Shown: positions 1 to 64,000 of the stretch, in pieces
Position numbering within the stretch: the stretch's first letter is position 1
How the letters are laid out: each line of letters opens with the position of its first letter
Assembly (NCBI RefSeq): GCF_002020355.1
Contig: NZ_MPZV01000002.1
Span: forward strand, 248,001 to 312,000
Length of the DNA: 64,000 bases
Source: Thioclava sediminum
GTDB lineage: Bacteria > Pseudomonadota > Alphaproteobacteria > Rhodobacterales > Rhodobacteraceae
Reading direction: 5' to 3'
The notes under the pieces: generated by a model
The model's database searches: none
The model's input: the letters and a program-made list of their open reading frames with translations, nothing else
What the model was told of the DNA's origin: nothing
Made by a program: the position numbers and the translations under genes

Positions 1-27
1 CGGATGGCTCATGCAGGGAACCCTCTG

Positions 28-56
28 AAAGAAACGAGCCCGCCGAATAGGCGGGC
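28..56 (-). terminator. Rho-independent terminator downstream of clpS
   Basis: A perfect 7-bp stem (GCCCGCC/GGCGGGC, positions 38-44 and 50-56) with a 5-nt loop is followed on the minus strand by a T-rich run (TCGTTTCTTT). It lies about 35 bp past the clpS stop codon and is oriented to end clpS transcription. Confidence 0.75.
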
Positions 57-91
57 GCGACTGAATTTGCAAGGAACCGCTTGGGCGGCCT

Positions 92-418
92 TTAGTCCTT
101 CTCCATCGTGCATTGCAGCGGGTGCTGGTGGCGGCGCGCGAAATCCATCACCTGCGCCACCTTCGTCTCGGCCACCTCGAAAGAGAAGACCCCGACCACC
201 GCAAGGCCCTTCTTGTGCACGGTCAGCATGATCTCGAACGCCTGCGCGTGGTTCAGACCGAAGAACCGCTCGAGGATATGGACGACGAATTCCATCGGCG
301 TGTAATCGTCGTTCAACAACATGACCTTGTACATCGGCGGGCGCTGCGTCTTCGGCCGTGTCTTGGTCGCGAGGGACGCGTCGTTATCGCTGTCGTCCTG
401 GTCGTCGTCGGACATCAT
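92..418 (-). CDS. clpS: ATP-dependent Clp protease adaptor ClpS
   Basis: ClpS delivers N-degron substrates to ClpAP in the cytoplasm. The protein is 107-108 aa, normal for the family. It has an acidic, disordered N-terminus ([12 protein letters not shown]) and then the conserved core: [18 protein letters not shown] around residues 28-45, the HILERFF helix, and [19 protein letters not shown]. The reading frame stays open far upstream, but homology starts only here. The tandem ATGs at 418 and 415 are both possible, and neither has a strong Shine-Dalgarno. clpA is not adjacent in the window. The gene is divergent from the HAD hydrolase. Confidence 0.95.
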
Positions 419-538
419 GTAAAGAGGCTCGGTCAAGGGCGCTCCGGCATCAGGAATCGTTGAGGGGCTCTGGCGGAATATAGGGTCTTCGTGACATATG
501 AAAAGTCCTTCGACACCTGTGACGAGAAAGGCGGGACC

Positions 539-1237
539 ATGCGGCTCACGGCGATTGGCTTCGATGCGGATGATACGCTTTGGCATAACGAGCGTTTCTT
601 TCAACTCACGCATGACCACTTTACCGAATTGCTGCGCGACCACGCCGAGCCCGATCATCTGGCAGAGCGGCTGATCGCGGCGGAACGTCGCAACATCGCG
701 CATTACGGCTTTGGCATCAAAGGCTTCACCCTGTCGATGATCGAAACCGCGATCGAAGTGAGCGAAGGCCGCGTGCCCGCGACGATCCTGTCGGAGATTC
801 TCGCGGCAGGGCGGGAGATGCTGTCGCACCCGATAGAGTTGCTGCCCCATGCACGCGAAACGATCGAGGCGCTGTCGGACGACTACCGCATCCTTCTGGT
901 GACGAAGGGCGACCTGATCGACCAGGAGCGCAAGCTGGCGCAGTCAGGCTTGGGCGAGTTGTTCGACGCGGTCGAGATCGTCTCGGACAAGAAGCCCCCG
1001 ATCTACACCGAGATTTTCGCGCGCCATGCCGAAGGGGCGGAGCACGGTCTGATGGCGGGAAATTCGCTGAAATCCGACGTGATCCCGATGATCGAAGCGG
1101 GCGGCTGGGGCGTGCATGTGCCCCATGAATTGACATGGGCTTTCGAGCATGCCGAGCCCCCGATGGATCATCCCCGCTTCGCGGAATTGCCGGACCTCGG
1201 CGCGCTGCCAAATTTCGTCGCGAAAATCACGGACTAA
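539..1237 (+). CDS. HAD-superfamily hydrolase
   Basis: A 232-aa cytosolic haloacid-dehalogenase-type phosphatase or dehalogenase. Motif [11 protein letters not shown], is at residues 8-17 with both catalytic aspartates. Motif II is the LLVTKGD segment, the motif III lysine is in SDKKPPIY, and the motif IV acidic region is in [11 protein letters not shown]. The helical cap insertion after motif I suggests subfamily I (YjjG-like or 2-haloacid-dehalogenase-like). The frame opens at 491, but the ATG at 539 follows a purine-rich GAGAAAGGCGGG and puts motif I near the N-terminus as usual. The substrate cannot be read from the sequence. The 287 bp that follow show no convincing gene. Confidence 0.85.
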
Positions 1238-1524
1238 AATCTTTCTTCTCAGAAAAATTTTGCGAGCGCCGCGCCTTTGCGTCGCGTCACCTGCCGCATG
1301 ACCTCACGCGCGCGCGAGCGGAACCAACCACTGCTAGAGACAACTTCGCGAGAGACCTACCACATATTGCGGTATTGCATGAATGTCGCAGTGAAAGCTC
1401 TTGAAAATAGACAGTTTCCAGCCTGCAACACCCATGCTACGCTTCTCGCTAACAAGCCCCGCAAGCTGGCTCAGATCGGCAACGCAAGAAGGGGCAAATT
1501 TGAGGCAGTGAAATAGGTGAAACC

Positions 1525-3342
1525 GTGACCACGCTGATGCGCTGGGTCCGTGATGGGCTATTCGTAATCCTTCTGACACTCATTGCGCCGATCGCTGCGC
1601 AGGCCGCGCCCTACGCGGCGATGGTCATGGACATGCGATCGGGCGAAGTTCTCTACTCCAAGAATGCCGACACGCCGCTGCATCCTGCGTCGCTGACGAA
1701 GATGATGACGCTCTACATCACCTTCCAGGCGATCGAGCATGGCGAGTTCAGCCTCGATTCCATCGTCACCGTGACGAAGCACGCCGCCAGCCAGCCGCCC
1801 TCGCGTCTCGGCCTGCGCCCCGGTCAGAAGATCGCCGTGCGCTACCTGATCCGCGCCGCCGCGATCAAATCCGCCAATGACGCCGCTGCGGCGCTTGGCG
1901 ATTACATCGGCGGCTCGGAAGAAGGTTTCGCCGCGCGGATGAACCGCACCGCCCGGCAGCTGGGCATGAAGAACACCCATTTCGTCAATGCCAACGGCCT
2001 GACCCGCAAGGGCCACCTGTCCTCGGCGCATGACATGACGATCATGGGCCGTCACCTGTTCTTCGACTATCCGCAATATTACAACATTTTCTCGCGCCGC
2101 TCGGCGGATGCGAAAGTGCGCACCGTCTATTCGACGAACCGCAAATTCCTCGCGGCCTATAAGGGCGCGGATGGTATCAAAACCGGCTACACCTCGGCCT
2201 CGGGCTTCAACCTGACCGCCTCGGCACAGCGCGGCAACAAGCGCATCATCGCGACCGTCTTCGGCGGCACCTCCACTGCGCAGCGCAACGCGAAAATGGC
2301 CGATCTGCTGGATCTGGGCTTCAAGCGCGCTCCGAATAACGCGCCGACGAACCGCCCCCGGATCCCGCAATATATCGAGCCCGCGCAATCGCCGATGCTG
2401 ATGGCCAACCTCGCGCCGAAGAAGAGCCCGCGCCCCGATATCCGCCCGACCGCGCCGACTGCGGATAGCGATGCGATCTCGATGGCGCTCGCCGCCGCGG
2501 TGCAGGCCGATCAGGTGGATGAGAGCACCGACATCCCCGAGGACGTGGCCGAAGGCGCGCAGGACGCTACTGCGGACACGCAAGATGTCGTCGTGGCCGA
2601 TGCTGGCACGCTCGGGATCGGCGCGGAGATCACCGCAAGCCCCCGCCCGCAGCGCAACCCGCGCGAGATTCAGGTCGCGGACGCGACGAAGGCGCTTCCG
2701 GCCGAGGTGACCAAGGCTACCCCGCTGGCTCAGGCGCAGGCGCATGACGCCGCCGTCGCCGCCGGCAAGGCCAGCGCGGATGGCAGCGAAGAGCCGAGCG
2801 ACGTGCAGCTTGCCTCCTACGAGCCCGGCGCGTCGGACGGCCCGAAATTCGTCCAGTCCACCCAGCCGCAGCCGGAGACGATGGAGCTGGCCGAGGCGCA
2901 TACGCTCGATCTGGATCAAAACGGCAAAGCCGATGGCGCCAAGGCCCCGTCCAGCTTCGTGCAATCGACGGACCCGCAGCCCGAGACCGCGCAGATGGCC
3001 GCAGCCCCCGAGAAGCGCAAAAGCGAGATCATTCTCGCCGCTCTCACCCCCCCTGCCCCGGCCCCCGAGCAGAAACCGCGCGTGGTCGCCCGCGTCTCCA
3101 GCTCGGGTGGGCGCAACTGGGGTGTCAGCCTCGGCCTGTTCGGTTCGCGATTCGCCGCAGAGCGCCACATGCTGACCACGGCACTGATGGAAAGCGACAC
3201 TTTGGGCGAAGCTTTGCGCAAAGTGGCCACCCGAAAGACCGGTTATGAGGCGAATTTCGTAGGAATGACCCAAGACATGGCACAACTGGCCTGTGCAAGG
3301 CTCGAGTCTCGCGCTATGGACTGCAAAGTGGTCGGCCCCTGA
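1525..3342 (+). CDS. D-alanyl-D-alanine carboxypeptidase (S11) with C-terminal SPOR-like domain
   Basis: A 605-aa periplasmic low-molecular-weight penicillin-binding protein that trims the terminal D-Ala from peptidoglycan stem peptides. It has a signal peptide at residues 1-28 (hydrophobic stretch, AQAAP cleavage). The catalytic triad motifs are S56-L-T-K59, S116-A-N118 and K219-T-G221. Residues of about 280-530 form a low-complexity Ala/Pro/Asp-rich linker. The last 75 residues, from NWGVSLGLFGS, look like a SPOR peptidoglycan-binding domain that would target the septum. The GTG start at 1525 follows AGGTGA; an ATG five codons in is an alternative. A strong terminator follows, so it is probably monocistronic. 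The linker carries two copies of FVQSTxPQPET. Confidence 0.92.
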   Translation: MTTLMRWVRDGLFVILLTLIAPIAAQAAPYAAMVMDMRSGEVLYSKNADTPLHPASLTKMMTLYITFQAIEHGEFSLDSIVTVTKHAASQPPSRLGLRPGQKIAVRYLIRAAAIKSANDAAAALGDYIGGSEEGFAARMNRTARQLGMKNTHFVNANGLTRKGHLSSAHDMTIMGRHLFFDYPQYYNIFSRRSADAKVRTVYSTNRKFLAAYKGADGIKTGYTSASGFNLTASAQRGNKRIIATVFGGTSTAQRNAKMADLLDLGFKRAPNNAPTNRPRIPQYIEPAQSPMLMANLAPKKSPRPDIRPTAPTADSDAISMALAAAVQADQVDESTDIPEDVAEGAQDATADTQDVVVADAGTLGIGAEITASPRPQRNPREIQVADATKALPAEVTKATPLAQAQAHDAAVAAGKASADGSEEPSDVQLASYEPGASDGPKFVQSTQPQPETMELAEAHTLDLDQNGKADGAKAPSSFVQSTDPQPETAQMAAAPEKRKSEIILAALTPPAPAPEQKPRVVARVSSSGGRNWGVSLGLFGSRFAAERHMLTTALMESDTLGEALRKVATRKTGYEANFVGMTQDMAQLACARLESRAMDCKVVGP

Positions 3343-3368
3343 GAGTCTTCCCTTAGGGGCAAAATATG

Positions 3369-3404
3369 AAAAGCCGCGCTTGGTCAGCGCGGCTTTTCCT
3401 TTTT
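3369..3404 (+). terminator. Rho-independent terminator of the carboxypeptidase gene
   Basis: An 11-bp perfect stem (AAAAGCCGCGC/GCGCGGCTTTT) with a 7-nt loop ends in TTTTCCTTTTT on the plus strand, about 27 bp after the stop codon. The A-rich 5' arm could let it act on both strands, stopping ccoGHIS read-through as well. Confidence 0.9.
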
Positions 3405-3446
3405 CCGGACCTTATGGCACCCGCCGCGCGGATCGCACCGACAGGA

Positions 3447-3479
3447 GCCTCCGGCGGGGATATTTATGCCAAGGCGAAG
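3447..3479. repeat. Dispersed intergenic repeat (GGGATATTT..CCAAG family), copy 1
   Basis: The sequence CCTCCGGCGGGGATATTTAT followed by GCCAAGGCGAAG shares its core with the copies at 38961-39062 and 53807-53853, which read on the minus strand as CCCCCGGGATATTTG and then CCAAG. Short repeats of this pattern are, from memory, frequent between genes in Rhodobacteraceae. This copy lies between the carboxypeptidase terminator and the 3' end of ccoS, not at a start codon. Confidence 0.6.
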
Positions 3480-3534
3480 CGGGCGCGAATCTAAGGGGAT
3501 CGGGCCGTCCGGTCCGGCCCTGCGCGTCGCGCGC

Positions 3535-3696
3535 TCAGTCCTGCTTCGGGTGGTCGTCGAACTCGTCGGAAAGGATGCGCTCGGCATCGCCTTTCGGGTC
3601 GTCATACTGATTGTTCTTCAGCGACCAGAAAAACGCCCCGAGGCCAATCCCGCCGAGCAGCAGGGAAATCGGAATCGAATAGAGAAGAACCTCCAT
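3535..3696 (-). CDS. ccoS: cbb3-type cytochrome oxidase assembly protein CcoS
   Basis: A 53-aa, single-span membrane protein required to mature the cbb3 oxidase, with a role in heme or copper incorporation into CcoN. It begins MEVLLYSIPISLLLGGIG, a transmembrane helix of about residues 3-24 ending in FFWSLKN. A cytosolic tail follows with the typical QYDDPKGDAERIL motif and ends DDHPKQD. GAAAGGAGCC precedes the ATG. It lies 12 bp downstream of ccoI and is the last gene of ccoGHIS. Confidence 0.95.
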   Translation of the reverse strand: MEVLLYSIPISLLLGGIGLGAFFWSLKNNQYDDPKGDAERILSDEFDDHPKQD

Positions 3697-3708
3697 GAGG
3701 GGCTCCTT

Positions 3709-5934
3709 TCAGCGCAGGCGCAGCGAGTTGAGCGAAACCGTGATCGAGCTGGCCGACATCGCGAGCGCCGCCATCAGCGGCGTCGCAAGCCCCGTCAGCG
3801 CGAGCGGCACGGCGATGATATTGTAGACGATGGAGATGCCGAAGTTCTGCTTGATCCGGCGGCGGGCGCGCACCGAGATCGAGGCGGCATCGGAAACCGG
3901 CGCGAGATCCTTCCCCAGAAGCACGATATCCGACGCCGTGCGCGCGGCATCCAGTGCGGAGGCGGGCGAGACCGAGACATGGGCCGCGGCCAGCGCGGCG
4001 GTGTCGTTGAGACCGTCGCCGACCATCAGCACGCGGTGGCCCTGTTGGGTCAGATCGCTCACGAGCTGTGCTTTCTCCGCGGGCAAGGCACCGGCGCGGT
4101 AGGTGTCGATCCCGAGCCGCGTGGCGAGATCGCTCACCGCGCCTTCGACATCACCAGAGACCAGCCAGACCTGCTTGCCCTGCGCCTTCAGACCGGCCAC
4201 GGCCTCTTCGGCCCCGGTGCGCAGCGTGTCGGCAAAACGGATCGAGATCGGTGCCGCATCTCCAATCTTGAGATGGGTCGCGGTGGTCGTGCCGTCCTCG
4301 GCGCCGATCCAGTTCGCACGACCGAGCCGCACGCGCTGTCCCTGCCAGACACCTTCGACGCCATAGCCCGGAACTTCGCGCAGATCGCTCAGCGCAGCGG
4401 GCGCAACGCCCTGCCCTGCCGCGGCCTCATTCAGCGCACGGGCGAGCGGGTGGCTCGAGCCTTCGGCCAGCGCCATCGCGACGGACAGCGCCTCGGGCGA
4501 GAGATCGGAGAGGTTCTGCGGGCGCGGCGCGCCCATGGTCAGCGTTCCGGTCTTGTCGAAAACAACCGTATCAATCTCGGCCATACGCTCCAGCGCGGTG
4601 CCGTCCTTGATCAGAAGCCCCTTGCGGAACAGCTTGCCCGATGCGGCGGTCACCACGGCAGGCACCGCAAGCCCCAGCGCACAGGGGCAGGTGATGATCA
4701 GCACGGCGGCGGCGATATTCACCGCCAGACGGAAGTCGCCGCCCGTGATCCAGGCCCAGGCGCAGAACGCACTGAAGGACAGGATATGCACGATCGGCGC
4801 ATAGGCCCGCGCCGCCCGTTCGGCGAGCGAGGTGTATTTCGTCTTCGCGCTTTCGGCCATCGCGACGAGATCGGCCATCCGATGCAGCGAGCTGTCGCGC
4901 CCGGCCGCCGTCACGCGCAGGGTCAGCGGCCCGGTCAGGTTCACCTCACCGGCGGAGAGCGTCATACCGGGCAGCACCTGCACGGGCAGGCTTTCGCCAG
5001 TCAGCAGAGAGCGGTCGCTCTCGGATTGGCCCTCGGTCACCTCGCCATCGGCGGGAATACGGCCTCCCGGGCGCACCCGGATCAGATCGCCGGGCACAAG
5101 TTCGCCCACGGGCACGGTGACCTCTTCGCCGTCGCGCAACACGGTCGCGCGGGGCACTTCCAGCGCGGCTAGCTCTTCGGCGGCCGAGCGCGCCACGGCG
5201 CGGGTGCGATAGTCGAGATAGCGGCCCACCAGCAGGAAGAAGGTGAGCATCGTCGCCGCTTCGAAATAGGCGTGTGCCCCGGAATGCATCGTCTCGAACA
5301 GCGAAATCCCGAGCGCGAGCAGGATCGCGAGCGAGATCGGCACATCCATCCCTAGACGCCCGCCGCGCAAGCTCGCCCAGGCATTGGCGAAGAAGGGCTG
5401 GCCCGCGAAAATCGTGGTGGGCAGCGCGATGGCCGCCGAAATCCAGTGGAAGAGGTCGCGCGTCGAATCCTCCGCCCCCGACCAGACCGCGATCGAGAGC
5501 ATCATGATGTTCATCATCGCGAAGCCCGCGACGCCCATGCGCATCAAGAGGTCCCGTCCGCGCTTGTCGGCCTCGGTCGCGGACAGCATGCCGGGATCGA
5601 GCTCGTGCGCCTCATAGCCGATCTTGTCGAGCGCCGCGATCAGCCCCGCCGGTTCGACATCGCCCGCCGCATCAACCGAGGCGCGTTTCAGCGTCAGGTT
5701 CACCCGCGCCGACTTCACACCCGGCTGCTTCATCAGCTCGCGTTCGACATCGGTGATGCAGACCGCACAATGCGCCGTGGGCAGCGACAGCATGATCCGC
5801 GCGCCCTTGATGTCACCCGACTTCGCTATCTGCTCGGCCGAGGGGGCCGCGATGCAGGCGGGACAGGCCGAAGCCGAGACATGCTCGTCCTCGAACGGTT
5901 CGCTATGCGATGGAGAAGCGGGCGACACCGACAT
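3709..5934 (-). CDS. ccoI: Copper-translocating P-type ATPase CcoI (FixI)
   Basis: A 741-aa P1B-type ATPase of the inner membrane that exports Cu to supply the cbb3 oxidase CuB site. From the N-terminus it has a Cys pair in SACPACIAA (about residues 23-31), a heavy-metal-associated domain with AHCAVCITD, and eight expected transmembrane segments. The transport motif is ITCPCALGLAVP. The phosphorylation motif is DKTGTLTMG, the HP motif is SSHPLARAL, and the hinge is GDGLND. It follows ccoH by 4 bp. It belongs to the low-activity, assembly-type CopA2/FixI group on context, not to copper resistance. Confidence 0.95.
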   Translation of the reverse strand: MSVSPASPSHSEPFEDEHVSASACPACIAAPSAEQIAKSGDIKGARIMLSLPTAHCAVCITDVERELMKQPGVKSARVNLTLKRASVDAAGDVEPAGLIAALDKIGYEAHELDPGMLSATEADKRGRDLLMRMGVAGFAMMNIMMLSIAVWSGAEDSTRDLFHWISAAIALPTTIFAGQPFFANAWASLRGGRLGMDVPISLAILLALGISLFETMHSGAHAYFEAATMLTFFLLVGRYLDYRTRAVARSAAEELAALEVPRATVLRDGEEVTVPVGELVPGDLIRVRPGGRIPADGEVTEGQSESDRSLLTGESLPVQVLPGMTLSAGEVNLTGPLTLRVTAAGRDSSLHRMADLVAMAESAKTKYTSLAERAARAYAPIVHILSFSAFCAWAWITGGDFRLAVNIAAAVLIITCPCALGLAVPAVVTAASGKLFRKGLLIKDGTALERMAEIDTVVFDKTGTLTMGAPRPQNLSDLSPEALSVAMALAEGSSHPLARALNEAAAGQGVAPAALSDLREVPGYGVEGVWQGQRVRLGRANWIGAEDGTTTATHLKIGDAAPISIRFADTLRTGAEEAVAGLKAQGKQVWLVSGDVEGAVSDLATRLGIDTYRAGALPAEKAQLVSDLTQQGHRVLMVGDGLNDTAALAAAHVSVSPASALDAARTASDIVLLGKDLAPVSDAASISVRARRRIKQNFGISIVYNIIAVPLALTGLATPLMAALAMSASSITVSLNSLRLR

Positions 5935-5938
5935 CGGC

Positions 5939-6403
5939 TCAGCCTTTCACGAACAGGTCAATCCGCTGGCGGAACTCCGTGCCGTCGGCGGCTTTCGCGT
6001 CGAGATGCACCAGCCACACGCCCGGCGCAAGATCGAGCTTCGTGGTGAAGATGCCGCCGACATAGTCGAAATCGGGCGTCATGTCATCGCGGACATGGGT
6101 GGTGCGCCCGACGAGCGCCTTGAACTCGGCCACCCTCGCGGGCAGCCCGTCCTCGTCGCGGATCACGAAGCTCAGCTTGCCGTCGGAATACTCCGGCGAC
6201 ACGGTCCAGCCGAGCGCATCCTGCGCCAGTTTCTCTTCGTTGAAGGTCTGCGAGGCGACATAGGAATTGTCGACCTCGAGGCCGGGGAAGGTGCTGACAG
6301 CCTGCCACGCCATGACGAGGTTGACCGCGATGATCACCCCGAAGGAGGCCACCGCGATCATCAGCACTTTTCTTCCGGTCAGCGGTTTCGCCATATCGGT
6401 CAT
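5939..6403 (-). CDS. ccoH: cbb3 oxidase assembly protein CcoH (FixH)
   Basis: A 154-aa, single-pass membrane protein. It has a transmembrane helix at about residues 12-33 (VLMIAVASFGVIIAVNLVMAW) and then a periplasmic FixH domain with NSYVASQTFNE and the C-terminal GVWLVHLDAKAADGTEFRQRI segment. CcoH stays associated with the cbb3 oxidase and is needed for late assembly. Its start overlaps the ccoG stop by 4 bp (ATGA), indicating translational coupling within ccoGHIS. Confidence 0.93.
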   Translation of the reverse strand: MTDMAKPLTGRKVLMIAVASFGVIIAVNLVMAWQAVSTFPGLEVDNSYVASQTFNEEKLAQDALGWTVSPEYSDGKLSFVIRDEDGLPARVAEFKALVGRTTHVRDDMTPDFDYVGGIFTTKLDLAPGVWLVHLDAKAADGTEFRQRIDLFVKG

Positions 6404-7848
6404 TGTACCCTTCCGTTGAATACGGTCGTCTCCGACACGCGATCAGTATTGGTCATGTCCTCGATCCACATCGTCAGCTCGGTACGCTCGCTGGTGGCGA
6501 TGGACGAACCGGGTTCGGCGACAATATAGACCCTTTGGGTCATGGTTTCATCTGCGGGCACCGTCACGGTGCTCCCGTCCTGACCTTCGAGCAACACGCT
6601 CAGCGTGCTTTGCTCGGCCGGATCGGGGGCTTTGACGGAGACCTTGAACTCGGTCGCCTCGCCCGCCTTGTTGCGCAGCCGCAGCGTGTAGATGTTGCGG
6701 ATCGCGCCCGAGGGCTCCACCACGAAGAGCGGATCGCGGTTCGGCGTCACGTTGAAGTCGATGGGCGAGCGCATGAAGAGCGCGACGACCAGACCGATGC
6801 CGATCAGCGACCACATCGAGAAGTAGAGGATCGTGCGCGGGCGCATGATGTGCTTCCAGACATTGATGACCGGATTGCCCGAGCGCTCGTTCGCCTCGTC
6901 CTTCAGCGCCATGTAGCCGATGAGGCCACGCGGCTTGCCGATCTTGTCCATCATCTCGTTGCAGGCATCGATGCACAGGCCGCAGGTGATGCATTCAAGC
7001 TGCTGGCCGTCGCGGATATCGATGCCCATCGGGCAGACGTTGAAGCAGGCCATGCAGTCGATGCAGTCGCCCTGCGTCGGATCGTGCTGGCCCTTCTTGA
7101 GCTTGCCGCGCGGCTCGCCCCGCCATTCGCGATAGGCGATGGTGATCGTGTCTTCGTCCATCATCGCCGCCTGAATGCGCGGCCACGGGCAGGCGTAGAT
7201 GCAGATCTGTTCGCGGGCGAAGCCGCCGAAGGCGAAGGTCGTGAGCGTCGCCACCGCGATCGTCGTATAGGCGATCGGCGAGGCGGTGCCGTGGAACAGA
7301 TCGGTCAGCAGCGTAGGCGCATCGGTGAAGTAGAACACCCAGGCGCCGCCGGTCGCGACGCCGATCAGCAGCCAGAGCACCCATTTCGTGATGCGCTTGC
7401 GGAACTTCTCGGCGTTCCATTTCTGACGCAGCAGACGGATACGCGCGTTGCGGTCGCCCTCGACCCAACGCTCGACAAGGATGAACAGATCGGTCCAGAC
7501 GGTCTGCGGGCAGGCATAGCCACACCAGACGCGCCCCAGCGCCGAGGTGAACAGGAACAGGCCAAGGCCCGCCATGATCAGAAGGCCCGCGACGAAGTAG
7601 AATTCATGCGGCCAGATTTCGATCATGAAGAAGAAGAACCGGCGGTTCGCGAGGTCCAGAAGCACCGCCTGATCGGGTAGCTCCGGGCCACGATCCCAGC
7701 GAATCCACGGCGTGATGTAGTAGATGCCAAGCATCACCGCCATGAGCACCCATTTCAGGTTGCGGAACTGGCCGTGCACGCGGCGCGGAAAGATCGGCTC
7801 GCGGGCGGCGTAAAGCGGCGGGGGATCGACTGGTTCGGTGGAGCTCAC
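6400..7848 (-). CDS. ccoG: Cu(II)-reducing 4Fe-4S membrane protein CcoG (RdxB/FixG)
   Basis: A 482-aa inner-membrane iron-sulfur protein, proposed to reduce Cu(II) to Cu(I) during cbb3 assembly. It has several transmembrane helices in the N-terminal half, conserved Cys motifs CGYACPQTVW and ACPWPRIQ, and then a ferredoxin-type 2x4Fe-4S segment with CIDCMACFNVCPMGI and CITCGLCIDACNEMM. A C-terminal Ig-like FixG domain follows. It starts with GTG at 7848, preceded by GGAGAGAGTC. It is the first gene of ccoGHIS and has an FNR box 67-80 bp upstream. Confidence 0.95.
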   Translation of the reverse strand: MSSTEPVDPPPLYAAREPIFPRRVHGQFRNLKWVLMAVMLGIYYITPWIRWDRGPELPDQAVLLDLANRRFFFFMIEIWPHEFYFVAGLLIMAGLGLFLFTSALGRVWCGYACPQTVWTDLFILVERWVEGDRNARIRLLRQKWNAEKFRKRITKWVLWLLIGVATGGAWVFYFTDAPTLLTDLFHGTASPIAYTTIAVATLTTFAFGGFAREQICIYACPWPRIQAAMMDEDTITIAYREWRGEPRGKLKKGQHDPTQGDCIDCMACFNVCPMGIDIRDGQQLECITCGLCIDACNEMMDKIGKPRGLIGYMALKDEANERSGNPVINVWKHIMRPRTILYFSMWSLIGIGLVVALFMRSPIDFNVTPNRDPLFVVEPSGAIRNIYTLRLRNKAGEATEFKVSVKAPDPAEQSTLSVLLEGQDGSTVTVPADETMTQRVYIVAEPGSSIATSERTELTMWIEDMTNTDRVSETTVFNGRVQ

Positions 7849-7914
7849 GACTCTCTCCGTTCATATATTTCTCTGCGTCACAGGCTCTTCTGGTATGACA
7901 CAGTCGTGAAGGCT

Positions 7915-7928
7915 TTGACCTGCGTCAA
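7915..7928. promoter_or_regulatory. FnrL box upstream of ccoGHIS
   Basis: TTGACCTGCGTCAA is a perfect dyad of the TTGAY-N4-RTCAA type, flanked by T and A. If FnrL activates from the usual -41.5 position, the transcript would start near 7880, giving a leader of about 32 nt before the ccoG GTG. Confidence 0.8.
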
Positions 7929-7972
7929 AAAGACAGGTCTGCCATACAGGAAATCTTCACTGGTTGGTATTT

Positions 7973-8857
7973 TTACTGGTTACCGGCATGCGCCGCTTGC
8001 TTGAAGAGCCAAGACATGAACTGGCGTAGCGCCGGTCGCCTCACGCCCGGTCGCGTAACCGTGTAATAGCCTTTTTCCTCGCTGTCTTCAAACAGTAGCC
8101 GCAACCGTCCGGCCGCAATATCCTGCTCTACCCAGACCAAGGCGGTCACCGCCACCCCCTGCCCGCCGCGCGCCGCTTCGAGCAAAAGATTGCCCGGCAT
8201 CGCTGTCAGGCTTTTGGCCTGATCCTGCGTGACACCATGGCGCGCGAACCAGTCGGTCGACTCGGAAGTGCCGAGCTCTTGCAGCCACGGCAGGCCACGC
8301 AAATCCGCCGGGCAGTCATACCGCCCATCCCCCACCAGCGCAGGAGCCGCAACCACGACGATGGGCGAGCGCACCAAAAGCCGCGACTCGAGGCCGGGCC
8401 AGTCCCCCGATCCGTAGCGCAGCGCCATCTCGACCCCGCCCGGCGCAAGCGTGGAGACGGTCGCCGAAGGGTCGATAGTCAGACCGATCTCGGGATGGGC
8501 TTCGCGAAAGTCCGGCAGCCGGGGCAACAGCCAGGCCGAGGCGAAGCTTGGTGTAGTGGCGATTTGCAGCGGGCGGGAGTCGGCGGTGTCGCTCAGCGAA
8601 GCGACCGCTTCGGCAATCGTGCCGAACCCGTCGCGCAGCGCTTGCGCAAGGCGGCGACCGTCGGGCGTCAGCGCAGGCCGCGGGCCCGACCGGTCGACAA
8701 GCGTCAGACCGAGCCGCTCTTCGAGCCCTCGCAATTGCTGACTGACGGCTGCATGCGACACGTTGAGCGCACGTCCCGCCTCGGCCACCGATCCGCACTC
8801 TGCGAAAGCCGAAAACGCCCGCAGCGCGGTCAGGGAGGGAAGGGTTCGCCAGTCCAT
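7973..8857 (-). CDS. LysR-family transcriptional regulator (GcvA-like)
   Basis: A 294-aa LysR regulator. The winged HTH is at residues 4-62, with the pattern LTALRAFSAFAECGSVAEAGRALNVS followed by HAAVSQQLRGLEERLG. A type-2 periplasmic-binding effector domain follows from about residue 90 (PLQIATTPSFASAWLLPRL). It sits between ccoGHIS and ccoNOQP and is divergent from a 54-codon ORF at 8958, its most likely target. The effector is unknown. Confidence 0.9.
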   Translation of the reverse strand: MDWRTLPSLTALRAFSAFAECGSVAEAGRALNVSHAAVSQQLRGLEERLGLTLVDRSGPRPALTPDGRRLAQALRDGFGTIAEAVASLSDTADSRPLQIATTPSFASAWLLPRLPDFREAHPEIGLTIDPSATVSTLAPGGVEMALRYGSGDWPGLESRLLVRSPIVVVAAPALVGDGRYDCPADLRGLPWLQELGTSESTDWFARHGVTQDQAKSLTAMPGNLLLEAARGGQGVAVTALVWVEQDIAAGRLRLLFEDSEEKGYYTVTRPGVRRPALRQFMSWLFKQAAHAGNQ

Positions 8858-8957
8858 ATCTGTAACTTCAACTTACATAGTGGAAAGTTTCCTGAGTCGC
8901 ATCTTCGCGCAAATAAAGCATCCTGACCAGAGTTGACCCGCCTTCAGGAGATCAGAC

Positions 8958-9122
8958 ATGAAAGATAGAGTTACGCCCGACACGCTGATGCTGTTCGCCC
9001 GCATGAACCTCCATCCGCCGCAAAGCAACTGGCCGCACCTGCCGGACCCGATAGACTCGCGTAAGCGCCATCGCGCACCGCGCCCCTCTCTGCGCCAACG
9101 GTTTCGGGAGATTTGGAAATGA
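8958..9122 (+). CDS. Small basic hypothetical protein
   Basis: A 54-aa ORF starting MKDRVTPDTLMLFARM and ending with an Arg-rich tail (RQRFREIWK). A Shine-Dalgarno (CAGGAG) sits 8 nt before the ATG. It is divergent from the LysR gene, with a 100-bp shared promoter region, the usual layout for a LysR target. I do not recognise a domain. The remaining 160 bp up to the cco terminator hold no further gene that I can see. Confidence 0.5.
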   Translation: MKDRVTPDTLMLFARMNLHPPQSNWPHLPDPIDSRKRHRAPRPSLRQRFREIWK

Positions 9123-9283
9123 TCGGGATCTGGGCGCAGAGCTTCACCATCGCTACGGGCCTCGATCAGCGCCCCGGCCTGCCGGCGGCCCGCTCTCATC
9201 GGCGTTCACATCGGCGTGCAAAGACAAGCGCAGAGCTTGTTTTGCCCAAAGATGACCCCAAGATAGACGACAGGTAACCCTCG

Positions 9284-9316
9284 ACAAACGAGAGGGCCCC
9301 GCGACGGGGGCCCTCT
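9284..9316 (-). terminator. Terminator of ccoNOQP
   Basis: A perfect 10-bp stem (AGAGGGCCCC/GGGGCCCTCT, 9291-9300 and 9307-9316) with a 6-nt loop, followed on the minus strand by CGTTTGT. It lies 100 bp past the ccoP stop. The T-run is short, so efficiency is uncertain. Confidence 0.7.
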
Positions 9317-9416
9317 GAAATTGGGCACCGGCACCCCCAGGAAACGCGCGAACAGGACGGGGTGCCGGTGCGACCCGCCAGACCAAAGCCCCGCGGGATC
9401 TCTGTGTTTTCGACCG

Positions 9417-10301
9417 TTACTGGCCGCCGCCCAAGCTGTGAACGTAGGCTGCGACGGCGCGGATATCCGCTTCCGACAGACGCTCGTTCCAGTTCGGCAT
9501 AACGCCAAAGCGGGCGTTGGTGACCGTGTAGGTCAGCGTGTCCACATCCCCACCGTAAAGCCAGACGGCGTCGGTCAGGTTGGGCGCACCCTGCATCTGG
9601 TCGCCGGTGCCGTCTTCGGCATGGCAGGCCGAGCAGTTGTCCATGAAGACGGTCTCGCCTTCAGTGGCCATTGCTTCGTCATGGTCCTGACCCGAGATCT
9701 TGCGGACGTATTGCACGACCTGATCGATCTGCGCGGGCTCGAGAAGCTCGTCCGTGCCGAAAGCGGGCATTTGCGAGTAACGTGCCTCGCCATCCGGGTC
9801 CGTCTCGTTGCGGATGCCGTGCGTGACGGTGAAATGGATGTCCTCCATCGTGCCGCCCCACAGCCATGCGCTGTCGAGAAGGTTCGGATAGCCCAGCTTC
9901 GAGTTGCCGCCCGCACCCGCACCGTGGCACTGCGCGCACCAGGTCCGGAACACGGCCGCACCAGCGTTCTGGGTGTAGTTGTTCAGCTCGGGATCGCTCG
10001 AAATCTGGTCGAGATCGACCGAGACGAGCTTCTCCTGGATCGGCTTGTTCGCCGCAGCGAACTTGTCGATATCGGCCTGCACATTCGCGCGGGTCGACGA
10101 GTGCATGATCCCCGGCGTCGCGCCGGATTTGAAGATCGGCCATGCCGGCATCGCGATCGAGTAACCGATCCCCCAGATGACGCAGGCATAGAAGGTCCAC
10201 AGCCACCATTTGGGCAGCGGATTGTTGTATTCCTCGATGCCGTCCCACTGGTGACCCGTGGTCTCGACCTCGTGCTTGTGCTTGCTTGGTCTCTTGCTCA
10301 T
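9417..10301 (-). CDS. ccoP: cbb3-type cytochrome c oxidase diheme subunit CcoP
   Basis: A 294-aa, membrane-anchored diheme cytochrome c that passes electrons to CcoN. A cytosolic N-terminus is followed by a transmembrane helix (about residues 33-52, [20 protein letters not shown]) and two periplasmic heme c domains, C122AQCH126 and C223SACH227. Candidate axial Met residues lie in YSQMPAFG and GVMPNW. I chose the ATG at 10301 because TAAGGAGG lies 10 nt before it. A GTG three codons upstream is too close to that Shine-Dalgarno. Confidence 0.96.
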
Positions 10302-10332
10302 GTTCTCCACGCCTCCTTACAACGTGGCGCCG

Positions 10333-10533
10333 TCAGTCCTTGGGGGACCGGCTCTCGCCGGCCTCCGAGGCATTGGCGGGTTTGTCTTCGTGCCGGAACG
10401 GGATCTCGGACGTATCTTCGTAGGTCTTGCGCGAACCGGGCCGGAAGACCCAGGCCACGACGGCCAGGAAGAAGACGAACATGAAGATCAGAAACCAGCT
10501 GTCCGCGAATTCCCTGAAGATGTGATAGTCCAT
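10333..10533 (-). CDS. ccoQ: cbb3 oxidase subunit CcoQ (FixQ)
   Basis: A 66-aa, single-helix membrane protein (about residues 10-30, DSWFLIFMFVFFLAVVAWVF), then the typical RPGSRKTYEDTSEIPF segment and a polar tail. CcoQ stabilises the cbb3 complex and in Rhodobacter has been linked to oxygen signalling toward PrrB. GGGGAG precedes the ATG by 7 nt. It lies between ccoO and ccoP. Confidence 0.94.
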   Translation of the reverse strand: MDYHIFREFADSWFLIFMFVFFLAVVAWVFRPGSRKTYEDTSEIPFRHEDKPANASEAGESRSPKD

Positions 10534-10546
10534 TGATCAGCTCCCC

Positions 10547-11275
10547 TTACCGGCTGGCCACGGGTTCGAAGGTCGAGAAATCGACCATGGTGCCGAGCAC
10601 CTGCAGATAGGCGACGAGTGCGTCCATCTCGGAAATGCCCGGGCGACCGTCGAAATTACGGACGTTCGTCGCGTTGGGATAACGCTCCATCAGCCCGTCA
10701 TAGTCGCTGTTCGGATCGGCCTGAGCGGCAAAGTCCGCCTTGGCGTTCTCGATCATGTCCGAGGTATAGGGCACGCCCACCATCGCATCGGTCGAGAGCC
10801 GCTCGTCGATATGCGCGGGATCGACCATGCGATTGAGCAGGAAGCCGTATTTCGGCATCACCGATTCCGGCACGACCGACTGCGGATTGGTCAGGTGATC
10901 CACTTGCCAGGCATCCGAGTAGCGGCCGCCGACGCGAGCGAGGTCGGGCCCCGTCCGCTTCGAGCCCCACTGGAACGGGTGGTCGTATTGCGACTCCGCT
11001 GCCAGCGAGTAATGGCCGTAACGCTCCACTTCGTCGCGCATCGGGCGGATCATCTGCGAGTGGCAAACATAGCAGCCCTCGCGGATGTAGATATCGCGCC
11101 CGGTGAGCTCCAGCGGCGTGTAGGGCCGCACCCCTTCGACGTCCTCGATGGTGTTTTCGAGGTAGAAGAGCGGTGCGATCTCCACGATGCCGCCGATCGT
11201 GACGACCAGGAAGGCGAAGATCAGCAGGAGCGTGGCGTTCTTTTCAAGAACACTGTGCTTGTCGAGAAGTCCCAT
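10547..11275 (-). CDS. ccoO: cbb3 oxidase monoheme cytochrome c subunit CcoO
   Basis: A 242-aa membrane-anchored cytochrome c. It has an N-terminal signal anchor (about residues 14-37), the heme c motif C68YVCH72 within [18 protein letters not shown], and the [13 protein letters not shown] segment typical of CcoO. GGAGAGGAAC is the ribosome-binding site. It is 12 bp from ccoN. Confidence 0.96.
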
Positions 11276-11287
11276 CTGTTCCTCTCC

Positions 11288-12892
11288 TTATTCAGCCGGC
11301 ACGGCGGCAACCGAACGCGATTCCACGCGCGGCTGACGAGCGACGGTCATCCACAGATTGTAGGCCATGATGATGCCACCCGTGAGGTAGAGCACACCGC
11401 CCAGACCACGGACCACGAACATCGGATGCATGGCGGCCACGGTGTCGGCGAAGGCGTTCACGAGGAAGCCCTGGCTGTCCACTTCGCGCCACATCAGGCC
11501 CTGCATGATCCCGGCGACCCACATCGAAGCGGCGTAGAGCACGATCCCGATGGTGGAGAGCCAGAAGTGCCAGCTGACCAGTTTCAGCGAGTAGAGCCCT
11601 TCACGTGCCCACAGACGCGGCACGAGGAAGTAGAGCATGCCGAAGGTGATCATGCCGTTCCAGCCGAGCGCACCCGAGTGCACGTGACCGATCGTCCAGT
11701 CGGTGTAGTGCGACAGCGAGTTCACCGCCTTGATCGACATCATCGGGCCTTCGAAGGTCGACATGCCGTAGAAGCCGACCGACACCACCATCATGCGGAT
11801 GATCGGATCGGTCCGCAGCTTGTCCCATGCGCCCGAGAGCGTCATCAGACCGTTGATCATGCCACCCCAGGAGGGCATCCACAGGATCACCGAGAAGGTC
11901 ATGCCCAGCGTCGAGGCCCAGTCGGGCAGCGCCGTGTAGTGCAGGTGGTGCGGACCGGCCCAGATGTACAGGAAGATCAGCGCCCAGAAGTGCACGATCG
12001 ACAGCTTGTAGGAGTAGACCGGACGTTCAGCCTGCTTCGGCACGAAGTAATACATCATGCCCAGGAAGCCTGCGGTCAGGAAGAAGCCCACCGCGTTGTG
12101 GCCGTACCACCACTGCGTCATTGCGTCCTGCACGCCCGAGAAGACCTGAACCGACTTCGAACCGAAGAACGAGACCGGGATCGACAGGTTGTTCACGATG
12201 TGCAGCATCGCGATGGTCACGATGAAGGACAGGTAGAACCAGTTGGCGACGTAGATATGGGGTTCCTTGCGCTTGAAGATCGTGCCGAGGAAGGCCAGCA
12301 GATAAGCGACCCAGACGATCGTCAGCCAGATGTCGACATACCATTCCGGCTCGGCATATTCCTTCGACTGCGTTGCGCCGAGGATGTAGCCGGTCGCGGC
12401 GAGTACGATGAACAGGTTATAGCCCCAGAACACGAACCAGCCGAGGCTGTTGCCACCGAACAACCGCGCTGCCGAGGTGCGCTGCACCACGTAGAACGAC
12501 GATGCGATCAGCGCGTTGCCACCGAAAGCGAAAATCACCGCCGACGTATGCAGCGGGCGCAGTTTGCCAAAATTCAGATAGCCCTGTGCCCATTCGAAAT
12601 TGAGCGCCGGATAGGCCAGCTGGAAGGCGATAATGACGGCGACCAGGAAGCCCACGACACCCCAGAAGGTCGTCGCGATCACCCCGGCGCGAACCACGCC
12701 GTCGAAATACTCGTTCTGAGCCACCGGCTGGCGGCTCCCCATGGTGCGAAGCACCCAGATGAATGCGATGGCCGCGGCCAGCATGACCTCGACTGCATTC
12801 ACCTGATAGGCAAGATCGCGCGCGTAGCCGGCCGCAATGGCGGCCAGAACCGCCACAAGGCCAAGCGCGATCAGCTTGATATAATCCCACAT
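11288..12892 (-). CDS. ccoN: cbb3-type cytochrome c oxidase catalytic subunit CcoN
   Basis: A 534-aa, multi-span heme-copper oxidase subunit I of the high-affinity C family. It reduces O2 to water at the heme b3-CuB centre and pumps protons. Conserved segments include [42 protein letters not shown] (CuB ligand region), [13 protein letters not shown] and [14 protein letters not shown]. It is the first gene of ccoNOQP and has an FnrL box about 105 bp upstream. Confidence 0.97.
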
Positions 12893-12996
12893 TTTGTGCG
12901 TCCCTTCGTCTGGTCTGCCCCTGCGGCACCCTCGTAAACCGAGAATCCTCCTGGGCTTGACTGGAGTCCTTGTGGTCCGAGGGTATGCACGATGCC

Positions 12997-13010
12997 TTGA
13001 TCTGCATCAA
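12997..13010. promoter_or_regulatory. FnrL box of the ccoNOQP promoter
   Basis: TTGATCTGCATCAA is a perfect FNR consensus dyad (TTGAT-N4-ATCAA). Activation from -41.5 would place the ccoN transcript start near 12962, with a leader of about 70 nt. It is the upstream-most of two boxes in the 263-bp divergent ccoN/usp intergenic region. Confidence 0.88.
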
Positions 13011-13069
13011 ATGCTCGCGATCACAGTGCGCCATTCGGTCGCAGTTATGTGATATGACGGGCACGTCCC

Positions 13070-13083
13070 TTGATCCGCGTCAA
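13070..13083. promoter_or_regulatory. FnrL box of the usp promoter
   Basis: TTGATCCGCGTCAA matches TTGAT-N4-RTCAA. Its centre is 80 bp before the usp ATG, so a -41.5 activation site would predict a transcript start near 13118. The two boxes in this region let ccoN and usp be induced independently by low oxygen. Confidence 0.83.
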
Positions 13084-13155
13084 AGTGCGGCCGATCTCTT
13101 CGGGTTAGTCTCTGGTCTCACATGCTTATTCGCTTTTGGCGCAAGGACAGGACCC

Positions 13156-13995
13156 ATGGCTTACAAGACACTTCTCACGATCGTCACGGATCCCAAGGCG
13201 GCCGCGACACAGATCGATACCGCCGTGGCCGTCGCCCGGCGGCGCGACGCCCATCTCGACGTGCTCTGCCTCGGCGTGGACCGCACGCAGACTGGATATT
13301 ACTACGCGGGCGCGACCGCCTTCGTGCAGCAGGAAACGATGGATCGCGCGCAGGACGATGCGCGCAATGCCGAGACCGCGGTGCGCGCGCGGCTCGAAGC
13401 CGAAGATATCCGCTGGGGCGTCGATGCGGTCGTCTCGCAAATCGGCGCGATGCCCACAGTTGTCGGCCAACGCGCCCGCTTCGCCGATCTGGTCATCATG
13501 GGCCGCCCCTATGGCGAGGGCCGCGGGCCGGAGATCGAAGCTGCGGTCGAAGCCGCGCTTTTCGAGGGCCAGGTGCCGGTCGCGATCGTGCCCGACGGGT
13601 ATAACGGCGACATGCCCGCCAAGCGCGTCGTTATCGCGTGGAATCAATCTCATGAGGCGATGCGTGCCGTCCGCGCCGCCCTGCCCGTTCTGAAATCCGC
13701 CGATCTGGTCGATATTACCGTGATCGACCCGCCCGCGCATGGGCCCGAGCGCTCCGACCCCGGCGGCCAGCTCAGCCAGATGCTGGCGCGTCACGGCGTC
13801 CATGCCGAGGTGTCGGTGCTGGCCAAGACCATGCCGCGCGTGTCGGACGTGCTCAACCGTCATGTCAGCGACAGCGAAGCCGATGCGATCGTGATGGGGG
13901 CTTACGGCCATTCGCGCTTCCGCGAAGCGATCCTGGGCGGGGCGACGCGCCACATGCTCGAGATGGCAGAGGTTCCGGTGATCATGGCGCACTGA
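13156..13995 (+). CDS. Universal stress protein (tandem UspA-like domains)
   Basis: A 279-aa cytosolic protein with two Usp-like alpha/beta domains. The N-terminal one (MAYKTLLTIVTDPKAA) has a degenerate ATP site. The C-terminal one ends with the ATP-binding motif GxxG-x9-GG(A/T), seen as GAYGHSRFREAILGGAT. Start at the ATG following AAGGACAGG; the frame is open further upstream but without homology. It lies in the fnrL-hemN-cco neighbourhood with its own FNR box, fitting an oxygen-limitation Usp. A terminator follows. Confidence 0.9.
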   Translation: MAYKTLLTIVTDPKAAATQIDTAVAVARRRDAHLDVLCLGVDRTQTGYYYAGATAFVQQETMDRAQDDARNAETAVRARLEAEDIRWGVDAVVSQIGAMPTVVGQRARFADLVIMGRPYGEGRGPEIEAAVEAALFEGQVPVAIVPDGYNGDMPAKRVVIAWNQSHEAMRAVRAALPVLKSADLVDITVIDPPAHGPERSDPGGQLSQMLARHGVHAEVSVLAKTMPRVSDVLNRHVSDSEADAIVMGAYGHSRFREAILGGATRHMLEMAEVPVIMAH

Positions 13996-14019
13996 GCGCG
14001 CCACCTTTCTGAACGGATG

Positions 14020-14045
14020 ACGGCGCCTCTCGGGGCGCCGTTTTC
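14020..14045 (+). terminator. Terminator of the usp gene
   Basis: A 7-bp stem (CGGCGCC/GGCGCCG, 14021-14027 and 14034-14040) is followed by TTTTC. The stem also sits immediately after the stop codon of the convergent gene at 14044-14424. Confidence 0.7.
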
Positions 14046-14424
14046 ATGACCCGAAGTCGGTCTTTATGCCCTTCGCCTTGCCGAGCTTGCGGCAATAGCT
14101 GGCCCAGTCGCGGAAGTCCTGCGAGAAGGCCGCCATCTTGCCGCGCCCGCGCCAGTCGTCAAAGCTTTCACGCTGATGAACCGCGACCCAGCTGGCGGCA
14201 TCCGTGCGCCCTTCAGCCTCGGCCTGCTTGATCGCCGCGCCTCGCCAGATCATCCCCGCCCGGTCGAGCTTTTCCGCCCGCGCGGGGTCGGACATCATCG
14301 TGCCGACGCCGTGAAACAGGCCCGAGCATTGCGCCATACTCTGCGACAATGGCTGCGCCACACTCAGGCCTGGAGCGGCAACGAGGAAGAAACAAGTAAT
14401 CAGGATACGCATAAGACCTTCCAC
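14044..14424 (-). CDS. Hypothetical secreted protein
   Basis: A 122-126-aa protein with a signal peptide (MRILITCFFLVAAPGLSVAQ) and a mature helical, charged domain with two cysteines (AQCSGLF and SYCRKLG), probably a periplasmic disulfide. Two starts are possible: the GTG at 14424 with GGGGAGG 7 nt upstream, and the ATG at 14412 with GGAAGG. The second gives the cleaner signal peptide. No family was recognised. It is convergent with usp. Confidence 0.7.
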   Translation of the reverse strand: MEGLMRILITCFFLVAAPGLSVAQPLSQSMAQCSGLFHGVGTMMSDPARAEKLDRAGMIWRGAAIKQAEAEGRTDAASWVAVHQRESFDDWRGRGKMAAFSQDFRDWASYCRKLGKAKGIKTDFGS

Positions 14425-14573
14425 GATGCTGCCTCCCCTTGTTTACCTAACGACAGTGCCGAAACCGGGGCAGAACCCGCACGAATTCGCGACCTTGTCG
14501 CGACATCCCTGCCCTGCGCGGAACCCCGGTCAGGCTGACGGGTTGGCTGGTTAAATAAAGACCGGAGCCCCCA

Positions 14574-14984
14574 ATGACCCGCATCATCCTTCCCGCCCTT
14601 CTCGCCAGCCTCGCGCTGCTCGCCGCCTGTCAGGAAATGGCGCCGAAACAAGACGGGGCGACACCCAAGACGCTGCCGGAGGGCATGGTCGGGCGTTGGG
14701 GACTGACGAAAGCCGATTGCGACGGCTCACGCGATGATGCCAAGGGCCTGATGGTGGTGAAGCCGGACAGCCTGCAATTCTACGAGTCGCAGGCCAAACT
14801 CACTGAGATCGACAGCGCGACCGATCGCGTGGTGCGGGCGACGTGGAATTTTACTGGCGAAGGACAAAAATGGCAGCGCGACATCGTGCTGACCCTGTCG
14901 AGTACGGGCATCTACCTCTCGCGTCAGGATATCACGCGGGACTCGATGAAGCCCCTCACCTATCGACAGTGCGTGTCCCCCTGA
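14574..14984 (+). CDS. Small lipoprotein, hypothetical
   Basis: A 136-aa protein with a lipoprotein signal peptide and lipobox LLAAC (Cys19). The mature part begins QEMAPKQDG. It then has a beta-rich domain starting GMVGRWGLTKADCDG and ending with Cys in TYRQCVSP, so one disulfide is likely. The GRWGLTxxDC pattern recalls small calycin-like periplasmic proteins, but I cannot assign a family. It is convergent with fnrL, with only 12 bp between the stops. Confidence 0.75.
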   Translation: MTRIILPALLASLALLAACQEMAPKQDGATPKTLPEGMVGRWGLTKADCDGSRDDAKGLMVVKPDSLQFYESQAKLTEIDSATDRVVRATWNFTGEGQKWQRDIVLTLSSTGIYLSRQDITRDSMKPLTYRQCVSP

Positions 14985-14996
14985 TCGGACGGATGC

Positions 14997-15743
14997 TCAG
15001 ATGAGGAAACCGCCGTCGCTGTCATCACCTGCTTCCAGCAGCAGCCGATCCATATCCGGCACGGTGACATGGCGCTTGCCCTGCAGCTCGATCACGCCGT
15101 CGCGTTTGAGCGCGGACATCTGACGGCTCACCGTCTCGAGCGTCAGCCCGAGATAATCGGCCATCGCCTCGCGCGTCAGCGGCAGATCGAACACCATCTG
15201 CCGGGCGCTGGGGCTCATGTTGATCGACGCATCGCGCCGCGCCACGATCGACAGCAGCGAGGCGATCTTCTCGCGCGCGGTCTTGCGGCCCAGAAGCAGC
15301 ATCCATTCTCGCGCCGCGTCCAGTTCGTCGAGCGTCATCTGCAACAGGCGCTGAGCGATGTGGGGCGTGCGCTCCATCATCTCCTCGAAAGGCTTGCGCC
15401 GGAAGCAGCACATCAGAATATCGGTGGTCGCGGTCACGTTATAAGCGGCACGGTTGCGCCCGGGACGGCCCACGAAATCCGAAGGCAGCAAAAGGCCAAC
15501 CATCTGGGTGCGCCCGTCTTCGAGCGTCTGCGTCAGGGTCGCAATACCCGAGACGACCGAGGCCACGAAATCCATCTGGTCGCCAGCCCAGATAATCGTC
15601 TGGCCTGCCTCGAAACTTCGGTAATATTTGATCTTCTCAAGCTGTTCGAGCTCGTCTGCATCGCATCGTGCGCACACAGCGCGATGTTGGATCGGGCAGT
15701 CTCCGCAGGCGAGCGAAGCAGGCTGAACGTCATCATGTGCCAT
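14997..15743 (-). CDS. fnrL: Oxygen-sensing Crp/Fnr regulator FnrL
   Basis: A 248-aa global anaerobic regulator. Four N-terminal Cys (C13, C16, C24, C27) and Cys at 112/113 can ligate the O2-labile [4Fe-4S] cluster. A cyclic-nucleotide-binding-like beta-roll follows, and then a C-terminal HTH with LTREAMADYLGLTLETVSRQM. The ExxSR recognition pattern is that of FNR, specific for TTGAT half-sites. It is divergent from hemN. An FNR box 12-25 bp upstream of its ATG suggests autorepression. Confidence 0.95.
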   Translation of the reverse strand: MAHDDVQPASLACGDCPIQHRAVCARCDADELEQLEKIKYYRSFEAGQTIIWAGDQMDFVASVVSGIATLTQTLEDGRTQMVGLLLPSDFVGRPGRNRAAYNVTATTDILMCCFRRKPFEEMMERTPHIAQRLLQMTLDELDAAREWMLLLGRKTAREKIASLLSIVARRDASINMSPSARQMVFDLPLTREAMADYLGLTLETVSRQMSALKRDGVIELQGKRHVTVPDMDRLLLEAGDDSDGGFLI

Positions 15744-15754
15744 GTGGATATTGC

Positions 15755-15768
15755 TTGATCTGGGTCAA
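15755..15768. promoter_or_regulatory. FnrL box between fnrL and hemN
   Basis: TTGATCTGGGTCAA matches the TTGAT-N4-RTCAA dyad. It is centred 42.5 bp before the hemN ATG and 18 bp before the fnrL ATG. The geometry fits activation of hemN from -41.5 with the transcript starting at or beside the hemN ATG, and blockage of fnrL transcription. Confidence 0.85.
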
Positions 15769-15803
15769 ATTCTGTTGCGCGTCTTACATCTAAAGATACG
15801 CCT

Positions 15804-17159
15804 ATGGAACAGGAATCGCAACTGACCCGGCTCGGGCTCTTCGACGCACGGGTGCCCCGCTACACAAGCTACCCCACCGCCCCCCATTTCGCGGGCGATG
15901 TCGGACCGATGGAATTCGCGCACTGGATCGAAGCGATCCCCGAAGGTGCGTCGATCTCCCTTTATATGCACGTGCCGTTTTGCCGACGGCTGTGCTGGTT
16001 CTGCGCCTGCCGCACGCAAGGCACGCAGAGCGAAGAACCGGTGCGCGCCTATGCCGAGACGCTGCTGGCCGAACTGCGTCTTTTCAAGGAACGCTTGGCC
16101 CCCGGCGTCACGCTGTCGCGGCTGCATTGGGGCGGCGGCACGCCGACGCTGATGCCCGCCGAGATGATGCGCCGCCTCGCCGATGCGGTATTCGATGCGG
16201 TGCCGATGGGCGAAGGTGCGGAATTCTCGGTCGAGATCGACCCGAATGAGATCGACGCCGAGCGCATCGACGCGCTGGTGGAAACCGGAATGAACCGCGC
16301 CTCGATCGGGGTGCAGGATTTCGACCCGCAAATCCAAGGCGTTATCGGGCGCGATCAGAGCTACGAGATCACCAAGGCCGCGGTCGACATGATTCGCGAA
16401 CGCGATGTCGCGAGCCTCAACGCCGATATTCTTTACGGGCTGCCGCACCAGACGCCGACGAAGATCGCGGACTCGGTGCAGAAGCTGCTGTCTCTCGGCC
16501 CCGACCGGGTGGCGCTTTACGGCTACGCGCATGTGCCGTGGATGGCGCGGCGCCAGACCATGATCCCGTCGGACCACCTGCCCACCCCGCAGGAGCGCCT
16601 GAAGCTGTTCGAGGTGGCGCGCGAATTGTTCGTGGCCGACGGCTATGACGAGATCGGCATCGACCATTTCGCCCTGCCGACCGACGGCCTCTCGATCGCG
16701 CAAAGGGCAGGCAAGCTGCGGCGCAATTTCCAGGGCTATACCGACGATCAGGCCGAAGCGCTGGTCGGGCTCGGCGCTTCGTCGATCTCGCGCTTCCCGC
16801 AAGGCTATGCGCAGAACGCGCCCGCCACCTCGGCCCATACCGCGGCGATCCGGGCGGATCGGTTCTCGACCTCGCGCGGGCACCGCTTCACCGCGGATGA
16901 CAAGATGCGCGCGCGTCTGATCGAGGCGCTGATGTGCGATTTCGAAGTGAGCGCAGCGGAACTGGTGCAGGACTTCGGCGCCGATCCGGAAGAGCTGTCC
17001 GCGCTGTTCGCCACCTGCGCCGAGCATTTCGGCGACATGGTTCAGGTGAGCGCGGGGGGGCTGCGCATTCCGGTCAAGGCCCGCCCGTTGACCCGGATGA
17101 TCGCGCGCCATTTCGATGCCTATGATCTGTCGAAAGCCGGGCACAGCTCGGCGATCTGA
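15804..17159 (+). CDS. hemN: Oxygen-independent coproporphyrinogen III oxidase HemN
   Basis: A 451-aa radical-SAM enzyme that decarboxylates coproporphyrinogen III to protoporphyrinogen IX without O2, supplying heme under microaerobic conditions. The N-terminal ARVPRYTSYPTAPHF segment is followed by the SAM cluster motif C60-x3-C64-x2-C67, LHWGGGTPTL, and a C-terminal HemN domain. Sequence conservation requires the ATG at 15804. There is no Shine-Dalgarno and no alternative in-frame start before the upstream stop, so the mRNA may be leaderless. Confidence 0.95.
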   Translation: MEQESQLTRLGLFDARVPRYTSYPTAPHFAGDVGPMEFAHWIEAIPEGASISLYMHVPFCRRLCWFCACRTQGTQSEEPVRAYAETLLAELRLFKERLAPGVTLSRLHWGGGTPTLMPAEMMRRLADAVFDAVPMGEGAEFSVEIDPNEIDAERIDALVETGMNRASIGVQDFDPQIQGVIGRDQSYEITKAAVDMIRERDVASLNADILYGLPHQTPTKIADSVQKLLSLGPDRVALYGYAHVPWMARRQTMIPSDHLPTPQERLKLFEVARELFVADGYDEIGIDHFALPTDGLSIAQRAGKLRRNFQGYTDDQAEALVGLGASSISRFPQGYAQNAPATSAHTAAIRADRFSTSRGHRFTADDKMRARLIEALMCDFEVSAAELVQDFGADPEELSALFATCAEHFGDMVQVSAGGLRIPVKARPLTRMIARHFDAYDLSKAGHSSAI

Positions 17160-17181
17160 TCGAAGGGAAGAGGGACGGGAG

Positions 17182-17212
17182 AGGGGTCGCCGCGCGCGGC
17201 CCCTTTTCTTTT
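17182..17212 (+). terminator. Terminator of hemN
   Basis: A 9-bp stem (AGGGGTCGC/GCGGCCCCT, one G-T wobble) with a short GC loop, followed by TTTCTTTT. Confidence 0.8.
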
Positions 17213-17255
17213 GCGCGGGGTCATCCGGCGACGCCCCGGCCGCGTATCGCCCTGC

Positions 17256-17426
17256 ATGAAGATGCGCCGCAAATCCGATCTGCCGATGAAGCTCTGCGCC
17301 AACTGTGGCCGCCCCTTCGCGTGGCGCAAGAAATGGGCCCGGGATTGGGAGAGCGTGCGCTACTGCTCAGAGCGCTGCCGGAGATCAGCAAAGACCGAAC
17401 CGCCGAGGCGAAATCGCGGCGATTGA
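17256..17426 (+). CDS. DUF2256 zinc-finger-like small protein
   Basis: A 56-aa protein with two CxxC-type Cys pairs, CANCGRPF and YCSERCRR, flanking the [15 protein letters not shown] signature of DUF2256. It is probably zinc-binding; its function is unknown. I chose the ATG at 17256 ([10 protein letters not shown]) rather than the open frame from 17211, because the motif begins right after it and the upstream part overlaps the hemN terminator. Confidence 0.8.
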
Positions 17427-17432
17427 TTTATC

Positions 17433-17446
17433 ATACCGCATGGTAT
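17433..17446. promoter_or_regulatory. Candidate AcuR operator
   Basis: ATACC-GCAT-GGTAT is a perfect 14-bp dyad ending 11 bp before the acuR ATG. TetR-type regulators normally bind such dyads at their own promoter. A ligand would be acrylate or acryloyl-CoA by analogy with Rhodobacter sphaeroides AcuR. Confidence 0.6.
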
Positions 17447-17457
17447 ATTAATTCCGC

Positions 17458-18087
17458 ATGACCGCTACGCCAGCCCCATCGCGCCGTGGCCGCCCGCGCC
17501 GGAAACCGGAGGATCAGGACGCCCGAAAGGCGCTGATCCAGGCGGGGTTGGCGCAACTGACCGAGCGCGGCTACGCGAGCGTCGCCCTAGAAGAGATCAC
17601 CGCCGCCGCCGGTGTCACCAAGGGCAGTTTCTACCATTACTTCCCGACGAAAGCGGCCTTCGGCGCGGCGCTGATCGACGCCTATGGCGCCTATTTCGAA
17701 GACAAGCTCCGCCGCGCCTTCGACCGCGCGGACCTTACCCCCCTCGCCCGGCTCACTGCTTTCACCGAAGAGGCCGAGGCGGGCATGGCGCGGTTCGATT
17801 TTCGCCGTGGCTGCCTGATCGGCAATCTCGGTCAGGAGATGGGCAGCCTGCCCGAGGAGTTTCGCACCCGCCTGATCGCGGTATTCGAGCGCTGGCAGAG
17901 CCTCACCGCGACCTGCCTGCGTGACGCGCAAGCGGTGGGCGAAATCGGCCCCGATCATGACGCCGACGCCCTCGCAGAGCTGTTCTGGACCGGCTGGGAA
18001 GGCGCGGTCCTGCGCACCAAACTTCAACGCAACCCCGAGCCGCTGCGCCGTTTTACCGACGGCTTCCTGCGGCTCGCCCGAAGCTGA
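17458..18087 (+). CDS. acuR: TetR-family regulator, AcuR-like
   Basis: A 209-aa TetR repressor. The N-terminal HTH is at about residues 20-66 ([20 protein letters not shown], then [13 protein letters not shown]), with a ligand-binding C-terminal domain carrying the [11 protein letters not shown] segment. It lies 11 bp upstream of acuI, the same pairing as in R. sphaeroides, where AcuR represses acuI and is relieved by acrylate. The dyad at 17433-17446 is its likely operator. No clear Shine-Dalgarno precedes the ATG. Confidence 0.8.
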
Positions 18088-18098
18088 AAGGATACCCC

Positions 18099-19091
18099 AT
18101 GGTCAAAGCCATTCTGATCGAGAAACCCGAAGAGACCCAGAGCGCCGCGCTCAAGGAGATCGACCTGCCCGATCTGACCGAAGGCGAGGTGGCCGTCGAC
18201 GTCGCCTACTCGACGATGAACTACAAGGACGCGCTGGCGATTACCGGCGCGGGCCCCGTGGTGCGCAGCTTCCCGATGGTGCCGGGCATCGACTGCTCGG
18301 GCGTCGTCGCCAACAGCAAGCATCCCGATTTCGCGAAAGGCGACCGGGTCGTGCTCAACGGCTGGGGCGTGGGCGAGAAGCACTGGGGCGGGCTGGCCGA
18401 GCGCGCCCATCTGAAAGGCGACTGGCTGGTGAAGCTGCCCGACGGGATCTCCTTGCGTCAGGCGATGGCGATTGGCACCGCGGGCTACACGGCGATGCTC
18501 TGCGTGATGGCGCTCGAGGCGCATGGCGTGACGCCCGAGAGCGGCGAGGTCGTCGTGACCGGCGCGACTGGCGGCGTGGGCAGCGTAGCAACGGCGCTTC
18601 TGGGCAAGCTGGGCTACAAGGTCGCGGCCGTGACAGGACGCCCCGAAGAGGAAGACTACCTCAAGGGCCTCGGCGCCGCCTCGATCGTTCCGCGCGAGGA
18701 TGTCTCGGGTAAACCTCGCCCGCTGAACAAGGAACGCTGGGCCGGGGCTGTCGACGTGGTCGGCGGCGAGGTGCTCGCCAATGTCCTGTCGATGATGACC
18801 TATCGCGGCACCGTCGCGGCCTGCGGTCTGGCGGGCTCGATGAACCTGCCGACATCCGTGGCCCCTTTCATCCTGCGCGGCGTGACCCTTGCCGGCGTCG
18901 ACAGCGTGATGTGCCCGATCGAGGACCGCGTCGAGGCATGGCGTCGCCTGGCCGCCGATCTCGACATGGACAAGCTCGCCGCGATGGAGACCGAAGTCGC
19001 ACTGGAAGACGTGATTGCAACCGCGCCGAAATTCCTCGAAGGAAAGATCCGCGGGCGGATCGTCGTTCCGGTCGCACCTGACCTCGGCTGA
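18099..19091 (+). CDS. acuI: Acrylyl-CoA reductase (NADPH) AcuI
   Basis: A 330-aa medium-chain dehydrogenase/reductase that reduces acryloyl-CoA to propionyl-CoA, detoxifying acrylate from DMSP and serving 3-hydroxypropionate assimilation. It has a GroES-like N-terminal domain ([24 protein letters not shown]) and a Rossmann domain with [12 protein letters not shown] (about residues 150-161). AAAGGATACCCC precedes the ATG. It is co-transcribed with acuR. No DMSP lyase gene is next to it. Confidence 0.9.
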
Positions 19092-19103
19092 TTACGGTAG
19101 ATA

Positions 19104-19853
19104 ATGCTGTCTTTTCTGATCCTCGCGCTCGCCGGTCTCGCGGCGGGCGCTTTGAATGCGGTCGCGGGCGGCGGGACCTTCCTGTCCTTCCCCGCGCTCG
19201 TCTGGACCGGCGTGCCGCCGATCACCGCGAATGCGACCGCGACGCTGGCGGCCCTGCCCGGCTATCTGTCGAGCGCATGGGCCTTCCGCCACGAGTTGCG
19301 CCACAAGGGCCCGATGGCGCTGCGCACGATCCTGATCGCCGCCGTGGCAGGCGGTTTTCTCGGTGCGCTGCTGCTATTGATCACCCCCGAGAAACTGTTC
19401 GCAGGCGTGGTCCCGTGGCTGTTGCTGCTGGCGACGGCGGCCTTCGCTTTCGGACCGTTCCTGCTGAAAGCGCTCCAGCGTTCGGGCCGCACGATGGGCG
19501 CGGTTTCGGCCTTTGCTCTGCTGATGGCCGTGACGATCTACGGCGGCTATTTCAACGGCGGCCTCGGGATCATGCTGCTCGCCGCGCTCGGCCTGATCGG
19601 CTTCACCGATCTGCACGCGATGAACGGGCTGAAGAACCTCGTCTCGGCGGTGCTTTCGCTGGTCTCGGTCGTGACCTACGCAGTGGCCGGGCTGATCGAC
19701 TGGCAGGCGGTCGTGGTGCTGGGCATCGCGAGCGCCATCGGCGGCTATCTGGGCGCGCATCTGTCGAAACGCATCACCAATATGGCGCTGCTGCGCGGCT
19801 TCATCATCGCGGTCGGGCTGGTGATGGCGGCGGTCTTCTTCGCGCGCGGCTAA
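19104..19853 (+). CDS. TSUP-family permease (TauE/SafE)
   Basis: A 249-aa membrane protein with about eight hydrophobic segments. The TSUP signature is [20 protein letters not shown] near the N-terminus, with a second repeat [20 protein letters not shown]. Family members export or import sulfite, sulfonates or related organic anions. It follows acuI by 12 bp, so it may belong to the acuRI operon, but it also lies near sulfate-assimilation genes. Its last 4 bp overlap the end of the convergent LuxR-type gene. Confidence 0.88.
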
Positions 19854-20854
19854 CCCAGCCAGAGCGCCGAGCCGAACATCTTGCGCAACAGCCCCGTCTG
19901 GCCGCTGACACCCGCGCGAGCGTAGATCTGCTTCGAGGTCGAGCGCGCGGTCTCCAGCGTCCAGCCCAGCCGCTCGGCCGCGTCGCGCAGGCTCGCCCCG
20001 TCACACAAAAGCGCCGCGAGCCGCGCCTCGGACCGGTTGAGATCGAGCGCGCCGGCGATCCGCGCGACTGGCAAAGCTTCGGCCCGCGGCATCTCACGCA
20101 GATGACCGATCAGCGCGGGACTGCCCCGCCATTGTCCCGGCGCAAGACGGAGAACACCCCGGCCCTCAGGTCCCAGTGGAATCGGCCGGACGACCTCCCG
20201 CCCCTCTCCGAGTGCAGCAAGGTTCTGACGAAAGCGCAGCGCAGCGTCGGGATCGGCGAATTCCGGGCGTGCGCCCATGCGCAGCCGCAACCAGCCTTGC
20301 GCATCGAACTCCGCCGCCACGCGCGGGTCGAATGCGAGCACCGTGCCCGCAGGCGTCAGCACCACCCAGCCAGCGCCGAGCGCTTCGGCAGCCTCAGTAT
20401 CACGCGCAGCACGGGCTCGCTCGCCACCGAGCGCCTCGCGGATCATCATTGCCTGCCCCAGATGCGGCGCGAGTGTCGAGAGCGCCAGCGCCTCGGCCGC
20501 GCGGAAATCCCGATGCGGACGCGCGATCATCAACACAGTTTGACCCGCCGCCCCCGCCGCAACTTTCAGCGCGCGGAGCGGTCCGGGCCATTCGATATCG
20601 CCCGGCAGGTCGATCTGCGAATAAACCCGGTCAAGGCGCATAGGGTGCAGGCGCGCAGCATCGGGCAAAGCAATCCTGCCAACCTGCCAGCCCGCGCCCT
20701 CCCCCTCGTTCGCGAGAATCTGCACCGCCGCGCCCTCGGCATGGGCAGCCTCACAAAGCCGCTCGAGAAAGCGCACCCAGCCAGCCTTTCCCGCCTCGCT
20801 CGCCGCCGCGAAGAGCGCGTTGATCAACAGTGTGTTCTCGGACTGACCCAACAT
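19850..20854 (-). CDS. LuxR-type HTH transcriptional regulator
   Basis: A 334-aa regulator. The C-terminal HTH is [20 protein letters not shown] and then [20 protein letters not shown], matching the GerE/LuxR pattern. The N-terminal 230 residues are an Ala-rich sensory region that I cannot assign confidently to GAF or PAS. The start at 20854 lacks a clear Shine-Dalgarno. It is divergent from cysD, with a C7/G6 inverted repeat in the shared 90-bp region, so it may regulate cysDNC. The target is inferred from position only. Confidence 0.8.
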
Positions 20855-20865
20855 AAGCCGTATTT

Positions 20866-20884
20866 ACCCCCCCATTTGGGGGGT
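20866..20884. repeat. G/C-tract inverted repeat in the cysD promoter region
   Basis: ACCCCCC(C)ATTTGGGGGGT forms a 7-bp arm dyad midway between the LuxR-type start (20854) and cysD (20945). It could be an operator or a hairpin. It has no T-run, so a terminator is unlikely. Confidence 0.5.
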
Positions 20885-20944
20885 TATCCAGCAAAACCCG
20901 ACGCCTATATCTTGGAAAACCGCGTTCAGACAGAGACCTCCCTC

Positions 20945-21847
20945 ATGAACAAGACCCTGACTCACCTGCAGCGGCTCGAAGCCGAGAGCATTCACATCCT
21001 GCGCGAAGTCGTGGCCGAAGCCGATAATCCGGTCATGCTCTATTCCGTCGGCAAGGACAGCGCGGTGATGCTGCATCTCGCGAAAAAGGCCTTCTACCCG
21101 TCGCCGCCGCCCTTCCCGCTGATGCATGTCGACACGACGTGGAAATTCCAGGCGATGTACAACCTGCGCGACAAGGCCGCGAAGGATGCGGGGATGGAAC
21201 TGATCGTGCACCAGAACCCCGAGGCGAAGGCCAAGGGGATCAACCCGTTCGATCACGGCTCGCTGCATACCGACATGTGGAAAACGGAAGGTCTGAAACA
21301 GGCGCTGGACAAGCACGGCTTCGACGTGGCCTTCGGCGGCGCGCGCCGCGACGAGGAGAAATCCCGCGCGAAGGAACGCGTCTTCTCGTTCCGCTCGGCC
21401 AATCACCGCTGGGACCCGAAGAACCAGCGCCCCGAGCTTTGGCGCCTCTACAACGCCAAGAAGGCCAAGGGCGAAAGCGTCCGCGTCTTCCCGATCTCGA
21501 ACTGGACCGAGCTGGACATCTGGCAATATATCCACCTCGAAGGGATCGAGATCGTCCCGCTCTATTTCTCGGCCCCGCGCCCGACGGTGGAACGCGACGG
21601 GCTGATCCTGATGGTCGATGACGACCGCTTCCCGCTGCGTGATGGCGAGGAGCCGAAGATGCGCTCGGTGCGCTTCCGCACGCTGGGCTGCTACCCGCTG
21701 ACCGGCGCCGTCGAGAGCGAGGCGCAGACCCTTCCGGAAGTCATTCAGGAAATGCTGCTGACCACCACCTCCGAGCGTCAGGGCCGCGCGATCGACCACG
21801 ATCAGAGCGCCTCGATGGAGAAGAAAAAACAGGAAGGCTACTTCTGA
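20945..21847 (+). CDS. cysD: Sulfate adenylyltransferase subunit CysD
   Basis: A 300-aa PAPS-reductase-family ATP-pyrophosphatase that forms APS from ATP and sulfate with CysN. The PP-motif is [13 protein letters not shown] (about residues 34-46). It also has [15 protein letters not shown] and [13 protein letters not shown], both typical of CysD. The frame is open for about 1.7 kb upstream through shadow sequence; homology begins at [21 protein letters not shown]. It is 58 bp upstream of cysNC in one operon. Confidence 0.96.
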
Positions 21848-21905
21848 GCCTTCCCCTCCCGAGCCGCACGCGCGCCTTCATTTCCACCCTATCAGGTGAG
21901 CCGAC

Positions 21906-23813
21906 ATGACGACCAACGATCCGATCTACAAGACCGACGCGCTGATTGCGCAGGATATCGACGCCTATCTCGAGGCGCATCAACACAAGACCATGCTGCG
22001 CTTCATCACCTGCGGCTCAGTCGATGACGGGAAATCGACGCTGATCGGGCGGCTGCTCTATGACAGCAAGATGATTTTCGAGGATCAGCTGGCGGCCCTT
22101 GAAGCCGACTCCAAGCGCGTCGGCACCCAAGGCCAGGAGATCGACTTCGCGCTACTGGTCGACGGTCTCGCCGCCGAGCGCGAGCAGGGCATCACCATCG
22201 ACGTGGCCTATCGCTTCTTCGCAACCGAGAAGCGCAAGTTCATCGTCGCGGACACGCCCGGCCACGAGCAATACACCCGCAACATGGTCACCGGCGCTTC
22301 GACCGCCGATCTGGCCGTGATCCTGATCGACGCGCGCAAAGGCGTGCTGACCCAGACGCGGCGCCACTCCTATCTCGTCCACCAGCTGGGCATCCGCCAT
22401 ATTGTGCTGGCCGTGAACAAGATGGACCTCGTCGATTACGATCAGGCGACCTTCGACGAGATCGTGGCCGATTACAAAACCTTCGCCGACAGCATCGGCA
22501 TCGAAGGCTTCACCCCGATCCCGATCTCGGGCTTCAAGGGCGACAACATCACCGGCCCGAGCGAGAACACCCCTTGGTACAAAGGCCCCTCGCTGCTGCC
22601 CTACCTTGAGGCGGTCGAGGTGGACGTGACCTCCGATCAGGAGCGCCCCTTCCGGATGCCGGTGCAATGGGTGAACCGCCCGAACCTCGACTTCCGCGGC
22701 TTCTCGGGGCTGGTGGCCTCGGGCACCGTGAAACCGGGCGACGAGGTGCGCGTGCTGCCCTCGGGCAAGACCTCGAAAGTCGCGCGGATCGTCAGCTTGG
22801 AGGGCGACCGCGACATGGCGGTGGCAGGCGAATCCACGACGATCACGCTCGCCGACGAGATCGACTGTTCGCGCGGTCAGGTCATCGTCGCCGCGAAAGA
22901 GCCGCTGGAGGTTGCCGATCAGTTCGAATCCACGCTCGTCTGGATGGACGAGACCGAATTGGTGCCGGGCCGCGCTTATTGGCTGAAAATCGGCACGCAG
23001 ACCGTTTCGGCGACCGTCCACGAGCCGAAATACGAGGTGAACGTCAACACGCAGGAGCATCTGGCGACGAAGACGCTGGACCTGAACGCGATCGGCGTGG
23101 CCAACATCACCACCGACCGCGAGATCCCCTTCGCGCCCTATGGCGAGAACCGCGATCTGGGCGGGTTCATCCTGATCGACAAGATGACCAACCAGACGGC
23201 GGCTGCGGGGATGATCAATTTCGCGCTGCGCCGGGCTCAGAATATCCACTGGCAGGCGACCGATATCGGGCGCGAGCATCATGCCAACATGAAGCACCAG
23301 AAACCCGCCGTGGTCTGGCTCACGGGTCTCTCGGGCTCGGGCAAATCCACGATCGCCAATATCGTCGAGAAGAAACTGGCGCGGATGAACCGCCACACCT
23401 TCCTGCTCGATGGCGACAACGTCCGCCACGGCCTTAACAAGGATCTGGGCTTCACCGAGGCCGACCGCGTGGAGAACATCCGCCGCGTCGGCGAGGTCGC
23501 GAAGCTGATGACCGATGCGGGCCTGATCGTGGTCACGGCCTTCATCTCGCCCTTCCGCTCCGAGCGCGACATGGTCCGCGCGATGATGCAGCCGGGCGAA
23601 TTCCTCGAAGTCTTCGTGGACACGCCGCTGGAAGTGGCCGAGGCGCGCGACGTGAAAGGGCTTTATGCCAAGGCACGCGCCGGTCAGCTGAAAAACTTCA
23701 CCGGCATCGACTCGCCCTATGAGGCGCCCGAGAATGCCGAAATGCGGATCGACACCACTGCGATCAGCCCCGAGGAAGCGGCCGATCTGATCATCGAGCG
23801 GCTCATTCCGTAA
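21906..23813 (+). CDS. cysNC: Bifunctional sulfate adenylyltransferase subunit 1 / adenylylsulfate kinase CysNC
   Basis: A 635-aa fusion. The N-terminal CysN GTPase has a P-loop at G37SVDDGKST45, [12 protein letters not shown] and NKMD, and drives APS synthesis with CysD. The C-terminal APS kinase, from about residue 465, has P-loop [20 protein letters not shown] and the [10 protein letters not shown] loop, and phosphorylates APS to PAPS. The fusion is common in alphaproteobacteria. AGGTGAG precedes the ATG by 5 nt. A strong terminator closes the operon. Confidence 0.96.
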
Positions 23814-23843
23814 GCGGTTACATCCGCTGCACCAAGTCACGCG

Positions 23844-23881
23844 AACGTGCGGCCCTCCCGGGGGCCGCACGTTTTCGTTTT
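23844..23881 (+). terminator. Terminator of cysD-cysNC
   Basis: A 12-bp stem (AACGTGCGGCCC/GGGCCGCACGTT) with a 6-nt loop runs into TTTTCGTTTT. Confidence 0.9.
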
Positions 23882-23947
23882 GGCCTTGACCTCGCTCGGG
23901 GGCGCGCCCCAACCTGCGCGAAATACCGCCAGCAGAAAGAAGCCCGA

Positions 23948-25132
23948 ATGCCGATCGAAAACGTGCACTTCAGCGAACTCGAATATTCCCGCCGGATCGC
24001 GCTCGTGCGTGCGGCGATGGCGCAACGCGAGATCGACATTCTCTTCATCACCAACCCCTCGAACCAGTTCTGGCTGACGGGCTATGACGGCTGGTCCTTC
24101 TACACGCATCAGGGGGTGATCCTGCCGATGGAAGGCGCGCCCTACTGGTGGGGCCGCTTCATGGATGCCAATGGCGCGCGCCGCACCGTCTGGATGGAGG
24201 AGGAGCACATCCTCCATTACAACGACGCGATGGTGCAATCCGACATCATGCACCCGATGGAAGACCTCGCATCGCACCTGCGGATCATGGGCTACGGCAA
24301 GGCCCGGATCGGTGTCGAGATGGAGACCTATTTCTACACCGCGAAGGCCCATGCGGTCCTTTATGAAGGGCTGCCCGAGGCCACGCTTCTCGACGCCTCG
24401 GTGCTGGTGAACTGGCAACGCCTGATCAAATCCGACGAGGAGTTGCGCTTCATGCGCCGCGCCGCGCGGATTTCCGAACTGGTGATCGAACGCGCGATGG
24501 AGCTGGCCGAGCCGGGGCTGCGCAAGCACGATCTGGTGGGCGAGCTCTATCGCACCGCCGTGCAGGGCGAGGAAGACAGCTGGGGCGACTACCCGGCCAT
24601 CGTACCGATGCTGCCCTCGGGCCCCGATGCCTCCGCCCCGCACCTGACATGGAATGGCGAGGCGCTGAAGGCGGGCGAGGCGACCTTTGTCGAACAATCC
24701 GGCTGCTACCGCCGCTATCATGCGCCGCTCTGCCGCACCGTGTTCCTCGGCAAACCGCCGCAACACATGATCGACGCGTCCGAGGCGCTGACCGAGGGGC
24801 TGAACGCAGGGATCGAGGTCGCCCGCGCCGGCAACCGTGCCTGCGATATCGCCCGGGCGCTGAATGTAGAACTCGCGAAGGTCGGCATCGAACGGCCCAA
24901 CCGCGCGGGCTACGCGGTTGGCTGCTCTTACCCGCCCGATTGGGGCGAGCACACCGTCTCGATCCGCGACACCGACGAGACGATACTGGAGCCCGGCATG
25001 ACCTTCCACTTCATGCCCGGCCTCTGGATGGATCATTGGGGGATGGAGACGACGGAGACCATCGTGATCACCGAGGACGGCCCCGCCATGCCCCTGTGCA
25101 ACGTCGAGCGCAAACTATTCATCAAGGACTGA
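23948..25132 (+). CDS. doeA: Ectoine hydrolase-like M24 peptidase-fold protein (DoeA/EutD type)
   Basis: A 394-aa creatinase/pita-bread-fold protein. DoeA opens the ectoine ring, giving N-acetyl-diaminobutyrate. It strongly resembles what I recall of DoeA/EutD: NPSNQFWLTGYDGWSFYTHQ, RFMDANGARRT, LVNWQRLIKSDEEL, RRAARISE, DYPAIVPMLPSGPDASAPHL, GCYRRYHAPLCRTVFLGKP, SYPPDWGEHTVS, EPGMTFHFMPGLW. The start at 23948 follows AAAGAAGCCCGA. The next gene begins 4 bp after its stop, but is ArgE-like rather than the usual AstE-type DoeB. Creatinase-type activity on another amide is the main alternative. Confidence 0.75.
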   Translation: MPIENVHFSELEYSRRIALVRAAMAQREIDILFITNPSNQFWLTGYDGWSFYTHQGVILPMEGAPYWWGRFMDANGARRTVWMEEEHILHYNDAMVQSDIMHPMEDLASHLRIMGYGKARIGVEMETYFYTAKAHAVLYEGLPEATLLDASVLVNWQRLIKSDEELRFMRRAARISELVIERAMELAEPGLRKHDLVGELYRTAVQGEEDSWGDYPAIVPMLPSGPDASAPHLTWNGEALKAGEATFVEQSGCYRRYHAPLCRTVFLGKPPQHMIDASEALTEGLNAGIEVARAGNRACDIARALNVELAKVGIERPNRAGYAVGCSYPPDWGEHTVSIRDTDETILEPGMTFHFMPGLWMDHWGMETTETIVITEDGPAMPLCNVERKLFIKD

Positions 25133-25136
25133 GACC

Positions 25137-26291
25137 ATGCGGATCGACACAACCCGCGCGATCCTCTCGGACCTGATCGCCTACCCAACGATTTCGACCG
25201 ACAGCAACCTGCCGATCATCCATTACATCGCGGACCGGCTGGAAACCGTCGGCGCGGCGGTAGAGGTGATGGTCGACGAGAGCGGCCACAAGGCGAACCT
25301 TTTCGCGACACTGGGCGCGCCGCGCGACGGCGGGCTGGTGCTGTCGGGCCATTCGGACGTGGTGCCGGTCACCGATCAGGACTGGACCAGTGATCCGTTC
25401 GACATGACCGAGCGTGACGGCAAGCTCTACGGGCGCGGCGCCTGCGACATGAAAGGGTTCATTGCGGCCTGTCTCGGCTCGCTCGATCTGCTGGCCGAAG
25501 CCGCGAAAACCCGCCCGATCCATTTCGCCTTCACCCATGACGAGGAGGTCGGCTGTCTGGGCGCGCAGGAGCTGGTGAAGCTGCTCGCGAAACGCCCGGT
25601 CAAACCCGCGCTTTGCATAATCGGCGAGCCGACCTCGATGCAGGTGTTCGACGGCAACAAGGGCTGCTGCGAATATACCGTGCGCTTCGAGGGGCTGCCG
25701 GGCCACAGCTCCGCCCCCGAGAAGGGCGTGAACGCGGTCGAATACGCGGTGCGCTACATCAACCGCCTGTTCGAGCTGCGCGCCGAACTTGTCAGACGCT
25801 GCCCCGAAGGCTCGCGCTTCGACCCGCCGCAGACGACACTCAACGTGGGCGCGCTGAAAGGCGGCATCTCGCATAACGTGATCGCGCCCCGCGCCGAACT
25901 GGCCTGGGAGATGCGCCCGATCAACGCCGCCGATATGGAGTTCGTCAAAGGCGAGATCGCGAGCTACGTCGAAGACACGCTGCTGCCCGAGATGCGCGCA
26001 ATCGCGCCCGAGGCCGGGATCGCTACCGAGACCATCGGCGAGGTCGTGGGGCTCGAGCCGATGGACGACAATGCCGCGCGCGATCTGGTCTTCGCGCTGA
26101 CCGGCCAGAACCACGCGGGCTGCGTCGCCTTCAACACCGAGGCCGGGCTGTTCCAGTCGCTCGGGATGGATGCGGTGATCTGCGGGCCGGGTTCGATCGA
26201 GCAGGCCCACAAGGCCGACGAATTCGTCTCGCTCGAGCAGATGGATCAGGCGCTGACGATGCTGGGAAGGCTCGCCAGCGCCCGAACCTGA
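25137..26291 (+). CDS. ArgE/M20-family deacetylase
   Basis: A 384-aa zinc metallo-amidohydrolase most like acetylornithine deacetylase. The metal and catalytic motifs are GH72SD74VVP, GRGACD104MKG, HDE136E137VGC and the C-terminal EQAHKADEF. The dimerisation domain carries LPGHSSAPEKG. It is translated 4 bp after the DoeA-like gene, so its natural substrate may be N-acetyl-diaminobutyrate from ectoine rather than N-acetylornithine. That assignment is inference from context. It is convergent with the aminotransferase. Confidence 0.85.
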   Translation: MRIDTTRAILSDLIAYPTISTDSNLPIIHYIADRLETVGAAVEVMVDESGHKANLFATLGAPRDGGLVLSGHSDVVPVTDQDWTSDPFDMTERDGKLYGRGACDMKGFIAACLGSLDLLAEAAKTRPIHFAFTHDEEVGCLGAQELVKLLAKRPVKPALCIIGEPTSMQVFDGNKGCCEYTVRFEGLPGHSSAPEKGVNAVEYAVRYINRLFELRAELVRRCPEGSRFDPPQTTLNVGALKGGISHNVIAPRAELAWEMRPINAADMEFVKGEIASYVEDTLLPEMRAIAPEAGIATETIGEVVGLEPMDDNAARDLVFALTGQNHAGCVAFNTEAGLFQSLGMDAVICGPGSIEQAHKADEFVSLEQMDQALTMLGRLASART

Positions 26292-26297
26292 CCGCTC

Positions 26298-27491
26298 TTA
26301 CGCGGCGGCTTGTCGCACAGGGGTGGCGGCGGTCTCGCGGTAATGCGCCTGGGCTGCGGCAACCCCGCTGCCCAGCTTCACCGGCAGGCCGAGATCGACC
26401 ATCGCCATCTCGGCCGTGACCAGCCCCGAGAGCGCCATCACATCGGTCATCAGGCCCAGATGCCCGATGCGGAACACCTTGCCCGCGACATCGCCCAGCC
26501 CGCCCCCGAAGGCCACGCCATAAGTATTCAGCCCCTGCGCCACGATCCGGCCGGCGTCGAACCCATCGGGCGCACGCACCGCGCTGACGCTGTTGGAGTA
26601 GAGATCGGGCGAGACGGCGCAAAGCTCCATCCCCCAGGCCGCCACCGCGCGGCGTACGCCTTCCGCGATCCGGGCATGACGGGCGAAGACATTGCCCAGC
26701 CCTTCCTCCAGCAGCATGTCGCAGGACGCCTTCAGCCCGTTCAGCATCCCCACGGGCGGCGTGTAGGGGTAGCCATTGGCCGCGTAGCCCGTACGCATGT
26801 CGCGAATGTCGAAGAAGCAGCGCGGCAGCTTCGCGCCCTCGACCGCCTCCAGCGCCTTTTGCGAAAAGCCGGTGATGGCGAGGCCCGGCGGCAGCATGAA
26901 GCCCTTCTGACTGCCAGTGACCGCAACATCGACGCCCCAGTCATCCATCCGGAACTCCATCGACCCGATCGAGCTGACGCCATCCACGAAGAACAGCGCC
27001 GGATGCCCCGCCGCATCCATCGCGCGCCGGATGCCCGCGACATCCGAGGTCACGCCGGTTGCGGTCTCGTTATGTGTGGCGAGCACCGCCTTGATCTGGT
27101 GGCCCGTGTCGGCGCCGAGGATGTCCGCGAAGCGCTCGACCGGGATGCCCTCACCCCACGCGACGCTGACCACCTCGACCTCCAGCCCGTAACGCTGGCA
27201 CATGTCGATCCATTTATGGCTGAACATCCCGTTGCGGCAGGCCAGAACCTTGTCGCCGGGCGAGAGCGTGTTGGTGATCGCCGTCTCCCAGCCGCCGGTG
27301 CCGGTCGCGGGGAAGACGAAGGCCTCGCCCGTGGTCGTCTTGAGCACTTTCTTCACACCGTCCAGCGCCGGATGGATGATATCGGCGAAACCGGGGCTGC
27401 GATGATCCATCGTCGGGATATCGACGGCTTTGCGTAGCGCCTCGGGGATGTTGGTCGGGCCCGGAATGAAAACGGGATTGAGATGGATCAT
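26298..27491 (-). CDS. bhcA: Class V aminotransferase, aspartate-glyoxylate aminotransferase-like (BhcA)
   Basis: A 397-aa PLP-dependent fold-type I aminotransferase of the serine/alanine-glyoxylate group. Its motifs IPGPTNIPEALRKAVD, TGTGGWETAITNTLSPGDKV, RNGMFSHKWIDMCQR and VTGSQKGFMLPPG (PLP lysine) look closest to BhcA of Paracoccus. BhcA makes glycine from glyoxylate and aspartate in the beta-hydroxyaspartate cycle. The start is the ATG at 27491, preceded by GGAGGAGG. It is divergent from an IclR regulator, as for bhcA/bhcR, but bhcBCD do not follow. Serine-glyoxylate aminotransferase is the main alternative. Confidence 0.72.
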   Translation of the reverse strand: MIHLNPVFIPGPTNIPEALRKAVDIPTMDHRSPGFADIIHPALDGVKKVLKTTTGEAFVFPATGTGGWETAITNTLSPGDKVLACRNGMFSHKWIDMCQRYGLEVEVVSVAWGEGIPVERFADILGADTGHQIKAVLATHNETATGVTSDVAGIRRAMDAAGHPALFFVDGVSSIGSMEFRMDDWGVDVAVTGSQKGFMLPPGLAITGFSQKALEAVEGAKLPRCFFDIRDMRTGYAANGYPYTPPVGMLNGLKASCDMLLEEGLGNVFARHARIAEGVRRAVAAWGMELCAVSPDLYSNSVSAVRAPDGFDAGRIVAQGLNTYGVAFGGGLGDVAGKVFRIGHLGLMTDVMALSGLVTAEMAMVDLGLPVKLGSGVAAAQAHYRETAATPVRQAAA

Positions 27492-27614
27492 GACGCCTCC
27501 TCCATGTGTCGGAAGCGTTTCTACCATGGCGCGGCTGACGCAGAAATTTTTACGGATCGTGGGCGTTTGCGCCGCGTCAGCCAAGAATTCTTATGGAATT
27601 CAGGGCTTTGTTTT

Positions 27615-27629
27615 TTTCACACAGTGAAA
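27615..27629. promoter_or_regulatory. Candidate operator between bhcA and bhcR
   Basis: TTTCAC-ACA-GTGAAA is a perfect 6-bp-arm dyad in an AT-rich 196-bp divergent promoter region. IclR-family proteins bind short dyads with TTTC/GAAA-like ends, so it is a candidate site for the adjacent regulator. Confidence 0.5.
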
Positions 27630-27687
27630 TTAGATTTTGCTTTATACTGCGTAAGATATTTCTTTTTGCCGCTCAGAGGTGCGCCCG

Positions 27688-28488
27688 ATGACCACGCCCC
27701 GCCGGAAGGGCCGCCCGAAAGGCTTCAACACCGACCCCGCGCAGGGCACGATCCTTGCGTTGGACCGGGCGCTCGACGTGCTGGACCTGCTGGCGCGGCA
27801 TGGCGGGCTGTCGCTGAGCGCCATCGCGCGCGAGCTGGACCAGTCGCCCGCGACGATGCACCGGGTTCTGGCCACGCTTCATGCCCGCGATTTCGTGGAG
27901 CCCGAGGCGCAGGACTGGCATATCGGCCCGGCGGCCTTCCGCATCGGCTCGGCCTTCCTGAGGCGCACCAATGTCTTCGAGCGTGCCCGGCCGCTGATGC
28001 AGGATCTGATGCGCGCGACCGGAGAGACGTCAAATCTGGGCGTGGAGCGCGCGGGACAGGTTCTGTTCACTGGGCAGGTGGAGACGCATGATCCGATCCG
28101 GGCGTTCTTCCCACCGGGCACGGTCGCGCCGCTGCACGCGTCGGGCATCGGCAAGGCGCTTCTGAGCACCTATGCGCCGGACCGGCTCGACCAGCTCCTC
28201 GCGGATTACGATTTCGCGCAGTTCAATGATCGCACCATCGGCGATGCGGAAGCCTTGCGCGCAGAACTGGAGCGGATCACGGCGCAGGGCTACGCGGTGG
28301 ACGATGAAGAACGCACGCTGGGCATGCGCTGCATCGCCGCGCCGATCTTCGACGCGCATGGCGACGCGGTCGCGGGGATCTCGGTCTCCGGCCCTGTGCA
28401 GCGAATTCCCGATAGCCGCCTGCCCGTACTCGGGCACGCGGTCGCTCAGGCCGCGAAAGCGATCAGCCACCGGATCGGCGCGGCTTAA
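27688..28488 (+). CDS. bhcR: IclR-family regulator, BhcR-like
   Basis: A 266-aa regulator. It has a basic N-terminal extension (RRKGRPKGFN), then a winged HTH at about residues 25-80 (ALDVLDLLARHGGLSLSAIA, QSPATMHRVLATL), then an IclR effector domain with FFPPGTVAPLHASGIGKALL and DDEERTLGMRCIAAPI. It is divergent from the BhcA-like gene. In Paracoccus BhcR responds to glyoxylate; that role here is by analogy. The ATG at 27688 has CAGAGG 8 nt upstream. It overlaps the convergent ugpC stop by 4 bp. Confidence 0.82.
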   Translation: MTTPRRKGRPKGFNTDPAQGTILALDRALDVLDLLARHGGLSLSAIARELDQSPATMHRVLATLHARDFVEPEAQDWHIGPAAFRIGSAFLRRTNVFERARPLMQDLMRATGETSNLGVERAGQVLFTGQVETHDPIRAFFPPGTVAPLHASGIGKALLSTYAPDRLDQLLADYDFAQFNDRTIGDAEALRAELERITAQGYAVDDEERTLGMRCIAAPIFDAHGDAVAGISVSGPVQRIPDSRLPVLGHAVAQAAKAISHRIGAA

Positions 28489-29537
28489 TTCAGCCGCTGA
28501 CCGGTTTTCGGATCGAAGAGATGCAGGTCCTCGGCGTTCACCGAGAGCCGCACCTGCTCCACCGCCTGCTTCTCCATATGCACGCCCGGCAGCGCCGCGG
28601 TCATTGCCTCGCCGCGCCCTTCCAGCGTGCCGTGCAGGAGCGTATTCGCGCCCAGCGGCTCGGACAGGGTGACATTTAGCGTCAGCGGCCCGTTGTCATC
28701 GGGATGCAGGTGTTCGGGCCGGATCCCGAGGCTGACCGGGCGATCGGGCAGATCGGTCGGGCCGAGCGTGACATGGCCCAGCATCACCTGACCGGCGCGC
28801 ACCTCGGCGTCGATGACATTCATCGACGGGCTGCCGATGAACTGCGCTGCGAAGATCGTCACGGGGCGTTCATAGACTTCGAGCGGCGTGCCGATCTGCT
28901 CGGCCACGCCGCCGTTCATCACGATCATCCGGTCGGCCATGGTCATCGCCTCGACCTGATCGTGGGTCACATAGAGCGCGGTCACGCCGAGCTTGCGCTG
29001 CAGCTCGCGGATTTCGACGCGCATCTGCACCCGCAGCTTGGCGTCGAGGTTCGACAGCGGCTCGTCGAACAGGAAGACCGAGGGCTCGCGCACGATGGCG
29101 CGGCCCATCGCCACCCGCTGACGCTGCCCGCCCGACAGTTCGCGCGGCTTGCGCTCGAGATAGTCCGACAGCTGCAGCAGCTTCGCCGCCTCGTCGACGC
29201 GTCGCTTGATCTCCGACTTCGCCATGCCCGCGATTTTCAGCCCATAGCCCATGTTCTGACGCACCGACATATGCGGGTAGAGCGCGTAGTTCTGGAACAC
29301 CATCGCGATGTCGCGGTCCATCGGCTCGCGCTCGTTCACGCGGGCCTCGCCGATGCGGATCTCGCCCTCGGAGATGCTCTCCAGCCCCGCGACCATGCGC
29401 AGAAGCGTCGATTTCCCGCAGCCGGACGGACCGACGATGACGATGAATTCGCCATCCTGGATGTCGATCGAGACCCCGTGCAGAACCTCGGTCTTGCCGA
29501 AACGTTTCTTGATATTTTCGAGTTCAACGGTCGCCAT
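28485..29537 (-). CDS. ugpC: sn-glycerol-3-phosphate ABC transporter ATPase UgpC
   Basis: A 350-aa MalK/UgpC-type ATPase. It has Walker A GPSGCGKST, the Q-loop in AMVFQNYALYPHMSV, signature LSGGQRQRVAMGRA, Walker B VFLFDEPLSNLDA and the H-loop YVTHDQVEAMT. The C-terminal TOBE/regulatory domain is LGIRPEHLHP. It energises glycerol-3-phosphate uptake with UgpAE and UgpB, and is the last gene of ugpBAEC. Confidence 0.93.
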   Translation of the reverse strand: MATVELENIKKRFGKTEVLHGVSIDIQDGEFIVIVGPSGCGKSTLLRMVAGLESISEGEIRIGEARVNEREPMDRDIAMVFQNYALYPHMSVRQNMGYGLKIAGMAKSEIKRRVDEAAKLLQLSDYLERKPRELSGGQRQRVAMGRAIVREPSVFLFDEPLSNLDAKLRVQMRVEIRELQRKLGVTALYVTHDQVEAMTMADRMIVMNGGVAEQIGTPLEVYERPVTIFAAQFIGSPSMNVIDAEVRAGQVMLGHVTLGPTDLPDRPVSLGIRPEHLHPDDNGPLTLNVTLSEPLGANTLLHGTLEGRGEAMTAALPGVHMEKQAVEQVRLSVNAEDLHLFDPKTGQRLN

Positions 29538-29546
29538 TGTCTGCCC

Positions 29547-30416
29547 TTATTTCTCGCTGTCCACGAGGCCGCGAATGAAGAGTTTCTGCATCGAGATCAC
29601 CACGATCACCGGCGGGATCATCGCGAGGATCGAGGTCGCCATGATGACCGGCCAATCTGCGATATCGTCGCCCGACGGGAACATCTGCTTGAGCCCCATG
29701 ACGATGGTGTTCATCTCGGGATTGGTGGTGATGAGAAGCGGCCAGAGATACTGGTTCCAGCCATAGATGAAGAGGATCACGAAGAGCGCCGCGATATTCG
29801 TGCGGCTCATCGGCAGCAGGATATCGAAGAAGAAGCGCATCGGGCGCGCGCCGTCGACGCGCGCAGCCTCGGCCAGCTCGTCGGGCACCGTCAGGAAGAA
29901 CTGCCGGAACAGGAAGGTCGCCGTGGCCGACGCGATCAGGGGCAGGATCAGGCCGGAATAGCTATTGAGCATCCCGAAGCCCGCCACGACTTCGTAGGTC
30001 GGCACGATCCGCACCTCGACCGGCAGCATCAGCGTGATGAAGATCATCCAGAAGAAGAAGCGCCGCCCCGGAAAGCGGAAATAGACGATCGCGAAGGCCG
30101 ACAAGAGCGAGATCGCGATCTTGCCGAGCGCGATCCCCAGCGCCATCACCAGCGAGTTCACCAGCATCGTCGCGACCGGCACGTTCACCCCGGAGAACAG
30201 CGCATCCGAGTAGTTCTGGATCAGGTGCGAGCCCGGCATCACCGGCATCGGCGCCTGCGCGATCTCTTGCTGGGTATGGGTCGAGGCCACGAAGGCCAGC
30301 CAGATCGGGAAGAAGATCACCAGCACGCCCACGATCATGAGCACATGGGTCAGCCACAGACCGGAGCCGCGCTTTTCCACCATGCCCGGGGGCGGTTCGT
30401 TGTGCATGTCAGCCAT
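29547..30416 (-). CDS. ugpE: sn-glycerol-3-phosphate ABC permease UgpE
   Basis: A 289-aa inner-membrane permease with six hydrophobic segments. The EAA loop, [20 protein letters not shown], contacts UgpC. The stretch [30 protein letters not shown] is typical of UgpE. It overlaps the ugpA stop by one base and precedes ugpC by 9 bp. Confidence 0.93.
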
Positions 30417-31297
30417 CAGTAATGCACCCGCTTCTCGACGAATTTGAATTGCAGCACCGTCAGGAAGCCCACGACCACGAGCAGCACCACGGATTGAGCG
30501 GCGGAGCTGCCGAGATCCTGACCGACGAACCCGTCGGCGTAGACCTTGTAGACGAGGATCGTAGTGGCCTGTTGCGGCCCGCCGGACGTGATCGTGTGGA
30601 TCACGCCGAAGGTCTCGAAGAAGGCGTAGACGATGTTGACGACCAGCAGGAAGAAGGTCGTGGGCGACAAGAGCGGCAGCACGATCGTGAAGAAGCGCCG
30701 CCAGAACCGCGCCCCGTCGATCGCCGCCGCCTCGATCACCGATTTCGGCACCGCTTGCAGCGCCGCGAAATAGAACAGGAAGTTGTAGCTGATCCGCCCC
30801 CAGGCCGACGCCACGACGACAAGCCCCATCGCCTCATGCTCGTTGAGCACATGGTTCCAGTCGTAACCCATCTGGTTGAGATAGAAGGCGACCACACCGA
30901 TCCGCGTGTTGAACATGAAGAGCCACAGCACACCGGCCACCGCGGGCGCGACCGCATAGGGCCAGATTAGCAGCGTGCGATAGGTCCCCGCCCCTTTGAC
31001 GAGCCGATCCGCCAGCACCGCGAGGAACAGCGCCGGGATCATCGAGACCAGTGTCACGAGGGTCGAGAACACCGCCGTCGTCACGAAGGACGCGCGGTAA
31101 TAGGGGTCGTTGAACAGGTATTCGAAATTTCCGAGGCCCACATATTGCATCGACAGGCCGAACGGATCGGGGATGAACAGCGATTGCCACACCGCCTCGC
31201 CCGCCGGGTAGAAGAAGAACACGCCCGAGACGATCAACTGCGGCGCAAGCAGCAGCATCGGCAAGAGCCAGCCCTTGAAGGTTACGCGTTTTTCCAT
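30416..31297 (-). CDS. ugpA: sn-glycerol-3-phosphate ABC permease UgpA
   Basis: A 293-aa inner-membrane permease with six transmembrane helices, the N-terminal [25 protein letters not shown] helix, and the EAA loop [20 protein letters not shown]. It pairs with UgpE. It is separated from ugpB by 68 bp containing a stable hairpin. Confidence 0.93.
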
Positions 31298-31326
31298 ATC
31301 GGGATCGGGGCCTTCGAATAGAAATA

Positions 31327-31355
31327 GCCGCGGGCAGGTTTCCCCCGCCCGCGGC
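31327..31355 (-). other. Hairpin between ugpB and ugpA
   Basis: A perfect 9-bp stem (GCCGCGGGC/GCCCGCGGC) with an 11-nt loop and no strong T-run. Hairpins after a binding-protein gene commonly protect its mRNA or partly stop transcription, giving more UgpB than permease. That role is inferred. Confidence 0.6.
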
Positions 31356-31365
31356 CGGATTTGGG

Positions 31366-32679
31366 TTAGCGGTTGGCTTGCTCGAAGCGGCGCAGCAGCT
31401 GGTTGCCACGCTCCACCGCGTTGTCGAGCGCGTCCTGAGCGGTCTTGTCACCGGCCCAGACAGCTTCCAGTTCCTCGTCGATGATGCCGCGGATCTGGTC
31501 GAAGTTGCCCAGACGGATGCCCTTCGAGTTCTCGGTCGGCGCATTCGCGGTCATCTGCTTCACAGCCACATCGGTGCCGGGGTTCGCGTCATAGAAGCCC
31601 TGCTCGCGGGTCAGATCAGCCGCGGCCTTGGTGATCGGCAGGTAGCCGGTGTCCTGGTGCCACTTCGCCTGCACTTCCGGCGAGGAGAGATAGCTCAGGA
31701 ATTCGGCGACACCCTTGTAATGGCTGTCATCCTTGCCCGACATCACCCAAAGCGAAGCGCCCCCGATGATGGTGTTCTGCGGCGCACCGTCCACGTCACC
31801 CCAATAGGGCAGCGGGTGCACTTCGAAGTTGAACTTGGCTTCGGACTTGATGCCCGCGTACCCGGCCGAGCTCTCGGTGAAGAGCGCGCAGGTGCCAGCG
31901 CGGAAATCGGCGCCGCCTTCGTTGCGGCGGCCCTTGTAGATGAACTCACCCTTCTTGGCCCAGTCACCCAGCGTCTGGATATGCTTGACCTGAACGGGGC
32001 CGTTGAATTCCAGCTTCGCGTCGAGACCGGCGAAGCCGTTCTCTTGGCTGGCGAACGGGACGTTGTGATAGGCCGAGAGGTTCTCGAGCTGGATCCAGCT
32101 CTGCCATGCGGTGGTCATCGGGCAATCGACGCCCGAAGCCTTCAGCTGGTCGAGCACCTTGCCGACATCTTCCCAGGTGGTCAGCGGCGCATCCTTGGCC
32201 ACGCCTGCCTCGTCGAGCATGTCGCGGTTGACCCAGAGAACCGGCGTCGAGGAGTTGAAGGGCAGCGACAGCATCTTGCCGTCGGTGGTGGTGTAGTAGC
32301 CCTTCACCGCGCCGATATAATCGTCGGGATTGAAGTCGACGCCCGCGTCTTCCATCACCTGATAGACCGGCTTGATCGCGCCCTTGGCGGCCATCATCGT
32401 CGCCGTGCCGACCTCAAACACCATCAGGATGTCGGGCTGCTCACCGGCGCGGAACGCCGCGATCCCGGCGTTCAGCGTTTCCGAGTAGTTACCCTTGTTG
32501 GTCGCCACGACCTCATACTGGTCCTGGCTGGCATTGAAGTCCTTGACCTGCTGATCGACGAGCTCGCCGAGACGGCCGGTAAAGGCGTGCCAGAACTGGA
32601 TTTCCGTCGCCGCATTGGCCGTGAAGGGCGCAATGAGCGAGGCCGACGCAAGCGCCGCACCGAGTGCAAAATTCTTCAT
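31366..32679 (-). CDS. ugpB: sn-glycerol-3-phosphate-binding periplasmic protein UgpB
   Basis: A 437-aa solute-binding protein with a Sec signal peptide (MKNFALGAALASASLIAPFTANA). The mature part starts ATEIQFWHAFTG. Conserved UgpB segments include KGNYSETLNAGIAAFRAGEQP, EVGTATMMAAKGAIKPVYQV and PFNSSTPVLWVNRDML. The ATG at 32679 has GGAGGAAGAC upstream; the longer open frame from 32781 has no support. It is the first gene of ugpBAEC. Confidence 0.94.
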   Translation of the reverse strand: MKNFALGAALASASLIAPFTANAATEIQFWHAFTGRLGELVDQQVKDFNASQDQYEVVATNKGNYSETLNAGIAAFRAGEQPDILMVFEVGTATMMAAKGAIKPVYQVMEDAGVDFNPDDYIGAVKGYYTTTDGKMLSLPFNSSTPVLWVNRDMLDEAGVAKDAPLTTWEDVGKVLDQLKASGVDCPMTTAWQSWIQLENLSAYHNVPFASQENGFAGLDAKLEFNGPVQVKHIQTLGDWAKKGEFIYKGRRNEGGADFRAGTCALFTESSAGYAGIKSEAKFNFEVHPLPYWGDVDGAPQNTIIGGASLWVMSGKDDSHYKGVAEFLSYLSSPEVQAKWHQDTGYLPITKAAADLTREQGFYDANPGTDVAVKQMTANAPTENSKGIRLGNFDQIRGIIDEELEAVWAGDKTAQDALDNAVERGNQLLRRFEQANR

Positions 32680-33073
32680 GTCTTCCTCCCATATGTAGCG
32701 GGATTCATTGTTGGATGGATCTGAGGCCCCGTGCGAAGCCTCCGCGCTACGCGGCGTAGTGTGCGGATGTAACAGGAACAAAACAAGAGAGTGATTTCGT
32801 TTTCGCTTTCACGCTCGGTCGCGTTACCCGATGCGGAGCCGTGCCTCCTCAATCCCTATTTTTCATAGGAATTTCGAAGTTTCTCGAAGTTAGGCCGATC
32901 CATTGCTCACGATTTTGTGAAGCGCATTTTTGCGCGCTTCGACCAAAACCGAACAAAAACCGACAGCACCGCGCAACGTCCGAGCATGTTTCGCCCCACC
33001 CCCGCCGCGCTTTGCCGAATCCCTCCGATTTGCTAGCCTGCTGAAATGGTTCAACTCGGTTCGGATCATCGTC
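32680..33073. other. Intergenic region with divergent promoters, ugpB and the 33-36 kb operon
   Basis: 394 bp with lower GC than its surroundings and no convincing coding signal on either strand. It should hold the ugpB promoter on the minus strand and the promoter of the operon starting at 33074. I found no clear Pho box (tandem CTGTCAT-like repeats) or FNR box here. Confidence 0.5.
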
Positions 33074-33544
33074 ATGTTCTTTGCGTCGTATCAGTTTTCT
33101 GCCTTTCCGATCCTTGCCGCCGCAGGGATCGCCCTCGCATCGACGGGCATCGCTTATGCCCAAAGCTCCGGTGAAGGTCCCGCCCTGCGATGGGATCAGG
33201 CCGAATGCCTGCGCGATCATGCAACCGACTACCTCGAGCAACGGGCATTCCCGTCAATCCTCTTCGTGGGCTTCTGTAAGGACGGGGTTTTCGACCCCAC
33301 CGCAGCGGAGATCGCACAGGGAACGAGCCGCAATTCCGCCATCGACTCGGAAGGTCTGCCGCGGTTGCAATCCGGCGCGGTCATCCCCGCCAATCCCAAA
33401 GCTGCAGTGCTCGTGTTGACCCGTGCGCAGCTCGAATGCCTGCGCGACAGCTTCGACAGCGTCGCGCGCAAGCAGGTCGCGAAACTCGACGAGACGACCG
33501 AAATTCCGGTGGCCGAGCTTGATTTCTCGGGATGCCCGCAGTGA
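33074..33544 (+). CDS. Secreted hypothetical protein with duplicated ECLRD motif
   Basis: A 156-aa protein with a signal peptide (hydrophobic residues 8-29, cleavage near AYAQSS). The mature part has four cysteines in two similar half-sites: AECLRDHATDY then FVGFCKDG, and LECLRDSFDSV then DFSGCPQ. This suggests an internal duplication with two disulfides. I recognise no named family. The open frame extends upstream to 32930, but the ATG at 33074 gives the signal peptide. It overlaps the next gene by 13 bp, so the two are co-translated. Confidence 0.65.
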   Translation: MFFASYQFSAFPILAAAGIALASTGIAYAQSSGEGPALRWDQAECLRDHATDYLEQRAFPSILFVGFCKDGVFDPTAAEIAQGTSRNSAIDSEGLPRLQSGAVIPANPKAAVLVLTRAQLECLRDSFDSVARKQVAKLDETTEIPVAELDFSGCPQ

Positions 33545-34179
33545 GCGCGGGGCAAACGCCGCCCGCTACCGCAGACGCCCCCAATGTGCCCTCCGACGCG
33601 CCTGAAACGGATACGACCGCCCCGCCCGAAGTCGCGTCCAACACGGCCATGAGCCTCCGGGATAAGATCGAGATGGGCTCCTGGATCGCCACGATAGCTG
33701 CCCTCGTCTTCACCGCCGGGCAAATCTACCAATGGCGCGAGGACCGGAAGGCCGATCTCTCGCTCGAGATGGTGGCTAGGTTTTCCGACCTCGAATATGC
33801 AGGAAGCGCCCGCCGCGAACTTGCGCAGTTCTGGTGGCAGAACTCGGACGCCCTAGCCAAAGTCACAGCGATCAAAGGCGGCATTCCTCCCGCGCAGCGG
33901 CAAAAATTTCTTGAGCTGTTGTTCCAGAAACGCCCTCCCGTGAAGCGTCAGGAGCAATTCGCGGCCGTGTCAGAGATGGCGAATTTCTTCGATCAGGTCG
34001 AGCTGTGCATCGCGACGAAACGCTGCGACGCACAGATCGCGACGGACTACTTCTGCGGCTACGCCGCGAATTTCGCCGACCTCTACCAAGGCCCGCTCAC
34101 CCAAGTGCGCGAAACCTTCGGTACTTCCGGGCTCGGGACCGGCCTGCAGCACTTCGTGGAGGCCCGATGCGACGACTGA
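33532..34179 (+). CDS. Single-pass membrane protein, hypothetical
   Basis: A 215-aa protein. It has a Pro/Thr/Ala/Asp-rich N-terminal 40 residues, then MSLRDKIEMG, a transmembrane helix of about residues 49-68 (SWIATIAALVFTAGQIYQW), and a helical domain of about 140 residues with Cys in ELCIATKRC and YFCGYA. The layout resembles DUF4760-type membrane proteins, a weak similarity only. It begins inside the previous gene (ATG at 33532; a GTG at 33541 is possible) and overlaps the next gene by 13 bp. Confidence 0.65.
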   Translation: MPAVSAGQTPPATADAPNVPSDAPETDTTAPPEVASNTAMSLRDKIEMGSWIATIAALVFTAGQIYQWREDRKADLSLEMVARFSDLEYAGSARRELAQFWWQNSDALAKVTAIKGGIPPAQRQKFLELLFQKRPPVKRQEQFAAVSEMANFFDQVELCIATKRCDAQIATDYFCGYAANFADLYQGPLTQVRETFGTSGLGTGLQHFVEARCDD

Positions 34180-35780
34180 TCCCAGCCCTCGCCCTGCTGA
34201 GCACTCTCACTTTCGCGCCGACTTCCCAAGCAGCCGACATCTACTGGGCACCGCCGATTACCGACGAATTCGTGCTTCCTTTCGGGGAGGAAGCGTTTGG
34301 GGATGCCATTCACGCGGGCGACAGTTTCGACTTCAAGGATTACCTGCACATTCGGATCGAGGGGGAGATCGAGACCGGGGACGCGGAGAAGTTCAGTGAG
34401 GTCGTAGCGGAGCACGCCAGCGAGATTTTCAACCAGAGCCAATCTCTTGGCGTGAACGAGAAGAACGTCGTGGTGTCACTCAATAGCGAAGGTGGCGACT
34501 TCTACGCAGGGCTAAAGCTCTCCGACCAGATCGTGGGATTCGAGACCTATGTCGGCAAGGGCGATCAGTGCCTATCCGCCTGCGCAATCGCGTTCCTGGG
34601 TGGCTCTGTCCGCATGGCCCGCGGCGCGAAAGAAATGCCGATCCGGCATATTCACTCCGAAGCTGTTGTTGGCTTTCACGCCCCATTTTCCAGCATTACG
34701 AGCGCAATTCAGGTGTCGGATGGCACGCCATTCTCGAAAGAACTCAGTAAGCTCATCGCAAATCAGTTTTACGCTCAGGCCCAAGATGCGATCAACGAGA
34801 TCACCAAACGGATGAGCGCTTGGGAACTCGCCCCGGATTTCGTCTTCGCGATGATCGGAAAGAAATATCGTCAAGACGATGAGCGTCCGTTGGCTGAGCA
34901 GTATCTGCTTCTGAACAATGTCGCGGCATTGAAGGCCACCAAGACGACACTTGTGGCCGATCGCATGACTTATCCCGCGCAGATCGGATTGCTCGGGGCA
35001 TTCAACGCCTGCACCTATGTGGTATTCGAAAACACCGGCGGAGAAGCCTGGTTCGACGCGCCTTGGGACTCGGTCGCGCACGGAAGCTACGACGTTCCAC
35101 CGACCGGGGCGTTGATTCCCACGAACGTGAAGCGCTCAGGCGGCCCGCTGCCGCGCCTCGAAGTGGACGGTTACTCGCGCACATTTCTACCGCCGGAAGG
35201 CGATGACGTGTATTTCTTCCAGAACATGATGCTGCGAACCGGTCGTATGGATTGTACAGTCTTCCGGAAGCCGGATGGCGATTGGTATGTGCAGACCTAT
35301 TCCCCCGACATTCATTCCCCGAACTTCCCCGAGGACCGGCGACGCGAGATACTCGACTATAATGCCCCCTATCCGATCAGCAATTTCACCATACTCGGTC
35401 CCTACAGCGTCTGGAATAACTTCCCCGCGATTGAACCCGCCGAATGGATCGCGCGGATCCTGAACAAATTCCCCGATGTCACCGGCCCCAGCTTCGACTG
35501 CACTGGCAAGCTAGATCCGGCGGCGGAGGTGATTTGCCTGATCCGCCCGCTTGGACAGCTAGACGGGTTGCTGGGCAAGCTTTACGGACAGGCCGTCGAA
35601 AGGGACGCAAAGGCCACGAAGCAAAGCCAGCGAGGCTGGCTGAGCGTCCGCGACCGTGCCTGCCGCCCCGGGCTCATCGACACCAACGATCCGCTGCAAT
35701 TCCGCAACCTGATAGATTGCTTGACCTTCTTCTACGAAAAGCGGCTGGAACAGCTCGACCAGATCGCGCAGGCCAATTAA
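34167..35780 (+). CDS. Periplasmic ClpP-fold (COG3904-like) protein fused to an LprI-like domain
   Basis: A 537-aa secreted protein with a signal peptide ending near SQAAD (residues 1-22). Residues of about 60-250 resemble COG3904/ClpP-class serine-protease folds: VVVSLNSEGGDFYAG, a candidate nucleophile Ser137 in CLSACAIAFLGG, and His171 in VGFHAPF. The middle part (about 290-440) has no recognised domain. The last 90 residues (FDCTGK...EVICLIRPLGQLDGLLGKLY...QRGWLSVRDRAC) match the LprI/DUF1311 lysozyme-inhibitor-type pattern with paired Cys. GGAGG lies 5 nt before the ATG. It is the third gene of an overlapping operon. Proteolytic activity is unproven. Confidence 0.7.
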   Translation: MRRLIPALALLSTLTFAPTSQAADIYWAPPITDEFVLPFGEEAFGDAIHAGDSFDFKDYLHIRIEGEIETGDAEKFSEVVAEHASEIFNQSQSLGVNEKNVVVSLNSEGGDFYAGLKLSDQIVGFETYVGKGDQCLSACAIAFLGGSVRMARGAKEMPIRHIHSEAVVGFHAPFSSITSAIQVSDGTPFSKELSKLIANQFYAQAQDAINEITKRMSAWELAPDFVFAMIGKKYRQDDERPLAEQYLLLNNVAALKATKTTLVADRMTYPAQIGLLGAFNACTYVVFENTGGEAWFDAPWDSVAHGSYDVPPTGALIPTNVKRSGGPLPRLEVDGYSRTFLPPEGDDVYFFQNMMLRTGRMDCTVFRKPDGDWYVQTYSPDIHSPNFPEDRRREILDYNAPYPISNFTILGPYSVWNNFPAIEPAEWIARILNKFPDVTGPSFDCTGKLDPAAEVICLIRPLGQLDGLLGKLYGQAVERDAKATKQSQRGWLSVRDRACRPGLIDTNDPLQFRNLIDCLTFFYEKRLEQLDQIAQAN

Positions 35781-36433
35781 CCGCCATAGCGGAAATCGCG
35801 CACATGCGCGGGCATCTCGACGGCGTCGAGATTGCGCGGATCGGGGATCGGGTCGCCCACCTCCATACGGATCGGGATCACCCCGGCCCAAATCGGCAGC
35901 GCGTAATCCTCCTCGTCGTCGCTAGGCCCACCGGTCCGGATCTTCGCCGCGCCCTCGGCGATCTCCATCCCCAGCACGGTCGTCGCTTTCAGATCCTGCG
36001 TGTGATCGGGACGCAGCATCTCGTAGCGGCCCGGATAGAGATGGTTCACGAAATTGCCGAGCTTTTGCAGCTTCTCGGTCGGGTCCTCCACCTTGAATGC
36101 TGTCCCAAAGAGCATCACCGAGCGCGTGTTCAGCGAATGATGCATACCCGAGCGCGCCAGCACCAACCCGTCGAGGATCGACACCGTCAGACAGACCTCG
36201 GCCTGCGTCTCGCTGCGCAGCGCGCGGCTCGCGGAAGAACCGTGCCAATAGACGTGATTGCCCTCGCGCCATTGCATGGTCGGCGTCACGTAAGGCCTGC
36301 CATCGCGGACATAGCCCACATGGCACATCGGCTGCGCATCGAGGATCGCGTTGATCGTATCGCGGTCGAAATGGCCGCGCTCATGCAGACGGCGCAGGCG
36401 GGAACGGTCGGTCACGGGAAGGGTCTCGGTCAT
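35777..36433 (-). CDS. Pyridoxamine 5'-phosphate oxidase-family FMN-binding protein
   Basis: A 218-aa split-barrel flavoprotein. The core is the N-terminal HFDRDTINAILDAQPMCHVG, followed by RPYVTPTMQWREGNHVYWHG and SRALRSETQAEVCLTVSILDG. It is of the Pfam Pyridox_ox_2 type rather than PdxH itself. Substrate unknown. It is divergent from a MocR regulator with 66 bp between them, so it is the likely target. It is convergent with the previous operon, overlapping 4 bp. Confidence 0.85.
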   Translation of the reverse strand: MTETLPVTDRSRLRRLHERGHFDRDTINAILDAQPMCHVGYVRDGRPYVTPTMQWREGNHVYWHGSSASRALRSETQAEVCLTVSILDGLVLARSGMHHSLNTRSVMLFGTAFKVEDPTEKLQKLGNFVNHLYPGRYEMLRPDHTQDLKATTVLGMEIAEGAAKIRTGGPSDDEEDYALPIWAGVIPIRMEVGDPIPDPRNLDAVEMPAHVRDFRYGG

Positions 36434-36499
36434 GGGCGTCTCTATTAAAGCGGGTCAATCTTGTCCCGGCAGCGATACCGCCCTATTGGATAGGAAAAC

Positions 36500-37936
36500 A
36501 TGTCCAGTTTCGCCAAAATGCACCAGTCCAATCTGAACGCCTCTCTTTTCGGCCTGTCGCTTGATCGGCACTCCGGCGTGCCGCTGCACGCGCAGCTGAC
36601 GCAAGCGCTGCGCGAGATGCTGCGCGCCGATCCCGCCGCAGCCGGAGAGCGCCTGCCGCCAAGCCGCGCTCTGGCCGAGGAGCTGTCGGTCTCGCGCATG
36701 ACAGTGACCACCGCCTACGATCAGCTGATCGCCGAGGGCTATCTGAGCACCCGCCCCAGCGGCGGCACCTATGTGGCCGAGGACCTGCCCCATCTCGCAC
36801 CGCCCGCGCCGCGGGACGCCTCACATTCGCAGCCGCACGCGGCACAGACGTGGCTACCCTTTCAGCCCGGCCTGCCCGATCAGGCGCTGTTCCCGCACAG
36901 GCTCTGGGCGCGCCACCTCGAGAGGGCATGGCGCAACCCCGATCCCGCGCTTCTTGACCGGCCTGACCCGTTCGGCTGGCCCTCGCTGCGGCAGGCGATC
37001 CGCGACCACCTCGCGGCATGGCGCGGCCTCGACTGCGCGACCGAACAGGTGGTGATCACCGGCGGTGCGTGGGACGGGTTCGACCTGATCGCGCGGGCGG
37101 CGCTGCCCCCCGGCGCGCTGATGGCGACCGAAGATCCCGGCTGGGCGACGATGGGCCATGTGCTGGCCGCAAGCGGGATCACCGAGCGCCCGGTGCGCAT
37201 CGACGCCGAGGGGCTCGACCCCGCCGATCTGCCGCCCGAGACCCGCGCGGTCACCATCACCCCCTCGCGCCATTTCCCGACCGGGATCGCGATGCCGCTG
37301 ACGCGCAGGCTGGCACTGCTTGACTGGGCGCGCGAGCGCGATGCATTGATCGTCGAGGATGATTACGACAGCGAGTTCCGCTATCGCGGCCAGCCGCTGC
37401 CGGCGCTGGCGGGGCTCGATGGGTTGCAGCGCGTGATCTATATGGGCAGCTTCTCGAAACTGCTCAGCCCGGCGCTGCGGATCGGCTATCTCGTGCTGCC
37501 CGAGCGGCTGGTGACCCCGATGCGAACGGCGATTGCGACGACCGGATCGCGGGTCTCGATGGTTCCGCAACCAGCGCTGGCGAGCTTCATGGCGAGCGGC
37601 GAATTCGCGACCCATCTGCGGCGGATGCGGCGCCATTACGCGAAGCGCCAGCGTTACCTGCTGAGCGAACTGGCGGGGCTGGAGGACTATCTCCAGCTTC
37701 AGCCCGACCCGTCGGGAATGCATCTCTGCGCAGGCCTCGGCCCGGCCCTCGCCCCCTTCGGCGACCGTGCGATATCCGAACGTGCAAAGGCAGAAGGTCT
37801 CACGCTGCGGGCGCTATCGTCCCACGCCCGCCTGCCCGGCGCGCCACAGGGACTTCTGTTGGGTTATGCCGCCTTCGACGAACGGGCGCTAAGCACCGCC
37901 GCAAACACGCTGCGCACCCTGCTAAAGACGCTTTAG
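36500..37936 (+). CDS. MocR/PdxR-family regulator (GntR HTH plus aminotransferase domain)
   Basis: A 478-aa chimeric regulator. The N-terminal GntR winged HTH is VPLHAQLTQALREMLRADPA, LPPSRALAEELSVSRMTVTT. A fold-type I aminotransferase domain follows with ITGGAWDGFDLIARAAL, EDDYDSEFRYRGQPLPALAG and the PLP lysine in YMGSFSKLLSPALRIGY. PLP normally acts as the effector. It is divergent from the FMN split-barrel gene, which it probably regulates. Its stop overlaps hypE by 4 bp. Confidence 0.88.
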   Translation: MSSFAKMHQSNLNASLFGLSLDRHSGVPLHAQLTQALREMLRADPAAAGERLPPSRALAEELSVSRMTVTTAYDQLIAEGYLSTRPSGGTYVAEDLPHLAPPAPRDASHSQPHAAQTWLPFQPGLPDQALFPHRLWARHLERAWRNPDPALLDRPDPFGWPSLRQAIRDHLAAWRGLDCATEQVVITGGAWDGFDLIARAALPPGALMATEDPGWATMGHVLAASGITERPVRIDAEGLDPADLPPETRAVTITPSRHFPTGIAMPLTRRLALLDWARERDALIVEDDYDSEFRYRGQPLPALAGLDGLQRVIYMGSFSKLLSPALRIGYLVLPERLVTPMRTAIATTGSRVSMVPQPALASFMASGEFATHLRRMRRHYAKRQRYLLSELAGLEDYLQLQPDPSGMHLCAGLGPALAPFGDRAISERAKAEGLTLRALSSHARLPGAPQGLLLGYAAFDERALSTAANTLRTLLKTL

Positions 37937-38952
37937 CAGATACGCGGCAACTGCTCGCCCACCAGCATATCGACGATGCGCTGACCTCCGAACGCCGTCG
38001 TCATTCGCACCTGCTTATGCCCCCCGACCGCACGGCCCACGATCACTGCACCGGACCCTTCGGGGCGCGCGCGCATCGCGGCCAGCGCCGCCTCGGCCTC
38101 GGCCTCGGGCACGAAGACCACGAGCCGCCCCTCATTGGCCAGATACAAAGGATCGAGCCCGAGGATCTCGCACATCCCCACGACCTCGGTGCGCAGCGGC
38201 AACGCATCCTCCTCAATCTCGATCCCGCAACCCGCAGCCTCCGCAATTTCGTTAAGCGCCGAGGCCAACCCGCCCCGCGTCAGATCGCGTGCGGCTTTCG
38301 CGCCCGGTGCCACCGCCAGCACATCCGCCATCAGATGCCCCAGAGCGGCGCAATCGCTCTCGATCGCGCTCGACAGCGCCAGATCGCCGCGCGCGGCAAG
38401 GATCGTCGCGCCATGATCGCCCAGCACCCCGTTCACGATCGCCACATCGCCGGGCGCGACCAGTCCTGCGGCCATCTCGACCCCACCGGGGATCACGCCG
38501 ACGCCCGCCGTGGTGACGAACACCCCGTCACAGGCCCCGCGCCCGACCACCTTGGTATCGCCGGTGACGATCTTCACGCCCGCCGCCTCCGCCTCGCGCG
38601 CCATCGTCGCCACGATCCGGCGCAGAAGCGCGATCTCGGTGCCTTCCTCGATGATAAAGGCCGCCGAGAGCCAGAGCGGTGTCGCGCCGCCCACAGCCAG
38701 ATCGTTCACCGTGCCGCAAACCGCGATCTTGCCGATATCGCCGCCCGGAAACTCGATCGGCGTGACGACATAGCTATCGGTCGTAAAGGCCAGCCGCGCG
38801 CCGGGCTCGGCCAGCGCCTCGGCCTGCAAACGCGCCTGATCTTCCATGCCGGGCGGCGCGAAGACCGAAGTGAACACCTCCTCGATCAGATCCCGCATCG
38901 CCTTGCCGCCGCCGCCATGGGCCAGCGTCACCCGCTCGTCGCGCAAAGCCAT
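37933..38952 (-). CDS. hypE: Hydrogenase maturation protein HypE
   Basis: A 339-aa AIR-synthase-like enzyme that accepts a carbamoyl group from HypF on its C-terminal Cys and dehydrates it to thiocyanate, the source of the Fe-CN ligands. The C-terminus is the conserved PRIC. Other motifs are VTLAHGGGGKAMRDLI, FTTDSYVVTPIEFPGGDIG, GDTKVVGRG and ARDLTRGGLASALNEIA. The ATG at 38952 (MALRDERVT) is preferred over 38997. The upstream leader comes from the dispersed repeat. It is the last gene of the hup/hyp cluster. Confidence 0.96.
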   Translation of the reverse strand: MALRDERVTLAHGGGGKAMRDLIEEVFTSVFAPPGMEDQARLQAEALAEPGARLAFTTDSYVVTPIEFPGGDIGKIAVCGTVNDLAVGGATPLWLSAAFIIEEGTEIALLRRIVATMAREAEAAGVKIVTGDTKVVGRGACDGVFVTTAGVGVIPGGVEMAAGLVAPGDVAIVNGVLGDHGATILAARGDLALSSAIESDCAALGHLMADVLAVAPGAKAARDLTRGGLASALNEIAEAAGCGIEIEEDALPLRTEVVGMCEILGLDPLYLANEGRLVVFVPEAEAEAALAAMRARPEGSGAVIVGRAVGGHKQVRMTTAFGGQRIVDMLVGEQLPRIC

Positions 38953-38960
38953 TCTACCTA

Positions 38961-39062
38961 CCTTCGCCTTGGTCCAAATATCCCGGGGGAGCGGCAAAGC
39001 CGCGGGGGCGGAGCCCCTTCTTCCCTAACCTTTTCTCGCCCTCCGGCGACGGGGGCAGCGCC
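38961..39062 (-). repeat. Dispersed intergenic repeat between hypD and hypE, copy 2
   Basis: On the minus strand it reads GGGGGCGCTGCCCCC, a GC hairpin, GGGGCTCCGCCCCCGCGG and then CCCCCGGGATATTTGGACCAAGGCGAAGG in successive blocks, and ends 8 bp before the hypE ATG. It shares both the GGGGCTCnGCCCC palindrome and the GGGATATTT..CCAAG core with the copy before hypF. It supplies the purine-rich leader of hypE. Confidence 0.65.
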
Positions 39063-39065
39063 CCC

Positions 39066-40208
39066 TTACTCCGCCGGCTCGACAGCGCGCGCGCCGCCAT
39101 ATTGCCAATAGGCCGCACAGGCCCCTTCGGAGCTGACCATCAGTGCGCCAAGCGGCATTTCCGGCGTGCAGCCGCGCCCGAATTGCGGACAGTCCACCGG
39201 CTTCATCCGCCCCGTCATCACCTGCCCGCAGGCGCAACCCTCGGCCTCTTCGACCTCGCGCCGACCGGTGGCATAGCCAATGCCGAACTTCTCCTCGGCG
39301 TCATAGGCTTCGTATTGCGCACGGATGCGCAGCCCCGACTTGTCGATCTCGCCCAGACCGCGCCACTCGAAGGACGGCCGCGTCTCGTAGACATCGTCGA
39401 TCGCGGCAAGGCTCACCGGATTGCCATGCTCGGGCACGACGCGGGCATATTGGTTCTCGACCTCGGCGCGGCCCTCCGCGATCTGGCGCAGCACCATCAG
39501 TACTGATTGCAGCAAGTCGAGCGGTTCGAAGCCTGCCACCGCGATGGGCTTGCCGTAATCCTGCGCGATGAAATCGTAAGGATGGATGCCGATCACCATC
39601 GAGACATGACCGGGCCCAATGAAGCCATCAAGGCACATATGCGGATCATCCAGCAGCGCCTTGATCGGCTCGGGCACGGTGATGTGATTGCAGAACACAC
39701 TGAAATTGCCTAAGCCCTCGCGCGCGGCCTGCTGGATCGCAAGCGCCGTGGAGGGGGTCGTGGTCTCGAACCCCAAGCCGAAGAACACCACTTCGCGCTC
39801 GGGGTTACGGCGCGCCAGTTCCAGCGCGTCGAGCGGCGAATAGACCATGCGGATATCCGCGCCATCGGCCTTCGCCTGCAGCAGCGATTTCTTCGTGCCC
39901 GGCACGCGCATCGCATCGCCGAAAGTGGTGAAGATCACGCCCTCCCGCTCGGCGATCTCGATACATTCATCGACGCGGGCACGCGGCAGCACGCAGACCG
40001 GGCAGCCGGGGCCGTGGATGAACTCGATGCCCTCATGGACCAGCTTGTCGAGACCGTAGCGGAAGATCGAATGGGTATGCCCGCCGCAGACCTCCATGAT
40101 GTGAACGGGCTTGTCCTTCGTCGCGCCGATCTGATCGGCCACCTTCGCGATCTCGGCCAGCAGCACCTTGGCGGCTTTCGGATCGCGGAATTCGGATGCG
40201 AATTTCAT
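39066..40208 (-). CDS. hypD: Hydrogenase maturation protein HypD
   Basis: A 380-aa iron-sulfur scaffold that, with HypC, carries the Fe(CN)2CO group. It has EVCGGHTHSIFRYG, GPGCPVCVLP, GLGFETTTP, GFIGPGHVSMVIG and the C-terminal Cys-rich GCACGQVMTGRMKPVDCPQFGRGCTP in segments. The ATG at 40208 has GGGGAG 8 nt upstream. It follows hypC by 5 bp. Confidence 0.96.
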   Translation of the reverse strand: MKFASEFRDPKAAKVLLAEIAKVADQIGATKDKPVHIMEVCGGHTHSIFRYGLDKLVHEGIEFIHGPGCPVCVLPRARVDECIEIAEREGVIFTTFGDAMRVPGTKKSLLQAKADGADIRMVYSPLDALELARRNPEREVVFFGLGFETTTPSTALAIQQAAREGLGNFSVFCNHITVPEPIKALLDDPHMCLDGFIGPGHVSMVIGIHPYDFIAQDYGKPIAVAGFEPLDLLQSVLMVLRQIAEGRAEVENQYARVVPEHGNPVSLAAIDDVYETRPSFEWRGLGEIDKSGLRIRAQYEAYDAEEKFGIGYATGRREVEEAEGCACGQVMTGRMKPVDCPQFGRGCTPEMPLGALMVSSEGACAAYWQYGGARAVEPAE

Positions 40209-40213
40209 CTGTC

Positions 40214-40501
40214 TCACTCCCCTGCCAGCGCGGCATCGCCCGCGGCCATCTGTTCCAGAGCCTCTTGCGCCTCGCCAAGATCGCGCAGCGCCTCGAGCGT
40301 TTTTTCGGCCTCGTCCTCGTCAACCAGGCTCATCGCGAAACCGACATGGATCAGCGCCCATTGGCCCACGAGTCCCTCGAGCGCGCCCTCGGCCACGCAG
40401 GCCACGTTCACCTCGCGGCGCACGCCCGACACTTCGGCCATCGCCATCTGGCGCGTCTCATCGGTGATCGCCACGATCTGGCCCGGAATACCCAAACACA
40501 T
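40214..40501 (-). CDS. hypC: Hydrogenase maturation chaperone HypC
   Basis: A 95-aa HypC/HybG/HupF-family chaperone starting [12 protein letters not shown], where Cys2 binds Fe(CN)2CO. The core ends at YxxVHVGFAMS-like ALIHVGFAMSLVDEDEA. It delivers the cofactor from HypD to the large subunit precursor. It begins within the hupR stop codon, so it is translationally coupled. Confidence 0.95.
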   Translation of the reverse strand: MCLGIPGQIVAITDETRQMAMAEVSGVRREVNVACVAEGALEGLVGQWALIHVGFAMSLVDEDEAEKTLEALRDLGEAQEALEQMAAGDAALAGE

Positions 40502-41976
40502 CAGTCACTCTCCTCCTCAGCGGCCACCGACGGGTCGGCGATGCCGTAACGATCCAGTTTCGCCCGCAGGCCCACGCGCGACAGGCCCAGCTCGGCCGCA
40601 GCCCGGCTCTTATTCCAGCGGTTGCGGGTGAGCGTCTCGCGCAGGATGCGCATCTCCATCAGCTCGATCCGGTCCTTGAGCGTGCCCTCAGCGGTCATCA
40701 CATCCTCGGCGGCGCGGTCGGCGCCCTCATCCGACGGATCGGCCTGCAGGATGTGACGCGAGATCAGCTCGGCGCCCAGCACATTGTCCTGCGCGAAGAT
40801 CAGCATCCGCGTGACCTCGTTGGTCAGTTCGCGCAGATTGCCCGGCCAGTCGTAATTCTCCAGAAATTCCAGCGCGGCCGCCTCGAAGCCCATCACCGGC
40901 TTGCCGTGGCTCGTCGCGATCTCGGAGAGGATCGCCTGCGCCAGCATCGCCACGTCGCCGCGCCGCGCGCGCAGCGGCGGGATCGCGATCTCGCCAAGGC
41001 TCAGCGCATAGTAAAGATCGGTGCGGAACCGCCCCTCGGCCACGCCTGCGCGCAGGTCGCCCGACGCGCCCGCGATCAGTCGCAGATTGGTCGAGACCGC
41101 CTCCTGCCCGCCGACCGGCGTCACGACCCCGTCGCGCAGCATCCGGTGCAGCGCGAGTTGCAATGCCGGGCTCGCGCCCTCGATCCCCGCCAGATAGAGC
41201 GTGCCGCGATCGGCTTTCTGCGCCAGCCCGATCTTGGCCACGCCACCGGGCAGCACACCGCGCTTGGCGCCGAACAGCTCGACCATCGCGAGATCTTCCG
41301 GCATGCCGGAAATGTTCAATTCGTAGAACGGCTTCTCCGAGCGCAGCGAGCCGTAATGCATCGCGCGGGCCATCTGCGTCTTGCCCGTGCCCGGCTCACC
41401 CGTCATCAGCACCGGCACGTCGAAGCTGGCATATTGCCGCGCGAGAGTGACCGCCGCGTTCATCGCGGAATTGGGCGCGCGCAGGATCGTCTCGAACCCC
41501 ATCCCCTCGCGCAAGGACCGGCGCCGCTTCTCGACCCGCGTCTCAGTGGTCGAGTTGAGGAACCGCATCTCCAGCGTCAGCCGCTCGTTCTCACGCGACA
41601 GCTGGAACATCCGCGCGGCATTGCGGGCCACCGCCAGAAGCTGCTCGGGATGCCAGGGTTTGGCGATAAACTGGTGAATGCCCGCATCGTTGATCGCGGC
41701 CACCATCGACGCGCTGTCGGTATAGCCGGTGATCACGACCCGCACCGTTTCCGGCCAGCGCTCGCGCACTTCGGTGAGGAAATCGACCCCCGAGCGGCCG
41801 GGCATGCGCTGATCGCAGAAGATCACCTGCACCCATTCCTCTTCGAGCACCGACATCGCCTCTTCAGCCCCCGGCGCGGTGAGGATCTCGAACTCGTCCT
41901 CGAGCGCCATTTTCATCGCCTGAAGCGAATGGGGCTCGTCATCGACGAGGAGGATGGCCGGGGTCGAGCCGGTCAT
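40501..41976 (-). CDS. hupR: NtrC-type response regulator HupR
   Basis: A 491-aa regulator of hupSLC. The receiver domain has acidic pocket VDDE, phospho-acceptor Asp55 in FCDQRMPG and Lys in IAKPW. The central AAA+ domain has Walker A GEPGTGKT. Where sigma-54 activators carry GAFTGA, it has [10 protein letters not shown]. The C-terminal Fis-type HTH is [20 protein letters not shown]. Loss of GAFTGA agrees with R. capsulatus HupR, which works with sigma-70 polymerase. The start at 41976 is overlapped by hypB. Confidence 0.95.
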
Positions 41977-42872
41977 GACGCGGCCTTCCGGTCGAGCCCG
42001 CGCTTGAGCCAATCGAGCCACGCCTGCATCCCCTCGCCCGTGCGGGCCGAGACGCGCAGCACCTCGATCTCCGGGTTCACGCGCTTGATATTCGCCTCGT
42101 AGAGGTCGAGATCGACATCGCAATAGGGCGCGAGATCGGTCTTGTTGAGGATCGCAAGACCGGCGGCGGCGAACATATCCGGGTATTTCAGAGGTTTGTC
42201 CTCACCCTCGGTGACCGACAGGATCGCGACCTTCGCGTCCTCGCCCAGATCGAAGGCGGCGGGGCAGACGAGGTTACCGACATTCTCGATGAACAGCAGC
42301 GACCCTTCGGGCAGCGCGAGCCGGTCCAGCGCGGTTTCCACCATGCGCCCGTCGAGGTGACAGCCCTTGCCGGTGTTCACCTGAATGGCCTTCGCGCCTG
42401 TCGCGCGAATGCGGTCGGCGTCATTGGTCGTCTGCTGGTCGCCCTCGATCACCGCGAGCGGCGCATCGCCCAGCATCTCGATCGTGCGGCACAGAAGCGT
42501 GGTCTTGCCCGAGCCGGGAGAGGAGACGAGGTTGGTCGCGAAGATACCCTTCTGCGCCAGTCGCACCCGGTTCTTCCCGGCGAAATCATTGTTTTTCGAC
42601 AGGATATCGGTCTCGATCTCGATCAGACGTTCCTGGCTCATACCCGGCACTTCGGTGCCTGCCGCCCCAAGGCCGATATGGATATCGCCGTGGTCGTGGT
42701 GGTGGGCGTGATCGTGAGAATGATGACCCTGCGCGGGTGCAGGCGGCGCCGGGGCCGCTTGCGCGAGCACCGCCAGAGGCGCCGCTTTCGGCGCAGCCTG
42801 ACCGCTCTTTTCCAGATGGGCGCGGAACTGATCTTCCACGCTATGTCCGCTGCATCCGCACACCGTGCACAT
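41973..42872 (-). CDS. hypB: Hydrogenase nickel incorporation GTPase HypB
   Basis: A 299-aa SIMIBI GTPase that inserts Ni with HypA. The N-terminal high-affinity Ni motif is MCTVCGCSG. It is followed by a His-rich Ni-storage stretch ([16 protein letters not shown], about residues 50-65). The G domain has P-loop [24 protein letters not shown] and NKTD. It starts at 42872 overlapping the hypA stop by one base. Confidence 0.96.
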
Positions 42873-43213
42873 CAGAGCACCTCCATATCCTTGATCCGCA
42901 TCTCCTCGCCGCCCTGCGCCAGCAATTTGCCGCCGCCGCAGTTCGGGCAAGGGTCCAGTCGATGTTCGATTTCCACGCTCTCCGCGCAATCATAGCAGAG
43001 CGCTTTGCCGGGGATGTCGATAATCTGCAATTCCGCACCTTCCGCGGGCGAGCCGCGCATCACCACGTCGAAGGCGAATTCCAGCGCGTGTTTCTCGACG
43101 CCTGCGAAGCGCCCGATTTCGAGCCGCAGCGTGGTCACGCGCGAAAAGCTGTTGGCCTTGGCCGCATCCTCGATCACGCCGCGGATGCCTTCGGCGATCG
43201 ACATCTCATGCAT
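42872..43213 (-). CDS. hypA: Hydrogenase nickel incorporation protein HypA
   Basis: A 113-aa nickel metallochaperone. The N-terminal [10 protein letters not shown] gives the His2 Ni site. The zinc site is CYDCAES and CPNCGGGK. It partners HypB. It overlaps hupK by 8 bp. Confidence 0.95.
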
Positions 43214-44090
43214 CGGCGACCTCCCGCATCAGAACTGGCACGCAGGGATCGAGTATGTCCACAACCAAGCTTGCCAAAGACGCTTTCTCTGCGGGCAGGG
43301 TCTCCAAGCTGCGCTGCAACATCCCACCCGGCACGGTCAGATGGTCGGTCGGCGTGATCCGCGTGAGCGCGCTCACACGACCGCCATTCAATCTGACCTG
43401 CAAGGTATAAGCGCCCCGCGCCGCCGCGACCGAGGCCACGCCCGGCGCGATCCGGCGCGCGGGCGGCGCATCGAAGCACATCCGATCCAGATCGACCACG
43501 CGCCCCAGCGCCCTCCAGAGCGGTCCGCGGCCGTAGCGCGCTTCGGCCTGACGCATCAGATCCGCGTCGCGCACCCGACCGGCAGCGGAATTCTCCTGCG
43601 GCACCATCGACAAAGGCTGCGACAGGTCGGGCAGATCGGCCACCGCTTCGCCCGGCGCGAAGCGCTCCGCGATCGCGGCCAGAAGCGGACTGATCCCCGC
43701 ACCGGAACTCAGCCAGTCCGCCAGCCGCGCGGGCCGCGCACCGCCCCAGATCCAGCGCTGCAGCGCCGCGCCGCCCTTCGACCAATCCGCGGGCAGCGGC
43801 ATCGGGTCGTGTTCAATCAGCGCGGGCCAGCGCAGGCATAGCTTGGAGAGATGGTCGCGCAAAATCTCGCGCCGCGGGTCGCATCCGGCGGTCTCCAGCC
43901 CCGTCGCCAACCGCACCGCGAGGCCCTGCGCCATGCCGCACAGGTTGAACAGGCGCGGCATCAGTTCCGCGACCTCTTCGGGGGTCTTGCCCAGCATCAT
44001 CGCCTCAACCGGGCTCGGCACGGGCAGCGCAAGCACCGCCTTCAGCCGAGCGCCGTCGCGCGCGATGGTTATGCCGAGCGTCTGGGTCAT
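43206..44090 (-). CDS. hupK: Hydrogenase expression/formation protein HupK
   Basis: A 294-aa protein related to the NiFe large subunit and thought to act as a scaffold for Fe-cofactor assembly in oxygen. The N-terminal half has [18 protein letters not shown]. The C-terminal DPCVPVLM keeps the first Cys of the DPCxxC motif but lacks the second, so it cannot bind the full NiFe site. It overlaps hupJ by 4 bp. Confidence 0.88.
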
Positions 44091-44926
44091 TCCGCGTCAT
44101 CCGCCTCGTCGCGCGGCGCATCCTCGGCCAGACCGGCCGAGATCAGCTTGCGCCGGGTCGGTTGCGCCATCTCCTCGACGCGCGCATCTTCCGCCGCCTG
44201 CGCAGCCTCGGCCTCCTCGACCGCGGCAAGTTCGGCCTCGCGACCGGCGCGGATTTCGGATTTGCGATCCGTCTCGGCGCGGTTCTCGTCCTTGAACAGC
44301 TCCGTCATGATCGCGCGGGCGACATCGGTCGCCTGCATCTGCGTCTGGAAATCGCCCATCGGCGAGAAAAGCGAACACGCCTTGTAGCCGCCGCCCATCT
44401 CGCGGACGTTATGGATGAACTCGTACGTGCCGGACGGGAAATCGATGTTTTCCTTGGCGCCGGGGACCAGCGCCGACCAGTCCTCGCCCTCGCGTGGCAA
44501 CATGATCAGGTTCATGAACCACGGGCTGACAAGCACACCGAGCCCGCGCCCCTCGTGCGAGACGAACCCCACCGGCTCGACCGAGAGCGCCTTGTTCACC
44601 AAGGGCACGTCGCGCATTTTCGAATGCCAGACCTCGCGGAAATCGGCCGTGAGCTTGGCCACCTGCTCCTCGATCCGACGCGCCTCCAGCATCGCGGGCG
44701 CGCCCGGATCGGTCTGCACCATGAACTGCTCTTTCGGCGCGTCGCAATTGGGGCAATGCCAGTCCTCGGGCAGCATCGAGAACGGCGTGCCGGGCAGGAC
44801 CTGGCGGAAATCGTCGCCCTCCGCGGGATCGTAGGGCGTCCAGCAGATCTTGCATTCCATGATTGCCTGATCGGAAATCCGGTCATTGGCGCCCATGTAG
44901 CTTCCCTCGAACCCCGCAACGCTCAT
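44087..44926 (-). CDS. hupJ: HupJ: rubredoxin fused to a HybE-family hydrogenase chaperone
   Basis: A 279-aa fusion. Residues of about 20-70 are a rubredoxin with CKICWTPYDP and CPNCDAPK (four Fe ligands). From about 75 on is a HybE-family [NiFe] assembly chaperone domain (EPVGFVSHEGRGLGVLVSPW, FMNLIMLP, SPMGDFQTQMQATDVARAIM). A charged, Ala/Glu-rich tail of about 60 residues ends EADDAE. In rhizobia the two parts are separate (HupI and HupJ). The start at 44926 overlaps hupH by 4 bp. Confidence 0.9.
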   Translation of the reverse strand: MSVAGFEGSYMGANDRISDQAIMECKICWTPYDPAEGDDFRQVLPGTPFSMLPEDWHCPNCDAPKEQFMVQTDPGAPAMLEARRIEEQVAKLTADFREVWHSKMRDVPLVNKALSVEPVGFVSHEGRGLGVLVSPWFMNLIMLPREGEDWSALVPGAKENIDFPSGTYEFIHNVREMGGGYKACSLFSPMGDFQTQMQATDVARAIMTELFKDENRAETDRKSEIRAGREAELAAVEEAEAAQAAEDARVEEMAQPTRRKLISAGLAEDAPRDEADDAE

Positions 44927-45753
44927 CGGATCGCCTCCAGCACTTCGACGATCCGCTCGGCGGAGTCGACGAGATCCTCTTTCGCGGCGATCGCCACCTC
45001 GGGCATCGTGGTGACCTCGAACGTGTCGAGGATCAGCGTGTCCATCGAGTTGAAGAACTGCACACGCCACACATGGGGCAGCGCGGTCGCGGTGACGCGG
45101 CAATTGCCGTAGCCACGCGACAGGATCGTCACCGCGCCTTCGCCCGCCGCCGCATCGAGCCAGACAAGGTCTTCCTCGGTATGGGGCAGCAGGGTCAGGT
45201 TCACCACATGCGGCTCGCCGCCCATGAAGCTGCCCGATTTATCCTCCAGTTCGGCCATCAGCGCCGGCGCGTTCACGACACCCGGACCGCGCGGATGGGT
45301 CTTGCCTTCGGCCTTGCGGAACGGCTCGAAGGCGCGGCTCAGCGCCGCCGAGGGGACCGGACCGACCTCGATCTTGTCGACGCCAGAACCTGCGATCATC
45401 CAGACGCCCGCGAAGACCGACTCCTGCACCGCCAGCGCCGGGATACCGCGGATCTTCATCGCGACCTCGCCCTGCCCCATCGTCTCTGCGATGAGCGCGC
45501 GGTTCTCGGCGTCGAGATGGCTCAGATCGAAACTCGCCATGCCGCCTTGCGCCGCCGCCTCGCAGGCCTTCGCTACATCGGCCAGCGTCTTGAGCGCGGG
45601 CGTGACGCTGGACGGGTCGTCGATGTCAGGCATATGCGCCGAATAGGTGCGCATACCCGAAGGGAGCTGCATGTATTCGAGTTGCGCATCTTCGTCTTCG
45701 GGTTGCGAGCCGGGACCGAAGCCCATGGGCGGAAGGTGGAAATTGGAAACCAT
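44923..45753 (-). CDS. hupH: Hydrogenase expression/formation protein HupH
   Basis: A 276-aa HyaF/HupH-family accessory protein for small-subunit (HupS) maturation under oxygen. It begins with a Pro/Gly-rich MVSNFHLPPMGFGPGSQPEDED and has GGEPHVVNLTLLPHTEEDLVWLD and the family C-terminal motif LSRGYGNCRVTATALPHVWRVQFFNSMDTL in segments. It lies 4 bp after hupG. Confidence 0.92.
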   Translation of the reverse strand: MVSNFHLPPMGFGPGSQPEDEDAQLEYMQLPSGMRTYSAHMPDIDDPSSVTPALKTLADVAKACEAAAQGGMASFDLSHLDAENRALIAETMGQGEVAMKIRGIPALAVQESVFAGVWMIAGSGVDKIEVGPVPSAALSRAFEPFRKAEGKTHPRGPGVVNAPALMAELEDKSGSFMGGEPHVVNLTLLPHTEEDLVWLDAAAGEGAVTILSRGYGNCRVTATALPHVWRVQFFNSMDTLILDTFEVTTMPEVAIAAKEDLVDSAERIVEVLEAIR

Positions 45754-45757
45754 CGTC

Positions 45758-46174
45758 TCAGCCTTTCGCGGTCAGGATATGGGAGGTGCGGGCGACGTAA
45801 TCGTCCCAGTCGCGGATCTTCTCGATCGCGCCGAGATACTCGCCCTCGCGGTAGAACAGGAAACCGGGGGCTTTCAGCGCGCGGGTCTGCTGGCGCAGTT
45901 CGGTCTCGATCGCATCGCCCACCACCGCGCAGTCGAAAGCGTGCTGGAAGGCCATGCGGATTTCCGGCAGCACAACGGCGGCGTCGGGGGTCTCGAGGTT
46001 GCGCTTGGCGTCGCCCGGAATGAACAGGCAATGCGCCCCGGGACGCGCGGTGAACTCGGCCACATCGGACATGTTCGCCAGAAGCGGATAGCCCATCTCG
46101 TCGATCAGGCGGGTTACCAGCGGGTGCATCGCGCCCGAGGGCTGGGCAGTATCGGGCATTGCGAAATCGTGCAT
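45758..46174 (-). CDS. hupG: Hydrogenase expression/formation protein HupG (HyaE family)
   Basis: A 138-aa thioredoxin-fold chaperone of the HyaE/HupG family, which shields Tat substrates such as HupS before export. It has HCLFIPGDAKRNLETPDAAV, VLPEIRMAFQ and FYREGEYLGAIEKIRDWDDY. The redox CxxC of true thioredoxins is absent, as expected. GAGGAGAGACAC precedes the ATG. Confidence 0.9.
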   Translation of the reverse strand: MHDFAMPDTAQPSGAMHPLVTRLIDEMGYPLLANMSDVAEFTARPGAHCLFIPGDAKRNLETPDAAVVLPEIRMAFQHAFDCAVVGDAIETELRQQTRALKAPGFLFYREGEYLGAIEKIRDWDDYVARTSHILTAKG

Positions 46175-46184
46175 GTGTCTCTCC

Positions 46185-46505
46185 TCAGGCAGTCGTTTTG
46201 CCGGCATCGCGCGCGGCTTGCAGATGGGGCGGCAGTTGCGGCTCGCGAGCGTCGAGATCGGCGAAAGCATCGCCGAGATCGCCGCCCTGCATCAGGGCCC
46301 GCAGCCCGCCAAGCGCGGCCGCGATCTTAGTCGCCTCGTCCTCGGTGATCACCTCGCGAGAAGCCCCGAGAAAGGCGAGAAGCCAGTCGCCGGGCTTGGC
46401 GTCGGGCGTCAGCGACAGGTCGATGATGCCGGGCTGCCCCTCTTCGAGAACCTCGCCGCGGATACCATCAACCGCCACCAGTTGAACCGGGATTCCGACG
46501 CACAT
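46185..46505 (-). CDS. hupF: HypC-like hydrogenase chaperone HupF
   Basis: A 106-aa HypC paralogue dedicated to the uptake hydrogenase. The N-terminal [14 protein letters not shown] has Cys2. A C-terminal extension of about 30 residues beyond the HypC core is typical of HupF, which protects the large subunit at higher oxygen. It overlaps the hupD stop by one base. Confidence 0.92.
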
Positions 46506-47137
46506 CAGGCGCGGACCTTCTCGGCGCCGGGGAAGAAGCGGTGATCGCCCATCCGGCAGGCCTCGCCCTCGGTCGGGCGGCCCCCTTCGTAAGCGCCGCG
46601 ACGGATCGAGGCATCGGCGAGGTCATCGGCCTGCGTCACGCCGGCCGCGACCGAAATCCCCCAGCGCGCCAGTTCGGCTTCGCATTCGCGGATCGCGGGC
46701 TCGATCTGGGCGGCGACCGCAGGGCGCAGACCTCCACCGTAATCCTCCAGCTCGACCGGCTGGCAGCCGATCAGCGTCAGCTTCGCCGGGCAGCGGTTCA
46801 TCAGCTGCGCGGTAGCAATCACGTCCTGAAAGCCGGTCTGGTGCAGGCTCATTTTCTTGGCGCCCATGAAGGCGGGCACATCGTCGTCGCGCAGCACCCG
46901 CATCTCGCCCGGCGCCAACCCGAAATCGATCGCATCGAAGACGATCAGCGCATCGGCCTCTTCGAGAAACGGCAGCAGATACAAGCCCTGCGTGCCGCCA
47001 TCCAAGAGCTTGACTTTGTCCGGCACGGCGCGGGTCTCGGCCATCACCTCGACGCAGCGCACGCCGAAGCCCTCATCCGCCCAAAGAACATTCCCGATAC
47101 CCAGAACGAGCACCCGGTCCGGCGCAAAATCCGACAT
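46505..47137 (-). CDS. hupD: Hydrogenase maturation endopeptidase HupD
   Basis: A 210-aa endopeptidase that removes the 15-residue HupL tail after Ni insertion. The nickel-sensing ligands are the Glu in [13 protein letters not shown] (about 13-25), the Asp in VFDAIDFG (67-73) and His99 in [19 protein letters not shown] precedes the ATG. It heads the accessory block hupDFGHJK-hypAB-hupR-hypCDE after a 320-bp gap, so it may have its own promoter. Confidence 0.93.
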
Positions 47138-47457
47138 GATTTCCTCCCTCTCCCCGAGGCGGCAAGCGCGTTGCCATCCTCGCCTCGAACCGACAATAGG
47201 CTTTGCAGCGGGGCAGGTTTCACGGAAATCGCACGAAACTGCGACAATCTGTCTAGTCTTTGTTTTTACGAAATTTTCTTGTGGAATGCGCTGCCATCAA
47301 ACTCGCCAAAGTGGAAACCATATTTCCACCTCAACAGGCTTTTCGCAATGAAATCTTCCACCGGCAGCGCAACGCTGGAAACAACTCGAATCCACGCCAG
47401 AATGCAGAACGGGCGCGGATTGACCCGCGCCCGTTCGCCCTACCACCGCACGAACCG
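47138..47457. other. AT-rich gap between hupC and hupD with a strong hairpin
   Basis: A 320-bp gap inside an otherwise gapless cluster. Close to hupC lies a perfect 12-bp stem (GAACGGGCGCGG/CCGCGCCCGTTC, 47407-47418 and 47425-47436) with a 6-nt loop and no T-run. The rest, around 47220-47400, is lower in GC and shows no coding potential that I trust. It probably stabilises or partly terminates the hupSLC message and carries a promoter for hupD. Confidence 0.65.
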
Positions 47458-48234
47458 TTACTCGATACGATCGTCCTTAAACGTCCGGTGGCCGGAGATC
47501 ATCGTGGAGACCATCGACTGACGGCTCATGATGTCCTCGCGGATCGCCGCGTAGATGTGCACGATCATGAAGATCACGATGGCCCACATTCCCAGATGGT
47601 GCAGCGTGTGCAGCCTCTGTGAGTTCTGCACGAGGCCAAGCACCCAGCCCATCAGCGTATCGGGCAAAGAGCCCTGCCCCGCGCCTTCCGCGTAGAGCGC
47701 CCAGCCGGTGATCAGCATGAAGGTGATCCCGAGCGTCATGAAGAAGAACATCGCAAGCTGTGCCAACGGGTTGTGGCCGACGTATTTCTTCGGCGTCTTT
47801 TCGAGGAACGCATACCAGCGCAGCTCGTGCCCCAGCTCTTTCCACCAGCGCTTGCGCCAGACCGGCACGTAGAACAGCTGGCGGGCGTGGTGATTGCCCA
47901 CGAAGGCCCAGTAGATGCGCCCGAAGAAGATCACCGTCAGGACCTGCGCCGCCGCGAAATGGCCGAAGCGGATATAGCCCATAACGAATTGCTCGGTCGC
48001 TTCGCCGATCTGCAGCGACGGCAGGGGCGCACCGATCAGGAAACCGGTCACGATCAGCACCGTGATCATCAGCGCGTTGAGCCAGTGCCAGAGGCGCACG
48101 GGCGCCTCGTAGACATAGACGGAAGTCCGGCGGCGGATCGAGTCGAGATCTTCCTCGGTCGCGTCGCCGGTCAGGCGGGAGGCCTCGAAGGCCCCCGTCG
48201 CCTTGGGGTTTGGCGTGTGGATCGTGTCCTCCAT
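47458..48234 (-). CDS. hupC: Uptake hydrogenase cytochrome b subunit HupC
   Basis: A 258-aa, four-helix di-heme cytochrome b that anchors HupSL to the membrane and passes electrons from H2 to quinone. It has YEAPVRLWHWLNALMI (first His ligand), GYIRFGHFAAAQVLTVIF, FVGNHHARQLFYVPVW and the C-terminal LHTLHHLGMWAIVIFMIVHIYAAIRED in blocks. Here it follows a small ORF rather than hupL directly. Confidence 0.95.
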   Translation of the reverse strand: MEDTIHTPNPKATGAFEASRLTGDATEEDLDSIRRRTSVYVYEAPVRLWHWLNALMITVLIVTGFLIGAPLPSLQIGEATEQFVMGYIRFGHFAAAQVLTVIFFGRIYWAFVGNHHARQLFYVPVWRKRWWKELGHELRWYAFLEKTPKKYVGHNPLAQLAMFFFMTLGITFMLITGWALYAEGAGQGSLPDTLMGWVLGLVQNSQRLHTLHHLGMWAIVIFMIVHIYAAIREDIMSRQSMVSTMISGHRTFKDDRIE

Positions 48235-48239
48235 CGCCC

Positions 48240-48425
48240 TTACTCCTTGCGGACGCGCTTGACGGCGCGGGCGATCTCGACGGCCACATAGGCCAGGGCG
48301 ATCGCGCCGGCCGCCATCGCGACATGGGCGATGGTGTGCCCTTCCGCGCCGGGGGCCACAGCGTGGCCCGGATGGGCCAGCGCAGGACCTGCGATCATGC
48401 TGAAAGCAAATGCGAGTTTCTTCAT
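48240..48425 (-). CDS. Small membrane protein between hupL and hupC
   Basis: A 61-aa protein starting MKKLAFAFSMIAGPALAHPGHAV. It has a signal peptide or first hydrophobic segment, then a His-containing loop (HPGHAVAPGAEGHTIAH) and one transmembrane helix (about residues 37-54) ending in a basic tail (RAVKRVRKE). GGAGGAAATC precedes the ATG. It lies in operon 14 bp after hupL and 5 bp before hupC. It is not one of the classic Hup proteins. The His/Met-rich exposed segment suggests metal binding or complex stabilisation, but function is unknown. Confidence 0.8.
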   Translation of the reverse strand: MKKLAFAFSMIAGPALAHPGHAVAPGAEGHTIAHVAMAAGAIALAYVAVEIARAVKRVRKE

Positions 48426-48439
48426 GATTTCCTCCTCCC

Positions 48440-50236
48440 TCAGCGCACCTTGACGGTGGTGAGCTCTTCGCCGTCGGGCGACATCACATGGGTCGAACAG
48501 GCAAGGCACGGATCGAAGCTGTGCAGGGTGCGCAGGATTTCGACCGGCTCTTCGGGACGCTCCACCTTGGTGTTCATCAGCGACGCCTCGAAGGCACCGA
48601 TATTGCCCTGCGTGTCACGGGGCGAACCGTTCCAGGTGGTGGGCACGACGCATTGGTAGTTCTCGATGCGCCCGTCCTTGATCTTGACCCAATGCCCCAG
48701 CGCGCCGCGCGGCGCCTCGGTCATGCCGACGCCCTTGGCCTCTTTCGGCCAGCTCGACGGATCCCACTTCTCGACATTGGCGGTGCTTTCGTCGCCATTC
48801 TTGATGTTGGTCATCATCTTGTCGAAGAAGTGCCGCTGCAGACGCGAGCAATACTCGGATTCCAGCGCCCGCGCCGCGGTGCGGCCCAGCGTAGAGAAGA
48901 CCGCGCTCAGCGGCAGGTCCATCTTGCGCAGCAGACCGTCGACCTGGTTCTTGATGTCCTCGTGACCCTTGGCGTAGCCCACGACGTAACGCGCAAGCGG
49001 CCCGACCTCCATCGCGTGCCCCTTCCAGCGCGGGGCCTTGATCCAGCTGTATTTCGCAGCCTCGTCAAGCTCGATGATATTGGTCCGCGTGCCTTTGGCG
49101 TTCGGCCCGAGCTCGTATTGCGGCTCGGTCACGCCATCCCAGGGGTGCAGGCCCTTGCCGGGCTCGCCATAGGTGTACCAGGAGTGATCGACGAATTCCT
49201 GCACCTGCTCGGGATCGCGCGGATCGACGTCATGCACCTCGTTGAGATTGCCGTTGATGATCGCGCCACGCGGCAGGTGAAGCTGCTCGGGCGAGAAGTC
49301 GTTCGGGTTCTCCGGGATGTCGCCATAGGCGAGGCAGGCCTGCGACGATAGACCGCCGCCGTAGAGCCAGTTCTTGTAGAAGCCGCCGATCGCGATCACG
49401 TCCGGAATGTAGACGTTCTCGTTGAACTCCTGACACTTGTCGATGATCGAGGAGACGAGGTTCAGCCGCTCCATGTTGATCGCACCGACCGAGCCGACGC
49501 CGTCGATATTGATCGGGCACGGCACGCCGCCTACCAGCCAGTTCGGGTGCGGGTTCTTGCCCCCGAAGATGGTATGAACCTTGACGATCTCCTTCTGAAG
49601 ATCGAGCGCCTCCAGATAGTGCGTCGTTGCCATCAGGTCCGCTTCCGGCGGAAGCAGATAGGCTGGATTGTCCCAATAGCCGTTTTTGAAAAGCCCGAGC
49701 TGCCCGCTTTCGACGAATTTCTTGAGACGGTTCTGCACGTCCCGGAAATAGCCTGGGGAGGAGAGCGGATGGCTCGGGCCGACCTTCTGCTGCAGCTCCG
49801 AAGTCGCCTTCGGGTCCGCGCGCAGAGCGTTGACCGGGTTGACCCAATCGAGCGCGTGCAGGTGATAGAAATGCACGATGTGGTCGTGGATCTGCAGCGC
49901 GAGCTGCATCATGTTCCGGATCGAGTTCGCATTGTCGGGAATCTGGATCCCCAGCGCATCTTCCACCGCACGGACCGAGGTCAGCGCGTGGGTGCCGGTG
50001 CAGACGCCGCAGATCCGCTCGGTGAAGGCCCAGGCGTCGCGCGGATCGCGGCCCTTCAGGATCACCTCGAGCCCGCGCCACATCGTGCCGGTCGAGACCG
50101 CGTTGGTGATCATGTTGTTTTCGTCCACATTCACTTCGCAGCGCATGTGACCTTCGATCCGGGTCACCGGGTCGACGACGACCCGCTTGCCCGAGTTGTC
50201 CATCGTGTAGCCGTTCGGCGTGTTGAGAACCGACAT
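48440..50236 (-). CDS. hupL: Uptake [NiFe]-hydrogenase large subunit HupL
   Basis: A 598-aa catalytic subunit. The Ni-Fe ligands are C76 and C79 in [12 protein letters not shown] and C577 and C580 in [10 protein letters not shown] 15-residue tail after His583 would be removed by HupD. It oxidises H2 in the periplasm, exported with HupS through the Tat system by hitchhiking. It lies 3 bp after hupS. Confidence 0.98.
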
Positions 50237-50239
50237 GGA

Positions 50240-51316
50240 TTACGCCTCCTCGTTCTTCTTCTGGGCGCGTTTGAGCGCGGAGACGGCAGCGTGAACTGCC
50301 ACCGCACCGCCGACGACGGCCGCCGTGGTGCCGCCGACCACATCGGCATTCGCTTCGATCCCGAATTGCTTGATGTTGGTGAGCCGGTCGTAGAAGGAGC
50401 CCTGATCCCAGAACCCGTCCTCGGAACAGCCGATACAGCCGTGACCCGACTGGATCGGGAAGCTGACCCCGTCATTCCAGCGCACGGTCGAACACGCGTT
50501 GTAGGTGGTCGGCCCCTTGCAGCCCATCTTGTAGAGGCAATAGCCCTTGCGCGCGTTCTCGTCGTCCCACGTCTCGACGAACTGACCGGCGTCGAAATGC
50601 GGACGGCGGTAGCACTTGTCGTGGATGCGCTGCGAATAGAACATCTGCGGGCGGCCCTGCCGGTCCAGCTCGGGCATCCGGTCGAAGGTCAGCATGTAGG
50701 TGATCACGCCGGTCATCACCTCGGCGATGGGCGGGCAGCCCGGCACCTTGATGATCGGCTTGTCGGTGATGACCTTGTGCACCGGGGTGGCGCGCGTGGG
50801 GTTCGGGGCGGCAGCCTGCACGCAGCCATAGGAGGCGCAGGCGCCCCAGGAGATAATGGCTTTCGCATGCTCGGCAGCGTGGCGGAGTTGATCCACGAAG
50901 GGCTTGCCGCCCACGATGCAGTACATCCCGTCTTCGTTGAGCGGCGGATTGCCCTCCACGGCGAGGATGTAATTCCCTTTATACTTGTCGATCGTGTCCT
51001 GCAGTGCGGCTTCCGCCTGCGCGCCCGCCGCCGCCATCAGCGTGTCGTCATAGTCGAGCGAGATCATCGAGAGCACGACATCCTTGGCCAGCGGGTGGGC
51101 CGAGCGGATGAAGCTTTCCGAACAACAGGTACATTCGAGCCCGTGCACCCAGATCACCGGGGTGCGCGGCTTGGTTTCCATCGCATGGGCGATCTTTGGC
51201 ACATAGGCCGGGCCGAGACCCAGCGCCGCCGCCGTCAGCGAGCAATATTTCATGAAGCTGCGGCGGGTAATCCCCTGCCGACGCATCACGTCGTAAAAGG
51301 TTTCGATCGCAGGCAA
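50240..51316 (-). CDS. hupS: Uptake [NiFe]-hydrogenase small subunit HupS
   Basis: A 358-aa electron-transfer subunit with three Fe-S clusters. The twin-arginine signal [10 protein letters not shown] is at residues 16-25, and the mature part starts near [15 protein letters not shown]. The proximal cluster starts with [11 protein letters not shown]-terminal transmembrane anchor (about 325-347) joins HupC. The conserved N-terminus ([14 protein letters not shown]) requires the TTG at 51316, preceded by GGAGGGACAC; no ATG or GTG fits. It is the first gene of hupSLC. Confidence 0.96.
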
Positions 51317-51470
51317 AGTGTCCCTCCCTCTGTGATCCCGATGACCGGATTCTCCCTCCTCCCGAGGGGAATACGCATGTGTGATCTCAGGATTGGCAGG
51401 TCGGATCCGCGAACAGAACGAAATAATGACAGGATGTCGCAGGCGCGAATTCCTGTTTGTTTCCGACATG

Positions 51471-51481
51471 TTGCCGGTCAA
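51471..51481. promoter_or_regulatory. Candidate HupR binding site upstream of hupS
   Basis: TTGCCGGTCAA matches TTG-N5-CAA, the R. capsulatus HupR site. It is centred 160 bp upstream of the hupS TTG start in the 225-bp hypF-hupS gap, a distance comparable to the R. capsulatus enhancer site as I recall it. Confidence 0.65.
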
Positions 51482-51541
51482 AACCCCGTTGCGGCGCGGG
51501 GTGGCACTGGTACGTCAGTGACCAGCTTTCCGGGATTCCGG

Positions 51542-53806
51542 TCAGTCTCTTTCCGACTGCGCCGCAGCAATCACCGCCTGCCCCAGCGCCAGCGAGCCGT
51601 CATTCGCCGGCAGCGTGCGATGGCTCAGCACGGGCAGATCGCCCAGCGCCGCGCAGGTCAGCCGATGCAACAGCGCGTTCTGATACACGCCACCGGTCAG
51701 CGCCACGGCTTTCGCCTCTCCGCTTTCGATCAGCGACCGCACCCGGCGGGCAAAGCCCTGCGCCAGCGCCGCATGGAACCGTAGCGCGATGCTCTCGGGC
51801 GCGACCTCGGCAGAAAGATCGGCGGCGAGCGCCTGAAAAAACGGTCCGGTCTCGAGCACGTCGCCCGCATCCGCGAACGCATAGGTCCCGGCCTCCGCCG
51901 ACTCCCCGTGTGCCAACGCGTGCGCCGCCAGGGCCTCGAGCCGCATCGCGGCCTCCCCCTCATAGCTCTGCCGCATCGGGCAAATCCCGAGGCAGGCCGC
52001 CACCGCATCGAAGAGCCGTCCCGCCGACGACGACAGCGGCGCGTTGATCCCCTTCGCCGCCGCCTGACGCGCCAGATCGCGTGAGGCTTCGGGGAACAGA
52101 CTGTCGGCGAGCCCCTCCAGCCCAGCCGCATCGAGCCGCACCAGCGCGTTGCGCCACGGCTCTGCTTGCGCCCGGTCGCCACCGATCAGCGGCGCGGGCT
52201 CAAGCCAGCCGCGCCGCGCGAACCCAAGGTAATCGCCCAGCAGCAGTTCGCCGCCCCAGACCGTGCCATCGGGCCCCAAGCCGAGCCCATCGAGCACGAT
52301 CCCCGCGACCTTGCCGCCCTCCAGCGGCCAACCGTTCTCGGCCATACAGGCCGCGAGATGCGCATGGTGATGCTGCACCTCAACCAGCCGCAACCCGTCG
52401 CGCGCGGCCCGTTCGGCCCCGTGGCGCGAGGCCCGAAAATCGGGATGCAGATCGACCGCCACGACGTCGGGGCGATGATCGAACAGCGCCGCATAATCCG
52501 CATCGGCCTGCTCGAACGCCTCCCATGTCAGCGCCTCGTCCAGCTCGCCCAGATGATGGCCCAGCAGCGCCTGCCCGTTCTTGATCAGGCAGATCGCGGC
52601 CTTCATCTGCCCGCCATAGCCCACCACCTGCGGCGCGCCCTCGAACCCGTCGGGCAGCGGCAAGGTGCCCGGCACCTGCCCCCGCGCGCAGCGCAGCACC
52701 ATCGGCGGATCGGCCCGCACGACGCTGTCATCGAGCCGCCGCGCAATGTCGCGGTCATGCATCAGGAAGGCATCGACGAAGCCAGCCAGCTTCTCGCGCG
52801 CCTCACCGTTGCCGATCACCTGCGGCTCGCCCGAGAGATTGCCCGAAGTCATCACCACGGGCCACCCCTCTTCCCCCCGCGCCCATTCGCGCAGCAACAG
52901 ATGATGGAGCGGCGTATAGGGCAGCATCCAGCCGAGACTGTCCTGCCCCGGCGCCACCGCCTCCGGCAAAGCCTCCCCCGCCTTTTGCAGCAACACGATC
53001 GGCGCCGCAGGATCGCGCAGCAATTCCGCCTCCGCTTCCGAAACTTGGGCATAGCGGCGGATGGTCTCGATCTCACCCATCAGCGCGAAGGGCTTGGCGG
53101 GCCTGCGCTTGCGCGCCCGCAACAGCGCGACCGCCTCGGCATTGCTCGCGTCGCAGGCGAGATGAAACCCGCCTAAGCCTTTCACCGCGACGATGCCCCC
53201 GCCCTGCAAAACCGCTCCGACCTCTTCGGCAGGGCGCTCTTTCCCGTCCATCTCCAGCCACACCCGCGGCCCGCAATCGGGACAGGCGATCGGCTGCGCG
53301 TGAAAACGTCGATCCGCCGGGTTCTCATATTCCGCCCGGCAAGCCGAGCACATCTCGAAGGGCGCCATCGTCGTCTGCGCCCGGTCATAGGGCAGCGCGT
53401 GCAGGATCGTGAAACGCGGCCCGCAATGGGTGCAGTTGGTAAAGGCGTAGTGCCGCCTGCGCCCGTCGCCCCGGATTTCCGCAAGACAGTCCGGGCAGGT
53501 CGCCGCATCCGGCGTCACACGCGTCTCGGCCCCCGCCCCTTGCGAGGCCACGATCGCGAAACCCTCAGGCGCGGTGTCGAACACAAACTCCGACACCTCC
53601 ACCGCATCGACCCGCGCAAGCGGCGGTGCCTCATCCGAGATCGCCTCGGCCAAACCGTCCAGCGCCCCCGCCACCCGGATCAGCACCCCCTCGGGATCGT
53701 TGAGCACATGGCCCGCAAGCCCGCGCTCCTGCGCAAGCCGCCAGATGAAGGGGCGGAAACCCACCCCCTGCACCTGCCCGCGCACCCTGATCTCGAAACC
53801 CTGCAT
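51542..53806 (-). CDS. hypF: Carbamoyltransferase HypF
   Basis: A 754-aa enzyme that converts carbamoyl phosphate to a carbamoyl group on HypE for the cyanide ligands. Domains in order: acylphosphatase (about 1-90, GQVQGVGFRPFIWRLA), two zinc fingers (CPDCLAEI, CTHCGPRF, CSACRAEY, CPDCGPRVW), YrdC-like (VKGLGGFHLACDA), and Kae1-like (VQHHHAHLAACMAENGW, VALTGGVYQN). The start is at 53806, right after the dispersed repeat, which provides AAGAGGAAG. Confidence 0.96.
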   Translation of the reverse strand: MQGFEIRVRGQVQGVGFRPFIWRLAQERGLAGHVLNDPEGVLIRVAGALDGLAEAISDEAPPLARVDAVEVSEFVFDTAPEGFAIVASQGAGAETRVTPDAATCPDCLAEIRGDGRRRHYAFTNCTHCGPRFTILHALPYDRAQTTMAPFEMCSACRAEYENPADRRFHAQPIACPDCGPRVWLEMDGKERPAEEVGAVLQGGGIVAVKGLGGFHLACDASNAEAVALLRARKRRPAKPFALMGEIETIRRYAQVSEAEAELLRDPAAPIVLLQKAGEALPEAVAPGQDSLGWMLPYTPLHHLLLREWARGEEGWPVVMTSGNLSGEPQVIGNGEAREKLAGFVDAFLMHDRDIARRLDDSVVRADPPMVLRCARGQVPGTLPLPDGFEGAPQVVGYGGQMKAAICLIKNGQALLGHHLGELDEALTWEAFEQADADYAALFDHRPDVVAVDLHPDFRASRHGAERAARDGLRLVEVQHHHAHLAACMAENGWPLEGGKVAGIVLDGLGLGPDGTVWGGELLLGDYLGFARRGWLEPAPLIGGDRAQAEPWRNALVRLDAAGLEGLADSLFPEASRDLARQAAAKGINAPLSSSAGRLFDAVAACLGICPMRQSYEGEAAMRLEALAAHALAHGESAEAGTYAFADAGDVLETGPFFQALAADLSAEVAPESIALRFHAALAQGFARRVRSLIESGEAKAVALTGGVYQNALLHRLTCAALGDLPVLSHRTLPANDGSLALGQAVIAAAQSERD

Positions 53807-53853
53807 CTTCCTCTTGGCTCAAATATCCCGGGGGTTTGGGGGCAGAGCCCCAA
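53807..53853 (-). repeat. Dispersed intergenic repeat between hupV and hypF, copy 3
   Basis: On the minus strand it reads GGGGCTCTGCCCCC, AAACCCCCGGGATATTTG and then AGCCAAGAGGAAG, ending at the hypF ATG. The purine-rich end serves as the hypF Shine-Dalgarno. It shares two blocks with the hypD-hypE copy. Confidence 0.65.
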
Positions 53854-53858
53854 CTTAC

Positions 53859-55286
53859 TCAATGCACCGTGCAGACCATGCAGGGATCGAAGCTGCGCAC
53901 GATATGCTGCACCGAGACCGGCGTGGTCTCGCCCGCGCCGACCGGCGCACCGACCAGCGCGGCCTCCAGCGGGCCCGGCACACCCTCCGCGTCGCGCGGG
54001 CTGAAATTCCACGTCGTGGGCGCGATGATCTGATACGACGCGATGCGCCCGTCCTCGATGCGCAGCCAATGGCCCAGCGCGCCCCGCGCGGCCTCGACCA
54101 ACCCCGCGCCCTGCCCTGCCTCGGGCAGATCGCCTTGCACCATGAACGCAGCAGCCGGATCGATCCCTTTCGCAAGCCCCTCCATGAAGGCTTGCGTCCG
54201 CGCCAGTTCCAACAGCCGCCCCGCAACCCGCGCCAGAACGCCGCCGCCCGCCAGCGCACGCGCCAGCGGATGGCCGTCCACGACCTGCCGCGCGAGCGCG
54301 CCGGTCTCCACCGTCTGCCCGTTCAGCCGCGGCGCCTTGCACCAGCTATAGGCGGCCTCGCGCATCGCCTCGTCGGGCCGTGTCTCACCCTGCCAGGGAT
54401 GGGCCTGCGCCCCCAGCATCCACGCATGGCTGAGGTCTTCCGTGATCGCGCCGAAATCGACCGCGCCCAAGGCCCCGTCCCACAGCCCGCGCCCAAAGCC
54501 GAACCCTTCGGCCAGCGGATAGCCTCCGAAGCTCATATACCGGCCCGAGCCACGCCCCAACTGGTCCAGATCCAGATCGGCCGCGATGCGCAGGAACAGC
54601 CCCGTATCGCCCGTCTCCCACGCCATAAGCTGATCGACGGTCTCGATCGCACAGAACGCCTCCAGCGACCCGCCGAAAACCACCTCCTCCAGATAGCGGC
54701 GGAAAGCGCGCAACGTCGTCTCGATGCGCACCTTGTCGCGCGGTCCGGGCGCGCGCGTGACGCCGCCCGGCTGGATTGCGAGCGTATGGGGCCATTTGCC
54801 CGCCATCAGCCCGAGGATATGCATCAACTCGGCACGCGCCGCGACCGCCGCGCGCTGCGCGCCGCCCTCGGCGGGGGTGAAGCGCGCCACCGCCCGGTCG
54901 AACCACGGCCTGTCCGCATACACGGGCCGGATAAAATCGGGCATGAAGAACAGGTTGAAATGAAACAGGTGGTCCGAGACATTCTCGACCGCATGGATCA
55001 GCGCCGCCATCGCAGCCCCCTGCGGCGTGGGCTCCAGCCCCATGGCCGCGCCCAGCGCGCGCGCCGCCGCCGCCGACTGGCTGATCGAGCAGATGCCGCA
55101 GATCCGCGGCGTGATCGTCAGCGCATCGCGCGGGTCTTTGCCTTCCAGCATCCGTTCGAACCCGCGATAGAGCGGCGAGTTCACGCGGGCCTCAGCCACC
55201 GCCCCATCGGCGAGGTCGAGATGCACTTCCAGATCGCCCTCGACCCGGTTGAACGGGCCCACGACGAGGCGCGGCGTCTCTGTCAT
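53859..55286 (-). CDS. hupV: Regulatory (H2-sensing) hydrogenase large subunit HupV
   Basis: A 475-aa sensor hydrogenase subunit (HoxC/HupV). The NiFe ligands are C63 and C66 in RICGICSISQ and C469 and C472 in DPCMVCTVH. The protein ends at that His, with no tail for endopeptidase removal, the hallmark of regulatory hydrogenases. It is cytosolic. The start at 55286 overlaps hupU by 4 bp. Confidence 0.96.
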   Translation of the reverse strand: MTETPRLVVGPFNRVEGDLEVHLDLADGAVAEARVNSPLYRGFERMLEGKDPRDALTITPRICGICSISQSAAAARALGAAMGLEPTPQGAAMAALIHAVENVSDHLFHFNLFFMPDFIRPVYADRPWFDRAVARFTPAEGGAQRAAVAARAELMHILGLMAGKWPHTLAIQPGGVTRAPGPRDKVRIETTLRAFRRYLEEVVFGGSLEAFCAIETVDQLMAWETGDTGLFLRIAADLDLDQLGRGSGRYMSFGGYPLAEGFGFGRGLWDGALGAVDFGAITEDLSHAWMLGAQAHPWQGETRPDEAMREAAYSWCKAPRLNGQTVETGALARQVVDGHPLARALAGGGVLARVAGRLLELARTQAFMEGLAKGIDPAAAFMVQGDLPEAGQGAGLVEAARGALGHWLRIEDGRIASYQIIAPTTWNFSPRDAEGVPGPLEAALVGAPVGAGETTPVSVQHIVRSFDPCMVCTVH

Positions 55287-56281
55287 CTGCGTCCTTTCGG
55301 CTTGCGGATCGTCGGCGTCACCTCGACCCGGTCGGCAACCGCGTTCTTCGCGATCCGCTCGGGCGTGGCCGCCTTTGACAGCGAGGCGAGCGCCATGAAC
55401 CACGCTTTGGGCATATCGGTCGGAAGGCCCACCGGGATGCCCGCGATCTTCGGCGTCTCGGTAAAGGAATGGCGTGGTTCCTCGAATTCGGGCGCGGTGC
55501 AGTTGATGCAGGGGTATCCGCCCGAGGTGCACGACCCGTCACCGTTCCACGGCCGGATATTGCAATCGCCCACGGCCTGCGTGCCGATGCAGCCCAAGTT
55601 CTCCATCATGCAGCCGATATCGGATAGCTCCACCGCCGAGGCCTTGTATTCGTAGAACTCGTTTTTCGAGCAGCCGTGATGGACGAGATGCTTGGCGTAG
55701 AACAAAGGCCGCCCGAAAGCGTCGAGGTCTTCCGCCCCCAGCGCGCCTTCATTGAGCAGCAAAAGCGTCTCGGTCACCCAGTCGGGATGGGTCGGGCAGC
55801 CCGCCACGTTAATCACCGGCAGCCCCGAGCCGGAGCGGAACTCCACCGGCAGCGCGCCGCCCGGCAGCGCCCCATCATATTGCACGCCGACCGCATCGGA
55901 GGGGTTGCCGCCCGCCGAGGTCACGCCGCCATAGGTCGCGCAGGTGCCCACCGCGACGACATGGCGAGCTTTCGGCGCGAGGCTCACCACCCAGTCGAGC
56001 ATCGAGCGCCCGGTGCCGGACACCATCTGGAACTTGCCCGTCCCACGCGGCCCGCGCGCGATGGAGCCCTCGACGGCCAGCACGTCCAGCGCGATCTCGC
56101 CGCTCTCGACCGCCTCGAAAATCGCACGCACCTCCGCCCCGGTCTCGAGGCTGACGGTCGGGTGCCAGAGGAACTCGATCCCCGCGCCGCCCAGCGTGTC
56201 GAAGACATTCGGGGATTCCGCGCAAAGGAGCGACATAGTGCAGCCGCCGCAGCCTGCCGCTTGCAGCCAGAGAACCTTCAT
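55283..56281 (-). CDS. hupU: Regulatory (H2-sensing) hydrogenase small subunit HupU
   Basis: A 332-aa Fe-S subunit of the H2 sensor. It begins [19 protein letters not shown], with no Tat signal, so it stays in the cytoplasm. Cluster ligands appear in [42 protein letters not shown] and [10 protein letters not shown] basic C-terminal tail (RKPKGRR) is present. It forms HupUV and signals to HupT, whose gene is overlapped by 4 bp. Confidence 0.96.
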
Positions 56282-57669
56282 TCCGCCCCCTCGCCCAGTT
56301 CCAGATCGAAGGAGAAACAGGCCCCGCCCAGCGCCGACCCTTTCGGGCAGAGCCGCAGACGCCCGCCATGTTCCTCGATGATCTTATGGCTGATCGCGAG
56401 GCCCAGACCCGTGCCCGCACCAACCGCCTTGGTGGTGAAGAACGGATCGAAGATCGCCTGCGTCAGCTCTTCGGTCACGCCGGGGCCATTGTCGCCAACC
56501 GACAGCGTCCCGCGCCCCTCCATCACGCGCGCGTCGACTTCGATCCGGCCAGTGCCCTCTTCAAGCCCCGAGAGCGCATCGATGGCGTTTTGCACGAGGT
56601 TCATCACGACCTGCTGGATATGTCCCTGCCGACCGCGCACCTGCAGCGTCTCCGCGCCGGTGAAGGCGATCTCGACCCCGGCCTTGGAGCCGCGCTGCAC
56701 CCAGTTCGCCGCCACCCGCGCGGTCTCGACCAGATCGAAGACGACCATCTCGCCCGAGCCTTCGGCACTCAGCCGCCGCAGATCTTCGACGATGTCGCGC
56801 ACCCGTTCGGCCCCGTCGCGCGCGCCCTCGATGGCCGAGCGCAGGTTGCGGATTTCACGGTCGAGCTTCAGCTCCTCGCGCAGGGCGATCAGTGCCTCTC
56901 GATCCGCTCCGGCCTGCACTTTCTCGAAATAGGCCTCGAACTTGCCCGCATAGCGCTCCAGCGCATGGGTATTCGCGTAGACGAAGGAAATCGGGTTGTT
57001 CAGCTCATGCGCGACGCCAGCGAGAAGACGGCCCAGCGAGGCCAGCTTCTCGTTGCGCACCAGCTGCGCCTGCGTCGATTTCAGTTCTTCGTGGCTCTGC
57101 TCCAGCTCGGAATAGGCCTGGCGCAATTCGCCCAAGGGCCGCCCGGTCAGCACGTAGCCCGCGATGCGGGAGCGTTCGTCCATACGCGGGCTGATCGACA
57201 ATTCCAGCGGCGCGGGCCCTTCCGGCCCGCTCAGCGCCGCTTCGATCGTCACCGGCTTGCGGGTATTCGCAGCCTCCGCCAGCCCGCGATCCAAGGCCTC
57301 GACCGAGCGCGCGTCGAACATGCCTGCGAGCTTGCGTCCGTGCCAAGCGCCGGGCGGCTCGCCAGTCAGGCTTGCGACCGAGGCCGAGGTTTCCAGCACC
57401 TCGCCCGAGCGCGAAATCACGATCAGCGCATCCGAAACCGAGGCGAGGATCGACCCGAGGAAAGAGCGCAGGTCTTCCAGCTCGTGGTTCTGCTGCTCCA
57501 GCCGCTCCTGATAGTCCACCAGATCGGCATAGGTCCGGTCGACCGCCGAGAGCACATCGAACCAGACGTCTTCGCCCTCCCCCTCGTCCGCGCCCGGCGC
57601 GTGGCGCAACAGCCCGGCCAAGGTCGGGTCCAAGGGGTGCTGGCTATCGGGTGCGGACTCGCGCGACAT
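56278..57669 (-). CDS. hupT: Sensor histidine kinase HupT
   Basis: A 463-aa soluble kinase. An N-terminal coiled region (about 45-70) is followed by a PAS domain (about 70-180, [20 protein letters not shown]) that contacts HupUV, then a second coiled coil. The H-box is LLAGVAH221ELNNPISF. The catalytic ATPase domain has [20 protein letters not shown] and [13 protein letters not shown]. It phosphorylates HupR when H2 is absent. It is the first gene of the hup cluster. The start at 57669 has a weak GAGAG site. Confidence 0.94.
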
Positions 57670-57926
57670 GACACTCTCAAAGCCGGGCGCAACGGGCGCC
57701 CATCCCTTATCGCTAGCCCATTCGCGGCGCTCAGTCCATGATCTCGGGCCCCGTACCGAAGGGCGCATTTCGTGTCAAAAGACGCGCCATACCCCAAGAT
57801 GACCTTCCGTCAGCCCGCGCCTCGCCCTCTTGGCAAGGGCGCGCGCTTTGCCAAAACTACAGCGCGAGCGCAAACAGGCGGGTGACTTGGCGCGTCCGGC
57901 GCGGCAGGAACCCGAGGGAGGACAAG

Positions 57927-59345
57927 ATGCGGGGATGGAAAGCGGTGCTTGCCGGGATCGGCGGGCTTGTCGTGGTGGCGGTGCTCTACGCGGTGATCGT
58001 GCCGCCGGAACTGCTGCGCGTGGGCGCTGGCTATAGCGCGAAGATCACCTGCTCGGCGGAAGCGCTGCAGGGCCGCGACCCCGACGAAGTTCTCGAAACC
58101 GATGTGCAGGCGCCGGGCAACCCGTTGCTGCGCGCCTTCTGGGTCAGCACGGATCGCCGGGCAGGCCGGGTCCGGGCCGCCTTCGCCGGGATCATCGCGC
58201 CCACGACCGCCGAGGAGCGCGTGGGCCTCGGCTGCGCGACCTACCCCGATGGCAATCTGGCCGACGCCGGCGATCAAAGCGCCCCGCCCGCGCCGGGGCC
58301 CAGCAAAAGCGCCGCCCTCTGGCCCACCGGGTCGAAAACCGACCTCACCGGGCAAGGCCGCTTCGATGCGGTCTTGCGCGACGATGCGCTGACCGGGCCG
58401 GGGATGCGCGCGGTGGTGGTGATCAAGGATGGCAAGCTGGTGGCCGAACGCTACGGCGATGGCTTCGGTGCGACGACACCGCTTCTGGGCTGGTCGATGA
58501 CGAAGACCGTCACTGCGGCCCTTGTCGGCACCGCGATCGAGGCGGGCAAGCTGCGGATGGACCAAAGCGACCTGCTGCCCGAATGGCAGGGCGACGACCG
58601 CGCGAAGATCACCGTCGCGCAGCTGATGTCGATGTCGAGCGGGCTGCGCTTCAACGAGGATTACGGCGACGTCTCGGACGTGACGCGGATGCTCTATCTC
58701 GAGCCGGACATGGCGGAATTCGCGGCCTCCCAGCCGCTCGAACATCCGCCGGGCACTCATTTCAGCTATTCCAGCGGCACCGCCGTGCTGCTCTCGCGCA
58801 TCTGGCAAAATGCGGTGGGCGACACCTCCACCGCGCTCGCCTGGCCGCGCCGCAAGCTGTTCGACCCGCTCGGGATGAGCTCGGCCACGCTCGAGACCGA
58901 TGCCTCCGGGACCTTCGTGGGCAGTTCCTACCTCTACGCCACCGCGCGGGACTGGGCGCGCTTCGGCCAGTTCCTGCTACAGGATGGCACATGGGATGGG
59001 CGGCAATTGCTGCCCGCCGAATTCGTGCAGCGGATGCATGCGCCCGCCCCGACCGACGGGGTTTATGGGCAGGGCATGACTTGGCTTGCGGGGCCGAGCA
59101 ATCAGCAGAAAGCGGGCGATGATGCGCGGTTCGGGCTGCCCGCCGACACCTATTGGCTCGAGGGGCATGACGGGCAGACCGTCACCGTGATCCCCTCGGC
59201 CGATATGGTCGTGGTGCGGATGGGGCTGACACCGTCAGACCTGAACTACCGCCCGCAGAAGCTGGTGGCGGCACTGCTGGACGCGGCGAAGGCCACGGCT
59301 CACGCCTCGTCGAACATCCCCTCGAACAGCGCCGAAGACAGGTAA
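57927..59345 (+). CDS. Membrane-anchored beta-lactamase-family serine hydrolase
   Basis: A 472-aa protein. An N-terminal hydrophobic segment (about 6-25) serves as anchor or signal. From about residue 140 comes a class C beta-lactamase/6-aminohexanoate-hydrolase (NylB)-like domain: S190-M-T-K193, YSSGT (catalytic Tyr region) and [25 protein letters not shown] precedes the ATG. Substrate unknown. Its last 46 bp overlap the end of the convergent cysK; the tail [16 protein letters not shown] is therefore antisense to the cysK C-terminus. Confidence 0.85.
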
Positions 59346-60265
59346 CGCTCGCCCGAATCCGGCAGCACGACGACGATGGTCTTGCCCGCGTTCTCCGGTT
59401 CGCGCGCGAGGCGCAGGGCCGCAGCCGCAGCCGCGCCGCAGGAAATCCCGGCGAGGATACCCTCTTCGCGCGCCAACCGCCGGGCGATCTCGATCGCCTC
59501 GTCATTGCTGACCTGCTCGATCCGGTCCACCAGATCCATGTCGAGCACCTCCGGCACGAAGCCCGCCCCGATGCCCTGGATCTTGTGCGGGCCGGGCTGG
59601 AGCGCCTCGCCCGCGCGCAATTGCGTGAGAACCGGGCTCGCCTCGGGCTCTACTGCGACCGAGATCACCGGCAGGCCCTTTTCCTTTTTCAGATAGCGCG
59701 AGACACCAGTGATCGTGCCACCCGTGCCGACGCCCGCGACGAAGATATCGACCACGCCATCGGTATCCTCGAAGATTTCCGGCCCCGTGGTCTTCTCGTG
59801 AATCTCGGGGTTCGCGGGGTTGTTGAACTGCTGCAGCAGCACGTAGCGATCGGGATCGGAGGCCGCGATCTCCTCGGCCTTGGCGATCGCCCCCTTCATG
59901 CCCTGCGCGCCTTCGGTCAGCACGAGCTTCGCGCCAAAAGCCAGCAGCAGCTTGCGCCGTTCGATGCTCATCGTGTCGGGCATGGTCAGCGTGATCGGGA
60001 TGCCGCGCGAGGCGGCGACGAAGGCCAGCGCGATCCCGGTATTGCCCGAGGTCGGCTCGACGATCTCCTTGCCGGGACCGAGCACGCCGCGTTCCTCCGC
60101 ATCCCAGATCATGTTCGCACCGACGCGGCACTTCACCGACCACGCCGGGTTGCGCCCCTCGACCTTGGCCAGAACGGTCGCGCCCGCGCCCTCGGTCATG
60201 CGGTTGAGCCGCACCAGCGGCGTGTTTCCGATGCTGAGCGAATTGTCTTCGTAAATACGTGCCAT
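59300..60265 (-). CDS. cysK: Cysteine synthase A (O-acetylserine sulfhydrylase) CysK
   Basis: A 321-aa PLP enzyme making cysteine from O-acetylserine and sulfide. The PLP lysine is in [14 protein letters not shown]. Other motifs are [34 protein letters not shown] and [17 protein letters not shown]. It functions downstream of cysD-cysNC, although it is 36 kb away. It overlaps the convergent serine hydrolase at its 3' end. Confidence 0.96.
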
Positions 60266-60404
60266 GCGCGCGCTCCCTTCCTGTCGTTTGCCGCGCCATC
60301 AAAGAGCAACACGCGCGGAAGGGAAAGACGAAAGCTTCGCATCGCTGCGAGGCTTCCACTTCTTTACCGGGCAACTGGCAGCACCCGGAGCTTTCCGAAC
60401 GCCG

Positions 60405-60578
60405 TTACGAGAAAGCCAAATCCGGCGGACAGTACGAGCCCTGTCCGTCATAATCGTCATCCTTGTGTCCGCGACCGCGGCCGCCATGCGTCAGATCTTC
60501 GAGAGACCCCAAATGTTTCAATTTGGGCCGCTCATACCGGATGGCGTCATTTTTGCTTCGAGAATTCTCAATCACCAC
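60405..60578 (-). CDS. Putative RiPP precursor with a lasso-peptide-type leader
   Basis: A 57-residue ORF. The leader has the lasso pattern YxxPxLxxxGx5T as Y15ERP18KL20KHLG24SLEDLT30. The predicted core after His31 starts GGRGRGHKD, where Gly1 could form a 9-member ring with Asp9, and continues DDYDGQGSYCPPDLAFS. The GTG at 60578 has GGGGG 5 nt upstream; a GTG at 60590 is also open. No lasso protease, PqqD-like or cyclase gene lies in the window. It is downstream of glycosyltransferase genes on the same strand. Confidence 0.55.
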   Translation of the reverse strand: MVIENSRSKNDAIRYERPKLKHLGSLEDLTHGGRGRGHKDDDYDGQGSYCPPDLAFS

Positions 60579-60590
60579 ATATACCCCCAC

Positions 60591-60856
60591 GTTTGATTGA
60601 ATATAGAAAGGGTTACACAGCTCTGACGAACCGCTAGCGGTTTTTGCGGCGATTCAATCCGCGGTTGCGTGCGCATTAAAAAGTCACCCGAAAATGCTTA
60701 AAAAACGCGCATTTACGGGCTGGATTCCTGAATTTAACGAAATTGCGAGCGGCGGTGGCTGGCCGAAAACCTCGGTGCAAGACACGAGGGAATCGCCTGA
60801 CCGCCAGCTATTCGCGGCGAAACGTCCTGTTTTCATACACTTAATGCGTGTAAATT
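60591..60856. other. Intergenic region with a 14-bp palindrome
   Basis: 266 bp with AT-rich stretches and no gene that I trust. AACCGCTAGCGGTT (60629-60642) is a perfect palindrome followed by TTT on the plus strand. On the minus strand it lies 50-65 bp upstream of the RiPP-like ORF, with a TATATT element between, so it could be part of its promoter. Confidence 0.4.
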
Positions 60857-61816
60857 TCAGCTCCGCACTCTCGGCAGAGTAGCATCTACGGAGGAATGAG
60901 CGCGGCCGACAAAGCGTACGGCATTCCGCTTCAAGACCGCCTTTGGCTCGAAATTCCCCGGCACGCCATTCGCCGCAATCCCCGCCTTCTGGAGCGCCTC
61001 GATTCGTGCCGAACGCGGTATCCGCAGAACCTCGCCAGCCAGAAATGCGTCCTTCGCCTCTGGCGAGGTTCGGCCCCAGATCGCCCGTTGAAGCCGCGTG
61101 ATTGACGCCTTGAGATCAAGCTCGCGACGCAGCCACCCCTTGTCGAGGCCCAGATTGCGAGTGGTCGATGTCTCGTTTTCCGCCCACGCGGCCAGTCGTT
61201 CCCGGCTGACATAGACAGGTTCGGAGATCAGGGCCGTGCGCAGATATTCCTCCAGCGTCGGGATCGTATCGACCTTCACCGCCAGACTGCCCTTCATATT
61301 TCGCGACCAAAACAGAGCACCGTTCGACACGCCGATCGACCCGAAGATCGCCAGATGGACCTCTTCGGGCGTGTAGGTGCGCTCGTCATAGACATCATCG
61401 AAAATGCCCTTGTCGCCGAGACGGGCGTTGGGCGTCCGGCTTTCGTGCTCGATGACCTGGCTCAGCATGCAGAGATTCACCCCCTGCTGAGTGCAAATCT
61501 CGTGGCCTCGTGCAAGGTAATCAGGGAAGACCTGGTTATCGTCTTCCAGCATGCAGAAGTAATCGGCCTTGTAGGGGTTCTCCTTGAGAAAGCAGTCATC
61601 GAGATTGCGCGTCATGAATTTCTGCGGGCGGTTCTGCACGTAGTGAACCCGCGGGTCGCCAATCTCTTCGACCATCGCGCGACCGCTCGCATCGGGGCAG
61701 TCGTCGCGCACTTCACAGACCCAGTCCTCGAAGGTCTGCGCCTGAAGCGTGCCTATGGCACGCCGCAACAGGTCGGGGCGCCGATAGGTCGGCATTCGCA
61801 CGAGCGCTAACGGCAT
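60857..61816 (-). CDS. Family 2 (GT-A) glycosyltransferase
   Basis: A 319-aa GT2-type enzyme. The nucleotide-binding start is LVRMPTYRRPDLLRRAIGTL followed by VCEVRDDCPDASG. The DxD-like metal site is CMLEDDNQVFPDYL. The C-terminal 120 residues are less conserved and rich in basic residues. It is probably cytosolic and acts in surface polysaccharide or glycan synthesis together with the next genes. Donor and acceptor are unknown. Confidence 0.82.
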   Translation of the reverse strand: MPLALVRMPTYRRPDLLRRAIGTLQAQTFEDWVCEVRDDCPDASGRAMVEEIGDPRVHYVQNRPQKFMTRNLDDCFLKENPYKADYFCMLEDDNQVFPDYLARGHEICTQQGVNLCMLSQVIEHESRTPNARLGDKGIFDDVYDERTYTPEEVHLAIFGSIGVSNGALFWSRNMKGSLAVKVDTIPTLEEYLRTALISEPVYVSRERLAAWAENETSTTRNLGLDKGWLRRELDLKASITRLQRAIWGRTSPEAKDAFLAGEVLRIPRSARIEALQKAGIAANGVPGNFEPKAVLKRNAVRFVGRAHSSVDATLPRVRS

Positions 61817-61883
61817 TGGAACACCTTCCTCGTCGAAAAGAGGTTTGACCGACCGCGGCGCACCGGTCGCTTACAGTGCGGCA

Positions 61884-62891
61884 TCACGCGATCCTCTCAA
61901 ACAAGTCCAGAAAGCGCCGAGCGCCGCGCTCCAGGGAAAGCTCATCGAGGATGTATTCGCGCGGCTGATACTCCGGCAGCCGCGCCCAGAATTCCTCGAA
62001 CCGGTCTTCCATATTCGCACGCGTCCAACGCAGCCCGCATCGATCGTCAAAATAAGGAACTGCAGAGACTTCGAGGCCCTCGGGGACAAACTTGGCTCCG
62101 AGCGGATCGACGAGTTCGCCCTCGTCCCACGCGAAAACCGGAACGCCGGAAGACATCGCCTCTTGATAAGCGAGGCCTTGGGTTTCGTGCTCGGTCACGA
62201 AGATCAACGCCCGCCCCTTGGCCAAGGCGCTGCGATACTCTGCCAACTCGTGCTCGCCATATTTTAGCTCGACTGAACTCAGGCCGCGGCGTTCGAGCAT
62301 GGCCCGCAGCGGCTGCATCGTATCTGCCTCGCGCGCGGCGTGGTTCCAGCGGATCTTGTTGTAGATAACGCAGTCGATCTGCTTGCGGTTCTCAGCGAGA
62401 AGCGGCCAGCGGTCCGTATCGATCCCGACGAACATCGGCGCCATTTTCGCGGCGACCTGAGGCGTATAAAGCCGGATCGGCCATTCCGACGGCTGCGTCA
62501 CGATCTGATAGTTCCGCTCGGCAAGCATCGCCTCGGCACGGTCCGGATAGGGTACCCAGCCGGGCCCGAACAGGGTCGGATTGGGCAGATCGACATCGCT
62601 CCAGACCGACTGATGACCGGCAATGGCGATCGGCCTGTCCGGTGACCGACGGGCGAGCGCGAAATCATTGATCCGAACGTCATACCCGTTTCGCCGCAGA
62701 CTTTCCGTCAGGTTCAGGAACGCCGTGAAGAACCCGGTATAGGGCTGCTTGCGCTTCAGCTTGCGGTAGCTGCGCCGCGCAACCCCGCGCAGCTGCGAAA
62801 GCTGGCGCCCCAGAGGCATTTCCCAGGCGCGCATCTCGTAACCGTCATAGAAGACGGGAATAACCTTGTTCGTGAAAGCTGCCCCAGCCAA
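61884..62891 (-). CDS. GT-B glycosyltransferase (family 1/4-like)
   Basis: A 335-aa protein with a C-terminal GT4-like donor-binding motif (TEHETQGLAYQEAMSSGVPVFAWDEGELVDP, the EX7E-type loop, in segments) and an N-terminal domain with NRRNGYDVRINDF-like features. The start is the TTG at 62891, preceded by GGAAGGTGGACG; no better start exists. It lies 67 bp upstream of the GT2 gene on the same strand, so the two form an operon. Confidence 0.78.
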   Translation of the reverse strand: MAGAAFTNKVIPVFYDGYEMRAWEMPLGRQLSQLRGVARRSYRKLKRKQPYTGFFTAFLNLTESLRRNGYDVRINDFALARRSPDRPIAIAGHQSVWSDVDLPNPTLFGPGWVPYPDRAEAMLAERNYQIVTQPSEWPIRLYTPQVAAKMAPMFVGIDTDRWPLLAENRKQIDCVIYNKIRWNHAAREADTMQPLRAMLERRGLSSVELKYGEHELAEYRSALAKGRALIFVTEHETQGLAYQEAMSSGVPVFAWDEGELVDPLGAKFVPEGLEVSAVPYFDDRCGLRWTRANMEDRFEEFWARLPEYQPREYILDELSLERGARRFLDLFERIA

Positions 62892-63473
62892 CGTCCACCT
62901 TCCCCTTCGCGCTGCGATCGCGCCGCAAACCGAAGTGGCTTTTCGGGGATCACATGCCCCGCACGCGACGCCCTATGCACTTCAGATGTCCTCCAAGGGT
63001 TTCCATGACGCGCCGCTCCGAGCCAGCCCGCAGGCAATTCCCGCCACTCGTGCAGCCATGGACGCACAATCACTCAGCAGTGAAAGGTGCAAAAGATGCC
63101 AAGCGCCTATTCAGCAGGCATTTTATCGACAACCCACTAACGAATTCCCGCAAACTCCATTTCTGAATAGGCAACCAACCGGGTTTTCTCAGAGCGCGCG
63201 TCGAAAGAACTCTCATTGCGTAAATAGAATCGCTACCAAAGCGCCAAGCAGCCTCGCTGCAGCGCAGAAAGCGCCGCCGATTATTCGTTCACATTACGCA
63301 CAGTTTCTAAGCGCCTTGGATATTCGCGCGACGTTTCCGCATGCCGCGCGGTAATTCGGCAAACCTGCCCTCCTTAGCATTTGACCGGAAACTGCCCAGA
63401 TCGAAGCCTGATTTTGCGGTGGTTGGTTTTCGTCCGCTCCGCGCCGCGTTTCAGGCGATCTGGAGGAAGTTGA
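62892..63473. other. Gene-poor region between divergent glycosyltransferase operons
   Basis: About 580 bp without a convincing gene. Open frames on both strands have low-complexity or shadow-like composition. GC falls around 63100-63330. It should contain the promoters of both divergent operons. No JUMPstart element, IS end or tRNA is visible. Confidence 0.5.
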
Positions 63474-63581
63474 ATGACTCGAAGTGGGCCCGATGCGAAT
63501 GTCCCGCCCCTGCAGACTGACGGTCACGCGGACCATGTGCAGATCGGTGACTGCCACGCCGTTGATCGCGCGGCAGCGTGA
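63474..63581 (+). CDS. Possible small ORF coupled to a glycosyltransferase
   Basis: A 35-codon ORF (MTRSGPDANVPPLQTD...) with a strong Shine-Dalgarno (GGAGGAAG, 4 nt before the ATG). Its TGA overlaps an in-frame GTG of the next glycosyltransferase (GTGA). It could be a leader ORF that couples translation. No family recognised. Confidence 0.35.
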   Translation: MTRSGPDANVPPLQTDGHADHVQIGDCHAVDRAAA

Positions 63582-64000
63582 GCGCAGGGAAGACGGCTTT
63601 CAAGATGCGTTTGATCTACCTCGTTCATGACCTCGATGATGCCGCGATCTGGCGACGCGTTCAGATGTTGCGCGCTGGCGGCGCCGAGGTGACGCTTGCG
63701 GGGTTCCAACGCTCAGCGCGGCCACTACCGGAACCCGCGCTCATTCTCGGGCACACAGCGAATGGGAAAATGGCCCAGCGCGCGCTCTCGGTGCTCAAGG
63801 CCCTCCCCGGTCTCGCCAAGCGGTTCCCTACCCTCCAGGAGACCGATGTCATCATCGCTCGCAATCTCGAAATGCTCGCGCTCGGCGCGGTTCTCAAGCG
63901 ACGCGCACCGGCGGTACGTCTCGTCTACGAACTGCTCGACGTGCATCGCCTGTTGTCGGGGAACGGTCCGGCGTCCAAGGCAATCCGCGCCATTGAAGCG
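63578..64000 (+). CDS. Glycosyltransferase, N-terminal part (cut by window edge)
   Basis: An open frame running off the window. From the ATG at 63605 it reads MRLIYLVHDLDDAAIWRRVQ and MLRAGGAEVTLAGFQR, the N-terminal Rossmann pattern of GT-B (GT4-type) glycosyltransferases. DVIIARNLEMLALGAVL and VRLVYELLDVHRLL follow, typical of the family. The GTG at 63578 overlaps the preceding small ORF; the ATG at 63605 is the alternative. The catalytic C-terminal half is outside the window. Confidence 0.75.
   Translation, partial: MSAGKTAFKMRLIYLVHDLDDAAIWRRVQMLRAGGAEVTLAGFQRSARPLPEPALILGHTANGKMAQRALSVLKALPGLAKRFPTLQETDVIIARNLEMLALGAVLKRRAPAVRLVYELLDVHRLLSGNGPASKAIRAIEA

Follow-up and report, generated by a model that had tools for sequence, protein, structure and literature searches.

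A probable second lasso-type precursor, separately encoded, in Thioclava

The gene A2 of this Thioclava genome is best explained, taken as a whole, as a genuine second precursor of a kinase-type lasso peptide system that comes from a class of precursors encoded apart from the enzyme cluster, and this explanation is considered likely. Judging from the sequences, one enzyme set probably serves two precursor classes, both of which are probably phosphorylated at a C-terminal Ser. The window analyzed here is a stretch of 64,000 nucleotides, corresponding to positions 248001 to 312000 of contig C2 in an eight-contig genome (G000). A2 lies at positions 60405 to 60578 of this window on the minus strand and encodes a peptide of 56 to 57 amino acids (VVIENSRSKNDAIRYERPKLKHLGSLEDLTHGGRGRGHKDDDYDGQGSYCPPDLAFS). 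Its predicted leader (VVIENSRSKNDAIRYERPKLKHLGSLEDLTH, positions 60486 to 60578, minus strand) contains Y15, P18, L20, G24, and T30, which form the YxxPxLxxxGx5T pattern of class II lasso precursors, with the Thr at position −2. The cleavage site was placed by this T(−2) rule, with the predicted core (GGRGRGHKDDDYDGQGSYCPPDLAFS, positions 60408 to 60485, minus strand) starting at G32. The core opens with GGRGRGHKD, which includes an acidic residue in the 7-to-9 region typical of class II lasso rings (Asp9, present in all three Thioclava genomes with A2), and continues into an acidic tail with one Cys and a C-terminal Phe-Ser. The first-pass annotation had read the leader pattern, the start of the core, Asp9, and the acidic Cys-containing tail in the same way, and the translation agrees with it at every residue. 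All three Thioclava genomes that carry A2 (G000, G401, and G410) have an intact frame, and only five codons vary among them, which is too few for a test of selection. The start is probably a GTG at position 60575 or 60578, which lies 8 or 5 nucleotides downstream of GGGGG. A1, the ordinary precursor of the same genome, shares GGGGGTAT with A2, and the spacing from this element to the A1 ATG is 9 nucleotides. A2 does not lie inside an enzyme cluster, which is the usual, though not strict, location of a lasso precursor gene.

The enzyme cluster beyond the window

The precursor had been described as an orphan, and genome-wide searches indeed found no match to B1, B2, or a full-length Asn synthetase within the window. 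It looks like an orphan only because the window stops 5.5 kb short of a full cluster comprising B1, B2, the lasso cyclase, an HprK-like kinase, an ABC exporter, and A1, which extends from 5.5 to 11.2 kb past the window end in a polysaccharide locus. On contig C2, and on the same strand as A2, the genes are arranged as follows: the ABC exporter (317544 to 319367), the HprK-like kinase (319364 to 320350), the lasso cyclase (320347 to 322236; NF033535, E value of 1e-88 and 298 bits, below the cutoff of 525), B2 (322233 to 322679; above the NF033537 cutoff), the PqqD-like B1 (322681 to 322953), and A1 (323041 to 323175; MKTYTRPQLQKHGKLEDLTHGAGSTTIADQVLPPGTDIAGLTFS). A nucleotidyltransferase gene (323522 to 324628; PF14907) follows A1 on the opposite strand, and these genes, together with that of a Wzc protein, are all located within C2:314377-324628. 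A2 is separated from A1 by 14,463 bases and from the cyclase gene, the nearest maturation gene, by 11,769 bases. One of the earlier suggestions, that a distant enzyme set serves the precursor, gains support from the location of the cyclase, B2, and B1 genes elsewhere in the genome, on the same contig and strand, and the search recommended for these genes to the right of the window and genome-wide recovered a single cluster on C2, with the cyclase placed at 320413 to 321588, B2 at 322290 to 322610, and B1 at 322693 to 322890. The B1, B2, and cyclase expected of a class II lasso system are thus all encoded in this genome.

Genome-wide profile searches revealed one Transglut_core3 (B2-type) match and one PqqD match, both in the cluster. 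Of six Asn_synthase matches, the one that is full length (E value of 2e-43) is the lasso cyclase, and the remaining five span just positions 12 to 96 of 354. The kinase matches Hpr_kinase_C with 22.8 bits (cutoff, 33.3; E value of 7e-5) and TIGR04352 with 39.5 bits (cutoff, 200; E value of 3.5e-10). Residues H131, K148, and D169-D170 of the kinase are invariant among nine aligned sequences, and the SGGLDS motif of the cyclase, Cys77 and His111 of B2, and the DxD motif of the nucleotidyltransferase are invariant among 9 to 11 aligned sequences; we take these to be the likely key residues of the four enzymes. In the mapping made in this analysis, the kinase residues appear to fit the His-Lys-Asp-Asp set of lasso kinases described in PMC9266682. 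Both features of the paeninodin/pseudomycoidin type, namely, an HprK-like kinase with these residues and a precursor with a C-terminal Ser, are found in the Thioclava system. The nucleotidyltransferase beside A1, a candidate counterpart of PsmN, matches PF14907 with an E value of 2e-25.

Leader profiles and pattern searches

The A2-class leader fits NF033521 (lasso_leader_L3; lasso RiPP family leader peptide-containing protein), a model of 20 positions that covers the leader region only. In a scan of the genome with this model, A2 ranked first (16.6 bits) and A1 ranked second (16.4 bits); the scores of A2 across scans were 15.8 to 16.6, below the cutoff of 19. Seven of 14 genomes used as controls gave matches at E values up to 10, none of which was above the cutoff. 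Of three second precursors of Cereibacter that were scanned, two reached the cutoff (19.8 and 19.2), and the third scored 17.2. A leader-only profile gave two clear matches in G000, A1 and A2, at 44.0 and 41.2 bits, with the next best at 18.6 bits; since this profile includes both G000 sequences, the result shows only the absence of a third copy. Applied to 34 genomes, the profile, which was built from 16 of the leaders that it scored, gave at least 25 bits for real leaders and at most 18.6 bits for everything else, and no additional copies were detected.

A single-sequence search of 394 genomes matched 46 of them at E values up to 0.1, and the only precursors recognized among these 46 were from G000 (two), G221, G091, and G292. 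A loose regular expression applied to 30 loci from this search picked out the A2 locus itself, L020 (from G221), and L036, and the L036 frame was ruled out as a precursor by its residues. A pattern scan of contigs matched 16 stretches, three of which were confirmed, all as second precursors, in Cereibacter johrii JA192, Luteovulum (Cereibacter) azotoformans ka25, and Thioclava sp. JE_KL1. The C. johrii peptide is identical to that of G395, and its position agrees as well. Plasmid and phage collections gave no match.

Distribution of the two precursors

A precursor of this cluster type is present in 16 genomes, including five of Thioclava (G000, G400, G401, G402, and G410), four of Cereibacter (G051, G394, G395, and G397), and seven others (G018, G048, G091, G132, G147, G221, and G292). 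The Thioclava label of G000 and the Cereibacter label of G051 and G397 were inferred from shared genus labels, and two of the 16 genomes are incomplete (G147, 73%; G394, 83%). A separately encoded second precursor was found in 7 of the 16, namely, G000, G401, G410, and the four Cereibacter genomes. Among 16 Thioclava genomes, A2 is present in three of the five with A1 and in none of the 11 without it, and among five Cereibacter genomes, four carry both precursors and one carries neither. In a broader sample of 394 genomes from 393 genera, the second precursor occurs in two of nine genomes with the cluster type and in none of 385 without it (Fisher P value of 0.0005, uncorrected for relatedness). 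The precursor of G392 (E value of 1e-3, the tenth of 10 matching genomes), which begins with YVRPQLVVIGDMLDLTHAGTQGSCEALS, is of a different type and was excluded from these nine. At E values up to 0.01, no second precursor was found without the cluster in the 11 Thioclava genomes, the 1 Cereibacter genome, or the 385 genomes of the broader sample; the samples overlap in G000, G254, and G051. The second precursor is absent from 9 of the 16 cluster-type genomes, which indicates that it is not essential to the system.

Two classes of core peptide

When A2 is aligned with eight cluster-type precursors from its bacterial family, ten columns show no variation, namely, Y, P, L, G, E, and T in the leader, the core residues Gly1 and Asp9, and the terminal Phe-Ser. 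The cores otherwise fall into two classes. The 14 distinct ordinary cores all have Asp9, contain no Cys, and have 0 to 2 Arg, His, and Lys residues in total, and 13 of them are 24 residues long. All seven second cores have one Cys, with 4 to 7 Arg, His, and Lys residues and lengths of 24 to 32 residues, six of them differing from the usual 24. As far as its predicted cores show, the class represented by A2 in Thioclava and Cereibacter is one of one-Cys, Gly/Arg/His-rich cores of variable length. The terminal Ser is shared by all 21 listed precursor cores, and the terminal Phe-Ser is found in 7/7 second cores. The second core of G397 is GGRGRGHGHGWPHRRDDPCDYTFS, whose first seven residues are identical to those of A2, and that of G051 is GRGHGGFGGGWGWGGGRPHRPHDPCDYTFS. 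Asp9 is present in the three Thioclava second cores, whereas the four Cereibacter ones lack an acidic residue at positions 7 to 9, so a normal lasso ring is impossible there. The class seems to keep both ends needed by the enzymes, the leader and the terminal Phe-Ser, whereas the ring acceptor is present in only some members. The Gly1-Asp9 ring proposed in the first-pass annotation is accordingly possible for Thioclava A2 but does not extend to four of the seven second precursors.

Compared pairwise, the Cereibacter leaders differ by 2 to 8 synonymous and 0 to 3 nonsynonymous codons. The final nine codons show 0 to 2 synonymous differences and, in all six pairs, no nonsynonymous one, while the middle of the core varies in length. 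In the Cereibacter second precursors, the leader is thus largely kept while the core changes, the contrast that the first-pass annotation proposed to look for, and none of the three findings named beforehand as speaking against a lasso precursor, a loss of motif spacing, a disrupted frame, or a genome devoid of a cyclase, was encountered. The Cereibacter gene lies between the AnmK gene and the enolase gene in 4/4 loci, and in the three genomes with both precursors on one contig, the two are 65 kb, 0.92 Mb, and 1.0 Mb apart. The A2 leader shares 10 to 11 of 18 residues with the Cereibacter second precursors and 12 of 18 each with its own A1 and the G292 precursor, and the Cys is at position −8 in Thioclava A2 versus −6 in Cereibacter. 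The A2 leader being no nearer to those of Cereibacter, and the Cys being placed differently, the two genera may have reached similar cores independently.

A G+C-rich inverted repeat, which by eye resembles a terminator of its own, lies 3′ of each Cereibacter second precursor (L098, L099, L100, and L101). A lasso-leader ORF of G392 (YVRPQLVVIGDMLDLTHAGTQGSCEALSTTGKSCTTVVGGSTAKRK; L084, G392:C131:5710-5796) has two Cys residues and no terminal Phe-Ser, and the B2 gene of that genome is on another contig (C150); this ORF is possibly another separately encoded precursor, or possibly merely the product of a contig break. G132 has a second lasso B2 (L054, contig C114), upstream of which is a different precursor-like ORF with two Cys residues (YEAPTLTRFGTVVAMTAAGSGGVPEVRRFCNPNPPKNNKKSVVRC).

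The polysaccharide setting

The lasso genes occur with a Wzc-like protein, which carries Wzz and GNVR domains, and two or more glycosyltransferases from the set GT2b, GT2c, and GT4b in all 11 loci read far enough (G000, G401, G410, G400, G402, G051, G394, G397, G018, G221, and G292), three of which are near-identical Thioclava loci. The polysaccharide block is within about 2 kb of the lasso genes in ten loci and about 11 kb away in G402. The loci of G091 and G395 stop at a contig edge beside B2, on the side where the block is expected, and only the nucleotidyltransferase side is visible. At an E value of 1e-20, GT2c was detected in 47 of 394 genomes, made up of seven of the nine that have the cluster type and 40 of the 385 that lack it (Fisher P value of 7e-6). 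These counts rule out GT2c as exclusive to lasso genomes and indicate that the cassette prefers the polysaccharide block, which also exists without the cassette. The tie to a polysaccharide locus drawn in the first-pass annotation is hence real (11/11 loci), but it is a property of the whole cassette and does not define this precursor type. The idea of a new peptide type defined by its glycosyltransferase neighbors was rejected for A2, whose Cereibacter counterparts sit between AnmK and enolase.

A possible processing route and competing explanations

In the route proposed here, the leader motif of either precursor would be bound by B1, the sole PqqD-like protein found in the genome, and B2, aided by B1, would cleave after Thr-His, ahead of Gly1. 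By analogy with known lasso kinases, the HprK-like kinase would phosphorylate the C-terminal Ser of A1 and A2, after which the nucleotidyltransferase, and perhaps also the glycosyltransferases of the locus, would put a sugar on the phosphorylated Ser, and the ABC protein would export the product. A1 would be ringed at Asp9, and the cyclase may close a Gly1-Asp9 ring in Thioclava A2. Because such a ring is possible in A2 and one at positions 7 to 9 is impossible in Cereibacter, either A2 is a second lasso peptide or the whole class is linear, and these two readings are placed close together. That A2 is a second ordinary class II lasso peptide, with a Gly1-Asp9 ring and a threaded tail, whose gene has merely moved out of the cluster, has a chance just short of even: Asp9 is found in 3/3 Thioclava A2 sequences as in 14/14 ordinary cores, and the cyclase retains SGGLDS, but the four Cereibacter second precursors have no acidic residue to offer, and the Cys, the basic residues, and the unusual lengths of the second cores set them apart from the ordinary ones. 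A slightly lower probability is given to linear products, in which the second precursors, including A2, would lose the leader and be phosphorylated (and perhaps glycosylated) at the C-terminal Ser with no cyclization, as a functional parallel of the linear polyphosphorylated peptides (LPPs) of Bacilli achieved through lasso B1 and B2. This agrees with the lack of an acid at positions 7 to 9 in 4/7 second cores, the variable core length, the universal terminal Phe-Ser, and the last nine codons of the four Cereibacter sequences, which are free of nonsynonymous change. It also agrees with the description of LPPs, in PMC13381572, as linear analogs of phosphorylated lasso peptides located in capsule loci. 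Against it stand the retention of Asp9 in Thioclava A2, the dedicated SpI-type peptidase that LPPs use, and the phosphorylation of LPPs at Ser3 rather than at a C-terminal candidate Ser. More tentatively, one enzyme set may make two products, with the clustered precursor yielding an ordinary lasso peptide and the separate precursor yielding a non-lasso, one-Cys, Gly/His/Arg-rich phosphopeptide, for which the leader-binding, leader-cutting, kinase, and sugar-adding steps would be used and the ring skipped.

Two further explanations would deny A2 a role as a precursor. A decaying duplicate of A1, its frame kept by chance, is improbable; A2 does lie apart from the enzymes, the Thioclava changes are too few for a test of selection, and the second copy is missing from 9 of 16 cluster genomes, but A2 is intact in three Thioclava genomes, the four Cereibacter genes occupy one conserved AnmK-enolase site, and the Cereibacter leader and last codons have few amino acid changes while the core changes. 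The probability that the ORF is a chance reading frame is very small. Longer frames on the opposite strand overlap A2 (e.g., one of 110 amino acids at positions 60264 to 60596), and the NF033521 score is below the cutoff, but a six-frame search of the window gave a single YxxPxLxxxGx5T occurrence versus 0.005 on average over 200 dinucleotide shuffles, A2 is the best match in the genome to an independently made lasso-leader model, and it co-occurs with the cluster. Stricter leader patterns are not independent evidence, as they were drawn from an alignment that includes the A2 ORF. A chance ORF was rejected on the rank in the model scan, the gap in the leader-profile scores, and the rarity of the pattern.

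Comparison with known systems

According to PMC9266682, the paeninodin precursor is phosphorylated by its kinase at the C-terminal Ser, and PsmN of the pseudomycoidin system puts hexoses on the phosphorylated Ser, although a host glycosyltransferase was not excluded. The Thioclava system resembles these two (PsmK and PsmN in pseudomycoidin) in the lasso B2 and cyclase, the HprK-like kinase, and the C-terminal Ser, the residue that is modified in those systems (PMC9266682); its nucleotidyltransferase may correspond to that of pseudomycoidin, and its leader resembles the [Y/W]xxP motif recognized by a discrete B1 in kinase-type lasso systems (PMC13381572). Unlike in paeninodin and pseudomycoidin, A2 is 11.8 kb from the nearest maturation gene and is one of two precursors, the other an ordinary one, for a single enzyme set; its core is basic with one Cys, and its Cereibacter counterparts have no ring acceptor.

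Lasso clusters in capsule and polysaccharide loci, and LPPs with lasso-like leaders, have been published for Bacilli by Popov et al. in 2026 (PMC13381572). That paper describes LPP systems as having, like the present one, a YxxP leader, a kinase, an NTP transferase, an MsbA-like exporter, a capsule locus, and frequent coexistence with lasso clusters, but also, unlike A2, their own RRE, an SpI-type peptidase, and phosphorylation of Ser3 of the core. The A2 system differs from them in its single PqqD-like protein in the genome, the lasso-type T(−2), and the C-terminal candidate Ser. The LPP leader YxxPxVLxHQxIxFETxxS differs from that of A2, and only one PqqD-like match was found where LPPs have an RRE of their own, and both precursors would then depend on the single RRE protein. 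In Cereibacter sphaeroides, a lasso cluster was listed by antiSMASH or BAGEL4 (PMC11676352). The available portions of PMC8498205 and PMC13352647 make no mention of separately encoded precursors, and searches of the open-license literature turned up no report for this group of a second lasso precursor encoded apart from the cluster.

Mining for RiPPs usually seeks precursors that adjoin their enzymes. In the two genera described here, a second class of precursor is encoded as far as about 1 Mb from the cluster, with both presumed enzyme-read ends conserved and the middle freed. If the second-precursor explanation is true, lasso enzyme sets act on more substrates than can be seen in their clusters, and environmental bacteria such as Cereibacter and Thioclava would allow tests of the role played in polysaccharide loci by phosphorylated and glycosylated lasso peptides. 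Under the two-product reading, the lasso machinery would process and phospho-tag surface-polysaccharide peptides in general.

Flanking DNA of A2

A weak promoter-like site, TCGTCA-18-TATATT (9 of 12 consensus matches), lies ahead of A2 at positions 60600 to 60629 on the minus strand; its −10 part is identical in the three Thioclava genomes, and its −35 part is TCATCA in G401 and G410. It is touched by a perfect 14-bp palindrome upstream of A2 (AACCGCTAGCGGTT, positions 60629 to 60642), which is operator-like in form and identical in the three Thioclava genomes. With up to two mismatches, the palindrome has one match in the window versus 0.17 expected, and no further copy was found in the window or in L007. 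A hairpin that looks terminator-like by eye lies 3′ of A2 at positions 60332 to 60355 on the minus strand. It is not significant by shuffling (81-nucleotide stretch; z score, −1.2), and the terminator scan, in which one was found versus 0.9 expected, lists this hairpin on the plus strand only; its C-A mismatch in G000 is replaced by a C-G pair in G401 and G410. A2 adjoins a family 2 glycosyltransferase gene, GT2a (60857 to 61816, minus strand; PF00535), which is followed by the GT4-like GT4a (61884 to 62891, minus strand; Pfam matches below the cutoff) and by the start of GT4b (63578 to 64000, plus strand; Pfam match below the cutoff), which forms the near edge of the polysaccharide block extending toward the lasso cluster. 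In the loci read, GT4a was found in the three Thioclava loci with A2 only, and GT2a was found there and in one relative in G221 (43%, beside the cluster). Farther to the left, beyond a serine-hydrolase-like ORF and cysK, positions 51542 to 57768 of the window encode HypF, the large and small subunits of a nickel-iron hydrogenase, and a PAS-domain histidine kinase, which we take to be a hydrogen-sensing set.
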